Shown: piece after piece, positions 1 to 38,614 of the stretch
Position numbering within the stretch: position 1 is the first letter of the stretch
Layout of the letters: each line of letters opens with the position of its first letter
Source: an uncultured Bacilli bacterium
GTDB taxonomy: Bacteria; Bacillota_I; Bacilli_A; RF39; UBA660
Direction: 5' to 3'
Assembly: GCA_947626125.1 (NCBI GenBank)
Contig: CANQRA010000006.1
Coordinates: 1 to 38,614 of the forward strand
DNA length: 38,614 nucleotides
The notes under the pieces: model-generated
The model's database searches: none
Seen by the model: the letters and a program-made list of their open reading frames with translations, nothing else
What the model was told of the DNA's origin: nothing
Position numbers and translations under genes: made by a program

Positions 1-630
1 CTTGTAGCAGCGGGTTTACATCCTAGTCCTCTTTCTTATGCTGATGTTGTAACATCTACGACACACAAAACTTTACGAGGACCAAGAGGAGGCATTATTT
101 TAACAAATAATGAAGAAATTGCTAAAAAGATTAATAAAATAGTTTTTCCCGGTATTCAAGGTGGGCCTTTAATGCACGTTATAGGTGCTAAAGCACAATG
201 CTTTTATGAAGCTTTACAACCAGAATTTAAAGAATACATGCAACAAGTAGTAAAAAATATTAAAGTAATGAGCGATGAATTTGTTAAAATGGGATATCAC
301 GTTATAAGTGGTGGTACAGATAATCATTTAATTTTATTAGATGTCAAAAGTGTAGGTATTACGGGTAAAGAGGCTGAAGAATTATTAGATACCATTCATA
401 TCACCGTTAATAAAAATACTATTCCAAATGAAACGGAAAAAGCCACTGTTGCTAGTGGTATTAGAATTGGAAGCCCCGCAATGACTACAAGAGGCCTTAA
501 GGAAAATGATTTTAAACATATTGCCCATATTATTGATGAGGCTTTAAAAAATAAAAATAATGAGGAAGCATTAAATAAATTAAAAGAGGAAGTGTTAGAA
601 CTTACAAGTAAGTACCCATTAAATTATTAA
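1..630 (+). CDS. glyA: Serine hydroxymethyltransferase (3' part, start outside window)
   Basis: Converts serine and tetrahydrofolate to glycine and 5,10-methylene-THF, a cytosolic PLP enzyme. The frame is open from base 1; the true start is upstream, so roughly the C-terminal half is present (209 residues visible). The PLP-lysine motif [14 protein letters not shown] is at visible residues 17-30 with the Schiff-base lysine at about residue 23, followed by FPGIQGGP and a C-terminal [11 protein letters not shown] substrate-binding segment, all typical of GlyA. It supplies methylene-THF for the thyA gene that begins 12 bases downstream, so the two are very likely co-transcribed. Identification is firm; only the 5' end is missing. 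Confidence 0.97.
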
Positions 631-642
631 GGAGTGGTGAAG

Positions 643-1494
643 ATGTCTAAATGGGATAAAGAGTATATTGCATTATGTGAAGAAATATTAGAAAAAGGGG
701 TAAGAGTACCTAATAGAACAGGAATTGATACTATTAAAATACCCTTTAAATCATTTGAGTTTGATTTAGAAGAAGAATTTCCTATTTTAACAACTAAATT
801 TGTGGCTTTTAAATCTGCAGTTTTAGAACTTTTATGGTTTTATCAAGCTAAATCTAATGATGTAAGATGGTTGCAAGAAAGAGGCGCTAAAATTTGGAAT
901 GAATGGGAAATAGATGAAAATGGTCATTACCAAGATAGAACATTTCCTAAAGATTATGCCCATACCATAGGCACAGCTTATGGTTATATAGTCAATAAAT
1001 TTAATTTAACGGACAATTTAATTAAGAAAATTAAAGAAAATCCAACAGATAGAAGAATGGTTATGAGTTTATGGCAAGATGATTATCTTGATACAGCAGT
1101 TTTACCATCATGTGTATGGAATTCCATGTGGGATGTTACTGATGGCAAGTTAAATGCCATTGTAACATGTCGAAGTAACGATGTTCCTTTAGGCATGCCC
1201 TTTAATATTACTCAATATGCGGTTTTAGTACATTTAATTGCGCAAGTAACCGGATTAAAACCTGGTAAATTATATTATAATGCCAAGGATTTACACATTT
1301 ATGTTAATCAAATTGAGGGTATTCAAGAACAAATTCAAAGATATCATGAATTAGGGGATTTTGATGCTCCTGAATTATGGATTAATCCGGAAATAAAAGA
1401 CTTCTTTGCCTTTGATAATTCGAAAGAATTAAAAGACATCAAACTGATAAGATACAAACATCATGAAAAAATAAAAATGCCGGTGAGTGTATGA
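643..1494 (+). CDS. thyA: Thymidylate synthase, B. subtilis ThyA/phi3T-type
   Basis: Methylates dUMP to dTMP using 5,10-methylene-THF and releases dihydrofolate. ATG at 643 is chosen over in-frame GTG codons at 634/637 because GGAG at 631-634 lies 8 bases upstream. It is 283 residues long. The catalytic cysteine is C157 in LPSCVWNSMW, the arginine pair is TDRRMV (137-138), and CRSNDVPLGMPFN binds nucleotide. The catalytic stretch (SCV, not PCH) and the ending PELWINPEIKDF...YKHHEKIKMPVSV resemble the ThyA of B. subtilis and phage phi3T rather than the E. coli type. The stop overlaps the dfrA start by 4 bases (ATGA), indicating translational coupling. Confidence 0.95.
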   Translation: MSKWDKEYIALCEEILEKGVRVPNRTGIDTIKIPFKSFEFDLEEEFPILTTKFVAFKSAVLELLWFYQAKSNDVRWLQERGAKIWNEWEIDENGHYQDRTFPKDYAHTIGTAYGYIVNKFNLTDNLIKKIKENPTDRRMVMSLWQDDYLDTAVLPSCVWNSMWDVTDGKLNAIVTCRSNDVPLGMPFNITQYAVLVHLIAQVTGLKPGKLYYNAKDLHIYVNQIEGIQEQIQRYHELGDFDAPELWINPEIKDFFAFDNSKELKDIKLIRYKHHEKIKMPVSV

Positions 1495-1973
1495 TTTCAT
1501 TAATTGCCGCGGTGGGAGCTAATAGAGAAATTGGCAAGAATAACGTCCTTATTTGGCATTTACCATCGGATTTAAAATACTTTAAAGAAAAAACTTTAAA
1601 TCATAAAGTTATTATGGGGTATAATACTTATTTATCAATTGGCTCACCTTTACCTAAAAGAATAAATATTGTTATTGTTGATGATGCTAAGAAAATAAAT
1701 GATAATAGGGTAATTGTGTATACCAATATAGAAGAAATGATTAAAAAAGAAATTAAAAAGGGTGAAGAATGCTTTATTATTGGGGGAGCTTCGATGTATA
1801 AATATTTTTATCCTTTAGCAGATAAAATGTATTTAACCTTAATTAAAGCGACAGATAGCTTAGCCGATACTTATTTCCCAGCCTATGAAAACGATGACTG
1901 GAAAATAAATATGGGAGAAGAGCAGGAAGAAAATGGCATTAAATTTAATTTTGCCACTTTTACAAGAAAGTAG
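1491..1973 (+). CDS. dfrA: Dihydrofolate reductase
   Basis: Reduces dihydrofolate made by ThyA back to tetrahydrofolate with NADPH. It has 160 residues, the usual length for bacterial DHFR. Visible motifs: IAAVGANREIG at the N-terminus, IWHLPSDLKYFK with the catalytic acid at D27 (same position as in E. coli), MGYNTYLSIGSPLPKR for NADPH and substrate binding, and FIIGGASMYKYF near residues 101-112. It begins inside the last codons of thyA (ATGA overlap), so glyA-thyA-dfrA form a thymidylate-cycle operon. It would be the target of trimethoprim-type antifolates by family knowledge. Confidence 0.95.
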   Translation: MISLIAAVGANREIGKNNVLIWHLPSDLKYFKEKTLNHKVIMGYNTYLSIGSPLPKRINIVIVDDAKKINDNRVIVYTNIEEMIKKEIKKGEECFIIGGASMYKYFYPLADKMYLTLIKATDSLADTYFPAYENDDWKINMGEEQEENGIKFNFATFTRK

Positions 1974-2014
1974 CTCAAATAATTTATATTAATAAAGAGA
2001 GAAGTAGTGAATAA

Positions 2015-2590
2015 ATGAAAAATATAAAATTAATCGTTATTGAGGGACCCCAAGGAACGGGAAAAACAACTTTAGCTAATTATTTAAGAGAAAATATACC
2101 CGGCTCTAATTTATATCGTTTATCAGGTCAAAAAGATAAAAGCAAAACGGGAAAAAGTTTAAGTCAAAAAATGTATGAAGCTTTAATGGATTATTTAGAG
2201 AAAATGCAAGATATTCCTATGGATTTAATTTTTGATAGAACTTTTTTCACGGAAGAAATTTATGCTCGCTTAGGATATAAAGATTACTCGTTTACAGATG
2301 TTTATGAGAAACTAATGACAAGATTTAATGATTTAGATTTTGACATTTATTATATATGCTTGTATTTAAAAGATACAAATCTTTATATAAAAAGATTAGA
2401 AAGAGAATCGCATCATAATTATCAAGCCTTTAATCTTGATAATAGTGTTAATCAACAAAATAAATATTTAGAATTATGTGAAGAAATTGAAAGTAAATAT
2501 AAAAATATTAAAGTTTTAAAGTTAGCGATGGATGATTTTAAGGAATCTTATGAGAAAGTAAAAGAATTATTCGCAATTAATAATAAATAA
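2015..2590 (+). CDS. P-loop nucleoside/nucleotide kinase-like protein
   Basis: A 191-residue protein with a Walker A loop GPQGTGKTT at residues 11-19 and an acidic-Arg motif FDRTFFTEE near 73-81, followed by a likely lid region rich in K/R (IKRLERESHHNY). This is the layout of the thymidylate kinase/deoxynucleoside kinase superfamily, but I do not recognise the exact family. Position 41 bases after dfrA, in the same direction and before a terminator, suggests a role in dTMP or deoxynucleoside phosphorylation; that is inferred from context. The start has AGAGAGAAG upstream, a reasonable RBS. Confidence 0.7.
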   Translation: MKNIKLIVIEGPQGTGKTTLANYLRENIPGSNLYRLSGQKDKSKTGKSLSQKMYEALMDYLEKMQDIPMDLIFDRTFFTEEIYARLGYKDYSFTDVYEKLMTRFNDLDFDIYYICLYLKDTNLYIKRLERESHHNYQAFNLDNSVNQQNKYLELCEEIESKYKNIKVLKLAMDDFKESYEKVKELFAINNK

Positions 2591-2615
2591 ATGGACTTTT
2601 GAGCCATTTTTTTTT
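2589..2615 (+). terminator. Intrinsic terminator of the glyA-thyA-dfrA-kinase operon
   Basis: Stem AAATGG (2589-2594) pairs with CCATTT (2604-2609); after a bulged A, CT/AG extends it around loop TTTG. A run of nine T (2607-2615) follows. It begins at the final codon of the kinase gene. Confidence 0.75.
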
Positions 2616-2640
2616 ATAATTATTAGGAGGTTGTGATTTA

Positions 2641-3663
2641 ATGAATATTAATGATTTCGATTATGATTTAGATGAATCTTTTATTGCACAAACACCGCTT
2701 AAAAAGCGCAGTGATTCTAAATTAATGATTTTAGATAAAAATAATGGTGAAATTGAACATACTAAATTTTATAACATTAAGAATTATTTAAGAAAAGGGG
2801 ATGTTTTAGTATTAAATGATACCAAAGTATTACCAGCAAGACTAATGGGGAAAAAAGCTGATACGGAGGCTAAAATCGAAATATTATTATTAAAAAATTT
2901 AAGTGATGATGTATGGGAATGCTTAGCTAGACCTTTTAAAAGATTACATATAGGAACAGAAATAATATTTAGTGATGATTTAAAATGCATAGTAAAAGAA
3001 AAACTAACCGAAGGAATAGTTAGAGTAGAATTTATTTATCAAGGGATATTCTTAGAATTAATTGAAAAAGTAGGTTTAATGCCCCTTCCTCCTTATATCC
3101 ATGAAAAATTACAAGAACAAGACAGATATCAAACTGTTTACGCTAAATATTTAGGTAGTGCAGCTGCCCCAACTGCAGGATTGCATTTTACCAAAGAGTT
3201 ACTCCAAGAATTAAAAGATATAGGAGTTATTATTTGTTATGTCACTTTACATGTTGGAATTGGCACATTTAGACCCGTTGAAGTAGAAAATATTAAAGAA
3301 CACCATATGCATAGTGAGTATTATGAAATGAAAGAGGATGTAGCTAATATCTTAAACAAAGCGAAAAGGGAAGGAAGAAATATTTATGCTGTAGGGACAA
3401 CTAGTACACGTGTTTTAGAAACCGTAGCTAGTAAATATGGCACTTTTAAAGAATGTTTTGGCAATACGGATATATTTATATACCCTGGTTATCAATTCTT
3501 AGCTATTAATGGATTAATAACAAATTTTCATTTGCCTAAAAGTACTCTTTTAATGCTTGTGAGTGCTTTAGCGGGAAGAGAACATATCTTAAATGCTTAT
3601 GAAGAAGCTAAGAAAAATAATTATCGCTTCTTCTCATTTGGAGATGCCATGTTCATTAAATAG
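2641..3663 (+). CDS. queA: tRNA preQ1(34) S-adenosylmethionine ribosyltransferase-isomerase
   Basis: Adds the ribosyl moiety of SAM to preQ1 at tRNA wobble position 34, giving epoxyqueuosine. The 340-residue length is standard. Family motifs are visible: VLVLNDTKVLPARL (about 59-72), AAPTAGLHFT (about 178-187), HVGIGTFRPV, TTSTRVLE, and the C-terminal TDIFIYPGYQF...LITNFHLPKSTLLMLVSAL. AGGAGG at 2625-2630 lies 10 bases before ATG. The next step upstream in the pathway (tgt) follows after one inverted gene, and queH lies at 13029, so the window carries three queuosine genes. The stop codon abuts the stop of a convergent gene with no spacer. Confidence 0.97.
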   Translation: MNINDFDYDLDESFIAQTPLKKRSDSKLMILDKNNGEIEHTKFYNIKNYLRKGDVLVLNDTKVLPARLMGKKADTEAKIEILLLKNLSDDVWECLARPFKRLHIGTEIIFSDDLKCIVKEKLTEGIVRVEFIYQGIFLELIEKVGLMPLPPYIHEKLQEQDRYQTVYAKYLGSAAAPTAGLHFTKELLQELKDIGVIICYVTLHVGIGTFRPVEVENIKEHHMHSEYYEMKEDVANILNKAKREGRNIYAVGTTSTRVLETVASKYGTFKECFGNTDIFIYPGYQFLAINGLITNFHLPKSTLLMLVSALAGREHILNAYEEAKKNNYRFFSFGDAMFIK

Positions 3664-4104
3664 TTATCTGCGAATGCTATCTCTTGACCATAAATCAGTC
3701 GAGGTATAAAATTTAAGTTGTTCATTTAATAACTTTTCTAATCTTAATAAGTTTTTATCAAATAGATGAAAATTAGTCTTAGCTAAATATTTCATTTCTG
3801 GCATAGTATTAGCGCTTTCATAAATTTCTAATAATACCAAACAAGGGTCTAACATTTTTATGTAAAAATAGTATATTTCATCACCATTATTTAAATTAAA
3901 AATTTTTGCTGATGTCGTTAGTTTAGTCGCTAAAAAATCCATTAAAGTTAAAAAATTAGATGTATTATGAAAATATTCCCACCAATTACTTACCATAATA
4001 TCTATTTCATTGCATCTTTCAGGGGTTAATTTTTTAAATTTGGAAAATTTAATTTTCTTATAAAAATTATTAACATTGGCACAAGAATAAAAATATTGAA
4101 GCAT
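3664..4104 (-). CDS. Uncharacterised 146-residue protein
   Basis: I do not recognise the family. It is a mostly helical-looking, soluble protein with no membrane segment, a tryptophan pair (WWEYF, about 41-45), and a basic C-terminus. A GAGGGGG RBS lies 8 bases before ATG, and a consensus promoter (4136-4164) precedes it, so it is likely a real, independently transcribed gene. It splits queA from tgt and runs against both. Its TAA directly abuts the queA TAG, leaving no room for a terminator between the converging genes. Confidence 0.65.
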   Translation of the reverse strand: MLQYFYSCANVNNFYKKIKFSKFKKLTPERCNEIDIMVSNWWEYFHNTSNFLTLMDFLATKLTTSAKIFNLNNGDEIYYFYIKMLDPCLVLLEIYESANTMPEMKYLAKTNFHLFDKNLLRLEKLLNEQLKFYTSTDLWSRDSIRR

Positions 4105-4135
4105 TTTTAACCCCCTCTTTTTTAGATTATCTAAT

Positions 4136-4164
4136 AATTTAACTTATATCTTATTAAATGTCAA
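4136..4164 (-). promoter_or_regulatory. Sigma-A-type promoter of the 3664-4104 gene
   Basis: On the minus strand TTGACA (4164-4159), 17-base spacer, TAAATT (4141-4136). This is a full -35 and a 5/6 -10 match, 32 bases from the start codon. Confidence 0.75.
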
Positions 4165-4186
4165 GTCTTTTCTTAAGTCTTTTCTT
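4163..4186. repeat. Perfect tandem 12-bp repeat upstream of the 4136-4164 promoter
   Basis: AAGTCTTTTCTT occurs twice back to back (4163-4174 and 4175-4186), touching the -35 box of the minus-strand promoter and lying 68 bases upstream of tgt. The spacing (about one helical turn) would suit a repeated protein-binding site; function is unknown. Confidence 0.6.
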
Positions 4187-4232
4187 GCAAAAAGAAACAA
4201 AAAATAAAGACTTTTTCATAAAATTTTGATAA

Positions 4233-5675
<1,443 letters not shown>

Positions 5676-5679
<4 letters not shown>

Positions 5680-6041
5680 TCTTTACTTTTTTTATTTACC
5701 CCAACTAAACTACCAAATATACTGGTGGTAAAAAGTATTAAATAGTAAATAAGGGTAGAAAGATAAAATTTATTGCTAAATAAGATAATTTTCACTAAAA
5801 ACATTAAAGTAAGAAAAATAAGACCGATTATTACACCTTCAATTAAGCCCTTTTTCTTCCAAATACTTGCATTTATATAACTTAAAATAAAGAATAAAAT
5901 AATATTAGCAATAAATAAAATAATCGTCGTTATTCCACTGTTTAAACCTAAAAGATTTAAAAGACTTGTAATAAAGGTAAGCATTAGTTCCATGATTAAA
6001 AATATACTGGTTAATTTTAAATAATTTATTAATTTATTCAA
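5676..6041 (-). CDS. TIGR04086-like (YrzE-type) four-helix membrane protein
   Basis: About 121 residues with four hydrophobic segments and a KKK-SKD cytosolic tail. Length, helix count and the GLIEGVIIGLIF segment fit the TIGR04086 family (B. subtilis YrzE), whose gene also sits between tgt/yajC and the DUF421 gene in Bacillus. Here the gene is inverted. TTG at 6041 is proposed as the start because AGGTGA ends 5 bases before it; GTG at 6050 would overlap that RBS. The stop overlaps the stop of the 5368 gene by 4 bases. Role unknown; assignment rests on size, topology and synteny. Confidence 0.6.
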
Positions 6042-6115
6042 TCTAATCACCTAATTAATTAAATGATAATGTTTAAAAAAATATGAATATTACCATAATA
6101 TATTTAGGTGAGAAC

Positions 6116-6763
6116 ATGGAATTATTACAAGTATTATTTAGAACGGCTTTCTTTTACTTTTTTGTTTTATTATGTTACCGCTTAATGGGCAAAAGAGAAA
6201 TAGGGCAGTTGGGGGTCATTGATTTAATGGTTTCTATTTTAATTGCCGAATTAATTGCTATTTCGATTGAGAATATCAAAGATAGTATGCTTCTTACAAT
6301 CATGCCGATTGCTTTATTAGTTATCTTAGAAATTACTTTAGCTTATATTTCAATTAAATCCAGAAAAGTAAGAACCTTTTTTGATGGTAAACCTTCTCTT
6401 ATAATTGTAAATGGCAAAATTAATTATAATGAGATGGTTAAACAAAGATATAGTATGGATAACTTATTACTAAGTTTAAGACAAAAAGAAATTAAATCAA
6501 TTGAGGATGTCGAATATGCTTTTTTAGAGCCTAATGGTAAACTATCTATCTTTAAATATAATTTCTTACGTTTTCCGTCTAGTTATCCCATGCCTTTAAT
6601 CTTAGATGGTTCCTTGCAAAAAAAAGCTTTAAAAGTCCTTAATAAAAACGAAATGTGGCTAAAGAATGCTTTAAATAAAAAAGGATTAACAATCGAAGAT
6701 ATCTTTTACTGCTTTTATAAAAAAAATAAATTATATATCATAAAAAGAACTGATTTGAAATAA
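6116..6763 (+). CDS. DUF421/UPF0702 membrane protein (YrbG/YetF-like)
   Basis: A 215-residue protein with three N-terminal membrane helices (to about residue 80) and a cytosolic DUF421 domain. Family features are RLMGKREIGQLGVIDLMVSILIAEL after the first helix, DGKPSLIIVNGKINYNEM, and YAFLEPNGKLSIF. ATG 6116 follows AGGTGA at 6106-6111; the upstream in-frame ATG at 6083 has no RBS. In B. subtilis yrbG (same family) follows queA-tgt-yajC-yrzE, so synteny supports the call. Biochemical role is not established; family members affect spore and membrane properties. Confidence 0.85.
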   Translation: MELLQVLFRTAFFYFFVLLCYRLMGKREIGQLGVIDLMVSILIAELIAISIENIKDSMLLTIMPIALLVILEITLAYISIKSRKVRTFFDGKPSLIIVNGKINYNEMVKQRYSMDNLLLSLRQKEIKSIEDVEYAFLEPNGKLSIFKYNFLRFPSSYPMPLILDGSLQKKALKVLNKNEMWLKNALNKKGLTIEDIFYCFYKKNKLYIIKRTDLK

Positions 6764-6775
6764 AAATCAGTTTTT
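6748..6775 (+). terminator. Terminator overlapping the end of the DUF421 gene
   Basis: Perfect 9-bp stem AACTGATTT (6748-6756)/AAATCAGTT (6764-6772), 7-base loop, T-tract 6771-6775. The TAA stop codon (6761-6763) lies in the loop. Confidence 0.8.
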
Positions 6776-6777
6776 AG

Positions 6778-6807
6778 TTGACATCTAAGTGTTAAGTTAT
6801 ATATAAT
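6778..6807 (+). promoter_or_regulatory. Consensus sigma-A promoter for the 6839 gene
   Basis: TTGACA (6778-6783), 18-base spacer, TATAAT (6802-6807). Both hexamers are perfect; predicted start near 6814, giving a leader of about 25 bases. It lies immediately after the previous terminator. Confidence 0.85.
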
Positions 6808-6838
6808 TATATTGTAAATATAGAAAGTAGAGAGCAAT

Positions 6839-7609
6839 ATGGATAAGTTAAATAATTTATTACAGGAATTAGGGGTTTCGAAAGTAAGACTTTCAAAATA
6901 TTTAGGGGTATCGAGACAAATGGTTTATAATTATTTAGTCTTAGATAGCTTAGATAAATGGCCAAAAGAAAAGAAAATATTATTGCTTCAACTTTTAGAT
7001 TTAAAAGATGGTAGTGATAGTGAGCTTGATAGTATTAAAGTTGATACTGAATACTTAATGAATGTCGAGAAAAGACTTAATATTGGCGTTAAAAACGGCA
7101 CTGATTTAGAAAACTTTTTAGATTTAAAAGGTTTAGATAAAGAAAGTAAAATATTATTAAACGATATAGCTTTTTTACTAAAAGAAAAGTTAGAAGAAAA
7201 TAAAAATAATGATTTTTATGCCATTAAATATTTATATAGTTTATTACAATCAATGGATAATGTTCCCGAAATAAAGTATATTTTAGCTTATATGGCAAAG
7301 ACTAATGGCTTCATTAATTCCGAAGAATTTGCTTTTGATGAAGACCGACAATATATCTTTGAAAGCATATTATATGCCGCCCTAAATTTATACAATAATG
7401 GTGGGGCAAGTAAAAGTAAAGTTGCCGAAAACAGGAGGAAATTTGTCCAAGAAATAGAGGCCAAGAAAGAAGAAAAACTAGGCCGTACCCAACAATTAAA
7501 CACGATTAGAATCCAAGCTTTAAAAGAATTAGGTTATACCGAAATTAATGAGGGTAATGCGGCAGAAGTTTTTGAAAAAATTGCCGAGATTGAATCCAGA
7601 AAAGTATAG
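6839..7609 (+). CDS. Helix-turn-helix protein of unknown target
   Basis: A 256-residue soluble protein. Residues 12-33 (VSKVRLSKYLGVSRQMVYNYL) form an XRE/Cro-like helix-turn-helix; the rest is charged and helical, with a coiled-coil-like Lys/Glu segment near 208-220 and a C-terminal EIESRK tail. No enzymatic motif is seen. It has its own consensus promoter and lies 19 bases before a membrane protein gene, so the two are probably co-transcribed; a regulator paired with a membrane sensor would be a reasonable guess but is not shown by the sequence. Confidence 0.75.
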   Translation: MDKLNNLLQELGVSKVRLSKYLGVSRQMVYNYLVLDSLDKWPKEKKILLLQLLDLKDGSDSELDSIKVDTEYLMNVEKRLNIGVKNGTDLENFLDLKGLDKESKILLNDIAFLLKEKLEENKNNDFYAIKYLYSLLQSMDNVPEIKYILAYMAKTNGFINSEEFAFDEDRQYIFESILYAALNLYNNGGASKSKVAENRRKFVQEIEAKKEEKLGRTQQLNTIRIQALKELGYTEINEGNAAEVFEKIAEIESRKV

Positions 7610-7628
7610 AATAAAAAAGGTGAGTAAA

Positions 7629-8528
7629 ATGAAAAAAGAGCAAAAAAAGGAAGAAAAAAAAGTTAAAGTTAAAGAAGTAAAGGAAAAAAAGGTAAGGCTT
7701 AAAAAACCTAAAACCAAAAGGGATTGGGTATTAATTAGTTTATATGCCATATTAGCTATTTTAGTAATTTTCTTTGTGGTCTATAAAATCATTAATTGGA
7801 ATGTTCTTAGTCCAAGCAATAAAAGAGTAGTGGAATTACATGATTATTTTAGTACCGAGAATTTAGATTATTGTGATGGTTTATTTAATTATGGTGATGA
7901 AAAAATAACTTATGATAAACTAGAAAATCTTTCCCGATTATGTATTGCCTATCATAAATCAGATGTAAGTGGAGAAGAGAAGCTTACTTATGATGCTGGG
8001 GAAAAAGAATCAACTTGTAATGTAGATGGCATGATATTTAAAACAGATAAAGATTCTACTGAATGTACAGTAACAAAAATTAAAAGAGAGACAATTGATG
8101 ATACTTATAAAAAAATCTTTGGCCATGAAGTAGAAGATGAAGAATCATTTAAATTCGATGGATATAGTATATGTTATATGAAAGATGATGCCTATTACTG
8201 TGGTTCATCAGAATATTTTACAATTATATTAAATAGAGATATTTCTATTTATCGGGCAGTAGCTAAGGCATATAAAGAAAAAGATACGATTACAATATAC
8301 GATTATTTTGCAAGAATATCTAATAATGAATGCTATCAAAGTAATACTAATGGAGCAAGTAATGTTTTATGTAATGCACATTTAAATAGTTTTGAAAGCG
8401 ATTCATATAATGCTTTGAAAAAATATGGTACAACATTTAAAAGCGTTTATAAAAAAGCTAAAGATGGTACTTATTATTGGGTAAGTACAGAACCATACGC
8501 AGAACCTGGAGAAAAGAAAGAGTTATAA
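7629..8528 (+). CDS. Lysine-rich-tailed single-pass membrane protein with Cys-containing ectodomain
   Basis: A 299-residue protein. Residues 1-34 are strongly basic (repeated KEEKKVKVKEVKEKK), about 36-56 is one membrane helix, and the remaining 240 residues face outward with eleven cysteines, several in closely spaced pairs. ATG 7629 follows AGGTGAG at 7618-7624; an upstream in-frame start lies within the preceding gene and is rejected. I do not recognise the ectodomain. The gene is followed by a strong terminator, so 6839-8528 is a two-gene unit. Confidence 0.75.
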   Translation: MKKEQKKEEKKVKVKEVKEKKVRLKKPKTKRDWVLISLYAILAILVIFFVVYKIINWNVLSPSNKRVVELHDYFSTENLDYCDGLFNYGDEKITYDKLENLSRLCIAYHKSDVSGEEKLTYDAGEKESTCNVDGMIFKTDKDSTECTVTKIKRETIDDTYKKIFGHEVEDEESFKFDGYSICYMKDDAYYCGSSEYFTIILNRDISIYRAVAKAYKEKDTITIYDYFARISNNECYQSNTNGASNVLCNAHLNSFESDSYNALKKYGTTFKSVYKKAKDGTYYWVSTEPYAEPGEKKEL

Positions 8529-8535
8529 TTTAAAA

Positions 8536-8560
8536 GAGAAGTGCCCTACTTCTTTTTTTT
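8536..8560 (+). terminator. Terminator after the 7629 gene
   Basis: AGAAGT (8537-8542), loop GCCCT, ACTTCT (8548-8553), then a run of T to 8560. The stem can be extended with a G-T pair and A-T pairs. Confidence 0.8.
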
Positions 8561-8946
8561 AACCAAAAGAGTAGAGTGACTACTCCACTAAATAATTTAT
8601 TTATAATACATATACACACGCATATATCCTTATTATTATATTAATATAAGGATTATACGCGCATATATATCCTTATTTAATATTTTTAATAAGGTTATAA
8701 TAAATTAATCATTACAAATTAAATTTGGTTAATTAAAATTTAAATCTATTCGCAAATTAATTTTTGTTTTACTTTATGTGTTATTCATGTTAAAGTTTAT
8801 TTAACTAGGTAATTGTATGCTAAATTACAATAAAAATAAAGTAAAATATGTTTTGCATAATGTATATTATGTAAACCAAAACTTCGGAAAGATAATAGCA
8901 GATATAAATTAATACCCTTTTTCATATGTTTATATTGGTGAGGTAT
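8561..8946. other. AT-rich intergenic region with inverted repeats
   Basis: About 385 bases with no credible gene. It holds a small inverted repeat GAGTAG (8569-8574)/CTACTC (8580-8585) and a pair of similar hairpins (8619-8694, listed separately); the rest is AT-rich. A possible weak promoter for the ZIP gene may lie here, but no confident -35/-10 pair is visible. Confidence 0.5.
8619..8694. repeat. Two tandem hairpins sharing GCATATAT..CCTTATT
   Basis: Hairpin 1: ATCCTTAT (8626-8633) with ATAAGGAT (8646-8653). Hairpin 2: CCTTATT (8671-8677) with AATAAGG (8688-8694). Both are preceded by a CGCATATAT-like sequence, so a unit of about 38-45 bp is present twice. Neither hairpin is GC-rich enough or followed by T-tracts to be a typical terminator. 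Confidence 0.6.
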
Positions 8947-9693
8947 ATGAAAGTAATCTATGCTTTATTAGTTTCTTCTTTGGCAGGAATGGCAACTTTA
9001 CTAGGTGGGATTATTATCTTTTTCCATATTAAAACTACCCATATTCAGAAGTTTATTACTTTTTGTTTAGCTTTTTCCATTGCCATTATGATTGGTATAA
9101 GTTTAACCGATTTAATTCCCACATCTGTTTTTGAAATCCTTTATACCTATAATTTAGGGGCATTTCTTATTACAATCATTTTGTCGTTATTCTTAGGTTT
9201 TATCTTAGTCATTATTATTAATAAATTAATGAAAGATAATAATGATTCTTTATATAAATTAGGCATACTTAGCATGGTTGCTTTAATTATTCATAATTTT
9301 CCCGAGGGAATTGCTACTTTCATGGGCAGTATGCAAGATGTTCATTTAGGACTTAAATTATCCCTTGCCATTATGTTTCATAATATTCCCGAAGGTATTT
9401 CTATTGCTGTACCTATCTACTACTCTACTCACTCCAAAAGAAAAGCTTTACTATCTACCTTTTTATCAGGCCTTTTTGAGCCTCTTGGAGCCATATTAGC
9501 CTATCTCTTTTTAAGTAAGTTTATAACCCCTGTATTTATCTCTATTACCCTTCTTTTCGTGGCGGGGATTATGATTACCTTAGCTATTGAAGAAATGCTT
9601 CCGAAAGCTTTAAGTTATAAAGAAAATAAATATATATATTTAGGCCTTTTAATAGGTATAGGTCTCATTATTATTAATTTATTCCTTTTCTAA
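8947..9693 (+). CDS. ZIP-family divalent metal transporter (ZupT-like)
   Basis: Imports zinc or related divalent metals across the membrane. It has 248 residues with about eight membrane helices. The two metal-binding helices carry HNFPEGIATF (about residues 116-125) and HNIPEGISIAVPIYY (about 152-166), the hallmark of GufA/ZupT ZIPs, followed by SGLFEPLGA. ATG 8947 is chosen as GGTGAGG lies just before it; an in-frame ATG at 8926 lacks an RBS. Most ZIPs have a histidine-rich loop between helices 3 and 4; here it is short (MKDNNDS) and histidine-free. Transported metal is not determined by sequence. Confidence 0.9.
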   Translation: MKVIYALLVSSLAGMATLLGGIIIFFHIKTTHIQKFITFCLAFSIAIMIGISLTDLIPTSVFEILYTYNLGAFLITIILSLFLGFILVIIINKLMKDNNDSLYKLGILSMVALIIHNFPEGIATFMGSMQDVHLGLKLSLAIMFHNIPEGISIAVPIYYSTHSKRKALLSTFLSGLFEPLGAILAYLFLSKFITPVFISITLLFVAGIMITLAIEEMLPKALSYKENKYIYLGLLIGIGLIIINLFLF

Positions 9694-9790
9694 TATTTTT
9701 TAATGGCCAGAATTTACCAATAAATATTTTGACTTATAAGTATTAAAATGGGAATTGTGAGCCATAATATGATTAGGAGGGAAGATAATT

Positions 9791-9934
9791 ATGAGTAGAA
9801 ACGAACAAGCTAATAACTCAAGAAATAATAATCGTAGTTGCAACAGCAGAGAACAAGCTAACAATTCAAGAAGCAACGCTAATAACAAATCTCGTAGTAA
9901 TAGAGAATCTCGTAGTAATAACGAAAGTAGATAA
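9791..9934 (+). CDS. Small Asn/Ser/Arg-rich repeat protein (47 aa)
   Basis: A short gene with an exact AGGAGG (9775-9780) 10 bases before ATG and its own downstream terminator, which makes it convincing. Composition is almost only N, S, R, E, Q, A and K. It has two copies of an EQANNSR-type unit (about residues 5-11 and 21-27) and ends in RSN/RES repeats, with one cysteine at 17. It is highly basic and surely disordered, so it could bind nucleic acid; the composition recalls gamma-type spore proteins only loosely. Function unknown. Confidence 0.7.
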   Translation: MSRNEQANNSRNNNRSCNSREQANNSRSNANNKSRSNRESRSNNESR

Positions 9935-9945
9935 TTACTTACGAA

Positions 9946-9977
9946 AAGGAGACCCGATGTGTTGGTCTTCTTTTTTT
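9946..9977 (+). terminator. Terminator of the small repeat-protein gene
   Basis: AAGGAGACC (9946-9954) pairs with GGTCTTCTT (9964-9972) with one G-T pair; 9-base loop; T-run 9971-9977. It touches the end of convergent xerD. Confidence 0.8.
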
Positions 9978-10848
9978 ATTCCTCATAATGCGGATGTTTG
10001 GTATAATCCTCTTTTAATTTCTCATTTGATAAATGCGAATATATTTCCGTTGTTTCAATATTCTCATGGCCTAATAATTCTTGAATAATTCTTAAATCCG
10101 CGCCATTATTAAGCAAGTGGGTTGCAAAGGAATGTCTTAACGTATGGGGAGATATTTCTTTTTTTATTCCACATTCATCACATAAATTTTTTAGTATTTT
10201 AAAAAATCCTTGTCTACTCATTCGATTACCATTATAATTAACAAATAAATAATTAGATATTTTATCTTTTAAAATAAAATGACGATATTCATTAATATAA
10301 ACATTCAAATATTTAATCGTTATTTCACTTAAAGGAATAATTCTCTCTTTACTACCCTTCCCCATTACTTTAACGGTAGCATCTTCTTCATTATAATTAG
10401 ATAATGTTAAATTTAATAATTCACTAATTCGCATGCCTGTTGCGTATAATAATTCCAACATTGCTTTGTTACGATAATCAATAGGTTTAGTTAATTTAAT
10501 ATTGAGTAAATCATCCACTTCTCTTTCCGTTAAAAATTTGGGTAATTCTTTTTCAATTTTAGGCGATTTGATGGAAGATGCGGGATTAGATGTAATAATG
10601 TTATTATCAACTAAATAATCATAAAATGATTTAAGCACTGTTAAATAATGAGCTTTAGTTTTACTTACTTCTTTCGTTTGATAAAGAAAGGTTCGTAAAT
10701 CATCTTCAGTTAAGTTAGTTAATTTTTCATTATTAAAAAATTCACTAATTTTAATTAGATTATATCGATAACTCTCGTATGTATTTATTGATAATTTTCG
10801 TTCATATTTTAAATAGTCTAAATATTTATTAATATTTTCATCTATCAT
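9976..10848 (-). CDS. xerD: Tyrosine recombinase XerD-like
   Basis: Site-specific recombinase resolving chromosome dimers at dif. The 290-residue length is typical. The SAM-like core-binding domain covers about 1-85, the catalytic domain about 100-290. All catalytic residues are present: R140 (ATGMRISELL), K164 (MGKGSKER), H235 and R238 (SPHTLRHSFATHLL), H261 (LLGHENIETT) and the nucleophile Y270 (EIYSHL). Intact residues and a housekeeping setting favour a Xer protein over a phage integrase; XerC versus XerD is less sure, with LLGHENIETTEIYSH slightly favouring XerD. It has its own promoter. Confidence 0.85.
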   Translation of the reverse strand: MIDENINKYLDYLKYERKLSINTYESYRYNLIKISEFFNNEKLTNLTEDDLRTFLYQTKEVSKTKAHYLTVLKSFYDYLVDNNIITSNPASSIKSPKIEKELPKFLTEREVDDLLNIKLTKPIDYRNKAMLELLYATGMRISELLNLTLSNYNEEDATVKVMGKGSKERIIPLSEITIKYLNVYINEYRHFILKDKISNYLFVNYNGNRMSRQGFFKILKNLCDECGIKKEISPHTLRHSFATHLLNNGADLRIIQELLGHENIETTEIYSHLSNEKLKEDYTKHPHYEE

Positions 10849-10875
10849 TTTTTACCACTCTTCATTATTAACTTA

Positions 10876-10904
10876 ATTATAGCATTTATTTTTAATTTAT
10901 ACAA
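10876..10904 (-). promoter_or_regulatory. Promoter of xerD
   Basis: Minus strand: TTGTAT (10904-10899), 17-base spacer, TATAAT (10881-10876), 28 bases before the ATG. Confidence 0.75.
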
Positions 10905-10916
10905 ATTTAATAAAAT

Positions 10917-10947
10917 AAAAAAAGCCTTTAAAACATCGGGCTTTTTT
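10917..10947 (-). terminator. Terminator of rpsB-tsf
   Basis: Read on the minus strand, AAAAAGCC (10946-10939) pairs with GGCTTTTT (10926-10919) around a 12-base loop; the T-run continues to 10917. It lies 3 bases after the tsf stop. Confidence 0.75.
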
Positions 10948-10949
10948 AA

Positions 10950-11828
10950 TTAATTACCTTTTACTTGATTCATTACTTCTTCGGCAAAGTTTTCATTTCT
11001 TTTTTCCATGCCTTCGCCAACTTCATAACGAACCATCTTTAATACTTCTCCACCGTTTTTAGCTACGTAATCGGCTACACTAACATCGCCATCTTTAATA
11101 AATGGTTGTTCAACTAAACAAATTTCTTTATAGAATTTTTTAATTCTTCCTTCAACCATTTTTTCCGCTATATCAGCAGGTTTTCCTTCATTCATGGCTA
11201 ATTCTTTTTGAATTTTTCTTTCGTTTTCAACCACATCAGCAGGAACGCTTTCAATATTTAAATATAATGGTTTCATAGCTGCTGCTTGCATAGATACTTC
11301 TCTAGCTACTTCTTCACTTACACCTTTTAAAACTGTAAGTGCAGCGATTTTACCACCCATATGTAAGTAGTTACCAAAAACTTCATCATCGTTTTTAGAA
11401 ACAATAGCAAATCTTCTTAATGATAATTTTTCACCAATTTTTGCTACCATAGAAACGATGTAATCATTTACAGAACCATAAGGTGTTGAAACGGCTAAAG
11501 CTTCTTCTAATGTATTTGCTTCACTATTTAAAAGGGCATGCCCTATAACATCAATCATCTTAATGAATTCTTCATTTTTAGATACGAAGTCTGTCTCGGA
11601 ATTAACTTCTAAAATAACGGCTTTATTACCATCAATAAAAATATTGGCAAGTCCTTCAGCCGCAATACGACTTTCCTTTTTCGCCGATTTAGCAATACCT
11701 TTTTCTCTTAAATAATTCATGGCTTGTTCCATATCACCATGAGATTCTTCTAGAGCTTTTTTACAATCCATCATGCCAGCTCCGGAAGTTTCTCTTAATT
11801 CTTTAACCATACTTGCAGTAATTTCCAT
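10950..11828 (-). CDS. tsf: Elongation factor Ts
   Basis: Nucleotide exchange factor for EF-Tu. It has 292 residues. The N-terminal UBA-like domain (VKELRETSGAGMMDCKKALEE) and the TDFVSKNEEF motif of the core contact region are clear, as are the C-terminal KPADIAEKMVEGRIKKFYKE and VADYVA segments. It follows rpsB by 16 bases, the standard rpsB-tsf pairing, with a GGAAAGGGG RBS, and ends at a terminator. Confidence 0.97.
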   Translation of the reverse strand: MEITASMVKELRETSGAGMMDCKKALEESHGDMEQAMNYLREKGIAKSAKKESRIAAEGLANIFIDGNKAVILEVNSETDFVSKNEEFIKMIDVIGHALLNSEANTLEEALAVSTPYGSVNDYIVSMVAKIGEKLSLRRFAIVSKNDDEVFGNYLHMGGKIAALTVLKGVSEEVAREVSMQAAAMKPLYLNIESVPADVVENERKIQKELAMNEGKPADIAEKMVEGRIKKFYKEICLVEQPFIKDGDVSVADYVAKNGGEVLKMVRYEVGEGMEKRNENFAEEVMNQVKGN

Positions 11829-11844
11829 ATTCTTTCCCCTTTCC

Positions 11845-12861
11845 TTATTTATTTAAACTAGCTAATAATTCTTCTTTTTTCATGGAACTATAGCCTTTAA
11901 CACCAGCTTCTTTAGCTAAGGCTTTTAATTCGGCTAAAGTCTTATTATTTAAATCATCATCATTATTATTCTCTGGTTCAGTTGTTTTTTCTTCTTTTGC
12001 TTCTTTAACTTCTTTATTATGATGATTTTTCTTAAATTCTTTATTTTGATTAGGTTTTTCTTCTTCTAAATCATCTTTTTTAGCTGTATTAAATTTTTCT
12101 GATTTAATTAATTCTTCCATTCTCACTTCTTCATGAGTGCTTTCTTTTTTATCATCTTCACTGATATAATCAATAATTTCTAACCCATTAGCTTCACAAA
12201 TGGCATTATTTAAAACGCCTAACATAACTTTAATAGAACGAACAGCATCATCATTACCTGGAATAACATAATCAACATCATCAGGGTCACCATTCGTATC
12301 AACAATACCAAAGACAGGAATATTTAATTTTCTGGCTTCTTTAACGGCATTGTATTCTTTTTTAGGGTCCACAACAATTAAGGCTTGAGGAAGTTTATCC
12401 ATCTCTCTAATGCCGGCTAAAATACGATTCAATTTATCATATTCTTTTCTTAGACCAATAACTTCTTTCTTAGGAAGTAATTCAAATTTACCAGATGCTT
12501 CCATCTCTTCAATTTCTTCTAAGCGTTTAACACGACGACGAATTGTTCTAAAGTTAGTAAGAGTTCCACCTAACCATCTTTCGGTTACATAGTAAGATTT
12601 GCTTCTATTTGCTTCTTCAATACAAACATCTTGAGCTTGTTTTTTCGTTCCAACAAATAAGAACTTTCCACCATTCGCAGCAATCTCCTTAATAACATTG
12701 TAAGCTTCTTCCAACAATTCTTGGGTTTTTTGCAAGTCAATGATATATATATCTTCTCTTGCTGTAAAGATATATTCTTTCATTTTAGGATTCCATCTTT
12801 TTGTTTGATGTCCAAAATGAACTCCAGCTTCTAATAAATAACTCATAGAAACTACGGCCAT
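11845..12861 (-). CDS. rpsB: 30S ribosomal protein S2 with long C-terminal extension
   Basis: Residues 1 to about 230 are a normal S2 ([50 protein letters not shown]). The protein is 338 residues rather than the usual 230-260. The added part is a charged, low-complexity linker (about 235-303, Lys/Glu/Asn-rich) and a final 35-residue helical module ([20 protein letters not shown]) that resembles the SAP-like Rho N-terminal motif, a nucleic-acid-binding fold. ATG follows AAGGATGAG. The extension is read through in one frame with no frameshift. Confidence 0.95.
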
Positions 12862-12972
12862 AAATAATCACTCATCCTTTCGTTTTCTCTTCTTAATTTC
12901 TAATACCCTTACCACTTATAATAAGCACTCGGCGTGGGCTAAAAATTAATGTTTATTTGACTTTTAATAGCC
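12862..12972 (-). promoter_or_regulatory. rpsB 5' leader, possible autoregulatory site
   Basis: From a predicted start near 12972 the leader is about 110 bases. On the minus strand GGCTA near its 5' end can pair with TAGCC about 30 bases later; next come a CAC-GTG hairpin and a CTTA-TTA-TAAG hairpin before the RBS. rpsB is autoregulated through its leader in other bacteria, so a similar function is plausible but unproven. Confidence 0.4.
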
Positions 12973-12978
12973 AAAATT

Positions 12979-13007
12979 ATTTTATCAAAAAAAGATACTC
13001 ATTACAA
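12979..13007 (-). promoter_or_regulatory. Promoter of rpsB-tsf
   Basis: Minus strand TTGTAA (13007-13002), 17-base spacer, TAAAAT (12984-12979). Confidence 0.7.
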
Positions 13008-13028
13008 GTATATTTTCTCATATTTATT

Positions 13029-13643
13029 CTATTCTTCTATATTATCTATTTTACTATATAAACAACCACAATAATTTTGACGATATAAATCATATTCTCT
13101 GGATAATTGAATAGATTTTTTATAACCATCTTTTTTCTTAAAATCGCTATATAACCATTTTATACCGTATTCTTCAGCTAACTTTTCCCCGATGGCATTT
13201 AATACTTGGGCATTCTTATATGGACTAACAGTAAGGGTAGTACCAAAATAATCATAACCAAGTTCTTTAGCTAAAGAAGCAGTCTTTTTAAGTCTTAACT
13301 CATAACATATATGACATCTTGGTCCTCCCTCAAAGTCACTTTCATGTCCCATTACTTTCTCATGATAAAGGTTATTATCATAATCACTATCTAAAAAATC
13401 TAAAGACGCAATATTAAACTTTCTTATTAATTTTAATTGCTCGCTTCTTCTTTTTTCGTATTCTTCTTTGGGTTCAATATTCGGATTATAATAAAGAATT
13501 GTTATATCAAAATAATCTTTTAAATAAGTAATTACATAACTTGAACAAGGTCCACAACAACTATGTAATAAAAGTCGAGGTTTATAATTTAACTTGGCAA
13601 TAATCTCTTCTAATTTTTTATCGTAATTAATTTTCTCCATCAT
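13029..13643 (-). CDS. queH: Epoxyqueuosine reductase QueH
   Basis: Reduces epoxyqueuosine in tRNA to queuosine, the last step of the pathway; a non-homologous replacement for QueG. It has 204 residues. Cluster-binding cysteines are visible: HSCCGPCSSYV at 27-37, the RCHICYELRL motif in the middle, and QNYCGC near the C-terminus. The ATG at 13643 lies inside the end of divIB (17-base overlap) with GAGG upstream; a longer reading frame from 13685 would be all within divIB and is rejected. Together with queA and tgt it supports de novo queuosine modification or preQ1 salvage. Confidence 0.93.
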   Translation of the reverse strand: MMEKINYDKKLEEIIAKLNYKPRLLLHSCCGPCSSYVITYLKDYFDITILYYNPNIEPKEEYEKRRSEQLKLIRKFNIASLDFLDSDYDNNLYHEKVMGHESDFEGGPRCHICYELRLKKTASLAKELGYDYFGTTLTVSPYKNAQVLNAIGEKLAEEYGIKWLYSDFKKKDGYKKSIQLSREYDLYRQNYCGCLYSKIDNIEE

Positions 13644-14370
13644 CTTTTTCTTGCGCCTCACAATTATTAAAATGATTATTTTCACTAGAACTATCTAAAT
13701 AAAGGCAGCCTTTTTTATTTCCATTCTTTTTCACAATACCTTCATATATTTCAAAATAATCATTAATTTTTTCAATATTAACGGTATTTATATATACTAC
13801 ATTACCATCATTCATAAGTAAAGAAAATCTTTTATCATCAACGATTTTATCTTGAACCATTGATGGATTATAAGCTATTTCACTTATATTAGTTAGAATA
13901 TCTTTATGAATGCGGGGCATCTTTTTTATGAGTTCTTGATATATATTACTAGGTACTTCATTAGTTAAAATGGGAATACCTAAATAAGCATCGGCAAAGT
14001 CAATTGCCTCTACTTCTTCTCCACTTGATAAAACTAATCTTTTACTTCCTAAATCATAAAATAAAACTTGATTTTCTTCTATTTCGATTTTTAAAGTTCC
14101 TAAATAATTCTTATGGACATTAACATCACTAATTAAATTTAACGCGAGTAATTTTTCTTTAACACTCTTACTTTTTACTTTAAAAATGCTTTCTCTACTA
14201 ATATCTAAATAATTAATTAAATAATTGTCTTTTAAATACGTATTACCTGTGATAATGATTTTTTTAAGAGGTTTATTTAAAAAATAATAAGTACCCGCGA
14301 TTAATAAATAGCCTAGTAATAAAATGGCTAAAAGAGCTTTAAATCTAATTTTTTTCTTCTTCTTTTGCAT
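13627..14370 (-). CDS. divIB: Cell division protein DivIB/FtsQ
   Basis: Bitopic divisome protein that links FtsB/L with the septal wall machinery. The 247-residue protein has a very short basic cytosolic tail (MQKKKKKIRFK), one membrane helix (about 12-30), then a POTRA domain (KIIITGNTYLKDNYLINYLDI..LNLISDVNVHKNYLGTLKIEIEE) and a beta domain. This order is the FtsQ/DivIB signature. It sits directly after murB, the same order as in Bacillus and other Firmicutes dcw clusters, and overlaps queH. Confidence 0.9.
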   Translation of the reverse strand: MQKKKKKIRFKALLAILLLGYLLIAGTYYFLNKPLKKIIITGNTYLKDNYLINYLDISRESIFKVKSKSVKEKLLALNLISDVNVHKNYLGTLKIEIEENQVLFYDLGSKRLVLSSGEEVEAIDFADAYLGIPILTNEVPSNIYQELIKKMPRIHKDILTNISEIAYNPSMVQDKIVDDKRFSLLMNDGNVVYINTVNIEKINDYFEIYEGIVKKNGNKKGCLYLDSSSENNHFNNCEAQEKDDGEN

Positions 14371-14372
14371 AT

Positions 14373-15239
14373 TTAATTCCCATCTATAATAATTTGTTCT
14401 AACTCTAATTTAATTTGATAAGCATCTTCTACTTTTTTTTGAATTTCTTTAATTAATTCTTGGACATCTTTGCTTTGCATATTGCCAACATTAACAATAA
14501 AATTGGCATGTTTTTCCGAAACTTTAGCATCCCCTACTTGATAACCTTTTAAACCTAAAGTTTCGATTAACCTTCCGGCATAATCCCCTTCCGGATTTTT
14601 AAAGACACTCCCAGCATTAGGATATTCTAAAGGTAATTTTTTTCTTTTTTCTAAAATATCCTTTGCTATACTTTGCATTTTCTCTTTATTACCTTTCGGT
14701 AATTTAAAAGAAGCTTCCACCAAAATATCATGATTTTCTTTAAAACTAGTAAAACGATAAGAAGTTTTAATATCTTCTTTTTTTAAAGTTATAAATTTGT
14801 TATTCCTGAATACTACAATACTTTCTAAATAATCATATATAGTATGTTCATAAGCTCCCGCATTACCATATAAAGCTCCACCTAGGGTGCCCGGAATACC
14901 TGTTAAATATTCTAACCCTTCTAAATCATAATTAATCGCCGTATTTACTAATTTAGCTAAAAGAATACCACATTCCGCGGTTATAATATCATCTTTAATT
15001 TCGTACTTTTGCATGTTTTCTAAACTGATAACACAACCATTATATTCTTTATCCGGTAAAATAACATTCGAACCCTTACCAAGAATAATATACTTGATTT
15101 TATTTTGTTTTAAGTAATTAATTAATTCTTGTAATTCTTCTTTATTATGGGGGATACCCATATATTTAGCCGTACATTTTATTTTATAAGTATTATAATT
15201 ATCCAGGGCATAATTTTCCTTTATCCAACTAGGCTTCAT
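14373..15239 (-). CDS. murB: UDP-N-acetylenolpyruvoylglucosamine reductase
   Basis: FAD enzyme that makes UDP-MurNAc from the enolpyruvyl intermediate. It has 288 residues. Visible motifs: ILGKGSNVILPD (FAD-binding), LTGIPGTLGGALYGNAGAYEH, the SYRFTSF segment, the active-site region NAGSVFKNPEGDYAGRLIE, and KHANFIVNVG. The absence of the extra C-terminal loop of type I enzymes fits a type II MurB as in other Firmicutes. It overlaps murG by 11 bases and divIB follows after 2 bases. Confidence 0.96.
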   Translation of the reverse strand: MKPSWIKENYALDNYNTYKIKCTAKYMGIPHNKEELQELINYLKQNKIKYIILGKGSNVILPDKEYNGCVISLENMQKYEIKDDIITAECGILLAKLVNTAINYDLEGLEYLTGIPGTLGGALYGNAGAYEHTIYDYLESIVVFRNNKFITLKKEDIKTSYRFTSFKENHDILVEASFKLPKGNKEKMQSIAKDILEKRKKLPLEYPNAGSVFKNPEGDYAGRLIETLGLKGYQVGDAKVSEKHANFIVNVGNMQSKDVQELIKEIQKKVEDAYQIKLELEQIIIDGN

Positions 15240-16311
15240 TAATTATCTCCTTTATTGCTTTATATATTTTATCACTTGCTAATATTTTACTCTCTTTCGC
15301 TAAGTTTTTCTTCATCTCTTGGTAAGTGGCATCGTTACTAAGCAAGCTCTTCACTTGTTCATATAACTTTTGACTATCTAGAGTTTTTTCTTCTAATAAA
15401 AGAGCTTTTTTACTACTTGCTATTTCCGATGCATTATACCATTGATGATTATTTGCTACATTCGGACTAGGAATTAATATGGCAGGTGTTTTTGCGACCA
15501 ATAACTCCGAGATAGTTCCAGCCCCAGCCCGGGAAATGACTAAATCACAGGCTGAAAATAAAGCGGCTAGATTATCTAAGTAAGGAATAATTTTAATATT
15601 TTTACTGAATTTATTTTGATTAAATTCGGCATAATTACCATTCCCCGTAATAAATAAGACTTCATAATCTTCTTTAGCACTTAGCTTTAAAAATTGAATT
15701 AATTTTTCATTTAAAGCACTGCTGCCTAGAGAGCCACTGGTAATTAAAACAAGCTTTTTATCTTTGCTTAAACCAAGACTTTCTTTTTTTATGGGCTTTA
15801 AATTTAAAACATTATCTCCGGCGGGATTACCTGTGTAAATGCATTTAACATCTTTGCTAAAGTACTTAGCACTTTCCTTAAAAGTCGTTAATACGGCATT
15901 AACTCCCCGACTTAAAAATTTATTAGTTTTTCCGGGAATACTATTTTGTTCATGAATAACGCATTTAATGTTTAACTTTTTGGCGGCCATTACCACGGGC
16001 ATAGTAACATAGCCACCAACCCCAACAACAATGTCCGGTTGAAATTTTTCCATTATTTTAAGACATTTATGATAAGCTTTAATGAGTAAAGGAACATTAT
16101 AGCAATCGCGGAAAATATTTTTCGATAGCCCATATATTTTCAAAGCCTCATAAGGAATATTAAGGGGGGGAACAATTTTGTTTTCCATCCGATTATGTGT
16201 ACCAATATATAATACTTCTAAATTTTTTTCTTCTTTTTGCATTTTTTTAATAATGGCTAAAGCCGGATAAATATGTCCACCCGTACCTCCTGCCGAAATA
16301 ATCATTTTCAT
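15229..16311 (-). CDS. murG: Lipid II synthase MurG
   Basis: Transfers GlcNAc to undecaprenyl-PP-MurNAc-pentapeptide at the inner face of the membrane. It has 360 residues with both GT-B domains: GGTGGHIYPA at the N-terminus, VGVGGYVTMP, HEQNSIPGKTNK, and the C-terminal SRAGAGTISELL donor-binding motif. AGGTGG precedes ATG. It is the first gene of a murG-murB-divIB-queH operon; TATAAT on the minus strand near 16338-16333 could be its -10, but no good -35 is seen. Other dcw genes (mra, ftsW, murD) are not adjacent. Confidence 0.97.
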   Translation of the reverse strand: MKMIISAGGTGGHIYPALAIIKKMQKEEKNLEVLYIGTHNRMENKIVPPLNIPYEALKIYGLSKNIFRDCYNVPLLIKAYHKCLKIMEKFQPDIVVGVGGYVTMPVVMAAKKLNIKCVIHEQNSIPGKTNKFLSRGVNAVLTTFKESAKYFSKDVKCIYTGNPAGDNVLNLKPIKKESLGLSKDKKLVLITSGSLGSSALNEKLIQFLKLSAKEDYEVLFITGNGNYAEFNQNKFSKNIKIIPYLDNLAALFSACDLVISRAGAGTISELLVAKTPAILIPSPNVANNHQWYNASEIASSKKALLLEEKTLDSQKLYEQVKSLLSNDATYQEMKKNLAKESKILASDKIYKAIKEIINEA

Positions 16312-16365
16312 GAGTTACCACCTAAAATAATTATATAATAAATTAACCTTAAAAAGAAGTTTTTG

Positions 16366-16394
16366 TTTACAATTTCCCTATTTTTTGCTAAAAT
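16366..16394 (+). promoter_or_regulatory. Promoter of the Fic gene
   Basis: TTTACA (16366-16371), 17-base spacer, TAAAAT (16389-16394), 29 bases before the start codon. Confidence 0.7.
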
Positions 16395-16423
16395 AATGTC
16401 TAATCAAAAAAGGGGGATTTACA

Positions 16424-17569
16424 ATGATTAGTTTACCACTTACGATGCCAAGTGGGCGTCACTTTCACCTAGGGGATACATACTTAGCAAAAACAGCCGA
16501 TGAATTAGAAGAATTTTTAAGCAAGCAAAAACATTTAAATACCAAAACATTTGCCACTGATGTGATGTTTTCACATGAGTTAAAAGCCAACAATCTAGTC
16601 GAGGGCTATACTGATGACTTAGGAAAAGTAGAAGAAATAGTTAAAAAGCGTTTGCAAAATGCCAATAATGCCCAAGCAAAAAGAATTCTTAACTTATATC
16701 ATGGGTATCATTATATCTTAAAAGAAAGTACGAAAAATCCCCAAAATAATCTTGATAAAGAAACATTAAAGAAATTATATGGTATTTTATCAAAAAATCT
16801 TTTAGATAGTTATGAAAATAACAATATGGGTGAATACTACCGAACAAAACCGGTTTATATTTTAATGAATGGAGCCATTAAAGATGAACTTTGTGAAGGA
16901 ATGGAAGCTAATTTAATTGATGAATTCTTAGAAAAATATTTTACCTTTTTTAATAGTTATACTTTAGGGGATTCCGCGACGAATGAATATATTAAAAGTC
17001 AAATCCTTCATTTATATTTTGTCTATATTCATCCTTATTTTGATGTTAATGGAAGAACTTCTCGTACTTTAGCTATGTGGTATTTATTAAACAAAAAAGC
17101 CTATGCTTATATTATTTTTAATCGGGGAATTGCTTTTAAAGGTAGTAGATATGACAAAAGAATTTTAGAAGCTATTCAAAATGCTGACATGACCAAATTT
17201 ATTCTTTTTATGTTAGATACCGTGAAAGAAGAATTAGAAAAAGAATATATTATGGAAAGTGTAGCTAGTCATATTTCTACTAAATTAACTAGTCTTGATT
17301 ATCAAACTATCTTATACTTACTTTCTATGCATAGTATGCTTACTGTTAAAGATTTTGCGGAGATGTATAATCGTTTTAACGATAAAAAGAACATTAAAGA
17401 AATCTATGAAACAGCCATTATGCCTCTTTTAAATAAAGGCGTTTTACAAGTTGCTGGTACAACGAAAAAATACATGTTTAATAACTACCCTAATGAAATA
17501 TTAGAATTTAATCCCGAAGTTATGGATTATGACCATACCCAAATTAAAAGACTAGAAAGATATCGTTAA
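16424..17569 (+). CDS. Fic/Doc-family protein (probable AMP-transferase)
   Basis: Fic proteins usually transfer AMP to hydroxyl groups of target proteins. The 381-residue protein carries the Fic core HPYFDVNGRTSR at 203-214 (consensus HxFx(D/E)GNGRxxR), with the catalytic His203, acid D207, N209, R211 and R214 present but Val instead of the first Gly. ELKANNLVEGY at 52-62 matches the location of the N-terminal inhibitory helix ((S/T)xxxE(G/N)), with Asn in place of Ser/Thr and E60 retained, so autoinhibition is likely. The C-terminal 100 residues look like a winged-helix region. No antitoxin gene is adjacent. GGGGG lies before ATG. Confidence 0.85.
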   Translation: MISLPLTMPSGRHFHLGDTYLAKTADELEEFLSKQKHLNTKTFATDVMFSHELKANNLVEGYTDDLGKVEEIVKKRLQNANNAQAKRILNLYHGYHYILKESTKNPQNNLDKETLKKLYGILSKNLLDSYENNNMGEYYRTKPVYILMNGAIKDELCEGMEANLIDEFLEKYFTFFNSYTLGDSATNEYIKSQILHLYFVYIHPYFDVNGRTSRTLAMWYLLNKKAYAYIIFNRGIAFKGSRYDKRILEAIQNADMTKFILFMLDTVKEELEKEYIMESVASHISTKLTSLDYQTILYLLSMHSMLTVKDFAEMYNRFNDKKNIKEIYETAIMPLLNKGVLQVAGTTKKYMFNNYPNEILEFNPEVMDYDHTQIKRLERYR

Positions 17570-18147
17570 TCATCTGTTATATAATATACTCCTGCATATT
17601 TATATTTTTTCCCTATGCCATAAGCAAATATTTCTTTCGGCTTTAAAGTTTCCATAATTGTTTCATTAAGCAAACTATTAATGATAGCCACAAAATCATA
17701 ATTATTGCTCTCTTTACTCGTATTAAAAACATAGTTTAAGATGCCTACTTTATAAGTTTTACTACTTATATTAATTTTATCTATTAAACTATTTACAAAA
17801 CTCATAACATAAATATTTTTGTTTTTATATTGTTTTAATAACCTAATTAATTTATCAAAACTTTGAATTTCTTTTAATTCAATTAAGAATATTTTAGGGC
17901 TATTAATTCTTAAAATGTTAACGAGTTTGGGCATATACTTAGGAAGTTCATTATAATTTAAATGACTAATTAATTTACCATCATACAAAGGGTCATGATT
18001 TATAATAAATTCATGGTCTTTTGTTTCGCGCACATCAAATTCTACCCCAACATATTTATCACTCATTAATGCTTTTTTAATAGCATCATAAGTATTTTCT
18101 TTAATGGTCTCATTATGTAAGCCGCGATGTTTTATTAATTTATCCAA
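17566..18147 (-). CDS. Glycerophosphodiester phosphodiesterase-like protein
   Basis: Hydrolyses glycerophosphodiesters to glycerol-3-phosphate and an alcohol. Starting at TTG 18147 (AGGTGA ends 5 bases upstream) it has 193 residues, shorter than the usual 240-250. H7-R8 (KHRGLHNETIKENTYDA), E36 and D38 (GVEFDVRETKD) and H51-D52 (NHDP) are the family metal/catalytic residues. The C-terminal part lacks the usual second half of the barrel in clear form but still has an ILIELK-like strand (IFLIELKE). Its TAA shares the palindrome TTAA with the convergent Fic stop. Confidence 0.8.
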   Translation of the reverse strand: MDKLIKHRGLHNETIKENTYDAIKKALMSDKYVGVEFDVRETKDHEFIINHDPLYDGKLISHLNYNELPKYMPKLVNILRINSPKIFLIELKEIQSFDKLIRLLKQYKNKNIYVMSFVNSLIDKINISSKTYKVGILNYVFNTSKESNNYDFVAIINSLLNETIMETLKPKEIFAYGIGKKYKYAGVYYITDD

Positions 18148-18189
18148 AAAAATCACCTAATATATCATATTAAGTAATTTTTGTTTTGT

Positions 18190-19347
18190 TTATTTTTTTA
18201 AACTTCTAGCATTGTTATATTCATAACTATAATCTTGAGGAATACTCTTTAATAAATTATTAAATTCTTCTTCAAAACACATTTTAATAATTGCATATTC
18301 TTCACTATCACAGATAAATAATTGGGAAAAATAAATATTTAAAGTAGATAAGCTCTCTTTAACTTCTGGTATATCTTGAAAAGATATATATTTAGGATAA
18401 AGTCTAGCATATAAAGAAATAGGATTATTACTACTTAATTTATGAATATTTTCTAAAGCCTCATTAATAATATCTGTACTCAATTCTAACTCTTGCATTA
18501 AATAGACAACATATAATTCTTCTTCTAGGGAAAGTACTCTTATTCCTTTATTATTAGTAATGTCATAATAATTTGCTAATTCTTTATATAATATTTTAGT
18601 ATTACGGTCACAAACTTTTTGAGGCATGGCATATCTACTTACTACTTTTGGCTTAGTATCTTCCTTCTTATTTTTATTAACTAAAGTAATTAGATAACCA
18701 GTAATTTCATCAAGGACTTCTCTACTTACACCAAAATATTTTAAACTTTGAATTATTAAAACAGAATCTTCTGCTTCAAGATATGGCATTTTTCTTATTA
18801 AATGTTCATCTAATATTTTTAAATATTTTATAATATCTTCTAAAATGCTATCTTCGAGCTTGTTAAAGTAAGCGTTTTGCACACTAAGATTTTGAAACTT
18901 TCTTCTGCTCCTTTCGTCAAATTCATAAGGAATACTTTGCAAAGTAGGATAAAGGGTTTTTATGGTAACTTTTACTGTTTTCGTAAAATCTAGCGTGGCA
19001 AAACGCATTTTTGCTTCTTCGATATCCGTGACTTCTAAGATTCCTGTGGAAAGATTTCTTTCCATAAAATAAATTAACATTCCCAAAATCTCTTTTACTT
19101 TAAACTTAGCGTCTTTTAAAATACGGGTTAATTCCCCAAAGTCTGTATAAAGTAAGCGGCAATACCGCCATGATGTTGAAGAAATGTTCAGTATTTTAGC
19201 GAGATGTTCTTTACTCATTAAATCAATTAAATCTTGATATTTATTATAATCTTCGCTAATACGTATAGGCACGTGTTCTTTTAAGTTATTCTTATTAGTT
19301 GTGAATTCGTATAAGTATTCTTTTAATTTATCGATGGTTTCGTTCAT
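18190..19347 (-). CDS. Uncharacterised 385-residue helical protein
   Basis: I do not recognise this protein. It has no signal peptide or membrane segment, is Leu/Lys/Glu-rich and predicted largely helical. Residues near 39-66 (LMSKEHLAKILNISSTSWRYCRLL) read like a helix-turn-helix, so a DNA-binding or RNA-binding role is possible. ATG 19347 follows GGGA by 7 bases; a longer in-frame start at 19386 lies upstream of the predicted transcription start and is rejected. It has its own promoter and stands alone. Confidence 0.65.
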   Translation of the reverse strand: MNETIDKLKEYLYEFTTNKNNLKEHVPIRISEDYNKYQDLIDLMSKEHLAKILNISSTSWRYCRLLYTDFGELTRILKDAKFKVKEILGMLIYFMERNLSTGILEVTDIEEAKMRFATLDFTKTVKVTIKTLYPTLQSIPYEFDERSRRKFQNLSVQNAYFNKLEDSILEDIIKYLKILDEHLIRKMPYLEAEDSVLIIQSLKYFGVSREVLDEITGYLITLVNKNKKEDTKPKVVSRYAMPQKVCDRNTKILYKELANYYDITNNKGIRVLSLEEELYVVYLMQELELSTDIINEALENIHKLSSNNPISLYARLYPKYISFQDIPEVKESLSTLNIYFSQLFICDSEEYAIIKMCFEEEFNNLLKSIPQDYSYEYNNARSLKK

Positions 19348-19374
19348 ATCTAATTCCCTTTCAAATGTGGAAAT

Positions 19375-19403
19375 ATGATACCACAAATGAAAAGTTATCG
19401 CAA
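19375..19403 (-). promoter_or_regulatory. Extended -10 promoter of the 18190-19347 gene
   Basis: Minus strand TTGCGA (19403-19398), 17-base spacer ending TGG, TATCAT (19380-19375), giving an extended TGn -10. Confidence 0.65.
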
Positions 19404-19407
19404 GCCA

Positions 19408-19803
19408 CTACAACTTTTTCTTCCTAAATAAAAGGGTAAAGATAATAACTAAGATAAAAAAGATACTAATACCTAGAGCTTGCACTTTATATAAATCTAT
19501 TTCTTCTTTATTAATAAGTAATTGGTCTTTAAAAATTTCAATTCCGGCGACAGCGTTAGTTGTATTTTTATGAACATTTAAAATATATGTTTCTTCCTCA
19601 TTATTCTTGGATACTTTTATAGTTACTTGCGTATCTCTAGTGATTAACTCATTATTTAAAATTTCCATTGCCACATCATCATCAAGTTTATAGGAAAACT
19701 CCAGCTTATTAATATCTTCATCGACACTCACAGTGTATTCATAAATATATTCATTAAACTTTAAATCTAAATGCCCATTTAATATTTTTAAATCTTTTAG
19801 CAT
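19408..19803 (-). CDS. Beta-sandwich protein with C-terminal membrane anchor
   Basis: A 131-residue protein. Residues 1-80 show the pattern of the cadherin-like beta-sandwich domain (LKILNGHLDLKFNEYIYEYTVSVDEDI ... TYILNVHK), normally found repeated in Firmicutes surface proteins. About 108-126 is a hydrophobic helix ending in RKKKL, so positive-inside topology would put the domain outside, yet no signal peptide is present. It follows hemW by 41 bases on the same strand. Function is unknown; the domain call is by pattern only. Confidence 0.6.
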   Translation of the reverse strand: MLKDLKILNGHLDLKFNEYIYEYTVSVDEDINKLEFSYKLDDDVAMEILNNELITRDTQVTIKVSKNNEEETYILNVHKNTTNAVAGIEIFKDQLLINKEEIDLYKVQALGISIFFILVIIFTLLFRKKKL

Positions 19804-19844
19804 AAATATTCATCTCTTAAATAGTTTGCTAAAAAAAAGAAATA

Positions 19845-20930
19845 TTATACTAATTTCAATAATATTTCATTCATTACATAAATATATTTAGGTTCAATGC
19901 TAAGATAATTATCATTTAAGAGTAATTCCCCACTTTTTAAAAGTGGTTTAACAGGAAATTTATCTTCAATATTAACCCCATATTTTTCTCTAAATTCTAA
20001 AACATTAATGCCTTTTAATAATCTTAAGCCTAAAATTAATTCATATTCCATGATATTATCTTTAGATAGTAAGATATCACTACTTTTATACTCCCCTTTT
20101 AAATAATTGCTTAGACTTCTCGTATTATCATATCTTACTCCCGAAATATAGCCAGATGCGCCACACCCAAAGCCATAGTATTCTTGATTTTGCCAATAGA
20201 CTAAATTATGTTTTGAAGCATACCCATCTTTACTAAAATTACTTACCTCATAATGATTATAGCCATGTTTCTTTAAAGTTTTACAGATGTATTCATACAT
20301 TTTAGCATCATCATCCGAAGGAATATTTTCATATCTTTTATAACTTAAATAAGTATTATCTTCAATAATTAAACTATAGGTACTAATATGCTCGGGATTA
20401 AGTTTTAATAAAAGTTTTAAGTCTTTTTTTAATGTACTTAATTTCTCTAAAGGAAGAGCATAAATTAAATCTAAGTTAATATTATGAAACCCAAGCCTTC
20501 TTGCTAATTCCATTTTCTTTTGCGTATCCCAAAAATCAGCATATCTTTTCATTAATAGTAAGTTTTCTTCATCAAAGGATTCAATGCCAATGCTAAGACG
20601 ATTTACCCCGTATTTTTTGAGTAAAATTAATAAATCTTCGGTAATATCTTCGATATTACATTCAAAAGTAAATTCTTCTAAATTCGTTTGTTTAAATTTT
20701 TTCGTTAAGATAAGTAAATATTCAATTTCTTTTAAAGAAAGACTACTAGGAGTTCCTCCCCCAATATAAATAGTTCTAACTTCTTCGCCCATATAACGTT
20801 CGTCAATTTCATCTTTTAATTTTTTTAAATAATTAACTGCCCATTCCTTATTGTATAATACTTTGCAGAAATCACAATAAGTACAAATCGATTTACAAAA
20901 AGGAATGTGAATATACACACTAGTGGACAT
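19845..20930 (-). CDS. hemW: Radical SAM heme chaperone HemW
   Basis: HemW-type radical SAM protein (formerly HemN-like), thought to deliver heme. It has 361 residues. The radical SAM cysteines are C12, C16 and C19 in CKSICTYCDFC; C22 is the extra cysteine of the HemW signature. IYIGGGTPSSLS (about 54-65) follows, with RLSIGIESFDEENLLLMKR and the HNLVYWQNQEYYGFGCGASGY segment typical of HemW. It overlaps the upstream HTH gene by 11 bases and follows lepA, the usual lepA-hemW pairing of Firmicutes. It usually precedes hrcA, which is not here. Confidence 0.9.
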   Translation of the reverse strand: MSTSVYIHIPFCKSICTYCDFCKVLYNKEWAVNYLKKLKDEIDERYMGEEVRTIYIGGGTPSSLSLKEIEYLLILTKKFKQTNLEEFTFECNIEDITEDLLILLKKYGVNRLSIGIESFDEENLLLMKRYADFWDTQKKMELARRLGFHNINLDLIYALPLEKLSTLKKDLKLLLKLNPEHISTYSLIIEDNTYLSYKRYENIPSDDDAKMYEYICKTLKKHGYNHYEVSNFSKDGYASKHNLVYWQNQEYYGFGCGASGYISGVRYDNTRSLSNYLKGEYKSSDILLSKDNIMEYELILGLRLLKGINVLEFREKYGVNIEDKFPVKPLLKSGELLLNDNYLSIEPKYIYVMNEILLKLV

Positions 20931-21723
20931 TTCTACGGAAAAATTGACGATAAGTTTCGTTATATGATGCTAGATGTTCATAACTAACTCTTAATTCTTC
21001 ATAACCTTCTTGCGTTAGCAAAGCTTGGACTTTTCTAGCATATATATCACGGTCCAGAGAGAATACTTTCTCCATTTTATCGTTCGTTAAACCATATTTG
21101 ATTTGATAATTAATAAGGGCTAAAATGTCTTCATCACTATAAGGTTGGCCAATTTCTCTCTCACGAACTTTTTTGGCTCTATAATCAGATATTTGCCGAA
21201 TTAAATTAACTAATTCTTCTTTATTACCCTCTAATCGAGCTTTTTTATAAGCATTATAAAAATCTCTTATTCTTTGTTTTACTAAATCCTGATTAGTACT
21301 ATCAAATCCTTCTAAATAAAGAAAGCCTTCATAAGCATTGCCCCATTTTAAATTACCAACATTAATGCCAAATAATTCTTGAATAGTTTCACTATTAGCT
21401 CTAAAAGTTAAAGCTAAATGCACAACTAAATTATTTAAATATTTAGGGTCTTTAGCCATGATACTTAAATCTAATTGATTAGCTTTGCTTTGCTCTAAGC
21501 CTTTTTGAATTTCTTCTTTCCGAGCATGCACTTTGGCAATAGTCTCTTCATCAAAGAGCACCTTTAGTTGACGGTCATTATTAAGAATAGTTTCTACTCT
21601 ATCAGGAAGAATATTAACAATTTTGCCAATCTCTCTATAAGATAATTTATCATTAATAAATAACTTAACTATTCTTATTACTAAAGCTTCTTGCTCGTAG
21701 TTATAATTAAATCCTCTATACAT
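20920..21723 (-). CDS. Helix-turn-helix protein inserted between lepA and hemW
   Basis: A 267-residue cytosolic protein. Residues about 16-50 ([30 protein letters not shown]) form a helix-turn-helix resembling the SpoIIID-like/sigma-region-4 type. The rest is a helical region without recognised motifs, with a second possible HTH near 214-240. ATG 21723 is chosen: GGAGG lies 11 bases upstream; an ATG at 21732 would be too close to the RBS. It overlaps the lepA end by 8 bases and hemW by 11, implying coupled translation. A regulator role is inferred from the motif only. Confidence 0.7.
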
Positions 21724-23521
21724 CACTATCATTTCCTCCTAAAATACTTAAGAATGCTTCACTTGGTACTTCAACTTTTCCTACCATTTTCATTCTCTTT
21801 TTACCTTCTTTTTGCGCCTCTAATAACTTTCTTTTCCGGGTTATATCGCCACCATAACATTTGGCTAAAACATTTTTGCGCATAGCACTTATATCTTCAC
21901 GTGCAATTATTTTAGACCCAATTGCCGCTTGAATGCTAACTTGAAACATTTGTCTAGGAATTACTTCTCTTAACTTTTTCGTAATACCTCTACCTCTATT
22001 ATAAGCTTCATCTTTATGAATAATCAAGGATAAAGCATCGACCTTGTCACCATTAAGTAAAATATCCATTTTAACTAAGTCACTTTCTTTATAACCAATA
22101 GGTTCATAATCAAAGGAAGCATAGCCATTTGTTCGACTTTTTAATTTATCATAAAAATCATAGACTACTTCCGATAAGGGTATTTCATAATGAATATTGA
22201 CTCTAGTTTCATTTATATAATCTATGGCTTTATAAATACCCCTTTTATCTTGGCATAATTCCATAATTGCCCCAATGTAATTGGCGGGTGCAATAATATT
22301 GGTATAAATATAGGGCTCTTCTATTTTACTGATTTTTTCTCTAGTTGGCATTTTACTAGGACTATCGACAATAATCATACTCCCATCAGTTAGATAAGCA
22401 TTATAGACAACGGTGGGACTAGTTACCACAATATCTAAATTAAATTCTCTTTCTAATCTAGTTGTAATGATTTCGGAATGAAGTAAGCCTAAAAAACCTG
22501 TATGAAAACCAAAACCTAAGGCTTCACTTGTAACGGATTCAAAAGTAAGTGAGGCATCATTTAATTTTAACTTTTCTAAAGCTTCTTTTAAAGCTTCATA
22601 TTTATTCGATTCAATAGGATAAATTCCTGAATAAACCATCGGTTTCATTTTGGCATAACCATCTAAGGGAATACTTGCTTCATTACCAACTACCGTAATA
22701 GTATCCCCAACATGGACACTTGAGATATCTTTAATAGCACCAGCGATAAAACCAACTTCTCCACTTGATAAAGTATTCATTAATTCTTCTTTTGGCGTCT
22801 TTACTCCAAGCTCCGTTACATCAAAGATTTTACCGGTGGCCATCATTTTGATTTTATCTTTTAATTTAATGGTTCCATCCACCACTTTAATTAATAAGAC
22901 AACCCCTTTATAACTATCAAAATATGAATCATATATTAACGCTCTCGTGGGGGATGTTACATTTATTTTAGGGGCGGGAATTCTTTCGACGATTGCATCA
23001 AGTAATTTATCTACTCCTTCTCCCGTTTTTCCACTTGTTAAAATAATTTCCTCTTTCTTAAAGCCTAAAACATCTTTTAATTCTTTAGTTACTTTGGGAA
23101 TATCGGCATTTGGTAAATCAATTTTATTAATAACCGGAATAATCTTTAAATCTTGGCTCATAGCTAAATATAAATTAGCTAAAGTTTGAGCTTCTATCCC
23201 TTGGGCTGCATCAACCACTAAAATAGCTCCTTCACAGGCAGCTAGGCTCCTACTAACTTCATAGGAAAAATCGACATGTCCGGGAGTATCAATTAAATTT
23301 AAAATATATTCTTCATTATGGTATTGATATTTTAACTTAACCGTATTAAGTTTAATTGTAATACCTCTTTCTCTTTCAATATCCATATTATCTAAAAGTT
23401 GTTCTTTCATTTCTCTTTTAGATACTGCCCCTGTAAGTTCTAATATCCGGTCAGCTAAAGTACTCTTACCATGGTCAATATGAGCAATAATGGAAAAATT
23501 ACGAATATTTTCTTTTTGCAT
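21716..23521 (-). CDS. lepA: Elongation factor 4 (LepA), ribosomal GTPase
   Basis: Ribosome-associated GTPase that back-translocates tRNAs. From ATG 23521 (AGGTG 6-7 bases upstream; an in-frame start at 23548 lacks an RBS) it has 601 residues, exactly the family length. G1 [10 protein letters not shown]3 DTPGHVDF and G4 NKID are visible, as is the LepA-specific C-terminal [31 protein letters not shown] region. It is upstream of and overlapping the HTH gene, then hemW. Confidence 0.97.
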
Positions 23522-23587
23522 ACAAAACACCTTTAATAATGATATCATATTATTGCTTTTTTTTAAAGGCTTAGCCAGATAAAAATC

Positions 23588-23616
23588 TTTATTAAATAGG
23601 AATTATGTGGTATAAT
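23588..23616 (+). promoter_or_regulatory. Extended -10 promoter of the 23641-def unit
   Basis: TTTATT (23588-23593), 17-base spacer ending TGG, TATAAT (23611-23616). The predicted start near 23623 leaves an 18-base leader. Confidence 0.7.
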
Positions 23617-23640
23617 TTCTTATGAATTGAGGAAAATATA

Positions 23641-24381
23641 ATGAAGTATTGTTTAATTTATATTGATAATGGATTTAAAGAACTTACTCAATTAGGGGAA
23701 TATGAGGGTTTTAATGAGCATTATCTCCGTTCTTTTGTTGAATTTGCTTGGAAATTTCAAGATGAAGATTGCTTGAAAGAATACTTATATTATAAAGGAT
23801 TAATTGATTCTCTTAATGGCCATTTTAGCCTTGGTTATTATAAAGGTGGTAATGTTAGAATATTACCCTATTCTCTTGCGTATGCTAAAGATAAGAAATA
23901 CTTTGATATAAATAAATTACTTGATTATTACAATTCTCATTTAACTGATAAAAAATTTATGGACCAATTTATTGATAAGTTTGTCACGCCTCTAAAAAAT
24001 ACCCCTAAATTAGGTTTAGTATTAAATTCCATATATAAAGATTATCAAAGGTTTTTAAGTACTAATCTAGTTTCTAATGATATGCATAGTTTAATGAATA
24101 GTTTTATTTTAAATTATGTCAATGTTAGAACCAAAGATGGGGTAAAAGAAAGCTTTAATCGTTTAAGAGAATTAGCAATGTTTGTTATTCAATTTAAAAA
24201 TAATAACGAAGTAAATAATACTGTTAATAATGAAGAAAGTATTAAATTACAAATTGAACATTATAGAGAATTATTAAGTGATAAAAATTTAGAGCCAGAT
24301 GTAAGAGAGGCTTACACAGAAGTTCTAAATAATTTAGAATACATATGGGATATTATAAATACAAGAAGGAGAAATAGGTAA
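23641..24381 (+). CDS. Uncharacterised 246-residue protein upstream of def
   Basis: I do not recognise the family. It is a soluble, Tyr/Asp/Lys-rich protein without signal, membrane helix or nucleotide-binding motif; residues about 200-240 could form a coiled coil (KLQIEHYRELLSDKNLEP). TTGAGGAAAA gives a good RBS. Its TAA overlaps the def ATG by one base (TAATG), so it is translated with peptide deformylase and may act with it, though that is inferred only from linkage. Confidence 0.65.
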   Translation: MKYCLIYIDNGFKELTQLGEYEGFNEHYLRSFVEFAWKFQDEDCLKEYLYYKGLIDSLNGHFSLGYYKGGNVRILPYSLAYAKDKKYFDINKLLDYYNSHLTDKKFMDQFIDKFVTPLKNTPKLGLVLNSIYKDYQRFLSTNLVSNDMHSLMNSFILNYVNVRTKDGVKESFNRLRELAMFVIQFKNNNEVNNTVNNEESIKLQIEHYRELLSDKNLEPDVREAYTEVLNNLEYIWDIINTRRRNR

Positions 24382-24932
24382 TGAAGTTACCAGATATAAA
24401 AATTTTAGATGAAAAAAATAAAATATTAAGAACTAAAAGCAATGAAGTAACATTTCCTTTAACAAAGGAAACTCGAAAAACAATTGAAGATGCCATTACT
24501 TACTTAACTATGAGTCAAATAAAAAAATATTATGAAAAATATAATTTAAGACCAGGAATGGGACTTTCTTTTATTCAATTAGGTATTCCTAAAAATATCT
24601 TTGTAATTGTTGAGGAAGTAGATGAAGAAAAATTTGAAAATTATATTATAATAAATCCTAAAATGATTAGTCATAGTGAAGAGTTAATTTATGTAGGAGA
24701 AGGTGAAGGTTGCTTATCAGTTAACCGGGAAGTAATAGGTATTGTTCCTAGGTATGCAAGAATGACTATCTCTTATCAAGATATGGATGGCAATAAAAAA
24801 GAAATTAGAGTAAGAGAAGATATATCGGTAGCTTTCCAACATGAAATGGACCACTTAAATGGTATCCTATTTATTGATAAAATAGATAAAAATAACCCTT
24901 TTAAAGATAAAGAAAAAATGCGTGAAATATAA
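24381..24932 (+). CDS. def: Peptide deformylase
   Basis: Removes the N-formyl group from nascent proteins with a metal ion. It has 183 residues. Motif 2 EGCLS and motif 3 FQHEMDHLNGILF (HEMDH metal site) are intact. Motif 1 is GMGLSFIQ rather than the usual G-x-G-L-A-A-P-Q; the essential glutamine is kept. AGGAG lies 9 bases before the ATG. It ends with its stop in the loop of a terminator. Confidence 0.9.
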   Translation: MKLPDIKILDEKNKILRTKSNEVTFPLTKETRKTIEDAITYLTMSQIKKYYEKYNLRPGMGLSFIQLGIPKNIFVIVEEVDEEKFENYIIINPKMISHSEELIYVGEGEGCLSVNREVIGIVPRYARMTISYQDMDGNKKEIRVREDISVAFQHEMDHLNGILFIDKIDKNNPFKDKEKMREI

Positions 24933-24942
24933 CGCATTTTTT
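24913..24942 (+). terminator. Terminator of def, embedded in the gene end
   Basis: AAAAAATGCGT (24913-24923) pairs with ACGCATTTTTT (24932-24942); 8-base loop. The TAA stop (24930-24932) lies at the loop/stem boundary. Confidence 0.85.
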
Positions 24943-25084
24943 CTGTTCGTTAGCCCTCGATTTTGTTCCACGCTTCCCTTAGCCCTAACATTACTGTTAA
25001 TGCTTTGCGCTTCTCTAACACTTCTTCGATACCTACGCGTGTATTGGACTTTCACCAACTAGATATATGTCATGCACGACACAC
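24943..25084 (-). mobile_element. 5' fragment of a group II intron
   Basis: Read on the minus strand, it starts GTGTGTCG (25084-25077), matching the group II 5' consensus GUGYG, then shows the domain I hairpin TTGG-TGAAAGT-CCAA (about 25058-25044) and further domain I-like text with a GCTAACGAACAG segment near the end. It stops at about 24943, next to the def terminator; no intron-encoded reverse transcriptase or domain V is in the window, so it is a truncated remnant. It begins directly after a terminator T-run, the target choice of class C introns. Confidence reflects pattern recall without an alignment. Confidence 0.65.
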
Positions 25085-25086
25085 AT

Positions 25087-25145
25087 AAAAAGCTAGCAGA
25101 ATGAGCTAGCCGTACCAATCGGGTAACGCTTAATGCGTTCTCCTA
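25087..25145 (-). ncRNA. Small RNA unit, copy 1
   Basis: Between a minus-strand promoter and a terminator lies about 59 bases: an AATAGGAG start, hairpin AACGC-ATTAA-GCGTT, a short GTACC-like hairpin, and the terminator GCTAGC (25110-25105)/GCTAGC (25097-25092) with T-run 25091-25087. No ORF of note. The promoter plus first hairpin recur at 29660-29716 with about 4 mismatches over about 66 bases. Here the region beyond the terminator is the intron fragment, so no partner gene remains. Confidence 0.55.
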
Positions 25146-25151
25146 TTAATA

Positions 25152-25180
25152 ATTTTAACATATTAATTTTTATTATACAA
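25152..25180 (-). promoter_or_regulatory. Promoter of small RNA copy 1
   Basis: Minus strand TTGTAT (25180-25175), 17-base spacer, TAAAAT (25157-25152). Same arrangement as at 29681-29709. Confidence 0.7.
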
Positions 25181-25205
25181 TTACTTTTTTATGAAAATAT
25201 CTGAA

Positions 25206-25847
25206 TTAATGGGTATTACTTATATTATAACTATCATTAAGATAATTAATTATTTCTTGAGTAGAAATGCTTTCATTTAAAATAATAGTTAACCAATGTT
25301 TCTTATTCATATGATAACCTAAAAAATATTTTTGATTATCAACTAAATTAGTTATTTTATCTGGTGCCATTTTTAAATCAATTATTTCTATTTCATCTTT
25401 TTCTTTAAAGCCTAATTTGTCTTTGGTTATTGTCATAATAATGCCAAACCATTTTAAAGTATCCGGATGTCTTAAAGCGGCATTTTTATCATCTTCCCAC
25501 AAGAATTCTGGGGATACATCATAAGTGTTTTGTAAATAATTAATTATTTCTTTCGTTTGCTTACATTTAAATATTTCATTATCAAAACATTTATTTATAA
25601 TATCATTTAATTTAGCATTAATTAAATCTCTTAAATAACCAACATACTCACCCATAACATCTTTTACTTTAACTAAGACATATTCTTCATTAGTTACTAA
25701 ATCAATTAATTGATAATTAAGAGTATTATCATAATAAATTATAATTTTAAATTTATCTTCAATTAAAATATCTTCATATTTATAAATATTATTTTCTTTA
25801 GTAAATCCATATTTTAATAATTTTTTGATATTAACTTTTTTCTTCAT
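25206..25847 (-). CDS. MmcQ/YjbR family protein
   Basis: A 213-residue protein. The C-terminal half carries the MmcQ/YjbR (DUF419) pattern: WEDDKNAALRHPDTLKWFG, EIIDLKMAPDKITNLV and YHMNKKHWLTIIL, while residues 1-85 form an N-terminal domain seen in Firmicutes members. The family has a CyaY-like fold and is often called DNA-binding; its function is unsettled. It follows ylbL, the RBS AGGTAA overlapping the ylbL stop, so the two are co-transcribed. Confidence 0.85.
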   Translation of the reverse strand: MKKKVNIKKLLKYGFTKENNIYKYEDILIEDKFKIIIYYDNTLNYQLIDLVTNEEYVLVKVKDVMGEYVGYLRDLINAKLNDIINKCFDNEIFKCKQTKEIINYLQNTYDVSPEFLWEDDKNAALRHPDTLKWFGIIMTITKDKLGFKEKDEIEIIDLKMAPDKITNLVDNQKYFLGYHMNKKHWLTIILNESISTQEIINYLNDSYNISNTH

Positions 25848-25849
25848 AA

Positions 25850-26857
25850 TTACCTATTATTTAAATATTCGATAGCTTCATGTAAAGTAGAAACCCCCAC
25901 TATTTCTAGAGATAAATTTCTTTTTTCTTTAACATCTTCGGCTTCTTCTAAATTCTCCATGGGGCAAAAGAAAATATCCGCATGATTTTTACTCGCACCT
26001 AAAACTTTATATTTTACTCCCCCAATTTCTCCTACAGTGCCATCCGCAGCAATTGTCCCTGTACCAACGATATTTAAACCTTTGGTAATATCATCTTCAG
26101 TTATGGCATTATATATAGCTAAGCTCATCATTAATCCACCACTGCTCCCAGATTCATTATTTTTCATTTTGATTTCTAAAGGAATACTCGTTTCATATTC
26201 ATAACTAGTAAGAAAAGAAATCCCAATTTTTAAAGTACCATCACTAGCTTCATATACTTTAGCTTTTCTAACGTATTCTTTACCATTATTTAAAACTTTA
26301 ATATTAACAGTATCATTCACTTCTAAATTATTAATTATTTCTTTAACATCATCTAGAGAATTAATATCTTTTCCATTTACTGTTAAAACTTCATCCCCTA
26401 TTTTAATATTTGTCTCTGCTTCATCACTTAAAAATGCTACTGTATTGATGGTTTTAGTAATTTTTACTTCTTCTCCTGCTTCTTGAAATGCCGCAATTTT
26501 AGCATTATTAATACCATCTTTTAAATAAACTTTACCTAGAGTAATAACATCATCATAATTTCCTTTATTCGTAATTTCTTCTAAAGGGTATAAATCCCAA
26601 TCAGGTAAAATAAAAGATAACAAAATAAAAGCTGGCGTACCTTTTAAAGCACTAACATAACTCATTTGTAATTTACCATCTTCCCTATAACTAGTTTCTA
26701 TTTCTAATCTCTTCTTTAGGTCAATAGTTCCCCCACTTTTATAAATCATAAAGGGAAGTTCTACATAAAATAATAGAATGATAACTAGCATAACTATTAA
26801 GAATTTATAATTATTTTTAATAAAGTTTTTTATTTTTTCATATAATTTATTAATCAT
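25850..26857 (-). CDS. ylbL: Membrane-anchored PDZ-Lon protease YlbL
   Basis: Site-2-like envelope protease family, with a signal anchor, PDZ domain and Lon proteolytic domain. From ATG 26857 (AGGTGGGAA RBS) it has 335 residues: membrane helix about 18-38, PDZ about 125-210 (FLSDEAETNIKIGDEVLTVNGKDI), Lon domain with catalytic S239 (ESGSSGGLM) and K282 (GGVKYKV). In B. subtilis YlbL processes substrates such as the cell-division inhibitor YneA. Bacillus also has ylbJ two genes away; here ylbJ is divergent and adjacent. An extended -10 (TGCTATAAT, minus strand 26881-26873) is a candidate promoter. Confidence 0.9.
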   Translation of the reverse strand: MINKLYEKIKNFIKNNYKFLIVMLVIILLFYVELPFMIYKSGGTIDLKKRLEIETSYREDGKLQMSYVSALKGTPAFILLSFILPDWDLYPLEEITNKGNYDDVITLGKVYLKDGINNAKIAAFQEAGEEVKITKTINTVAFLSDEAETNIKIGDEVLTVNGKDINSLDDVKEIINNLEVNDTVNIKVLNNGKEYVRKAKVYEASDGTLKIGISFLTSYEYETSIPLEIKMKNNESGSSGGLMMSLAIYNAITEDDITKGLNIVGTGTIAADGTVGEIGGVKYKVLGASKNHADIFFCPMENLEEAEDVKEKRNLSLEIVGVSTLHEAIEYLNNR

Positions 26858-26897
26858 TTTCCCACCTAGTTTATTATAGCACACATAGAGGTAATTT

Positions 26898-27821
26898 ATG
26901 AACAAGGTTCACAAAATATTCACATTAATTTTGCTGATTTTTTTAATATTCTTGTTATTTAAATTTAACTATTTATTAAAACCATCAATATTAAATTCTC
27001 TTGATTTATGGCTTAATAAAGTATTTCCTTCTCTTTTTATAATGTTTATTATCAATGATATTTTGATTAATACAAATCTTTTAAATGATTTAAATAAATT
27101 AATTGAGCCCCTTTTTAATAAAATATTTCACACGAATGGTAATGCTTTTTCTCTTTTTCTTCTTTCTATTTTTAGTGGCAGTCCTACGAATGCTCATCTT
27201 ATTAAAACATCTTTAGAAAAAGGTGAAATTACTTATAATACTGCCCAAAAGTTAATGAATTATACTTATTTTTCTAATCCTTTATTTTTATATAATATTT
27301 TATCTATACATTTTAATACTTTTATAACTAGTAAAATAATTATTATTCATTATCTTAGTAATGTTATAATTGCCCTTTTAGTAAGAGGAAAAGAAAATCC
27401 CGAAATAACCATTAACTATGCAAAAGAAAAAACAAATATTTTCTTATTACTAAGTCAAAGTATCAGTAAAAGCATTAATACTTTATTAATGATTTTAGGC
27501 TGTCTATCTTTTTACATGACCATTAGTGATTTTTTAGTAACCTTACTTCCTTTTAATAATACTTTTATTGTAATAATCAAAGGTTTATTAGAAATTACCC
27601 AAGGCTTAAATATATTAAATATTATTCCTTATCAAAGCATTATAAAAGAGACGATAGCTATCTTTCTCATCTCTTTTGGGGGTTTATCTATCCATACCCA
27701 AGTATTATCTTTAATAAATGATAATAAGTTATATAAAGAGTATTTAAAGGGCCGAATTTATCAAGCTTTAATTAGTACAGTTACCTATGTAATCATTTAT
27801 ATAATCTTTCTCTATATTTAA
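26898..27821 (+). CDS. ylbJ: YlbJ/SpoVV-type integral membrane protein
   Basis: A 307-residue polytopic membrane protein with about eight helices and the YlbJ pattern: a pore-like SGSPTNAHLI near residues 94-103, and a C-terminal half repeating the fold (ISFGGLSIHTQVLS). In Bacillus YlbJ (SpoVV) moves dipicolinate into the forespore and is sporulation-specific; the family is also called nucleoside-recognition-domain proteins. GAGGTAA is the RBS. Location beside ylbL matches Bacillus. Its last 54 bases overlap a convergent pilin gene. Whether it has a sporulation role here is doubtful; no other sporulation gene is visible. Confidence 0.8.
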   Translation: MNKVHKIFTLILLIFLIFLLFKFNYLLKPSILNSLDLWLNKVFPSLFIMFIINDILINTNLLNDLNKLIEPLFNKIFHTNGNAFSLFLLSIFSGSPTNAHLIKTSLEKGEITYNTAQKLMNYTYFSNPLFLYNILSIHFNTFITSKIIIIHYLSNVIIALLVRGKENPEITINYAKEKTNIFLLLSQSISKSINTLLMILGCLSFYMTISDFLVTLLPFNNTFIVIIKGLLEITQGLNILNIIPYQSIIKETIAIFLISFGGLSIHTQVLSLINDNKLYKEYLKGRIYQALISTVTYVIIYIIFLYI

Positions 27822-28289
27822 TTTTCCTAAGGCATAATAAGATATTTCTAGAACTTCTAAACTATTATCTTGCCCTAAAATATTTAGTTTTAAATAATAA
27901 TCATTATTTTCTTCATTATAATTATAAATATAATGTAAACATTGCTTATTATCTAAATTATAAGTATAAGTATCTTTATCGAGAGTTTGATATTCTACTC
28001 TATCAGGGAAAACATAAAGATATGTATTAATATTATTACTATAAACAAAATTGACAATTACTTTATCATGGTCTTTGGTATTAAGAATATTAATTAATTC
28101 TTCTTTTTGCAAATCATTTTGCACTTCTCTTACAATTTTTAATTTATCTACCATTAAATCATAATTCAAATTAACTTCATTCTCGGTATTTCTTAAATTA
28201 AAGAGAAAAGTAAAAATTAAAGAAGCCACAATGCCAATTAAAGATATAGCTCCTAAAAGTTCAATTAAAGTCATTCCTTTATTATTCAT
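27768..28289 (-). CDS. Type IV pilin-like protein (minor pseudopilin, third gene)
   Basis: A 173-residue protein. MNNKGMTLIELLGAISLIG is a classic class III prepilin signal: cleavage after G5, E at position +5 of the mature protein, then a hydrophobic helix. The rest is a tyrosine/asparagine-rich globular domain with two cysteines. It is the last of three overlapping pilin-like genes, with an 8-base overlap to the one before it. Likely assembled by a ComG/type IV pilus or type II-like machine not seen here; specific role unknown. Confidence 0.8.
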   Translation of the reverse strand: MNNKGMTLIELLGAISLIGIVASLIFTFLFNLRNTENEVNLNYDLMVDKLKIVREVQNDLQKEELINILNTKDHDKVIVNFVYSNNINTYLYVFPDRVEYQTLDKDTYTYNLDNKQCLHYIYNYNEENNDYYLKLNILGQDNSLEVLEISYYALGKLNIEKDYINDYIGNCTN

Positions 28290-28800
28290 AAGCTACCTCA
28301 TTAAAATACAAATTACATTCATTAGTACCATCACTAATTACATTAAATTTATCGGTAAAAGTAATCTTCGTATTAATTTCTTTATTAAGACATTCATAAG
28401 TAAATGCTGTTTCCGGTTTAACTAAAACTTCTTTATTTTGATTAAACATCTTTATTTTAACATCTTTGATTTTTTGCCAAGTTACTGTACAATCACTATT
28501 ATTAATAGTTCTTCTAAAACTTAAATTTTCTTCATCATAAGATATACTTCCCTTATTACATGCCATAGCAATTATGATGGCATCCGCAGGAATTTCTTCT
28601 ATTTCTAAGGCATAGTCATCTTCATTAATTAAAACCATTTTAAGAGAGTTACTAATTAAACTTTGTTTAACTCTTACTTTATATTCATCTAGAGTTCTCT
28701 TTTTATTTAAATAGGTAGTAGTAATTAGAGACATAAGAATTAATAAAATTAAAAGAAAAGAATAAATTAAAGTTGTCGAAATAAAACCATTCTTTTTCAT
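28282..28800 (-). CDS. Pilin-like protein without Glu5 (GspK/ComGG-like)
   Basis: 172 residues from ATG 28800 (GTAGGGGT upstream). MKKNGFISTTLIYSFLLILL is prepilin-like, but after the putative cleavage at G5|F6 the fifth residue is Thr/Leu rather than Glu. Pseudopilins lacking Glu5, such as GspK/ComGG types, cap the pilus tip. Ectodomain has four cysteines (residues about 89, 110, 142 and 167, approximate). Second gene of the operon, two bases after the previous stop. Function as tip subunit is inference. Confidence 0.7.
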   Translation of the reverse strand: MKKNGFISTTLIYSFLLILLILMSLITTTYLNKKRTLDEYKVRVKQSLISNSLKMVLINEDDYALEIEEIPADAIIIAMACNKGSISYDEENLSFRRTINNSDCTVTWQKIKDVKIKMFNQNKEVLVKPETAFTYECLNKEINTKITFTDKFNVISDGTNECNLYFNEVAYE

Positions 28801-28802
28801 CT

Positions 28803-29270
28803 TTATACCCCTACCCAACTATAAAAGAAAGAATTATTACTTTGATATTCAATAGCTATGATATAATCAACATGTAAATCAATACTTATTTGTTTTAAAT
28901 AATCTTTAAAGGTAGAAGATAAATCTAAGCCACAGTTATCTTTTAGACATTTCTTTAAATTTTTAAGTTCATCTTTTTTAATTAATACTATATTATTTAC
29001 TTCAAAATCTTTAACCATTTCATCATTAACTAACTCATCTTTAGGAACATTTATATAATTAATATTCTTACTTATATATTCATCAAGGACTTTTTGTGAT
29101 GCTACTTTTATATAATTACTGCGATAAATATAATTGATATCATCATAATATAATCTTTTTTTAACATTATTAGTTATACTTTTAAAACTAGAATACACAA
29201 GTAAAAGAGAGGTGGATAATATAGTTATAGCAATTACTGTTTCGATAAATGCAAAACCTTTTTTGCCCAT
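28803..29270 (-). CDS. Type IV pilin-like protein (first gene)
   Basis: 155 residues from ATG 29270 (MGKKGFAFIETVIAITIL): a class III signal KKG|FAFIE with Glu5 of the mature protein and a hydrophobic helix. The in-frame GTG at 29279 is less likely because the GAGAG RBS is one base away from it. C-terminal domain is about 120 residues, with two cysteines (KKCLKDNCGL). It is the first gene of the three-gene operon and has a good promoter. Confidence 0.78.
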   Translation of the reverse strand: MGKKGFAFIETVIAITILSTSLLLVYSSFKSITNNVKKRLYYDDINYIYRSNYIKVASQKVLDEYISKNINYINVPKDELVNDEMVKDFEVNNIVLIKKDELKNLKKCLKDNCGLDLSSTFKDYLKQISIDLHVDYIIAIEYQSNNSFFYSWVGV

Positions 29271-29297
29271 ATTAACCACACTCTCTATCTAATAACA

Positions 29298-29326
29298 ATT
29301 ATAACTTAAACCAAGTGTTTTAACAA
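29298..29326 (-). promoter_or_regulatory. Promoter of the pilin-like operon
   Basis: Minus strand TTGTTA (29326-29321), 17-base spacer, TATAAT (29303-29298). Confidence 0.8.
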
Positions 29327-29412
29327 TATTAAATTGCTTAAAAATTATGTGCCAAATCTCTAGAAATTTGGGCAAAAAACTGCAACTTTTTTATTTTTTT
29401 AACTTAAAACTA

Positions 29413-29441
29413 TTTACAAAAACAATTAAAACTGCTTTAAT
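29413..29441 (+). promoter_or_regulatory. Candidate promoter of the small toxin-like ORF
   Basis: TTTACA (29413-29418), 17-base spacer, TTTAAT (29436-29441). Predicted start near 29448 puts an 80-base leader before the 29530 start codon. Confidence 0.55.
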
Positions 29442-29465
29442 AAAGCCTAGGAGGACGAATTTAAG

Positions 29466-29537
29466 TTGTTGCCTAAAACTTTTTTTGAAGAAACTCAGTG
29501 GGTTTTGGATAGGAAGGTGGTGGGTGCCAATGAATAA
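29466..29537 (+). CDS. Possible leader ORF overlapping the toxin-like ORF
   Basis: A 23-codon frame starting TTG 29466, ending TAA 29535-29537, overlaps the start of the 29530 ORF by 8 bases. A perfect AGGAGG (29449-29454) lies 11 bases before it and is otherwise unexplained. Such a translated leader overlapping a toxin gene is known in hok/mok. The peptide itself has no recognised motif, and the spacing is on the long side, so this is a candidate only. Confidence 0.3.
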   Translation: MLPKTFFEETQWVLDRKVVGANE

Positions 29538-29628
29538 GAAATGTCGTGAAGATATATTATTATTTATTGTCTTTATGTTAGTCTTAACTCTGTTAATATT
29601 AATCATAAAAACTAGCCCTTTGAATTAG
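29530..29628 (+). CDS. 32-residue hydrophobic peptide, candidate type I toxin
   Basis: Sequence: a short polar N-terminus with two lysines and an arginine (MNKKCREDI), one membrane helix (residues about 10-27, LLFIVFMLVLTLLILIIK), polar tail TSPLN. AAGGTGG (29514-29520) lies 9 bases before ATG. Length, charge and topology fit small membrane-acting toxins of type I systems (TxpA/BsrG/Hol_Tox-like), though no sequence family is assigned. A convergent small RNA (29606-29674) overlaps its final codons and 3' untranslated region. Confidence 0.55.
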   Translation: MNKKCREDILLFIVFMLVLTLLILIIKTSPLN

Positions 29629-29674
29629 CAATAGGCTAGTTATCCCAACAGGCAACGCTTAATGCGTTCTCCTA
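29606..29674 (-). ncRNA. Small antisense RNA, copy 2
   Basis: From a predicted start near 29674, it includes the hairpin AACGC/GCGTT shared with copy 1, a variable segment, and the terminator AACTAGCC (29617-29610 read on the plus strand) with GGCTAGTT (29634-29641), 16-base loop, T-run 29611-29607. About 23 bases are complementary to the 3' end of the 29530 ORF. Together with copy 1 it is a duplicated promoter-RNA-terminator unit. Confidence 0.55.
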
Positions 29675-29680
29675 TTTATA

Positions 29681-29709
29681 ATTTTAGCATATTAATTTTT
29701 TATATACAA
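29681..29709 (-). promoter_or_regulatory. Promoter of small antisense RNA copy 2
   Basis: Minus strand TTGTAT (29709-29704), 17-base spacer, TAAAAT (29686-29681). Confidence 0.7.
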
Positions 29710-29719
29710 TTACTTTTTT

Positions 29720-29772
29720 ACTTTTAGGCCAAAAAATTTCTAAAAATTTCCGCTTGATTTTTTGCTAAAAGT
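29720..29772. repeat. Long imperfect inverted repeat
   Basis: ACTTTTAG (29720-29727) and CAAAAAAT (29730-29737) pair with ATTTTTTG (29757-29764) and CTAAAAGT (29765-29772), a 16-bp two-part stem with a two-base bulge and 19-base loop. It lies just outside the conserved part of small RNA copy 2. A related GCCAAA..TCTAGAAATTT motif occurs at 29351-29373 on the other side of the locus. Confidence 0.6.
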
Positions 29773-29859
29773 GTGTTAGGATATTAACCAATCCGAGTAA
29801 AAAATATTTATGGAAGAAAAAGGGGAAAAAGAAATACTATTCACTTACTTTATATTAGG

Positions 29860-29881
29860 AAGGCTCAACATGAGCTTTTTT
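29860..29881 (+). terminator. Terminator-like hairpin in plus orientation
   Basis: AAGGCTC (29860-29866), loop AACAT, GAGCTTT (29872-29878) with one G-T pair, T-run 29876-29881. It points away from the toxin-like locus and ends at the stop of the convergent Rieske gene. Confidence 0.55.
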
Positions 29882-30101
29882 AATTTATATCTTTAATACT
29901 AGGAGCTTTAATACACTTACCTTCCTTAGTAAATCTTGAGGCATGACATGGACAATCCCAGGTGTTATCTACCTCATTATAAATTAATTTACATCCCATG
30001 TGAGGGCAAAACTTATTTTCTGGCTCTTTTTTGGTATAACCTTTTACATAACCTTTGAAGCTATACCAAGAATTTTTAGCTAATTCTTTAATATTTTGCA
30101 A
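29880..30101 (-). CDS. Rieske [2Fe-2S] domain protein, probably the severed C-terminus of the 30125 gene
   Basis: 73 residues from TTG 30101. The Rieske cluster ligands are C32 and H34 (CPHMGC) and C50 and H53 (CPCHASRF); C37 and C52 are the disulfide pair. No RBS precedes the TTG. The same frame continues upstream without stop to NKYENLVTPKRVIK, which would directly continue the oxidoreductase sequence if one base were restored near 30146-30150. It is therefore probably the last part of a YhfW-type FAD-Rieske fusion separated by a frameshift, not an independent protein. Confidence 0.75.
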   Translation of the reverse strand: MQNIKELAKNSWYSFKGYVKGYTKKEPENKFCPHMGCKLIYNEVDNTWDCPCHASRFTKEGKCIKAPSIKDIN

Positions 30102-30124
30102 TTTGATTACTCTTTTAGGCGTAA

Positions 30125-31246
30125 CTAAATTTTCATATTTATTTCTTTTCCTTGGATTAAATCACTGATGACTAAACCCGCTAAAGAAGAATTAGAGATA
30201 CCCCATGTATTATAACCCGTTGCCATTAATATACTCTTATCATTCTTTTTAATATAACCAATATACGGAATTTTATCAACCGTTAAAAGGTCATCATTTT
30301 TCCAAAGATAAGTAACATCTAAATTAAGATTTTGCATTTGTTTTACTAGCTTTTGATAATTTTCTTCTTCATTTAAATTATCACAGCTCTGGGAAGTATT
30401 AGTTAAGTATATTAAATTATTTTGATAATATCTTAAAGATACAATAGGCTTAGAACAATTAATAAAAGTTTCTTTTTTATTTAAAGCTGGAGATACGGCA
30501 ATATAAGACTTTTCAATACTTGTGCGAAGAGGTAAAAAATAAGGGAATAAAAAATATGGATAATGACAAGCTAAAATGATTTTTTTGGTTCTTATTTGAT
30601 TTTCTTGGGTAAAACATAAATATTCATTATTATTTTTTTGAATATCTATAATAGGTGTTTTTTCATAAATGGGTTTTCCCTTTTTTAAACATATTTGTTT
30701 TAGAGCATTTAAATATTTAAGAGGATGAAAAACATAAGTATTAGAAACACTAAGAGCATATTTACTATTAATAAAGGGATGATTCTTTTCGTCTTCCTTT
30801 ACAGGTGCTCCAAATCTTTTTAAAAGCGTACTTTCATATTTTAATTTTTCTATTTCTTCATCTTTATTAGTATAAACAAAGGAAGTTACCTGTTCTAAAT
30901 CACAGGCAATATGTTCTTTTTTAATAATATTAATAAGATGCTCAATTGCCTCAATTTGGGAATCATAATATAATTTGGCCGTATTAAAACCATACTTATT
31001 TTGAATGTCACTATATACATGTTCTTGTAGATAATTTATTTTACCTGTTGTGTGTCCAGTGGTAGCATGACCAATTAAATCACTTTCCACCAAAACAATA
31101 TTTAAATTGGTATCTTTTAAATTATAAAGGATTGATAAACCCGTAATACCTCCCCCAATAATTAAAACATCACATGTTATGTCCTCTTGCAAACGAGTAT
31201 AATTAGCATTCACATAGCCATCTAGCCATAGGCTTTTATTCTTCAT
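30125..31246 (-). CDS. FAD-dependent oxidoreductase (YhfW-like, DadA superfamily), lacking its Rieske tail
   Basis: 373 residues from ATG 31246 (AGGTGA 5 bases upstream). The N-terminus carries the FAD fold DVLIIGGGITGLSILYNL and an acidic residue after VLVE; GHTTGKINYLQE resembles the glycine-oxidase/DadA family. The C-terminal ATGYNTWGISNSSLAGLVISDL is typical. The frame stops at ISDLIQGKEINMKI, exactly where YhfW-type proteins run into a Rieske domain; the missing domain is encoded in another frame 24 bases later. Substrate is unknown. Confidence 0.85.
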   Translation of the reverse strand: MKNKSLWLDGYVNANYTRLQEDITCDVLIIGGGITGLSILYNLKDTNLNIVLVESDLIGHATTGHTTGKINYLQEHVYSDIQNKYGFNTAKLYYDSQIEAIEHLINIIKKEHIACDLEQVTSFVYTNKDEEIEKLKYESTLLKRFGAPVKEDEKNHPFINSKYALSVSNTYVFHPLKYLNALKQICLKKGKPIYEKTPIIDIQKNNNEYLCFTQENQIRTKKIILACHYPYFLFPYFLPLRTSIEKSYIAVSPALNKKETFINCSKPIVSLRYYQNNLIYLTNTSQSCDNLNEEENYQKLVKQMQNLNLDVTYLWKNDDLLTVDKIPYIGYIKKNDKSILMATGYNTWGISNSSLAGLVISDLIQGKEINMKI

Positions 31247-31314
31247 CTTCTTCACCTTTATTATTATGGCTAATTATTTAATTAATATTGTAAAAAAGAA
31301 TGAGTTATTCATTC

Positions 31315-33087
31315 TCATTCTTCTAAAATTCCTTTTATTCTTCTTACTCCCGCGCTAGATGATTCTTCTTTAATTATTTTAAAATGCCCTAAAACGCCTG
31401 TATTAGTGACATGAGGTCCTCCACATATTTCTTTTGATAAATTACCAATGGTATATACTTTAACCATTTCGCCATATTTATTTTCAAAAGTTCCATGAGC
31501 ACCCTCTTCTTTCGCTTTTTCATAAGGCATCTCCGCAAAAGTAACGGGGGTATTCGTTTGAATCATTTCATTAACACGGGCCTCAATTTTCATCTTCTCT
31601 TCTTCGCTTAATTTATGGTCAAGATTAAAATCAAAACGTATTCTTTCACTTGTGATATTACAACCTTTTTGGTATACTTCTTTACCATATATTTCTTGTA
31701 AAGTAGCGAGTAGTAAATGGGCTAGAGTGTGATACTTAATGGAAGCCTCGGAAGTATCGGCAAGTCCTCCTTTAAAAGAACCAGCATCGATAGTTCTTGA
31801 TTTTTCTTGATGAAGTTTAAAAGCTTCATTAAAGCCATCCATATCTACTTCTAAATTATTCTCGTGCGCAAGTTCTAAAGTCATTTCAATAGGAAAGCCA
31901 AAGGTATCAAATAATTTAAAGGCATCATTACCACTTAAAATGTTATTTTCTAAATGTTTGATTGTCTTATAAAATAATCTTTCACCATCTTTTAAGGTTC
32001 GACTAAATTTATTATATTCTTTGGTTAACTCATTTAAGACAATCTCTTCATTTCTTTTTAACTCATCATAAATATTTTGGTATTCTTCAATATATATTTT
32101 AGCAAGAGTGCCTAAAACATTTTCTTCGATATTTAATTTTTTTAAATGTCTAATAGTTCTTCTAAGTAAGCGGCGTAAGACATATCCTGCCCCAACATTG
32201 GATGGGGTTATTCCATGGTCATCGGCTAAAATAAAGGTACTTGTCCGCATATGGTCCATAATAATCCGAAAAGATTTTTTATTATCTTCATATTTTAAAT
32301 GTGATAATTCTTCAAGTTTTTCTTTAACCCCAGCAAAAATTTCGGTATCATAAACACTTTCATAACCATTTAAAACGGTGATTGTTCTTTCTAAGCCCAT
32401 GCCTGTATCAACATTTTGTTGGGAAAGTTTACTAAGTTTACCATTTTCATCTTTATAAAATTCCATGAAAACGTCATTCCAAATCTCTAAGTATTTACCA
32501 CAGTCACAAGCAGGACTACAATCTTTACCACAAGCAGGTTTACCTGTATCGTAAAACATTTCCGTATCAGGACCACATGGACCTACCCCACTACCTAGAA
32601 TCCAGAAATTATTTTCTTTCGGTAAAAAGAATAAATGGCTCTCCTCTACACCTAAACTTCGCCATATATTATAACTTTCATTATCTTTAGGGGCTTCATT
32701 ATCGCCGGCAAAAACAGTAAAGTATAATTTGTCTTTCGGAATATTTAAATACTTAGGACTAGTTAAAAATTCATAACTAAATTTAATGGCCTCTTCTTTA
32801 AAATAATCACCTAAGCTCCAATTACCAAGCATTTCAAAAAATGTTAAATGGGAAGCATCGCCGACTTCATCAATATCACTAGTCCGAATACACTTTTGGA
32901 CATCTGTAAGTCTTTTCCCAGCCGGATGGTGTTCCCCCAGTAAATAAGGAACTAAAGGATGCATACCCGCGGTGGTAAATAAAACTGTAGGGTCATTTTC
33001 CGGCACAATAGATGAAGATGATATTCTTGTATGTCCATGACTTTCAAAAAAACTTAAATATTTTTCTCTTAATTCATTAGCTTTCAT
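31315..33087 (-). CDS. alaS: Alanyl-tRNA synthetase, short form without C-Ala domain
   Basis: Charges tRNA-Ala. The 590-residue protein has the aminoacylation domain (TTAGMHPLVPYLLGEHHP, LTFFEMLGNWSLGDYFKEEAI), motif 3 and tRNA-binding region (GYVLRRLLRRTIRHLKKL), and the editing domain HTLAHLLLATLQ with CGGPHVTNTGVLGHF. It ends right after the editing region (SSSAGVRRIKGILEE); the usual 200-280-residue C-terminal dimerisation domain is absent, with no frameshift visible. The stop of the upstream kinase overlaps its ATG by 1 base (TAATG). A T-box leader governs the operon. Confidence 0.95.
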   Translation of the reverse strand: MKANELREKYLSFFESHGHTRISSSSIVPENDPTVLFTTAGMHPLVPYLLGEHHPAGKRLTDVQKCIRTSDIDEVGDASHLTFFEMLGNWSLGDYFKEEAIKFSYEFLTSPKYLNIPKDKLYFTVFAGDNEAPKDNESYNIWRSLGVEESHLFFLPKENNFWILGSGVGPCGPDTEMFYDTGKPACGKDCSPACDCGKYLEIWNDVFMEFYKDENGKLSKLSQQNVDTGMGLERTITVLNGYESVYDTEIFAGVKEKLEELSHLKYEDNKKSFRIIMDHMRTSTFILADDHGITPSNVGAGYVLRRLLRRTIRHLKKLNIEENVLGTLAKIYIEEYQNIYDELKRNEEIVLNELTKEYNKFSRTLKDGERLFYKTIKHLENNILSGNDAFKLFDTFGFPIEMTLELAHENNLEVDMDGFNEAFKLHQEKSRTIDAGSFKGGLADTSEASIKYHTLAHLLLATLQEIYGKEVYQKGCNITSERIRFDFNLDHKLSEEEKMKIEARVNEMIQTNTPVTFAEMPYEKAKEEGAHGTFENKYGEMVKVYTIGNLSKEICGGPHVTNTGVLGHFKIIKEESSSAGVRRIKGILEE

Positions 33088-33611
33088 TATTCTATTCCCT
33101 CTAAGAATTTAAAGACTTTATCTTTTAAACTTTCTTTTTCATCATTCGCGATTATATAATCAAATTCTTGATAATTATCAAGTGCTGTCTCGGACTTATG
33201 CATTTGTTCTTCTAAAGTAAGAGAACTCTTGCTAAATTGATTTTCGACACATATCGCATAAACGTTATCATAATTTAATTTAATTTCTTCAATCTCAATG
33301 GGGTATCTTACGCCACTTATAACTACATTATTGACATACTTTTCATAAACTTTTAAGTTCTCTAGCATGTCCTTAACAAAAAACTTCTCATCCATGGCTC
33401 TGATTTCATCCCCCAATTTTTGTAAAAAACTTCTTGGCTTGGCATTATCATTACCATCCCAATCCGATAGTTCTTGGGCTAGTCTTTTTAAAGTTTTACT
33501 ATACTCCGTTACTACACACTTCTCTAGCTTATAGATATAGTATTCTTTAATAAGTCTAGCCACCTCACTTTTACCGCTTTCTGCTTTACCCGCAACTAAA
33601 AATATTCTCAT
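33087..33611 (-). CDS. dNMP kinase-like P-loop protein
   Basis: 174 residues from ATG 33611 (AGGTGAGG upstream). Walker A LVAGKAESGKSEVARL lies at 4-19, and RSFLQKLGDEIRAMD (about 66-80) matches the substrate-binding pattern of phage-type deoxynucleoside monophosphate kinases. The longer frame to 33698 runs through the T-box leader and is rejected. It is translated just before alaS and under the same T-box, an unexpected pairing. Biochemical activity is inferred. Confidence 0.65.
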   Translation of the reverse strand: MRIFLVAGKAESGKSEVARLIKEYYIYKLEKCVVTEYSKTLKRLAQELSDWDGNDNAKPRSFLQKLGDEIRAMDEKFFVKDMLENLKVYEKYVNNVVISGVRYPIEIEEIKLNYDNVYAICVENQFSKSSLTLEEQMHKSETALDNYQEFDYIIANDEKESLKDKVFKFLEGIE

Positions 33612-33630
33612 TTTCCTCACCTTTCTTTTC

Positions 33631-33814
33631 AAAAATAAAAAGGATGATGCCAAGGAGTCAAAATGACGGTACCATCCTTTATTTAACTTAAATAACATAA
33701 CGGTTTTATCCGATTAATCTCCCAAAGTAGCAATAGATAAATGCTTTTATTAGTTTTCACCTTCCACTAACTCTCTTTAAAAAACATTTAAATACCTCTT
33801 TTTTCATCGATTAC
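33631..33814 (-). promoter_or_regulatory. T-box riboswitch controlling kinase-alaS
   Basis: Minus strand. The T-box signature TGGTACCGTC is at 33674-33665. The terminator is AAAGGATG..(33681-33668) with ..CATCCTTT (33652-33639) and a T-run (33640-33631). Upstream, Stem I contains GTTAGT/ACTAAT around GGAAGGTGAAA, and GCT at 33731-33729 (in TTGCTACTTTGG) is the likely specifier for alanine, matching the downstream alaS. Uncharged tRNA-Ala would stabilise the antiterminator and raise expression. A TGG-TATATT -10 at 33826-33821 gives a start near 33814. Confidence 0.85.
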
Positions 33815-33856
33815 TTAATTAATATACCATATTTTGGCTTAATTTAAAACCCTTTT

Positions 33857-35008
33857 TTAATTATTTATTTTTTCTTTAACAAAATCTAATATTACTCTTA
33901 AAAGAGTTAAGATTGGGGCGGCTAAAATCATGCCAAGAATGCCAAAGAAATGACCAAAGACTAAAAGAGCAATAATTATTAAAACAGGGTGAGTTTGACT
34001 AGCTTTACTCATAACAATCGGTTGTAAAATATAATTTTCAATAATTTGAACAATAACACAAATAATAAGAGTACCTATTCCTATTAAAGGGTCTTGAGTT
34101 AAACCAACAATTACCGCGGTAGCTCCACCTATATATGGCCCAATAAACGGAATTAAATCCGTAATCCCACAGATAACGCCGAATAAAAGAGGAGCTCTTA
34201 GACCAACTAAAGCAAAGCCAATGGAATCACATATGAGAACCATCAAAGCGACTAAGAAAGTTCCATTAACACATTTTCTTACTTCCACACTAATTCTGGT
34301 TGTTAAGTAATTAAGGTCATTTTGAACCTTAGGTGGAAATAATTTTTTAAAATGCATAGCTACATTGTCATAATCAATAAGTAAGTATAGACCAATGATA
34401 AGACCCATACCGACAGTCCCAATGCCATTAAATAAAGCAATCACAAAACTAATAACATTATTTGGTAAATCACTAGCTATTTCAATACTATAACTAGTTA
34501 AAGTTGTCAAGATTTTTTCTTTAAAATCGCCTAAATTGAGACCACTATCTTGCAGATTAGTAAATACTTCATTGATTTTACTAGTTACTTTCTCAAGGAG
34601 GCTTGGAAACATACCAACTAATTCATTTACTTCGTTATAGAAGGTTGGTATAAAAATATAAAGAATAATAAAAATAATGAGAACAAAGGCGGCAAATAAA
34701 AGCACTGATGATAAAGTATTGTTATGAATTTTGCTATCGATTTTTTTAACTAATGGTCTTAGAAGCCAAGCTAACACAAAACCAATAAAGAAAGGGCTAA
34801 TTACTTTTAAAATATCAATAATAAATACATAGATTGATAATACTTTACAAGCAATAATGCCACCTAAAATAAGCATGGCAATGAAGACAATATATAAGAG
34901 TTTTAAAATTTTCTTTGATAAACCAATAACTTCATTAAGATTTTTTTTATCGAGAACTTCTTCTTTATTAATGGTTTTATTATTGTTTTTATCATCTATA
35001 CTTTTCAA
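33857..35008 (-). CDS. AI-2E/UPF0118 family transporter
   Basis: 383 residues from TTG 35008 (AGGAAG ends 8 bases upstream; the GTG at 35017 is too near that RBS). It has about eight membrane helices, a central soluble region (about 130-190) and the family pattern DLIPFIGPYIGGATAVIVGL. UPF0118 members were named for AI-2 export but include Na+/H+ antiporters, so substrate is unknown. It stands alone between the T-box leader and the small 35096 gene. Confidence 0.88.
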   Translation of the reverse strand: MKSIDDKNNNKTINKEEVLDKKNLNEVIGLSKKILKLLYIVFIAMLILGGIIACKVLSIYVFIIDILKVISPFFIGFVLAWLLRPLVKKIDSKIHNNTLSSVLLFAAFVLIIFIILYIFIPTFYNEVNELVGMFPSLLEKVTSKINEVFTNLQDSGLNLGDFKEKILTTLTSYSIEIASDLPNNVISFVIALFNGIGTVGMGLIIGLYLLIDYDNVAMHFKKLFPPKVQNDLNYLTTRISVEVRKCVNGTFLVALMVLICDSIGFALVGLRAPLLFGVICGITDLIPFIGPYIGGATAVIVGLTQDPLIGIGTLIICVIVQIIENYILQPIVMSKASQTHPVLIIIALLVFGHFFGILGMILAAPILTLLRVILDFVKEKINN

Positions 35009-35064
35009 ATTTATCACTTCCTACTTTAAGTATACTATAATTTTGGAAAATTACAATTAGAAAC

Positions 35065-35091
35065 AAAAAAGTACACGGTATTTTGTGTACT
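35065..35091 (-). terminator. Terminator after recD2/small protein gene
   Basis: AGTACAC (35070-35076) pairs with GTGTACT (35085-35091), 8-base loop; on the minus strand followed by a T-run (35070-35065). Confidence 0.85.
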
Positions 35092-35095
35092 ATTT

Positions 35096-35242
35096 TTACT
35101 TCGTCATTTCATTAGCTTTATCCAGTATATTATTAAGAAGTTTATCTGCTTTGGCTTTAGTATTCTTATTCATTAAAACATAAGTCCCTACCCCAATTGC
35201 ACTAGCCATCATCATACAACCTAACATTTCTAATTTTTTCAA
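35096..35242 (-). CDS. 48-residue small membrane protein after recD2
   Basis: TTG 35242 is preceded by GAGGTGA (6 bases upstream). The protein has a short N-terminus, one hydrophobic segment (about 7-24, GCMMMASAIGVGTYVLM) and a basic amphipathic tail KAKADKLLNNILDKANEM. The layout is like YtxH-type small membrane proteins; no certain family. It follows recD2 by 31 bases and precedes a terminator. Confidence 0.65.
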   Translation of the reverse strand: MKKLEMLGCMMMASAIGVGTYVLMNKNTKAKADKLLNNILDKANEMTK

Positions 35243-35273
35243 AATAATGTCACCTCGTACTATTATTATGGTC

Positions 35274-37484
35274 TTATTTATTGTTATTATGTATAAATTC
35301 TTCTAATAAGCGGTCTTTTAAAGTTGTTTTTCTAACCTCACCATAATCATTCATGACCCCACGATAGAATGCTTGAGGGTCTCCAACTATAATTAGACTT
35401 TTCTTGGCTCTACTTACGCCCGTATATAGTATTTTATTATATAACATGCTTCCATATTGATAAGTGATAGGCATAATAATGTGGTCAAATTCACTACCCT
35501 GGCTTTTATGAATAGTCATGGCATAAGCATGACGAATATTTTTTAAATCTTTCTTATTATATAAAACGATATTACCATCAAAATCAATAGTGATAATTTC
35601 TTTTTTATAAGGACTATTTCTCATTTCAATATTTTGAATAAAACCAATGTCGCCATTAAAAACATTATTATCAGCATCATTAACTAATTGAATAACTTTA
35701 TCCCCTATTTTATAAGTTAAATCGCCATAAACTATTTTTCTTTGCCCAGCTTCCGGATTAAATAAAGCACACAACATTTTATTTAAATTAATAATGCCAT
35801 TTTCTCCTTTGTACATAGGGGCTAAGACTTGTAAATTGTTTTCATTATAACCCTTAGCTAATCCTTTTTCAATGATAGATTTAATCGTTGGTAAAATGTT
35901 TTTACTTTCGATATTTAAGAAGTTATAATCATCTTTCTTGCTTAAAAATTCTTCACTTAAATCTTTATTTTTAATTTCTCTAGCTAGATAAGGAATATAA
36001 GAGTTTTCACTTTGCCGATAAATATAATTTAAAGGAATAAAGTTAAATAAGTCCGAAGATATTAAATCATTTAACACTAATCCGGGAGCAACAGAAGGTA
36101 ATTGGTTGGCATCTCCTACTAAAATAAGTTTAACATAACTATGAATGCCTTTTAAAAGGGAGGCAAATAAAGATGAATCAATCATACTAACTTCATCAAC
36201 GATAATTAGCCTTTGATAGTTTTTATTATTTTCATTAACACCAAAACTATTTGTCTCTTTATTCCATTTTAAAAAACGATGAATAGTTGAAGCTGGAAGT
36301 CCTGTAGATAAACTCATTTTTTTGGCAGCCCTTCCCGTTGGGGCTAAAAGAGCAATGTTATCGAAGATGCTCTCCCTAGATAATTTATAAGCATCTATAT
36401 ATAATTTTACAATAGCATTAATAATTGTCGTTTTACCTGTCCCAGGTCCCCCAGATATGATTGTGATATTATTATTTAAAGCCCCATTAATAGCTTTAAT
36501 TTGGTCATCATTATAAGTAATATTTAATTCTTTTTCTAATTTTTGAATTTTTTCATCATAAATATATTTAGTAATATTTTTAGCGCTTATGGCGTTTAAA
36601 TTTTCGGCAATAGTAATTTCAGATTCATAATACTCTTGCAAATAAATCTTATCATCACTTATGACAATAAATAATTCTTGTTCTAATTCTTGTAGTAATT
36701 CTTTAAATAATTCATAATCGATATTAATTTTAAATAATCTTTCTAAATAAGTAAAAACATCGCTTTCATAATAGTAAATATCACCTGTATTTAAAGAGAT
36801 TGCTTTCATAACTTCTAAAAGACAAGCTTTAATTCTTCTTTTATCATGCGCGTCTTGAAAATTATTTAAAAAGATAGCATCTAAGCGATTAAATTCAATA
36901 ACATCATTAAGTAAATAAAGATTATTATCTAAGATATCTTCTAATCTATCTTTATATTTTATATATATTTTTCCTGCTTCTTCCATGGAAAAGCCTAAAC
37001 TCTTTAATTTTAAAATCATGTCGGAACTTTTTGTATAATTCATTAAAGAGTTATATATTTTATCTCTTTTATTTTCATTCATGCCTTCAATATTATCGAG
37101 GGCAAATTTATTCTTTTTAATAATATCTAGCGTATCTTTGCCATACACTTCCACGATTTTCTCAGCTGTTTTTTGGCCACATCCTTTAATGAAAGAACTG
37201 CTTAAAAACTCAATTATATCTTCATTTTCGGAAGGAGTAATAAACTCATAATTTTGAAAATTAAATTGATTGCCAAAGCGTTCATGGAAAGTAAAATCGC
37301 CACTTAATTTTACAGGCGTTTCCAGTTTTAAATCCAACATATTACCCGTGATGGTAATCGTCTTTTTTAAATACTCTTTGTTTTGGTCATCAGCTACTTT
37401 AGTAACCCGAAAAAGGGCAACTAGATAACTATTTGCTTCATTGTAATAAATTGTACTCTTGATTTTTCCTTCTAAAATGTTCAT
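35274..37484 (-). CDS. recD2: RecD2-type 5'-3' DNA helicase
   Basis: 736 residues, the normal RecD2 size. Helicase motifs: Walker A GGPGTGKTT (345-353), Walker B IIVDEVSMID (430-431 DE), GDANQLPSV, and YAMTIHKSQGSEFDHIIMP with LYTGVSRAKKSLIIVGD. The N-terminal part includes the OB-like and HhH regions (IKGCGQKTAEKIVEVYG). RecD2 acts in replication-fork repair. No RBS precedes the ATG; TATAAT (minus 37496-37491) lies only 6 bases upstream, so a leaderless mRNA is possible. Confidence 0.95.
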   Translation of the reverse strand: MNILEGKIKSTIYYNEANSYLVALFRVTKVADDQNKEYLKKTITITGNMLDLKLETPVKLSGDFTFHERFGNQFNFQNYEFITPSENEDIIEFLSSSFIKGCGQKTAEKIVEVYGKDTLDIIKKNKFALDNIEGMNENKRDKIYNSLMNYTKSSDMILKLKSLGFSMEEAGKIYIKYKDRLEDILDNNLYLLNDVIEFNRLDAIFLNNFQDAHDKRRIKACLLEVMKAISLNTGDIYYYESDVFTYLERLFKINIDYELFKELLQELEQELFIVISDDKIYLQEYYESEITIAENLNAISAKNITKYIYDEKIQKLEKELNITYNDDQIKAINGALNNNITIISGGPGTGKTTIINAIVKLYIDAYKLSRESIFDNIALLAPTGRAAKKMSLSTGLPASTIHRFLKWNKETNSFGVNENNKNYQRLIIVDEVSMIDSSLFASLLKGIHSYVKLILVGDANQLPSVAPGLVLNDLISSDLFNFIPLNYIYRQSENSYIPYLAREIKNKDLSEEFLSKKDDYNFLNIESKNILPTIKSIIEKGLAKGYNENNLQVLAPMYKGENGIINLNKMLCALFNPEAGQRKIVYGDLTYKIGDKVIQLVNDADNNVFNGDIGFIQNIEMRNSPYKKEIITIDFDGNIVLYNKKDLKNIRHAYAMTIHKSQGSEFDHIIMPITYQYGSMLYNKILYTGVSRAKKSLIIVGDPQAFYRGVMNDYGEVRKTTLKDRLLEEFIHNNNK

Positions 37485-37588
37485 ACCCTGATTATATCTT
37501 AAAAACTTAGAAAAAAAAAGAATTTTTTACAAAATGAAGCAGAAAAAAACAATTTTCTTTTGAAAAGGAAATTGTTTCGATTGTTAAT

Positions 37589-37664
37589 TGGTGTCCCCTT
37601 AGGGATTTGAACCCTAGACCCACCGATTAAGAGTCGGTTGCTCTACCAACTGAGCTAAGGAGAC
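37589..37664 (-). tRNA. tRNA-Lys (anticodon CTT)
   Basis: Minus strand; acceptor GTCTCCT/AGGGGAC, D-arm GCTC..GAGC, anticodon stem ACCGA/TCGGT with loop CTCTTAA (anticodon CTT), T-arm TAGGG/CCCTA with TTCAAAT, discriminator A, CCA encoded (37591-37589). Structure is complete. Confidence 0.95.
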
Positions 37665-37741
37665 ATCTTTTTTACGGAACAATTCAATTATAACTTAACA
37701 AAGAAAAAAATGCAACCATAACATTTGCATTTTTCCTCCGC

Positions 37742-38371
37742 TTAACGCTTGTACAATTGAAAATCGGTGACACGGTCTTCATCAGGTTTAACATCAAAAA
37801 TTATTTTTTGCATTTTGCTAGAACTTTTTCCTACCCCATCAGTAATCGTATATAATATCCAATATTGGTCAATTTCTCTTATTTTATCTACTTCATGATA
37901 AACAGTATGGGTAATTACATAATCATCTTTGTCTTCAACAACCGTCAAATGTTTGTAATTAATATCATCAATGGTTCTAAAGTATACTTCATCATCTTCA
38001 AATTTTATTTGGGGTGTCATTATATCCTCGGGATTATTATGGTCTTTAACCCACGGATTTTTCTTACCTGAAGCAATCCACCCTTCTTTACCATTAAAGT
38101 CTATTTTATACCAAAAATATGTATTACTACTTTCGGTGTCTACTTCATATACTTTATATGACTCCCCTTGTTGAACTTTTCCTAGCGATTTGGCATCACT
38201 TGATGGAGTTTCGCGTACATTAATGGGGGTTTTATAAGTGATTTCGACATACCAACCCTCTTTAATTTCCTCGAGCTTTTTTTCTTCTTGACGTCCACTA
38301 AAAACAAAATAAAAATAAACACCTGTCCCAATCAAGAGCAAAACTAATAAACATAATAGAAAACGTTTCAT
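37742..38371 (-). CDS. Extracytoplasmic bacterial SH3-domain protein
   Basis: 209 residues from ATG 38371 (GAGGTGG 6-7 bases upstream; longer starts to 38458 have no RBS). Residues 1-25 are a signal anchor (KRFLLCLLVLLLIGTGVYFYFVF). About 39-110 is an SH3b domain: INVRETPSSDAKSLGKVQQGESYKV ... WYKIDFNGKEGWIASGKK. The rest (about 115-209) is a beta-rich region of unknown kind. Such proteins commonly bind cell wall peptides. Confidence 0.85.
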   Translation of the reverse strand: MKRFLLCLLVLLLIGTGVYFYFVFSGRQEEKKLEEIKEGWYVEITYKTPINVRETPSSDAKSLGKVQQGESYKVYEVDTESSNTYFWYKIDFNGKEGWIASGKKNPWVKDHNNPEDIMTPQIKFEDDEVYFRTIDDINYKHLTVVEDKDDYVITHTVYHEVDKIREIDQYWILYTITDGVGKSSSKMQKIIFDVKPDEDRVTDFQLYKR

Positions 38372-38485
38372 TATCCACCTCTCTATCATTATATCACATT
38401 CCAAGAAAACAAACACTAGGAACCTGCATTTACCACTTATGTAGGCTAAATTTAACATTTTTTCAACATTTTACCCAAAAATATC

Positions 38486-38514
38486 TTGCATTTTTAGAAA
38501 ACTTATTATATACT
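38486..38514 (+). promoter_or_regulatory. Promoter of tRNA-Ile
   Basis: TTGCAT (38486-38491), 17-base spacer, TATACT (38509-38514); predicted start near 38521, 21 bases before the tRNA. Confidence 0.65.
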
Positions 38515-38541
38515 TAACAAGTACATGTGATTAAATTTAAT

Positions 38542-38614
<73 letters not shown>

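Follow-up and report, generated by a model that had tools for sequence, protein, structure and literature searches.

A toxin-less antisense RNA beside a group IIC-like intron fragment: probable relic of a type I toxin–antitoxin-like locus in an uncultured Bacilli bacterium

INTRODUCTION

The TxpA/RatA and BsrG/SR4 systems of Bacillus subtilis are characterized by an antitoxin that pairs with the 3′ part of the toxin mRNA, over an overlap of 75–120 nt (PMC4147584). In the par system, the direct repeats DRa/DRb give rise to two RNAs that are complementary near the toxin start (PMC7472228). The AapA/IsoA systems of Helicobacter pylori form a set of paralogs, and in those tested the antitoxins are strictly module-specific (PMC6733600). 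Group IIC (class C) introns insert at intrinsic terminator motifs, and truncated copies of them are common in bacteria (PMC4424553).

The window analysed here (the whole 38,614-nt stretch of DNA, from an uncultured Bacilli bacterium) holds an orphan antisense RNA unit at 25.1 kb, with an intron fragment behind its terminator, and a related unit at 29.6 kb that faces a small-peptide gene. Loci of the latter kind resemble TxpA/RatA and BsrG/SR4 in their convergent transcripts, small membrane peptide, 3′ complementarity and a start codon that lies outside the overlap (PMC4147584). With Fst/par (RNA I/RNA II of pAD1) they have in common the convergent promoters, a hydrophobic peptide (~33 aa), an antitoxin of ~40–60 nt, a terminator stem-loop within the overlap and a toxin mRNA whose Shine–Dalgarno sequence sits in a local stem (PMC7472228). 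The likeness to AapA/IsoA consists of several paralogous chromosomal loci, a peptide of ~30 aa, a toxin mRNA closed by a 5′–3′ long-distance interaction and a module-specific antitoxin, the last two of which are predicted in the present case (PMC6733600).

RESULTS

The orphan unit at 25.1 kb is intact from promoter to terminator

The first-pass annotation had described the 25.1-kb unit as an orphan second copy of the small antisense RNA unit at 29.6 kb. The copy is present, on the minus strand, and its reading as an orphan is supported. Its elements are:

25175..25180, minus strand: −35 box of the orphan RNA promoter, TTGTAT (from the sequence; invariant in the 15-row alignment A3)
25152..25157, minus strand: −10 box of the orphan RNA promoter, TAAAAT, in the extended form TATGtTAAAAT, after a 17-nt spacer from the −35 box (from the sequence and A3)
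25122..25145, minus strand: 5′ leader of the orphan RNA, TAGGAGAACGCATTAAGCGTTACC, with hairpin AACGC/GCGTT and outer GG/CC (from the fold and the covariation of helix 1)
25087..25111, minus strand: intrinsic terminator of the orphan RNA, stem GGCTAGC/GCTAGCT plus T-run (from the fold and the covariation of helix 2)

Promoter, leader hairpin and terminator are all intact in the unit (25180–25087, minus strand), for which an RNA of ~60 nt is predicted. The terminator stem (25111–25091) has 7 bp, including four G–C pairs, and is followed by TTTT; the fold as a whole consists of two stems at −21.6 kcal/mol (z of −2.6 against dinucleotide shuffles). By blastn, positions 25122–25191 are 93% identical to positions 29651–29720 over 70 nt, in agreement with the 4 mismatches in 66 nt counted before, and the terminators of the two copies differ in sequence yet keep the fold, as had also been noted. 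The orphan scores 97.5 bits (E of 5.7e-17) with covariance model R1, of whose 15 training sequences it is one, and by this score, from a model trained partly on the orphan itself, sequence decay is absent. A peptide HMM run in all frames finds neither a toxin ORF nor a toxin relic beside the unit, which bears out the earlier statement that no toxin-like ORF adjoins it. The contig belongs to a metagenome-assembled genome, in which misassembly is possible.

The unit is one of many copies, most of which face a small ORF

The description as a second copy holds in that the copy exists, but it is one of 11 in the genome, nine of which are paired with a toxin-like ORF. These 11 were found in the own genome (G000, 1.24 Mb in 92 contigs) with R1, a covariance model built from 15 units (99 positions, 18 pairs), and blastn finds 10. 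At E ≤ 0.01, R1 recovers 88 units from 16 of 38 congeneric genomes; the broader model R2, at E ≤ 0.001, gives 145 matches in 20 of the 38, at least three of the matches being toxin-mRNA leaders and not antisense units. Elsewhere in the family, copies are scattered over 8 of 291 genomes from other genera, and a class-level search returns a few weak matches. All genomes compared are drafts, and most if not all derive from metagenomes. At the Rfam 15 gathering score neither the RNA at 25.1 kb nor that at 29.6 kb has a match, and a literature search on systems of this kind in Mollicutes, RF39 or Erysipelotrichia found nothing on this antisense–toxin family. Toxin-less units make up ~11–13 of ~85 in the genus, an approximate fraction given that contig ends truncate ~3 units and that several divergent toxins score under the threshold of the HMM.

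Two further arrangements were observed. In genome G012, tandem antisense units stand ~70–80 nt apart before a single toxin gene at two loci (L121, C28:9071 and 9242; L122, C9:21436 and 21595). The own genome holds a second toxin-less antisense unit (L015 1000–1510; G000 C2:8897–9408), where it immediately follows the toxin promoter belonging to a complete unit, and in the peptide of this complete unit the C-terminal helix is disrupted (MNKKYRETIQLFIVFILALSLANANNKKLTPKG).

Compensatory changes in both stems

In a 92-row alignment, changes on both sides are found in 17 of the 18 pairs, with 168 double-change cells against 42 expected from shuffles, and slid structures collapse. Helix 1 (leader) covaries in 8 of 9 pairs and helix 2 (terminator) shows compensatory change in 9 of 9. 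This alignment is fitted to the structure and includes six toxin-mRNA leader matches, and because of the fitting its counts lean towards structure. The MAFFT alignment A3 of 15 units, which is not structure-fitted, exhibits the same trend (11 double-change cells against 4.2). The letters of the leader stem vary by species (ACGC/GCGT, ACGT/ACGT, GTGC/GCAC, ACGA/TCGT and GCGTG/CACGC). The covariance-model search that had been proposed as a check on the unit thus yields compensatory changes as well as a small ORF linked to 69 of the 88 units. As judged from these sequence comparisons, the antisense unit is an RNA, with conservation confined to its promoter, its two compensating stems and the linked small ORF.

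The outcome named beforehand as damaging to this interpretation, an abundant intergenic repeat that is not transcribed, is contradicted by this pattern of conservation, many as the copies are. A mobile or intergenic repeat without RNA function, next to which ORFs lie incidentally, would suit the copy number of up to 13 per genome and the non-orthologous intergenic sites. It is nevertheless extremely improbable in view of the compensatory changes in both stems, the conserved promoter and the fixed geometry in which the two halves are linked across genera; in addition, no copy is found in viral contigs, where the exact pattern of the main subgroup was searched.

Paired loci look like type I toxin–antitoxin systems

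The intact locus in the window consists of:

29413..29441, plus strand: promoter of the toxin mRNA, TTTACA - 17 - TTTAAT (from the sequence; the same in own-genome paired copies)
29448..29473, plus strand: leader of the toxin mRNA, TAGGAGGACGAATTTAAGTTGTTGCC, a near-copy of the antitoxin leader (from model matches and local alignment)
29530..29628, plus strand: 32-aa one-helix ORF, MNKKCREDILLFIVFMLVLTLLILIIKTSPLN, the putative toxin, with RBS AGGAAGGTGG
29602..29709, minus strand: intact paired antisense RNA unit (covariance model, 90.4 bits)

The linked ORFs are convergent with the antisense unit, encode transmembrane peptides of ~28–38 aa with one hydrophobic helix and have an RBS upstream; in other genera the layout is kept, with different leader sequences and peptides of 21–24 aa. 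Pfam, NCBIfam and PHROGs give only chance matches for the peptide, and none of 28 peptides matches a toxin family in Pfam or NCBIfam at E ≤ 1. With their convergent small-peptide gene and complementary RNA, the paired loci look like type I toxin–antitoxin systems, in which the toxicity of the peptide is suggested by layout and peptide type only. The family thus combines the two components of a type I system, a small hydrophobic peptide gene and an RNA complementary to its mRNA, and the orphan itself is without the toxin. The intact loci (29448–29709, with homologs such as L011, L013 and L014) apparently constitute a large, undescribed type I toxin–antitoxin-like family. Farther along the window (29880–31255), an oxidoreductase-like ORF (30125–31255, minus strand) adjoins a short Rieske-like ORF (29880–30101, minus strand), and the two are possibly one frameshifted gene.

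Over its full length, the antisense RNA is complementary to the 3′ region of the toxin mRNA, last codons included; the 3′ end of this mRNA is predicted, and its course beyond the antisense start is assumed. Duplex gains amount to −52 to −75 kcal/mol for cognate and −4 to −39 kcal/mol for non-cognate combinations. The antisense model also matches the toxin leaders on the opposite strand, and in 36 of 64 loci no shuffle reaches the score of the local alignment between toxin and antisense leaders. Because a near-copy of the antisense leader opens the toxin mRNA, the 5′ end of this mRNA can pair with its own 3′ end. Such a 5′–3′ fold is predicted in 46 of 52 toxin mRNAs, with a mean of 21 pairs against 4.7 in shuffles, and ~9 of the 12 nt in the Shine–Dalgarno window are paired in the predicted folds, this window being approximate and the start codon misplaced in some runs. 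Among leader differences, changes that keep G–U pairing (A to G, C to T) outnumber the reverse by 134 to 22; these events are non-independent and the same changes also keep a local hairpin, so that the bias supports the fold-back without proving it. Antisense RNA and toxin mRNA would thus be transcribed convergently, and the whole antisense RNA would pair with the 3′ end of the toxin mRNA, leading to RNase III decay or to blocked translation. Until the antitoxin arrives, the 5′ end of the toxin mRNA is predicted to fold onto its own 3′ end, with the Shine–Dalgarno sequence mostly paired.

A group IIC-like intron fragment follows the orphan terminator

One further element lies behind the orphan unit:

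24940..25084, minus strand: 5′ fragment of a group IIC-like intron, truncated on its 3′ side (from Rfam; overlaps the RF02001 match at 24890–25000)

The fragment was correctly placed by the first-pass annotation right after the terminator: its start, GTGTGTC (GTGTGTCGTGCATGAC, ~25084), lies 2–3 nt past the orphan T-run, on the same strand as the orphan RNA, and it stops at the def terminator, near 24940. At the position of the intron start, intact copies of the unit have the final codons of the toxin ORF. The group II intron RNA structure is recognized in the fragment by RF02001, at 32.3 bits just over the gathering score of 32, and in the fuller relatives L054 and L055 at 123–134 bits. Ten related intron 5′ ends all follow hairpins, nine of them with a U-run too, and the terminator-adjacent insertion typical of group IIC introns is therefore seen in the orphan and in 9 of 10 relatives. 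An intron-encoded protein is missing from the window, no intact one is found in L054 or L055, and the own genome has no second intron copy. In L054 (G018) the intron again stands right after a toxin-less antisense unit, and no toxin is found beyond it; overall, 2 of ~85 antisense units carry the intron, and the toxin is missing in both. Within L054 (1400–2240), the intron has a degraded coding part, and the gene after it is transposase-like (IS4-type by eye).

The orphan is best read as a recent relic

The orphan is probably the antitoxin half of a multi-copy type I toxin–antitoxin-like locus that lost its toxin after intron insertion, and a recent relic is its best reading. The group IIC-like intron, which lies immediately beyond the antisense terminator and within what is the end of the toxin ORF in intact copies, probably separated the two halves. 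The toxin gene was probably removed later, together with most of the intron, by a deletion that would leave a transcribable-looking RNA gene without a cognate target. In agreement with the last point, none of the nine toxin mRNAs tested is complementary to the variable part of the orphan over more than 9 nt, the best partner of the orphan reaches −22 kcal/mol, like that of any non-cognate antitoxin, and paired loci on C8, C49, C19, C2 and other contigs have only the leader in common with it. As a class, the six main-subgroup orphans score below 35 paired units (Mann–Whitney p of 0.01). One orphan is present as orthologs in G025 and G034; the two are 80% identical, their flank 92%, and the promoter is broken in G025. 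Since the 25.1-kb orphan is not decayed, the loss of its toxin would be recent or the RNA still useful.

The flanking genes bear on the order of events. We located def in seven relatives and yjbR in eight; the genes that follow def and yjbR vary among relatives, and for this reason the def–yjbR junction cannot be polarised. The junction is found in the own genome and in none of the relatives examined, so that the order of intron insertion before toxin loss is a probable one. In both intron-bearing copies the toxin is missing from the far side of the intron as well, and its loss may therefore have preceded the arrival of the intron. Just upstream of def, a 246-aa protein (23641–24381) keeps its position in relatives and diverges fast, at 28–37% identity against 84–87% for def.

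Of the two fates proposed earlier for the orphan, a decayed locus or a regulator in trans, the first is favoured by the intron at the terminator, the missing toxin, the lack of a matching target and the degradation of other orphans. The orphan might instead have been kept as a stand-alone regulator that binds paralogous toxin mRNAs at their 3′ ends through the shared leader and thereby adds to or buffers the other antitoxins; this would fit the intact promoter, leader and terminator as well as the share of toxin-less units in the genus. Such action in trans is possible because the leader is perfectly complementary to six of nine toxin mRNA 3′ ends over 18–29 nt (23–29 nt in five and 18 nt in the sixth; 11 nt in the remaining three). 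We consider it unlikely, however, and do not favour it: the predicted energies of −2.8 to −22 lie within the non-cognate range, the target stretch is predicted to be paired already to the toxin mRNA 5′ end, the antitoxins of the similar AapA/IsoA family are strictly module-specific (PMC6733600), and the orphan class scores lower, with one orthologous pair decaying. The broader proposition that toxin-less antitoxin RNAs are kept as guards in trans on paralogous toxin mRNAs, and are created recurrently by group IIC introns homing to terminators, appears very doubtful.

The antisense half might also have been duplicated alone, never having had a toxin at this site, with its terminator serving the intron as an ordinary target. 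Antisense units stacked before one toxin (G012 C28 and C9), orphans adjoining complete units (G000 C2, G034 C24 and G029 C21) and an intron that targets terminators in general are consistent with such an origin. It has a low probability here, given that the nearest complete unit is 4.5 kb from the 25.1-kb copy and that the orphan terminator is no close copy of any other among the few loci compared.

DISCUSSION

As a finding, the family of intact loci outweighs the orphan, which is modest. It belongs to uncultured gut Bacilli with genomes of ~1 Mb and has up to 13 paralogs per genome. The inverted-repeat leaders on both RNAs offer a testable view of a toxin mRNA that closes itself with its own 5′ end, and paralogous antitoxins could stay specific through their variable terminators, which is likewise testable. 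For the orphan, read as a relic, a mobile intron landing on an antitoxin terminator would be a simple route to breaking such pairs.

The family differs from each of the described systems. Compared with TxpA/RatA and BsrG/SR4, it has a peptide of roughly half the length, for which neither Pfam nor NCBIfam offers a matching model, a duplicate of the antitoxin leader at the 5′ end of the toxin mRNA and up to 13 copies per genome. In contrast to the direct repeats of par, the shared leaders are inverted, with the same sequence on both RNAs, so that the toxin mRNA can pair with itself. Neither the peptide sequence of the Fst/Ldr family, with its PXXXG motif and charged C-terminal tail, nor its direct repeats giving 5′ complementarity are found. 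The AapA/IsoA systems are unrelated in sequence and belong to a different host phylum; moreover, the AapA3 antitoxin binds a 3′-truncated mRNA, whereas by layout the antitoxin here would cover the very 3′ end that forms the fold-back (PMC6733600). Finally, the intron at the orphan terminator resembles group IIC introns in its insertion site and differs from complete ones in that the window holds the 5′ fragment only, without the encoded protein that is the decisive marker of the class.

What the first reader, a model, noticed from the sequence alone, without database searches (positions are those of the whole stretch)
29413..29709. Candidate new type I toxin-antitoxin locus
Seen: a 32-residue one-helix peptide ORF (29530-29628) with a good RBS, a promoter-like pair upstream, and a convergent small RNA unit (promoter 29681-29709, terminator at 29607-29641) overlapping the last codons and 3' UTR. 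Known: TxpA/RatA and BsrG/SR4 have this convergent toxin/antisense geometry. Also seen: an AGGAGG and an overlapping leader frame (29466-29537), which recalls mok/hok. Inference: a type I system not obviously matching a described family.
Basis: partly seen in the sequence, partly recalled or inferred. Interest (0 to 1): 0.72.

Follow-up and report, generated by a model that had tools for sequence, protein, structure and literature searches.

The report
Multi-copy type I toxin-antitoxin family
An uncultured bacterium carries about nine copies of an undescribed gene pair, a tiny membrane-type peptide and an opposing small RNA that should silence it, in which the peptide's messenger begins with a copy of the small RNA's own targeting sequence and so could fold back on itself and compete with it.

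Summary
The ~300-bp unit (29410-29712) recurs as 9 full copies in its genome. In 34 full copies from 7 genomes of the genus it keeps two convergent promoters, a one-helix peptide under purifying selection (median dN/dS 0.24) and a two-hairpin antisense RNA with compensatory changes. No match reaches a curated cut-off in Pfam, NCBIfam or Rfam. The mok-like leader frame is not conserved. Instead, the mRNA's first ~27 nt repeat the antisense RNA's 5' hairpin in the same sense, so they are complementary to the mRNA's own 3' UTR. That pairing covaries, persists in strongly diverged subfamilies, and was found at 32 of 38 RNA-model loci in genomes that gave no training sequence, one in another genus, even where the peptide is a different one. 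I read it as a new type I toxin-antitoxin family whose toxin mRNA closes 5' to 3' and whose leader competes with the antitoxin. Transcription, toxicity and mechanism are untested. A palindrome shared with the clpC promoter in five genomes, this one included, hints at stress control.

The parts
29352..29371 (.). 20-bp near-palindrome CCAAATCTCTAGAAATTTGG, candidate operator 41 nt upstream of the toxin -35
   Evidence: in 8 of 9 own-genome copies; elsewhere in the genome at up to 1 mismatch only before a clpC gene; 10 of 38 genus genomes have a site at up to 3 mismatches, control pattern 0 in all 38
29413..29441 (+). toxin promoter, TTTACA-17 nt-TTTAAT with TGC before the -10
   Evidence: ATTTACAAA invariant in 34 copies; not listed by the consensus scan
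29448..29474 (+). mRNA 5' leader with the same sense sequence as the antisense RNA 5' hairpin, hence complementary to the mRNA 3' UTR
   Evidence: all 23 pairs of the window's predicted helix: 90.2% of cells paired, 8 pairs changed on both sides; a 14-pair core: 98.5%; cognate duplex mean -32.3 against -9.4 kcal/mol for shuffled leaders
29514..29520 (+). Shine-Dalgarno of the toxin (AAGGTGG)
   Evidence: sequence; predicted to be locally buried, about 13 kcal/mol to open
29530..29628 (+). toxin ORF, 32 aa, single hydrophobic helix
29604..29677 (-). antisense (antitoxin) RNA, about 74 nt, two hairpins; ends inferred
   Evidence: R1 match at 29602-29677 (a training member); 96.8% of cells paired in 40 sequences, 7 pairs changed on both sides
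29610..29641 (-). intrinsic terminator of the antisense RNA; no T-run after the stem on the plus strand
   Evidence: at most 3 T of 8 plus-strand bases after the stem in 41 of 41 RNAs kept
29650..29674 (+). mRNA 3' UTR segment that the leader and the antisense RNA can both pair with
29681..29709 (-). antisense RNA promoter, TTGTAT-17 nt-TAAAAT with TGC before the -10
   Evidence: not listed by the consensus scan
25082..25148 (-). orphan antisense RNA of the same family without a toxin ORF; promoter about 25152-25180
   Evidence: nhmmer 25085-25183; R1 61.5 bits, E 3e-12 (also a training member); terminator present

Best explanation
A chromosomal, multi-copy type I toxin-antitoxin family. One promoter makes an mRNA of about 230 nt (3' end inferred) that encodes a one-helix, membrane-type peptide (inferred to inhibit growth). 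A convergent promoter makes an antisense RNA of about 70 nt that ends at its own terminator inside the end of the ORF and is complementary to the mRNA 3' UTR. Shown by sequence: the mRNA 5' leader carries the same sequence as the antisense 5' hairpin and is kept complementary to the mRNA's own 3' UTR. Inferred: the full-length mRNA closes 5' to 3', is poorly translated (its Shine-Dalgarno is also locally buried) and is hidden from the antitoxin because leader and antitoxin compete for one target; loss of the leader would expose the 3' UTR to the antitoxin and slightly free the ribosome site, so toxin appears only when antitoxin is scarce. This is hok logic with the ends exchanged. The variable linker of each antisense RNA may give copy specificity.
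For: 9 full copies in the own genome; 34 full copies in 7 genomes, 32 with an ATG ORF of 28-36 codons. Median dN/dS 0.235 over 327 of 378 pairs, every ratio computed (dS above 0.05) below 1. Antisense RNA: 7 of 18 pairs changed on both sides, 0 of 500 shuffles as high. Leader:3' UTR, all 23 pairs: 90.2% paired, 8 pairs and 29 cells changed on both sides; 0, 2 and 0 of 500 shuffles as high. Cognate duplexes average -24.6 to -32.3 kcal/mol in five groups, shuffled leaders -8.3 to -12.0. Transitions between antisense and leader that keep pairing by G-U outnumber those that break it 118 to 16 and 34 to 10; the leader folds on itself more weakly in 34 of 34 and 12 of 13. Of 38 RNA-model loci in genomes outside the training set, 32 have a leader:UTR duplex below every one of 40 shuffles. 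Opening the ribosome site costs less without the leader in 29 of 32.
Against: No transcript, toxicity or antitoxin data. No clear terminator for the mRNA was identified (only a weak plus-strand site), so that the mRNA contains the 3' UTR is inferred. With the 3' UTR blocked, as by antisense, the ribosome-site cost rose in only 13 of 32 and fell by 0.6 kcal/mol on average; the gain on leader removal is small (mean 1.9 kcal/mol, 0.3 in the window's own copy), and no 5' processing site was identified. Leader and antisense also differ by many transversions (66 of 200 and 48 of 92 differences). In the 14-pair core the number of further pair types is no more than shuffles give (9 against 8.1, 141 of 500). 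6 of 38 RNA-model loci fail the leader test. Copies are related, so counts of changes are not independent. In some relatives the peptide is much less hydrophobic.
Confidence: 0.72

Rival explanations
1. A mobile repeat (MITE-like): leader and 3' UTR are terminal inverted repeats of a transposing unit and the peptide is incidental.
For: Many dispersed copies, two inverted arms of about 25 nt some 175 bp apart, tandem copies.
Against: Both promoters lie outside the arms and are conserved, as does the palindrome in most copies; the ORF is under purifying selection; transitions between the arms favour G-U pairing, an RNA property; the antisense terminator covaries. Target-site duplications and empty sites were not looked for.
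Confidence: 0.06
2. A small membrane regulator or signal peptide controlled by a cis-antisense RNA, not a toxin.
For: Most copies inspected lie between what I read as ordinary chromosomal genes; the palindrome shared with clpC in five genomes suggests a physiological role.
Against: Nine copies each with its own antisense RNA, orphan antisense RNAs, a buried ribosome site and exchange of the peptide on the same RNA chassis fit toxin-antitoxin pairs better.
Confidence: 0.17
3. A divergent member of the par/Fst family.
For: Convergent promoters, a peptide of about 33 aa and a short antisense RNA (family description).
Against: Inverted instead of direct repeats, a one-directional terminator, no PXXXG-type motif in the hydrophobic core, no match at a curated cut-off or in Rfam.
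Confidence: 0.05

Closest known systems
par/Fst of pAD1 and chromosomal Fst loci (PMC7472228, passages read)
   Same: Convergent promoters, one-helix peptide of about 33 aa, short antisense RNA, intramolecular structure in the toxin mRNA
   Different: par has a shared bidirectional terminator and direct repeats that let RNA II pair with the translation start; here the terminator serves only the antisense RNA and the repeat is inverted, so the antisense RNA copies the leader rather than complementing it; no PXXXG motif in the hydrophobic core
TxpA/RatA and BsrG/SR4 of B. subtilis (SR4 binding to the 3' UTR read in passages of PMC12390103; the rest recalled)
   Same: Antisense RNA overlaps the 3' end of the ORF and the 3' UTR
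   Different: No sequence relation found; no leader copy of the antitoxin is mentioned in the passages I read; an SR4-like burial of the ribosome site is not predicted here
hok/Sok and aapA/IsoA (PMC6733600, passages read)
   Same: Long-distance pairing of the mRNA's 5' and 3' ends, giving a presumed inert full-length form
   Different: There the long-distance pairing hides the Shine-Dalgarno (shown for aapA) and 3' trimming activates; here the paired leader begins 60-108 nt upstream of the start codon, the antisense RNA covers the mRNA 3' end, and no mok-like frame is conserved

Membership tests
type I toxin-antitoxin systems in general | small hydrophobic peptide under selection | tested here: met
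type I toxin-antitoxin systems in general | antisense RNA gene with promoter, terminator and conserved structure | tested here: met
   sequence level only:
type I toxin-antitoxin systems in general | peptide is toxic and the RNA prevents it | not testable with these tools
   needs expression
par/Fst | shared bidirectional terminator | tested here: not met
   plus-strand tail has at most 3 T of 8 in 41 of 41 RNAs kept
par/Fst | direct repeats giving antisense pairing at the 5' end of the toxin mRNA | tested here: not met
   the repeat is inverted; weak pairing of the antisense RNA with the Shine-Dalgarno was not tested
par/Fst | P/D/S/TXXXG motif in the transmembrane part | tested here: not met
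   by eye on the 24 aligned peptides: none in the hydrophobic core; a T..G spacing occurs only in the C-terminal tail of some
hok/Sok | overlapping mok leader frame | tested here: not met
   leader ORFs none to 57 codons, not conserved
hok/Sok | 5'-3' fold-back of the full-length mRNA | tested here: met
   in silico:
hok/Sok | antisense RNA targets the 5' leader (recalled) | tested here: not met
   the antisense RNA covers the mRNA 3' end
TxpA/RatA, BsrG/SR4 | convergent antisense RNA overlapping the 3' end | tested here: met
TxpA/RatA, BsrG/SR4 | homologous toxin or antitoxin sequence | tested here: not met
   no Rfam match at gathering score; the six matches up to E 10 name no type I antitoxin; no Pfam match for 5 peptides; NCBIfam matches far below cut-off
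BsrG/SR4 | antisense binding buries the ribosome site | tested here: inconclusive
   predicted cost rose in 13 of 32 and fell on average

The most novel reading that the evidence does not exclude
A new regulatory class of type I systems in which the toxin mRNA carries at its 5' end an intramolecular decoy of its own antitoxin RNA: leader and antitoxin compete for one 3' UTR site, the chassis accepts different toxin ORFs, and a fast-changing linker acts as a copy-specific tag that keeps up to nine paralogous pairs in one small genome apart, with a shared operator tying them to protein-quality control (clpC).
Probability: 0.33. Interest if true: 0.85.

Novelty: new variant of a known kind. Interest (0 to 1): 0.7.

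Why it matters
It adds a lineage-specific, high-copy type I family in uncultured Bacilli and, more importantly, an RNA layout I did not find described in my searches: the toxin message begins with a copy of its antitoxin's targeting sequence. That makes two questions directly testable: how a cell keeps many homologous type I pairs from cross-silencing, and what decides whether a toxin message is stored, silenced or translated. A 68-position covariance model of the antisense RNA found members that the peptide profile missed, so the same approach may reveal hidden type I systems elsewhere.

Tried and rejected
mok-like coupled leader frame: rejected. Antisense-triggered refolding of the ribosome site: not supported by folding. 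Known families: Pfam none for 5 peptides; PADLOC none for the window peptide; NCBIfam none for the window peptide and only matches far below cut-off (E 0.16-3.7) for the four others scanned; PHROGs one weak match, E 1.1, for the window peptide, none for two others. Phage, plasmid or viral origin: no match to the DNA unit in the phage and plasmid collections, none to the DNA pattern or peptide alignment in viral contigs. Peptide relatives in other genera of the family: 3 of 291 genomes had weak hits, two inside long open frames and one short fragment with a stop, taken as spurious; within the genus the single G011 hit also looks spurious. The RNA model found G058 (4 of 5 loci pass the leader test) and G156 (one locus, fails). 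The one pattern match in a MAG titled Alphaproteobacteria has no RNA-model match and is taken as chance. GACAAA-type repeats, seen upstream of toxins in other subfamilies, were not a feature of the clpC promoters (2 of 30 show single related hexamers besides two in palindrome genomes). Diversifying selection on the linker: only suggestive. At core distance below 0.05 the mean linker distance is 0.35 within genomes (9 pairs, 1 identical) and 0.39 between (3 pairs, none identical), at 0.05-0.1 0.36 (3, none) and 0.16 (5, 3 identical), and beyond that there is no difference.

Choices that bear on counts: L034 was dropped as overlapping L027. For dN/dS, 51 of 378 pairs with 70% or more differences were left out, ratios were taken only where dS exceeded 0.05, and C2, with an indel in its core, was kept. 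The 14-pair core was chosen after seeing per-pair counts; all 23 pairs are counted. In one search, 41 antisense RNAs met the script's terminator criterion (at least 6 T by construction), 3 did not (2 at contig ends), and one lacking the 5' motif was skipped; L019:1896-1975 was then left out of alignment A4. For the divergent groups leaders were picked by eye or, a few copies each. The first leader tests (13 of 18 by my reading, 18 of 20) scanned fewer windows for shuffles than for the real sequence; one search repeats all 38 loci with equal scanning. These are 38 of the 44 matches in genomes outside the training set; 5 in G018 and 1 in G020 were not tested. Five of 38 genomes gave no clpC hit, and 30 of the 33 found were compared. 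Of 17 G018 palindrome sites 15 were read.

Full report
What is there. Both promoters have 17-nt spacers and TGC before the -10, but neither they nor the terminator are listed by the simple consensus scan, in which promoter-like sites are no more frequent than in shuffles; their weight comes from conservation. The ORF encodes one predicted helix (residues 3-28, mean pLDDT 89, single sequence), and both strands fold better than all 200 shuffles.

It is a repeated, conserved unit. A search of the window's own genome (1.24 Mb in 92 contigs) gave 9 full-length matches and partial ones; the alignment shows them colinear from promoter to promoter. A DNA search of the 38 genomes of the genus found matches in 9. 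An nhmmer profile of the 9 gave 34 full copies from 7 genomes and 14 partial ones after one overlapping locus was dropped. 32 of the 34 have an ATG ORF of 28-36 codons; of the other two, the G029 copy reads TTG at the start and one G025 copy has a 5-nt deletion. The own-genome copy C2, counted among the 32, has an extra base in the hydrophobic core. The peptides are under purifying selection: 28 distinct ORFs, 327 of 378 pairs usable, median dN/dS 0.235, every ratio computed below 1; mismatches per site at codon positions 1, 2, 3 are 0.27, 0.17, 0.43.

The antisense RNA. 41 antisense RNAs fold into a 5' hairpin and a terminator followed by a T-run (the T-run was a criterion; 3 others failed it, 2 of them at contig ends); on the mRNA strand at most 3 of the 8 bases after the stem are T, so the terminator is one-directional. 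On an alignment of 40, 96.8% of cells pair and 7 of 18 pairs have changes on both sides; 0 of 500 shuffles reach either value. No Rfam family matches the locus at gathering score, and the six matches up to E 10 are below their gathering scores and name no type I antitoxin.

The leader. The frame 29466-29537 is not conserved. What is conserved is sequence: the first ~27 nt of the mRNA repeat, in the same sense, the first ~25 nt of the antisense RNA, and so are complementary to the mRNA's own 3' UTR. All 23 leader pairs of the window's predicted structure are formed in 90.2% of cells, with 8 pairs and 29 cells changed on both sides; 0, 2 and 0 of 500 shuffles are as high. A core of 14 pairs, chosen after seeing the counts, is formed in 98.5% (44-54% when slid), with 4 pairs (11 of 500 shuffles as high) and 13 cells (0 of 500) changed on both sides, but no excess of further pair types (141 of 500). 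In five groups (34 main copies, 6 of G018, 2 each of G020, G026 and G003) cognate duplexes average -24.6 to -32.3 kcal/mol, against -8.3 to -12.0 for shuffled leaders; leaders against UTRs of other groups give -8 to -19, except that G020 and G026 resemble each other (-25.6, -27.0). Where leader and antisense differ, transitions that keep pairing with the 3' UTR through G-U outnumber those that break it 118 to 16 (of 200 differences, 66 being transversions) in the main family and 34 to 10 (of 92, 48 transversions) in 13 divergent loci; the leader folds on itself more weakly than the antisense 5' domain in 34 of 34 and 12 of 13, the divergent leaders being slightly shorter than the antisense stretches compared. 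Copies share ancestry, so these are not independent counts, but they argue for pairing at the RNA level rather than for terminal repeats of a mobile element.

An independent test. A covariance model of the antisense RNA alone found matches in 17 of 38 genus genomes and in two genomes of other genera among 193 genomes of the family. 44 matches lie in genomes that gave no training sequence; I tested 38 for a property the model does not hold, a leader complementary to the 3' UTR upstream of a small ORF. In 32 of 38 the best duplex is below every one of 40 shuffles, by more than 2 kcal/mol. The six failures are L196, L198, L201 and L263 (no leader), L218 (cut by a contig end) and L219 in G156 (probably a false hit). 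Three of the 32 (in G018, G020 and G026) had already been seen by peptide search. G058, of another genus, passes at 4 of 5 loci. In G032, G022, G008 and G031 some loci carry a different small ORF on the same RNA chassis; two of these peptides, scored, are much less hydrophobic. The peptide profile alone found 12 of 38 genus genomes, one apparently spuriously, and only spurious-looking hits elsewhere in the family.

How it probably works. Folding predicts a locally buried ribosome site in every state (opening cost about 12-14 kcal/mol); blocking or trimming the 3' UTR changes little (rise on blocking in 13 of 32), and leader removal lowers the cost in 29 of 32, on average by 1.9 kcal/mol but by only 0.3 in the window's copy. 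This argues against an SR4-like switch and only mildly for a leader-dependent inert form. Competition of leader and antitoxin for one 3' UTR site is the most economical reading of the conserved arrangement. That the mRNA extends through the 3' UTR, that the leader is removed, that the peptide is toxic, and the order of events in the cell are inference.

Copy specificity. The linker between the antisense terminator and its 5' hairpin is the most variable part (0.68 mean pairwise difference in 34 copies, 0.81 in the own 9). Two in-genome pairs, both in G015, are identical from promoter to codon 27 yet differ by 30% and 50% in the linker, while three between-genome pairs with 5-10% core divergence share identical linkers; against this, one in-genome pair (G034) has identical linkers, three between-genome pairs below or at 5% differ by about 0.4, and over all closest pairs the means are similar. 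A copy tag is possible, not shown.

Control. The palindrome lies 41 nt upstream of the toxin -35 in the window, is present in 8 of 9 own copies, and at up to 1 mismatch occurs elsewhere in the genome only before a clpC gene. In the genus 10 of 38 genomes have sites at up to 3 mismatches; G018 has 17, 15 of which I read, in arrays spaced 33 or 66 bp before its divergent copies. Of 30 clpC promoters compared, 5 carry the exact core, all in genomes with the main family (G000, G012, G015, G028, G034); G029 has a degenerate form by eye, and G018, which has the palindrome at its toxins, lacks it at clpC. Other subfamilies have a different shared upstream motif.

Where it occurs. Nothing was found in the phage, plasmid or viral collections. 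In the 21 regions listed most copies lie between what I read, from translations, as ordinary chromosomal genes; L048 is next to an ORF that reads like a conjugation coupling protein, and several copies in relatives lie beside a repeated gene of unknown function, one beside a Fic gene.

Novelty. The listings of my paper searches (open-licence PMC only) showed no description of this family or of a leader that copies its antitoxin; the T1TAdb paper was not held. I saw passages of PMC7472228, PMC12390103, PMC6733600 and PMC6563280 and only listings and abstract starts of the others. I class it as a new variant of a known kind: type I-like, with an RNA layout that fails tested features of par/Fst and hok/Sok. 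In checking this report I lowered the probability of the boldest reading from 0.35 to 0.33, because the linker evidence is weaker than first written.

Noticed in passing
window 25082-25148 (-); also L019:1896-1975, L058:1015-1081, L031:1324-1390: Orphan antisense RNAs with promoter, 5' hairpin and terminator but no toxin ORF; three sit upstream of a full copy, the window one is some 4.3 kb from it. They could act in trans on paralogues.
   Followed up: partly
L054:1883-1902, L086:2358, L092:2326, L096:2309, L104:2371: The toxin-upstream palindrome also lies in the clpC promoter of five genomes (Pfam check on L054 only), and at 3 mismatches upstream of ssb (L100 by Pfam, L114 and L088 by similar translation); PD-(D/E)XK transposase-like genes follow it in L087 (Pfam), L099 and L103 (similar translation). 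A possible stress regulon with an unknown regulator.
   Followed up: partly
L195, L197, L203, L212, L214, L165, upstream of the leader: Other subfamilies share a different upstream motif around GACAAAAnTTGTCAAAA; regulator unknown.
   Followed up: partly
L200, L202, L213, L217, L252, L258-L266: A different small, basic peptide (MKLNIFGFLKVMIFLSS... and relatives) occupies the toxin position on the same RNA chassis.
   Followed up: partly
L042:1-1372, L046:1-1370 and similar starts in L026, L035, L052, L102: A repeated protein of about 456 aa without a match at a curated cut-off lies divergently upstream of several copies in related genomes.
   Followed up: partly
L102:336-1022: A Fic-domain gene lies divergently next to one copy in G034.
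   Followed up: no
L048:2-1276: An ORF that reads like a conjugation coupling protein (by eye) lies beside one G012 copy.
   Followed up: no
L109:2286 onward: One G018 copy is interrupted after the leader and spacer by sequence that reads like a group II intron reverse transcriptase on the other strand (my reading, not searched).
   Followed up: no
window 24890-25000 (-): Borderline Rfam match to group-II-D1D4-3 (32.3 bits, gathering 32) near the orphan RNA.
   Followed up: no
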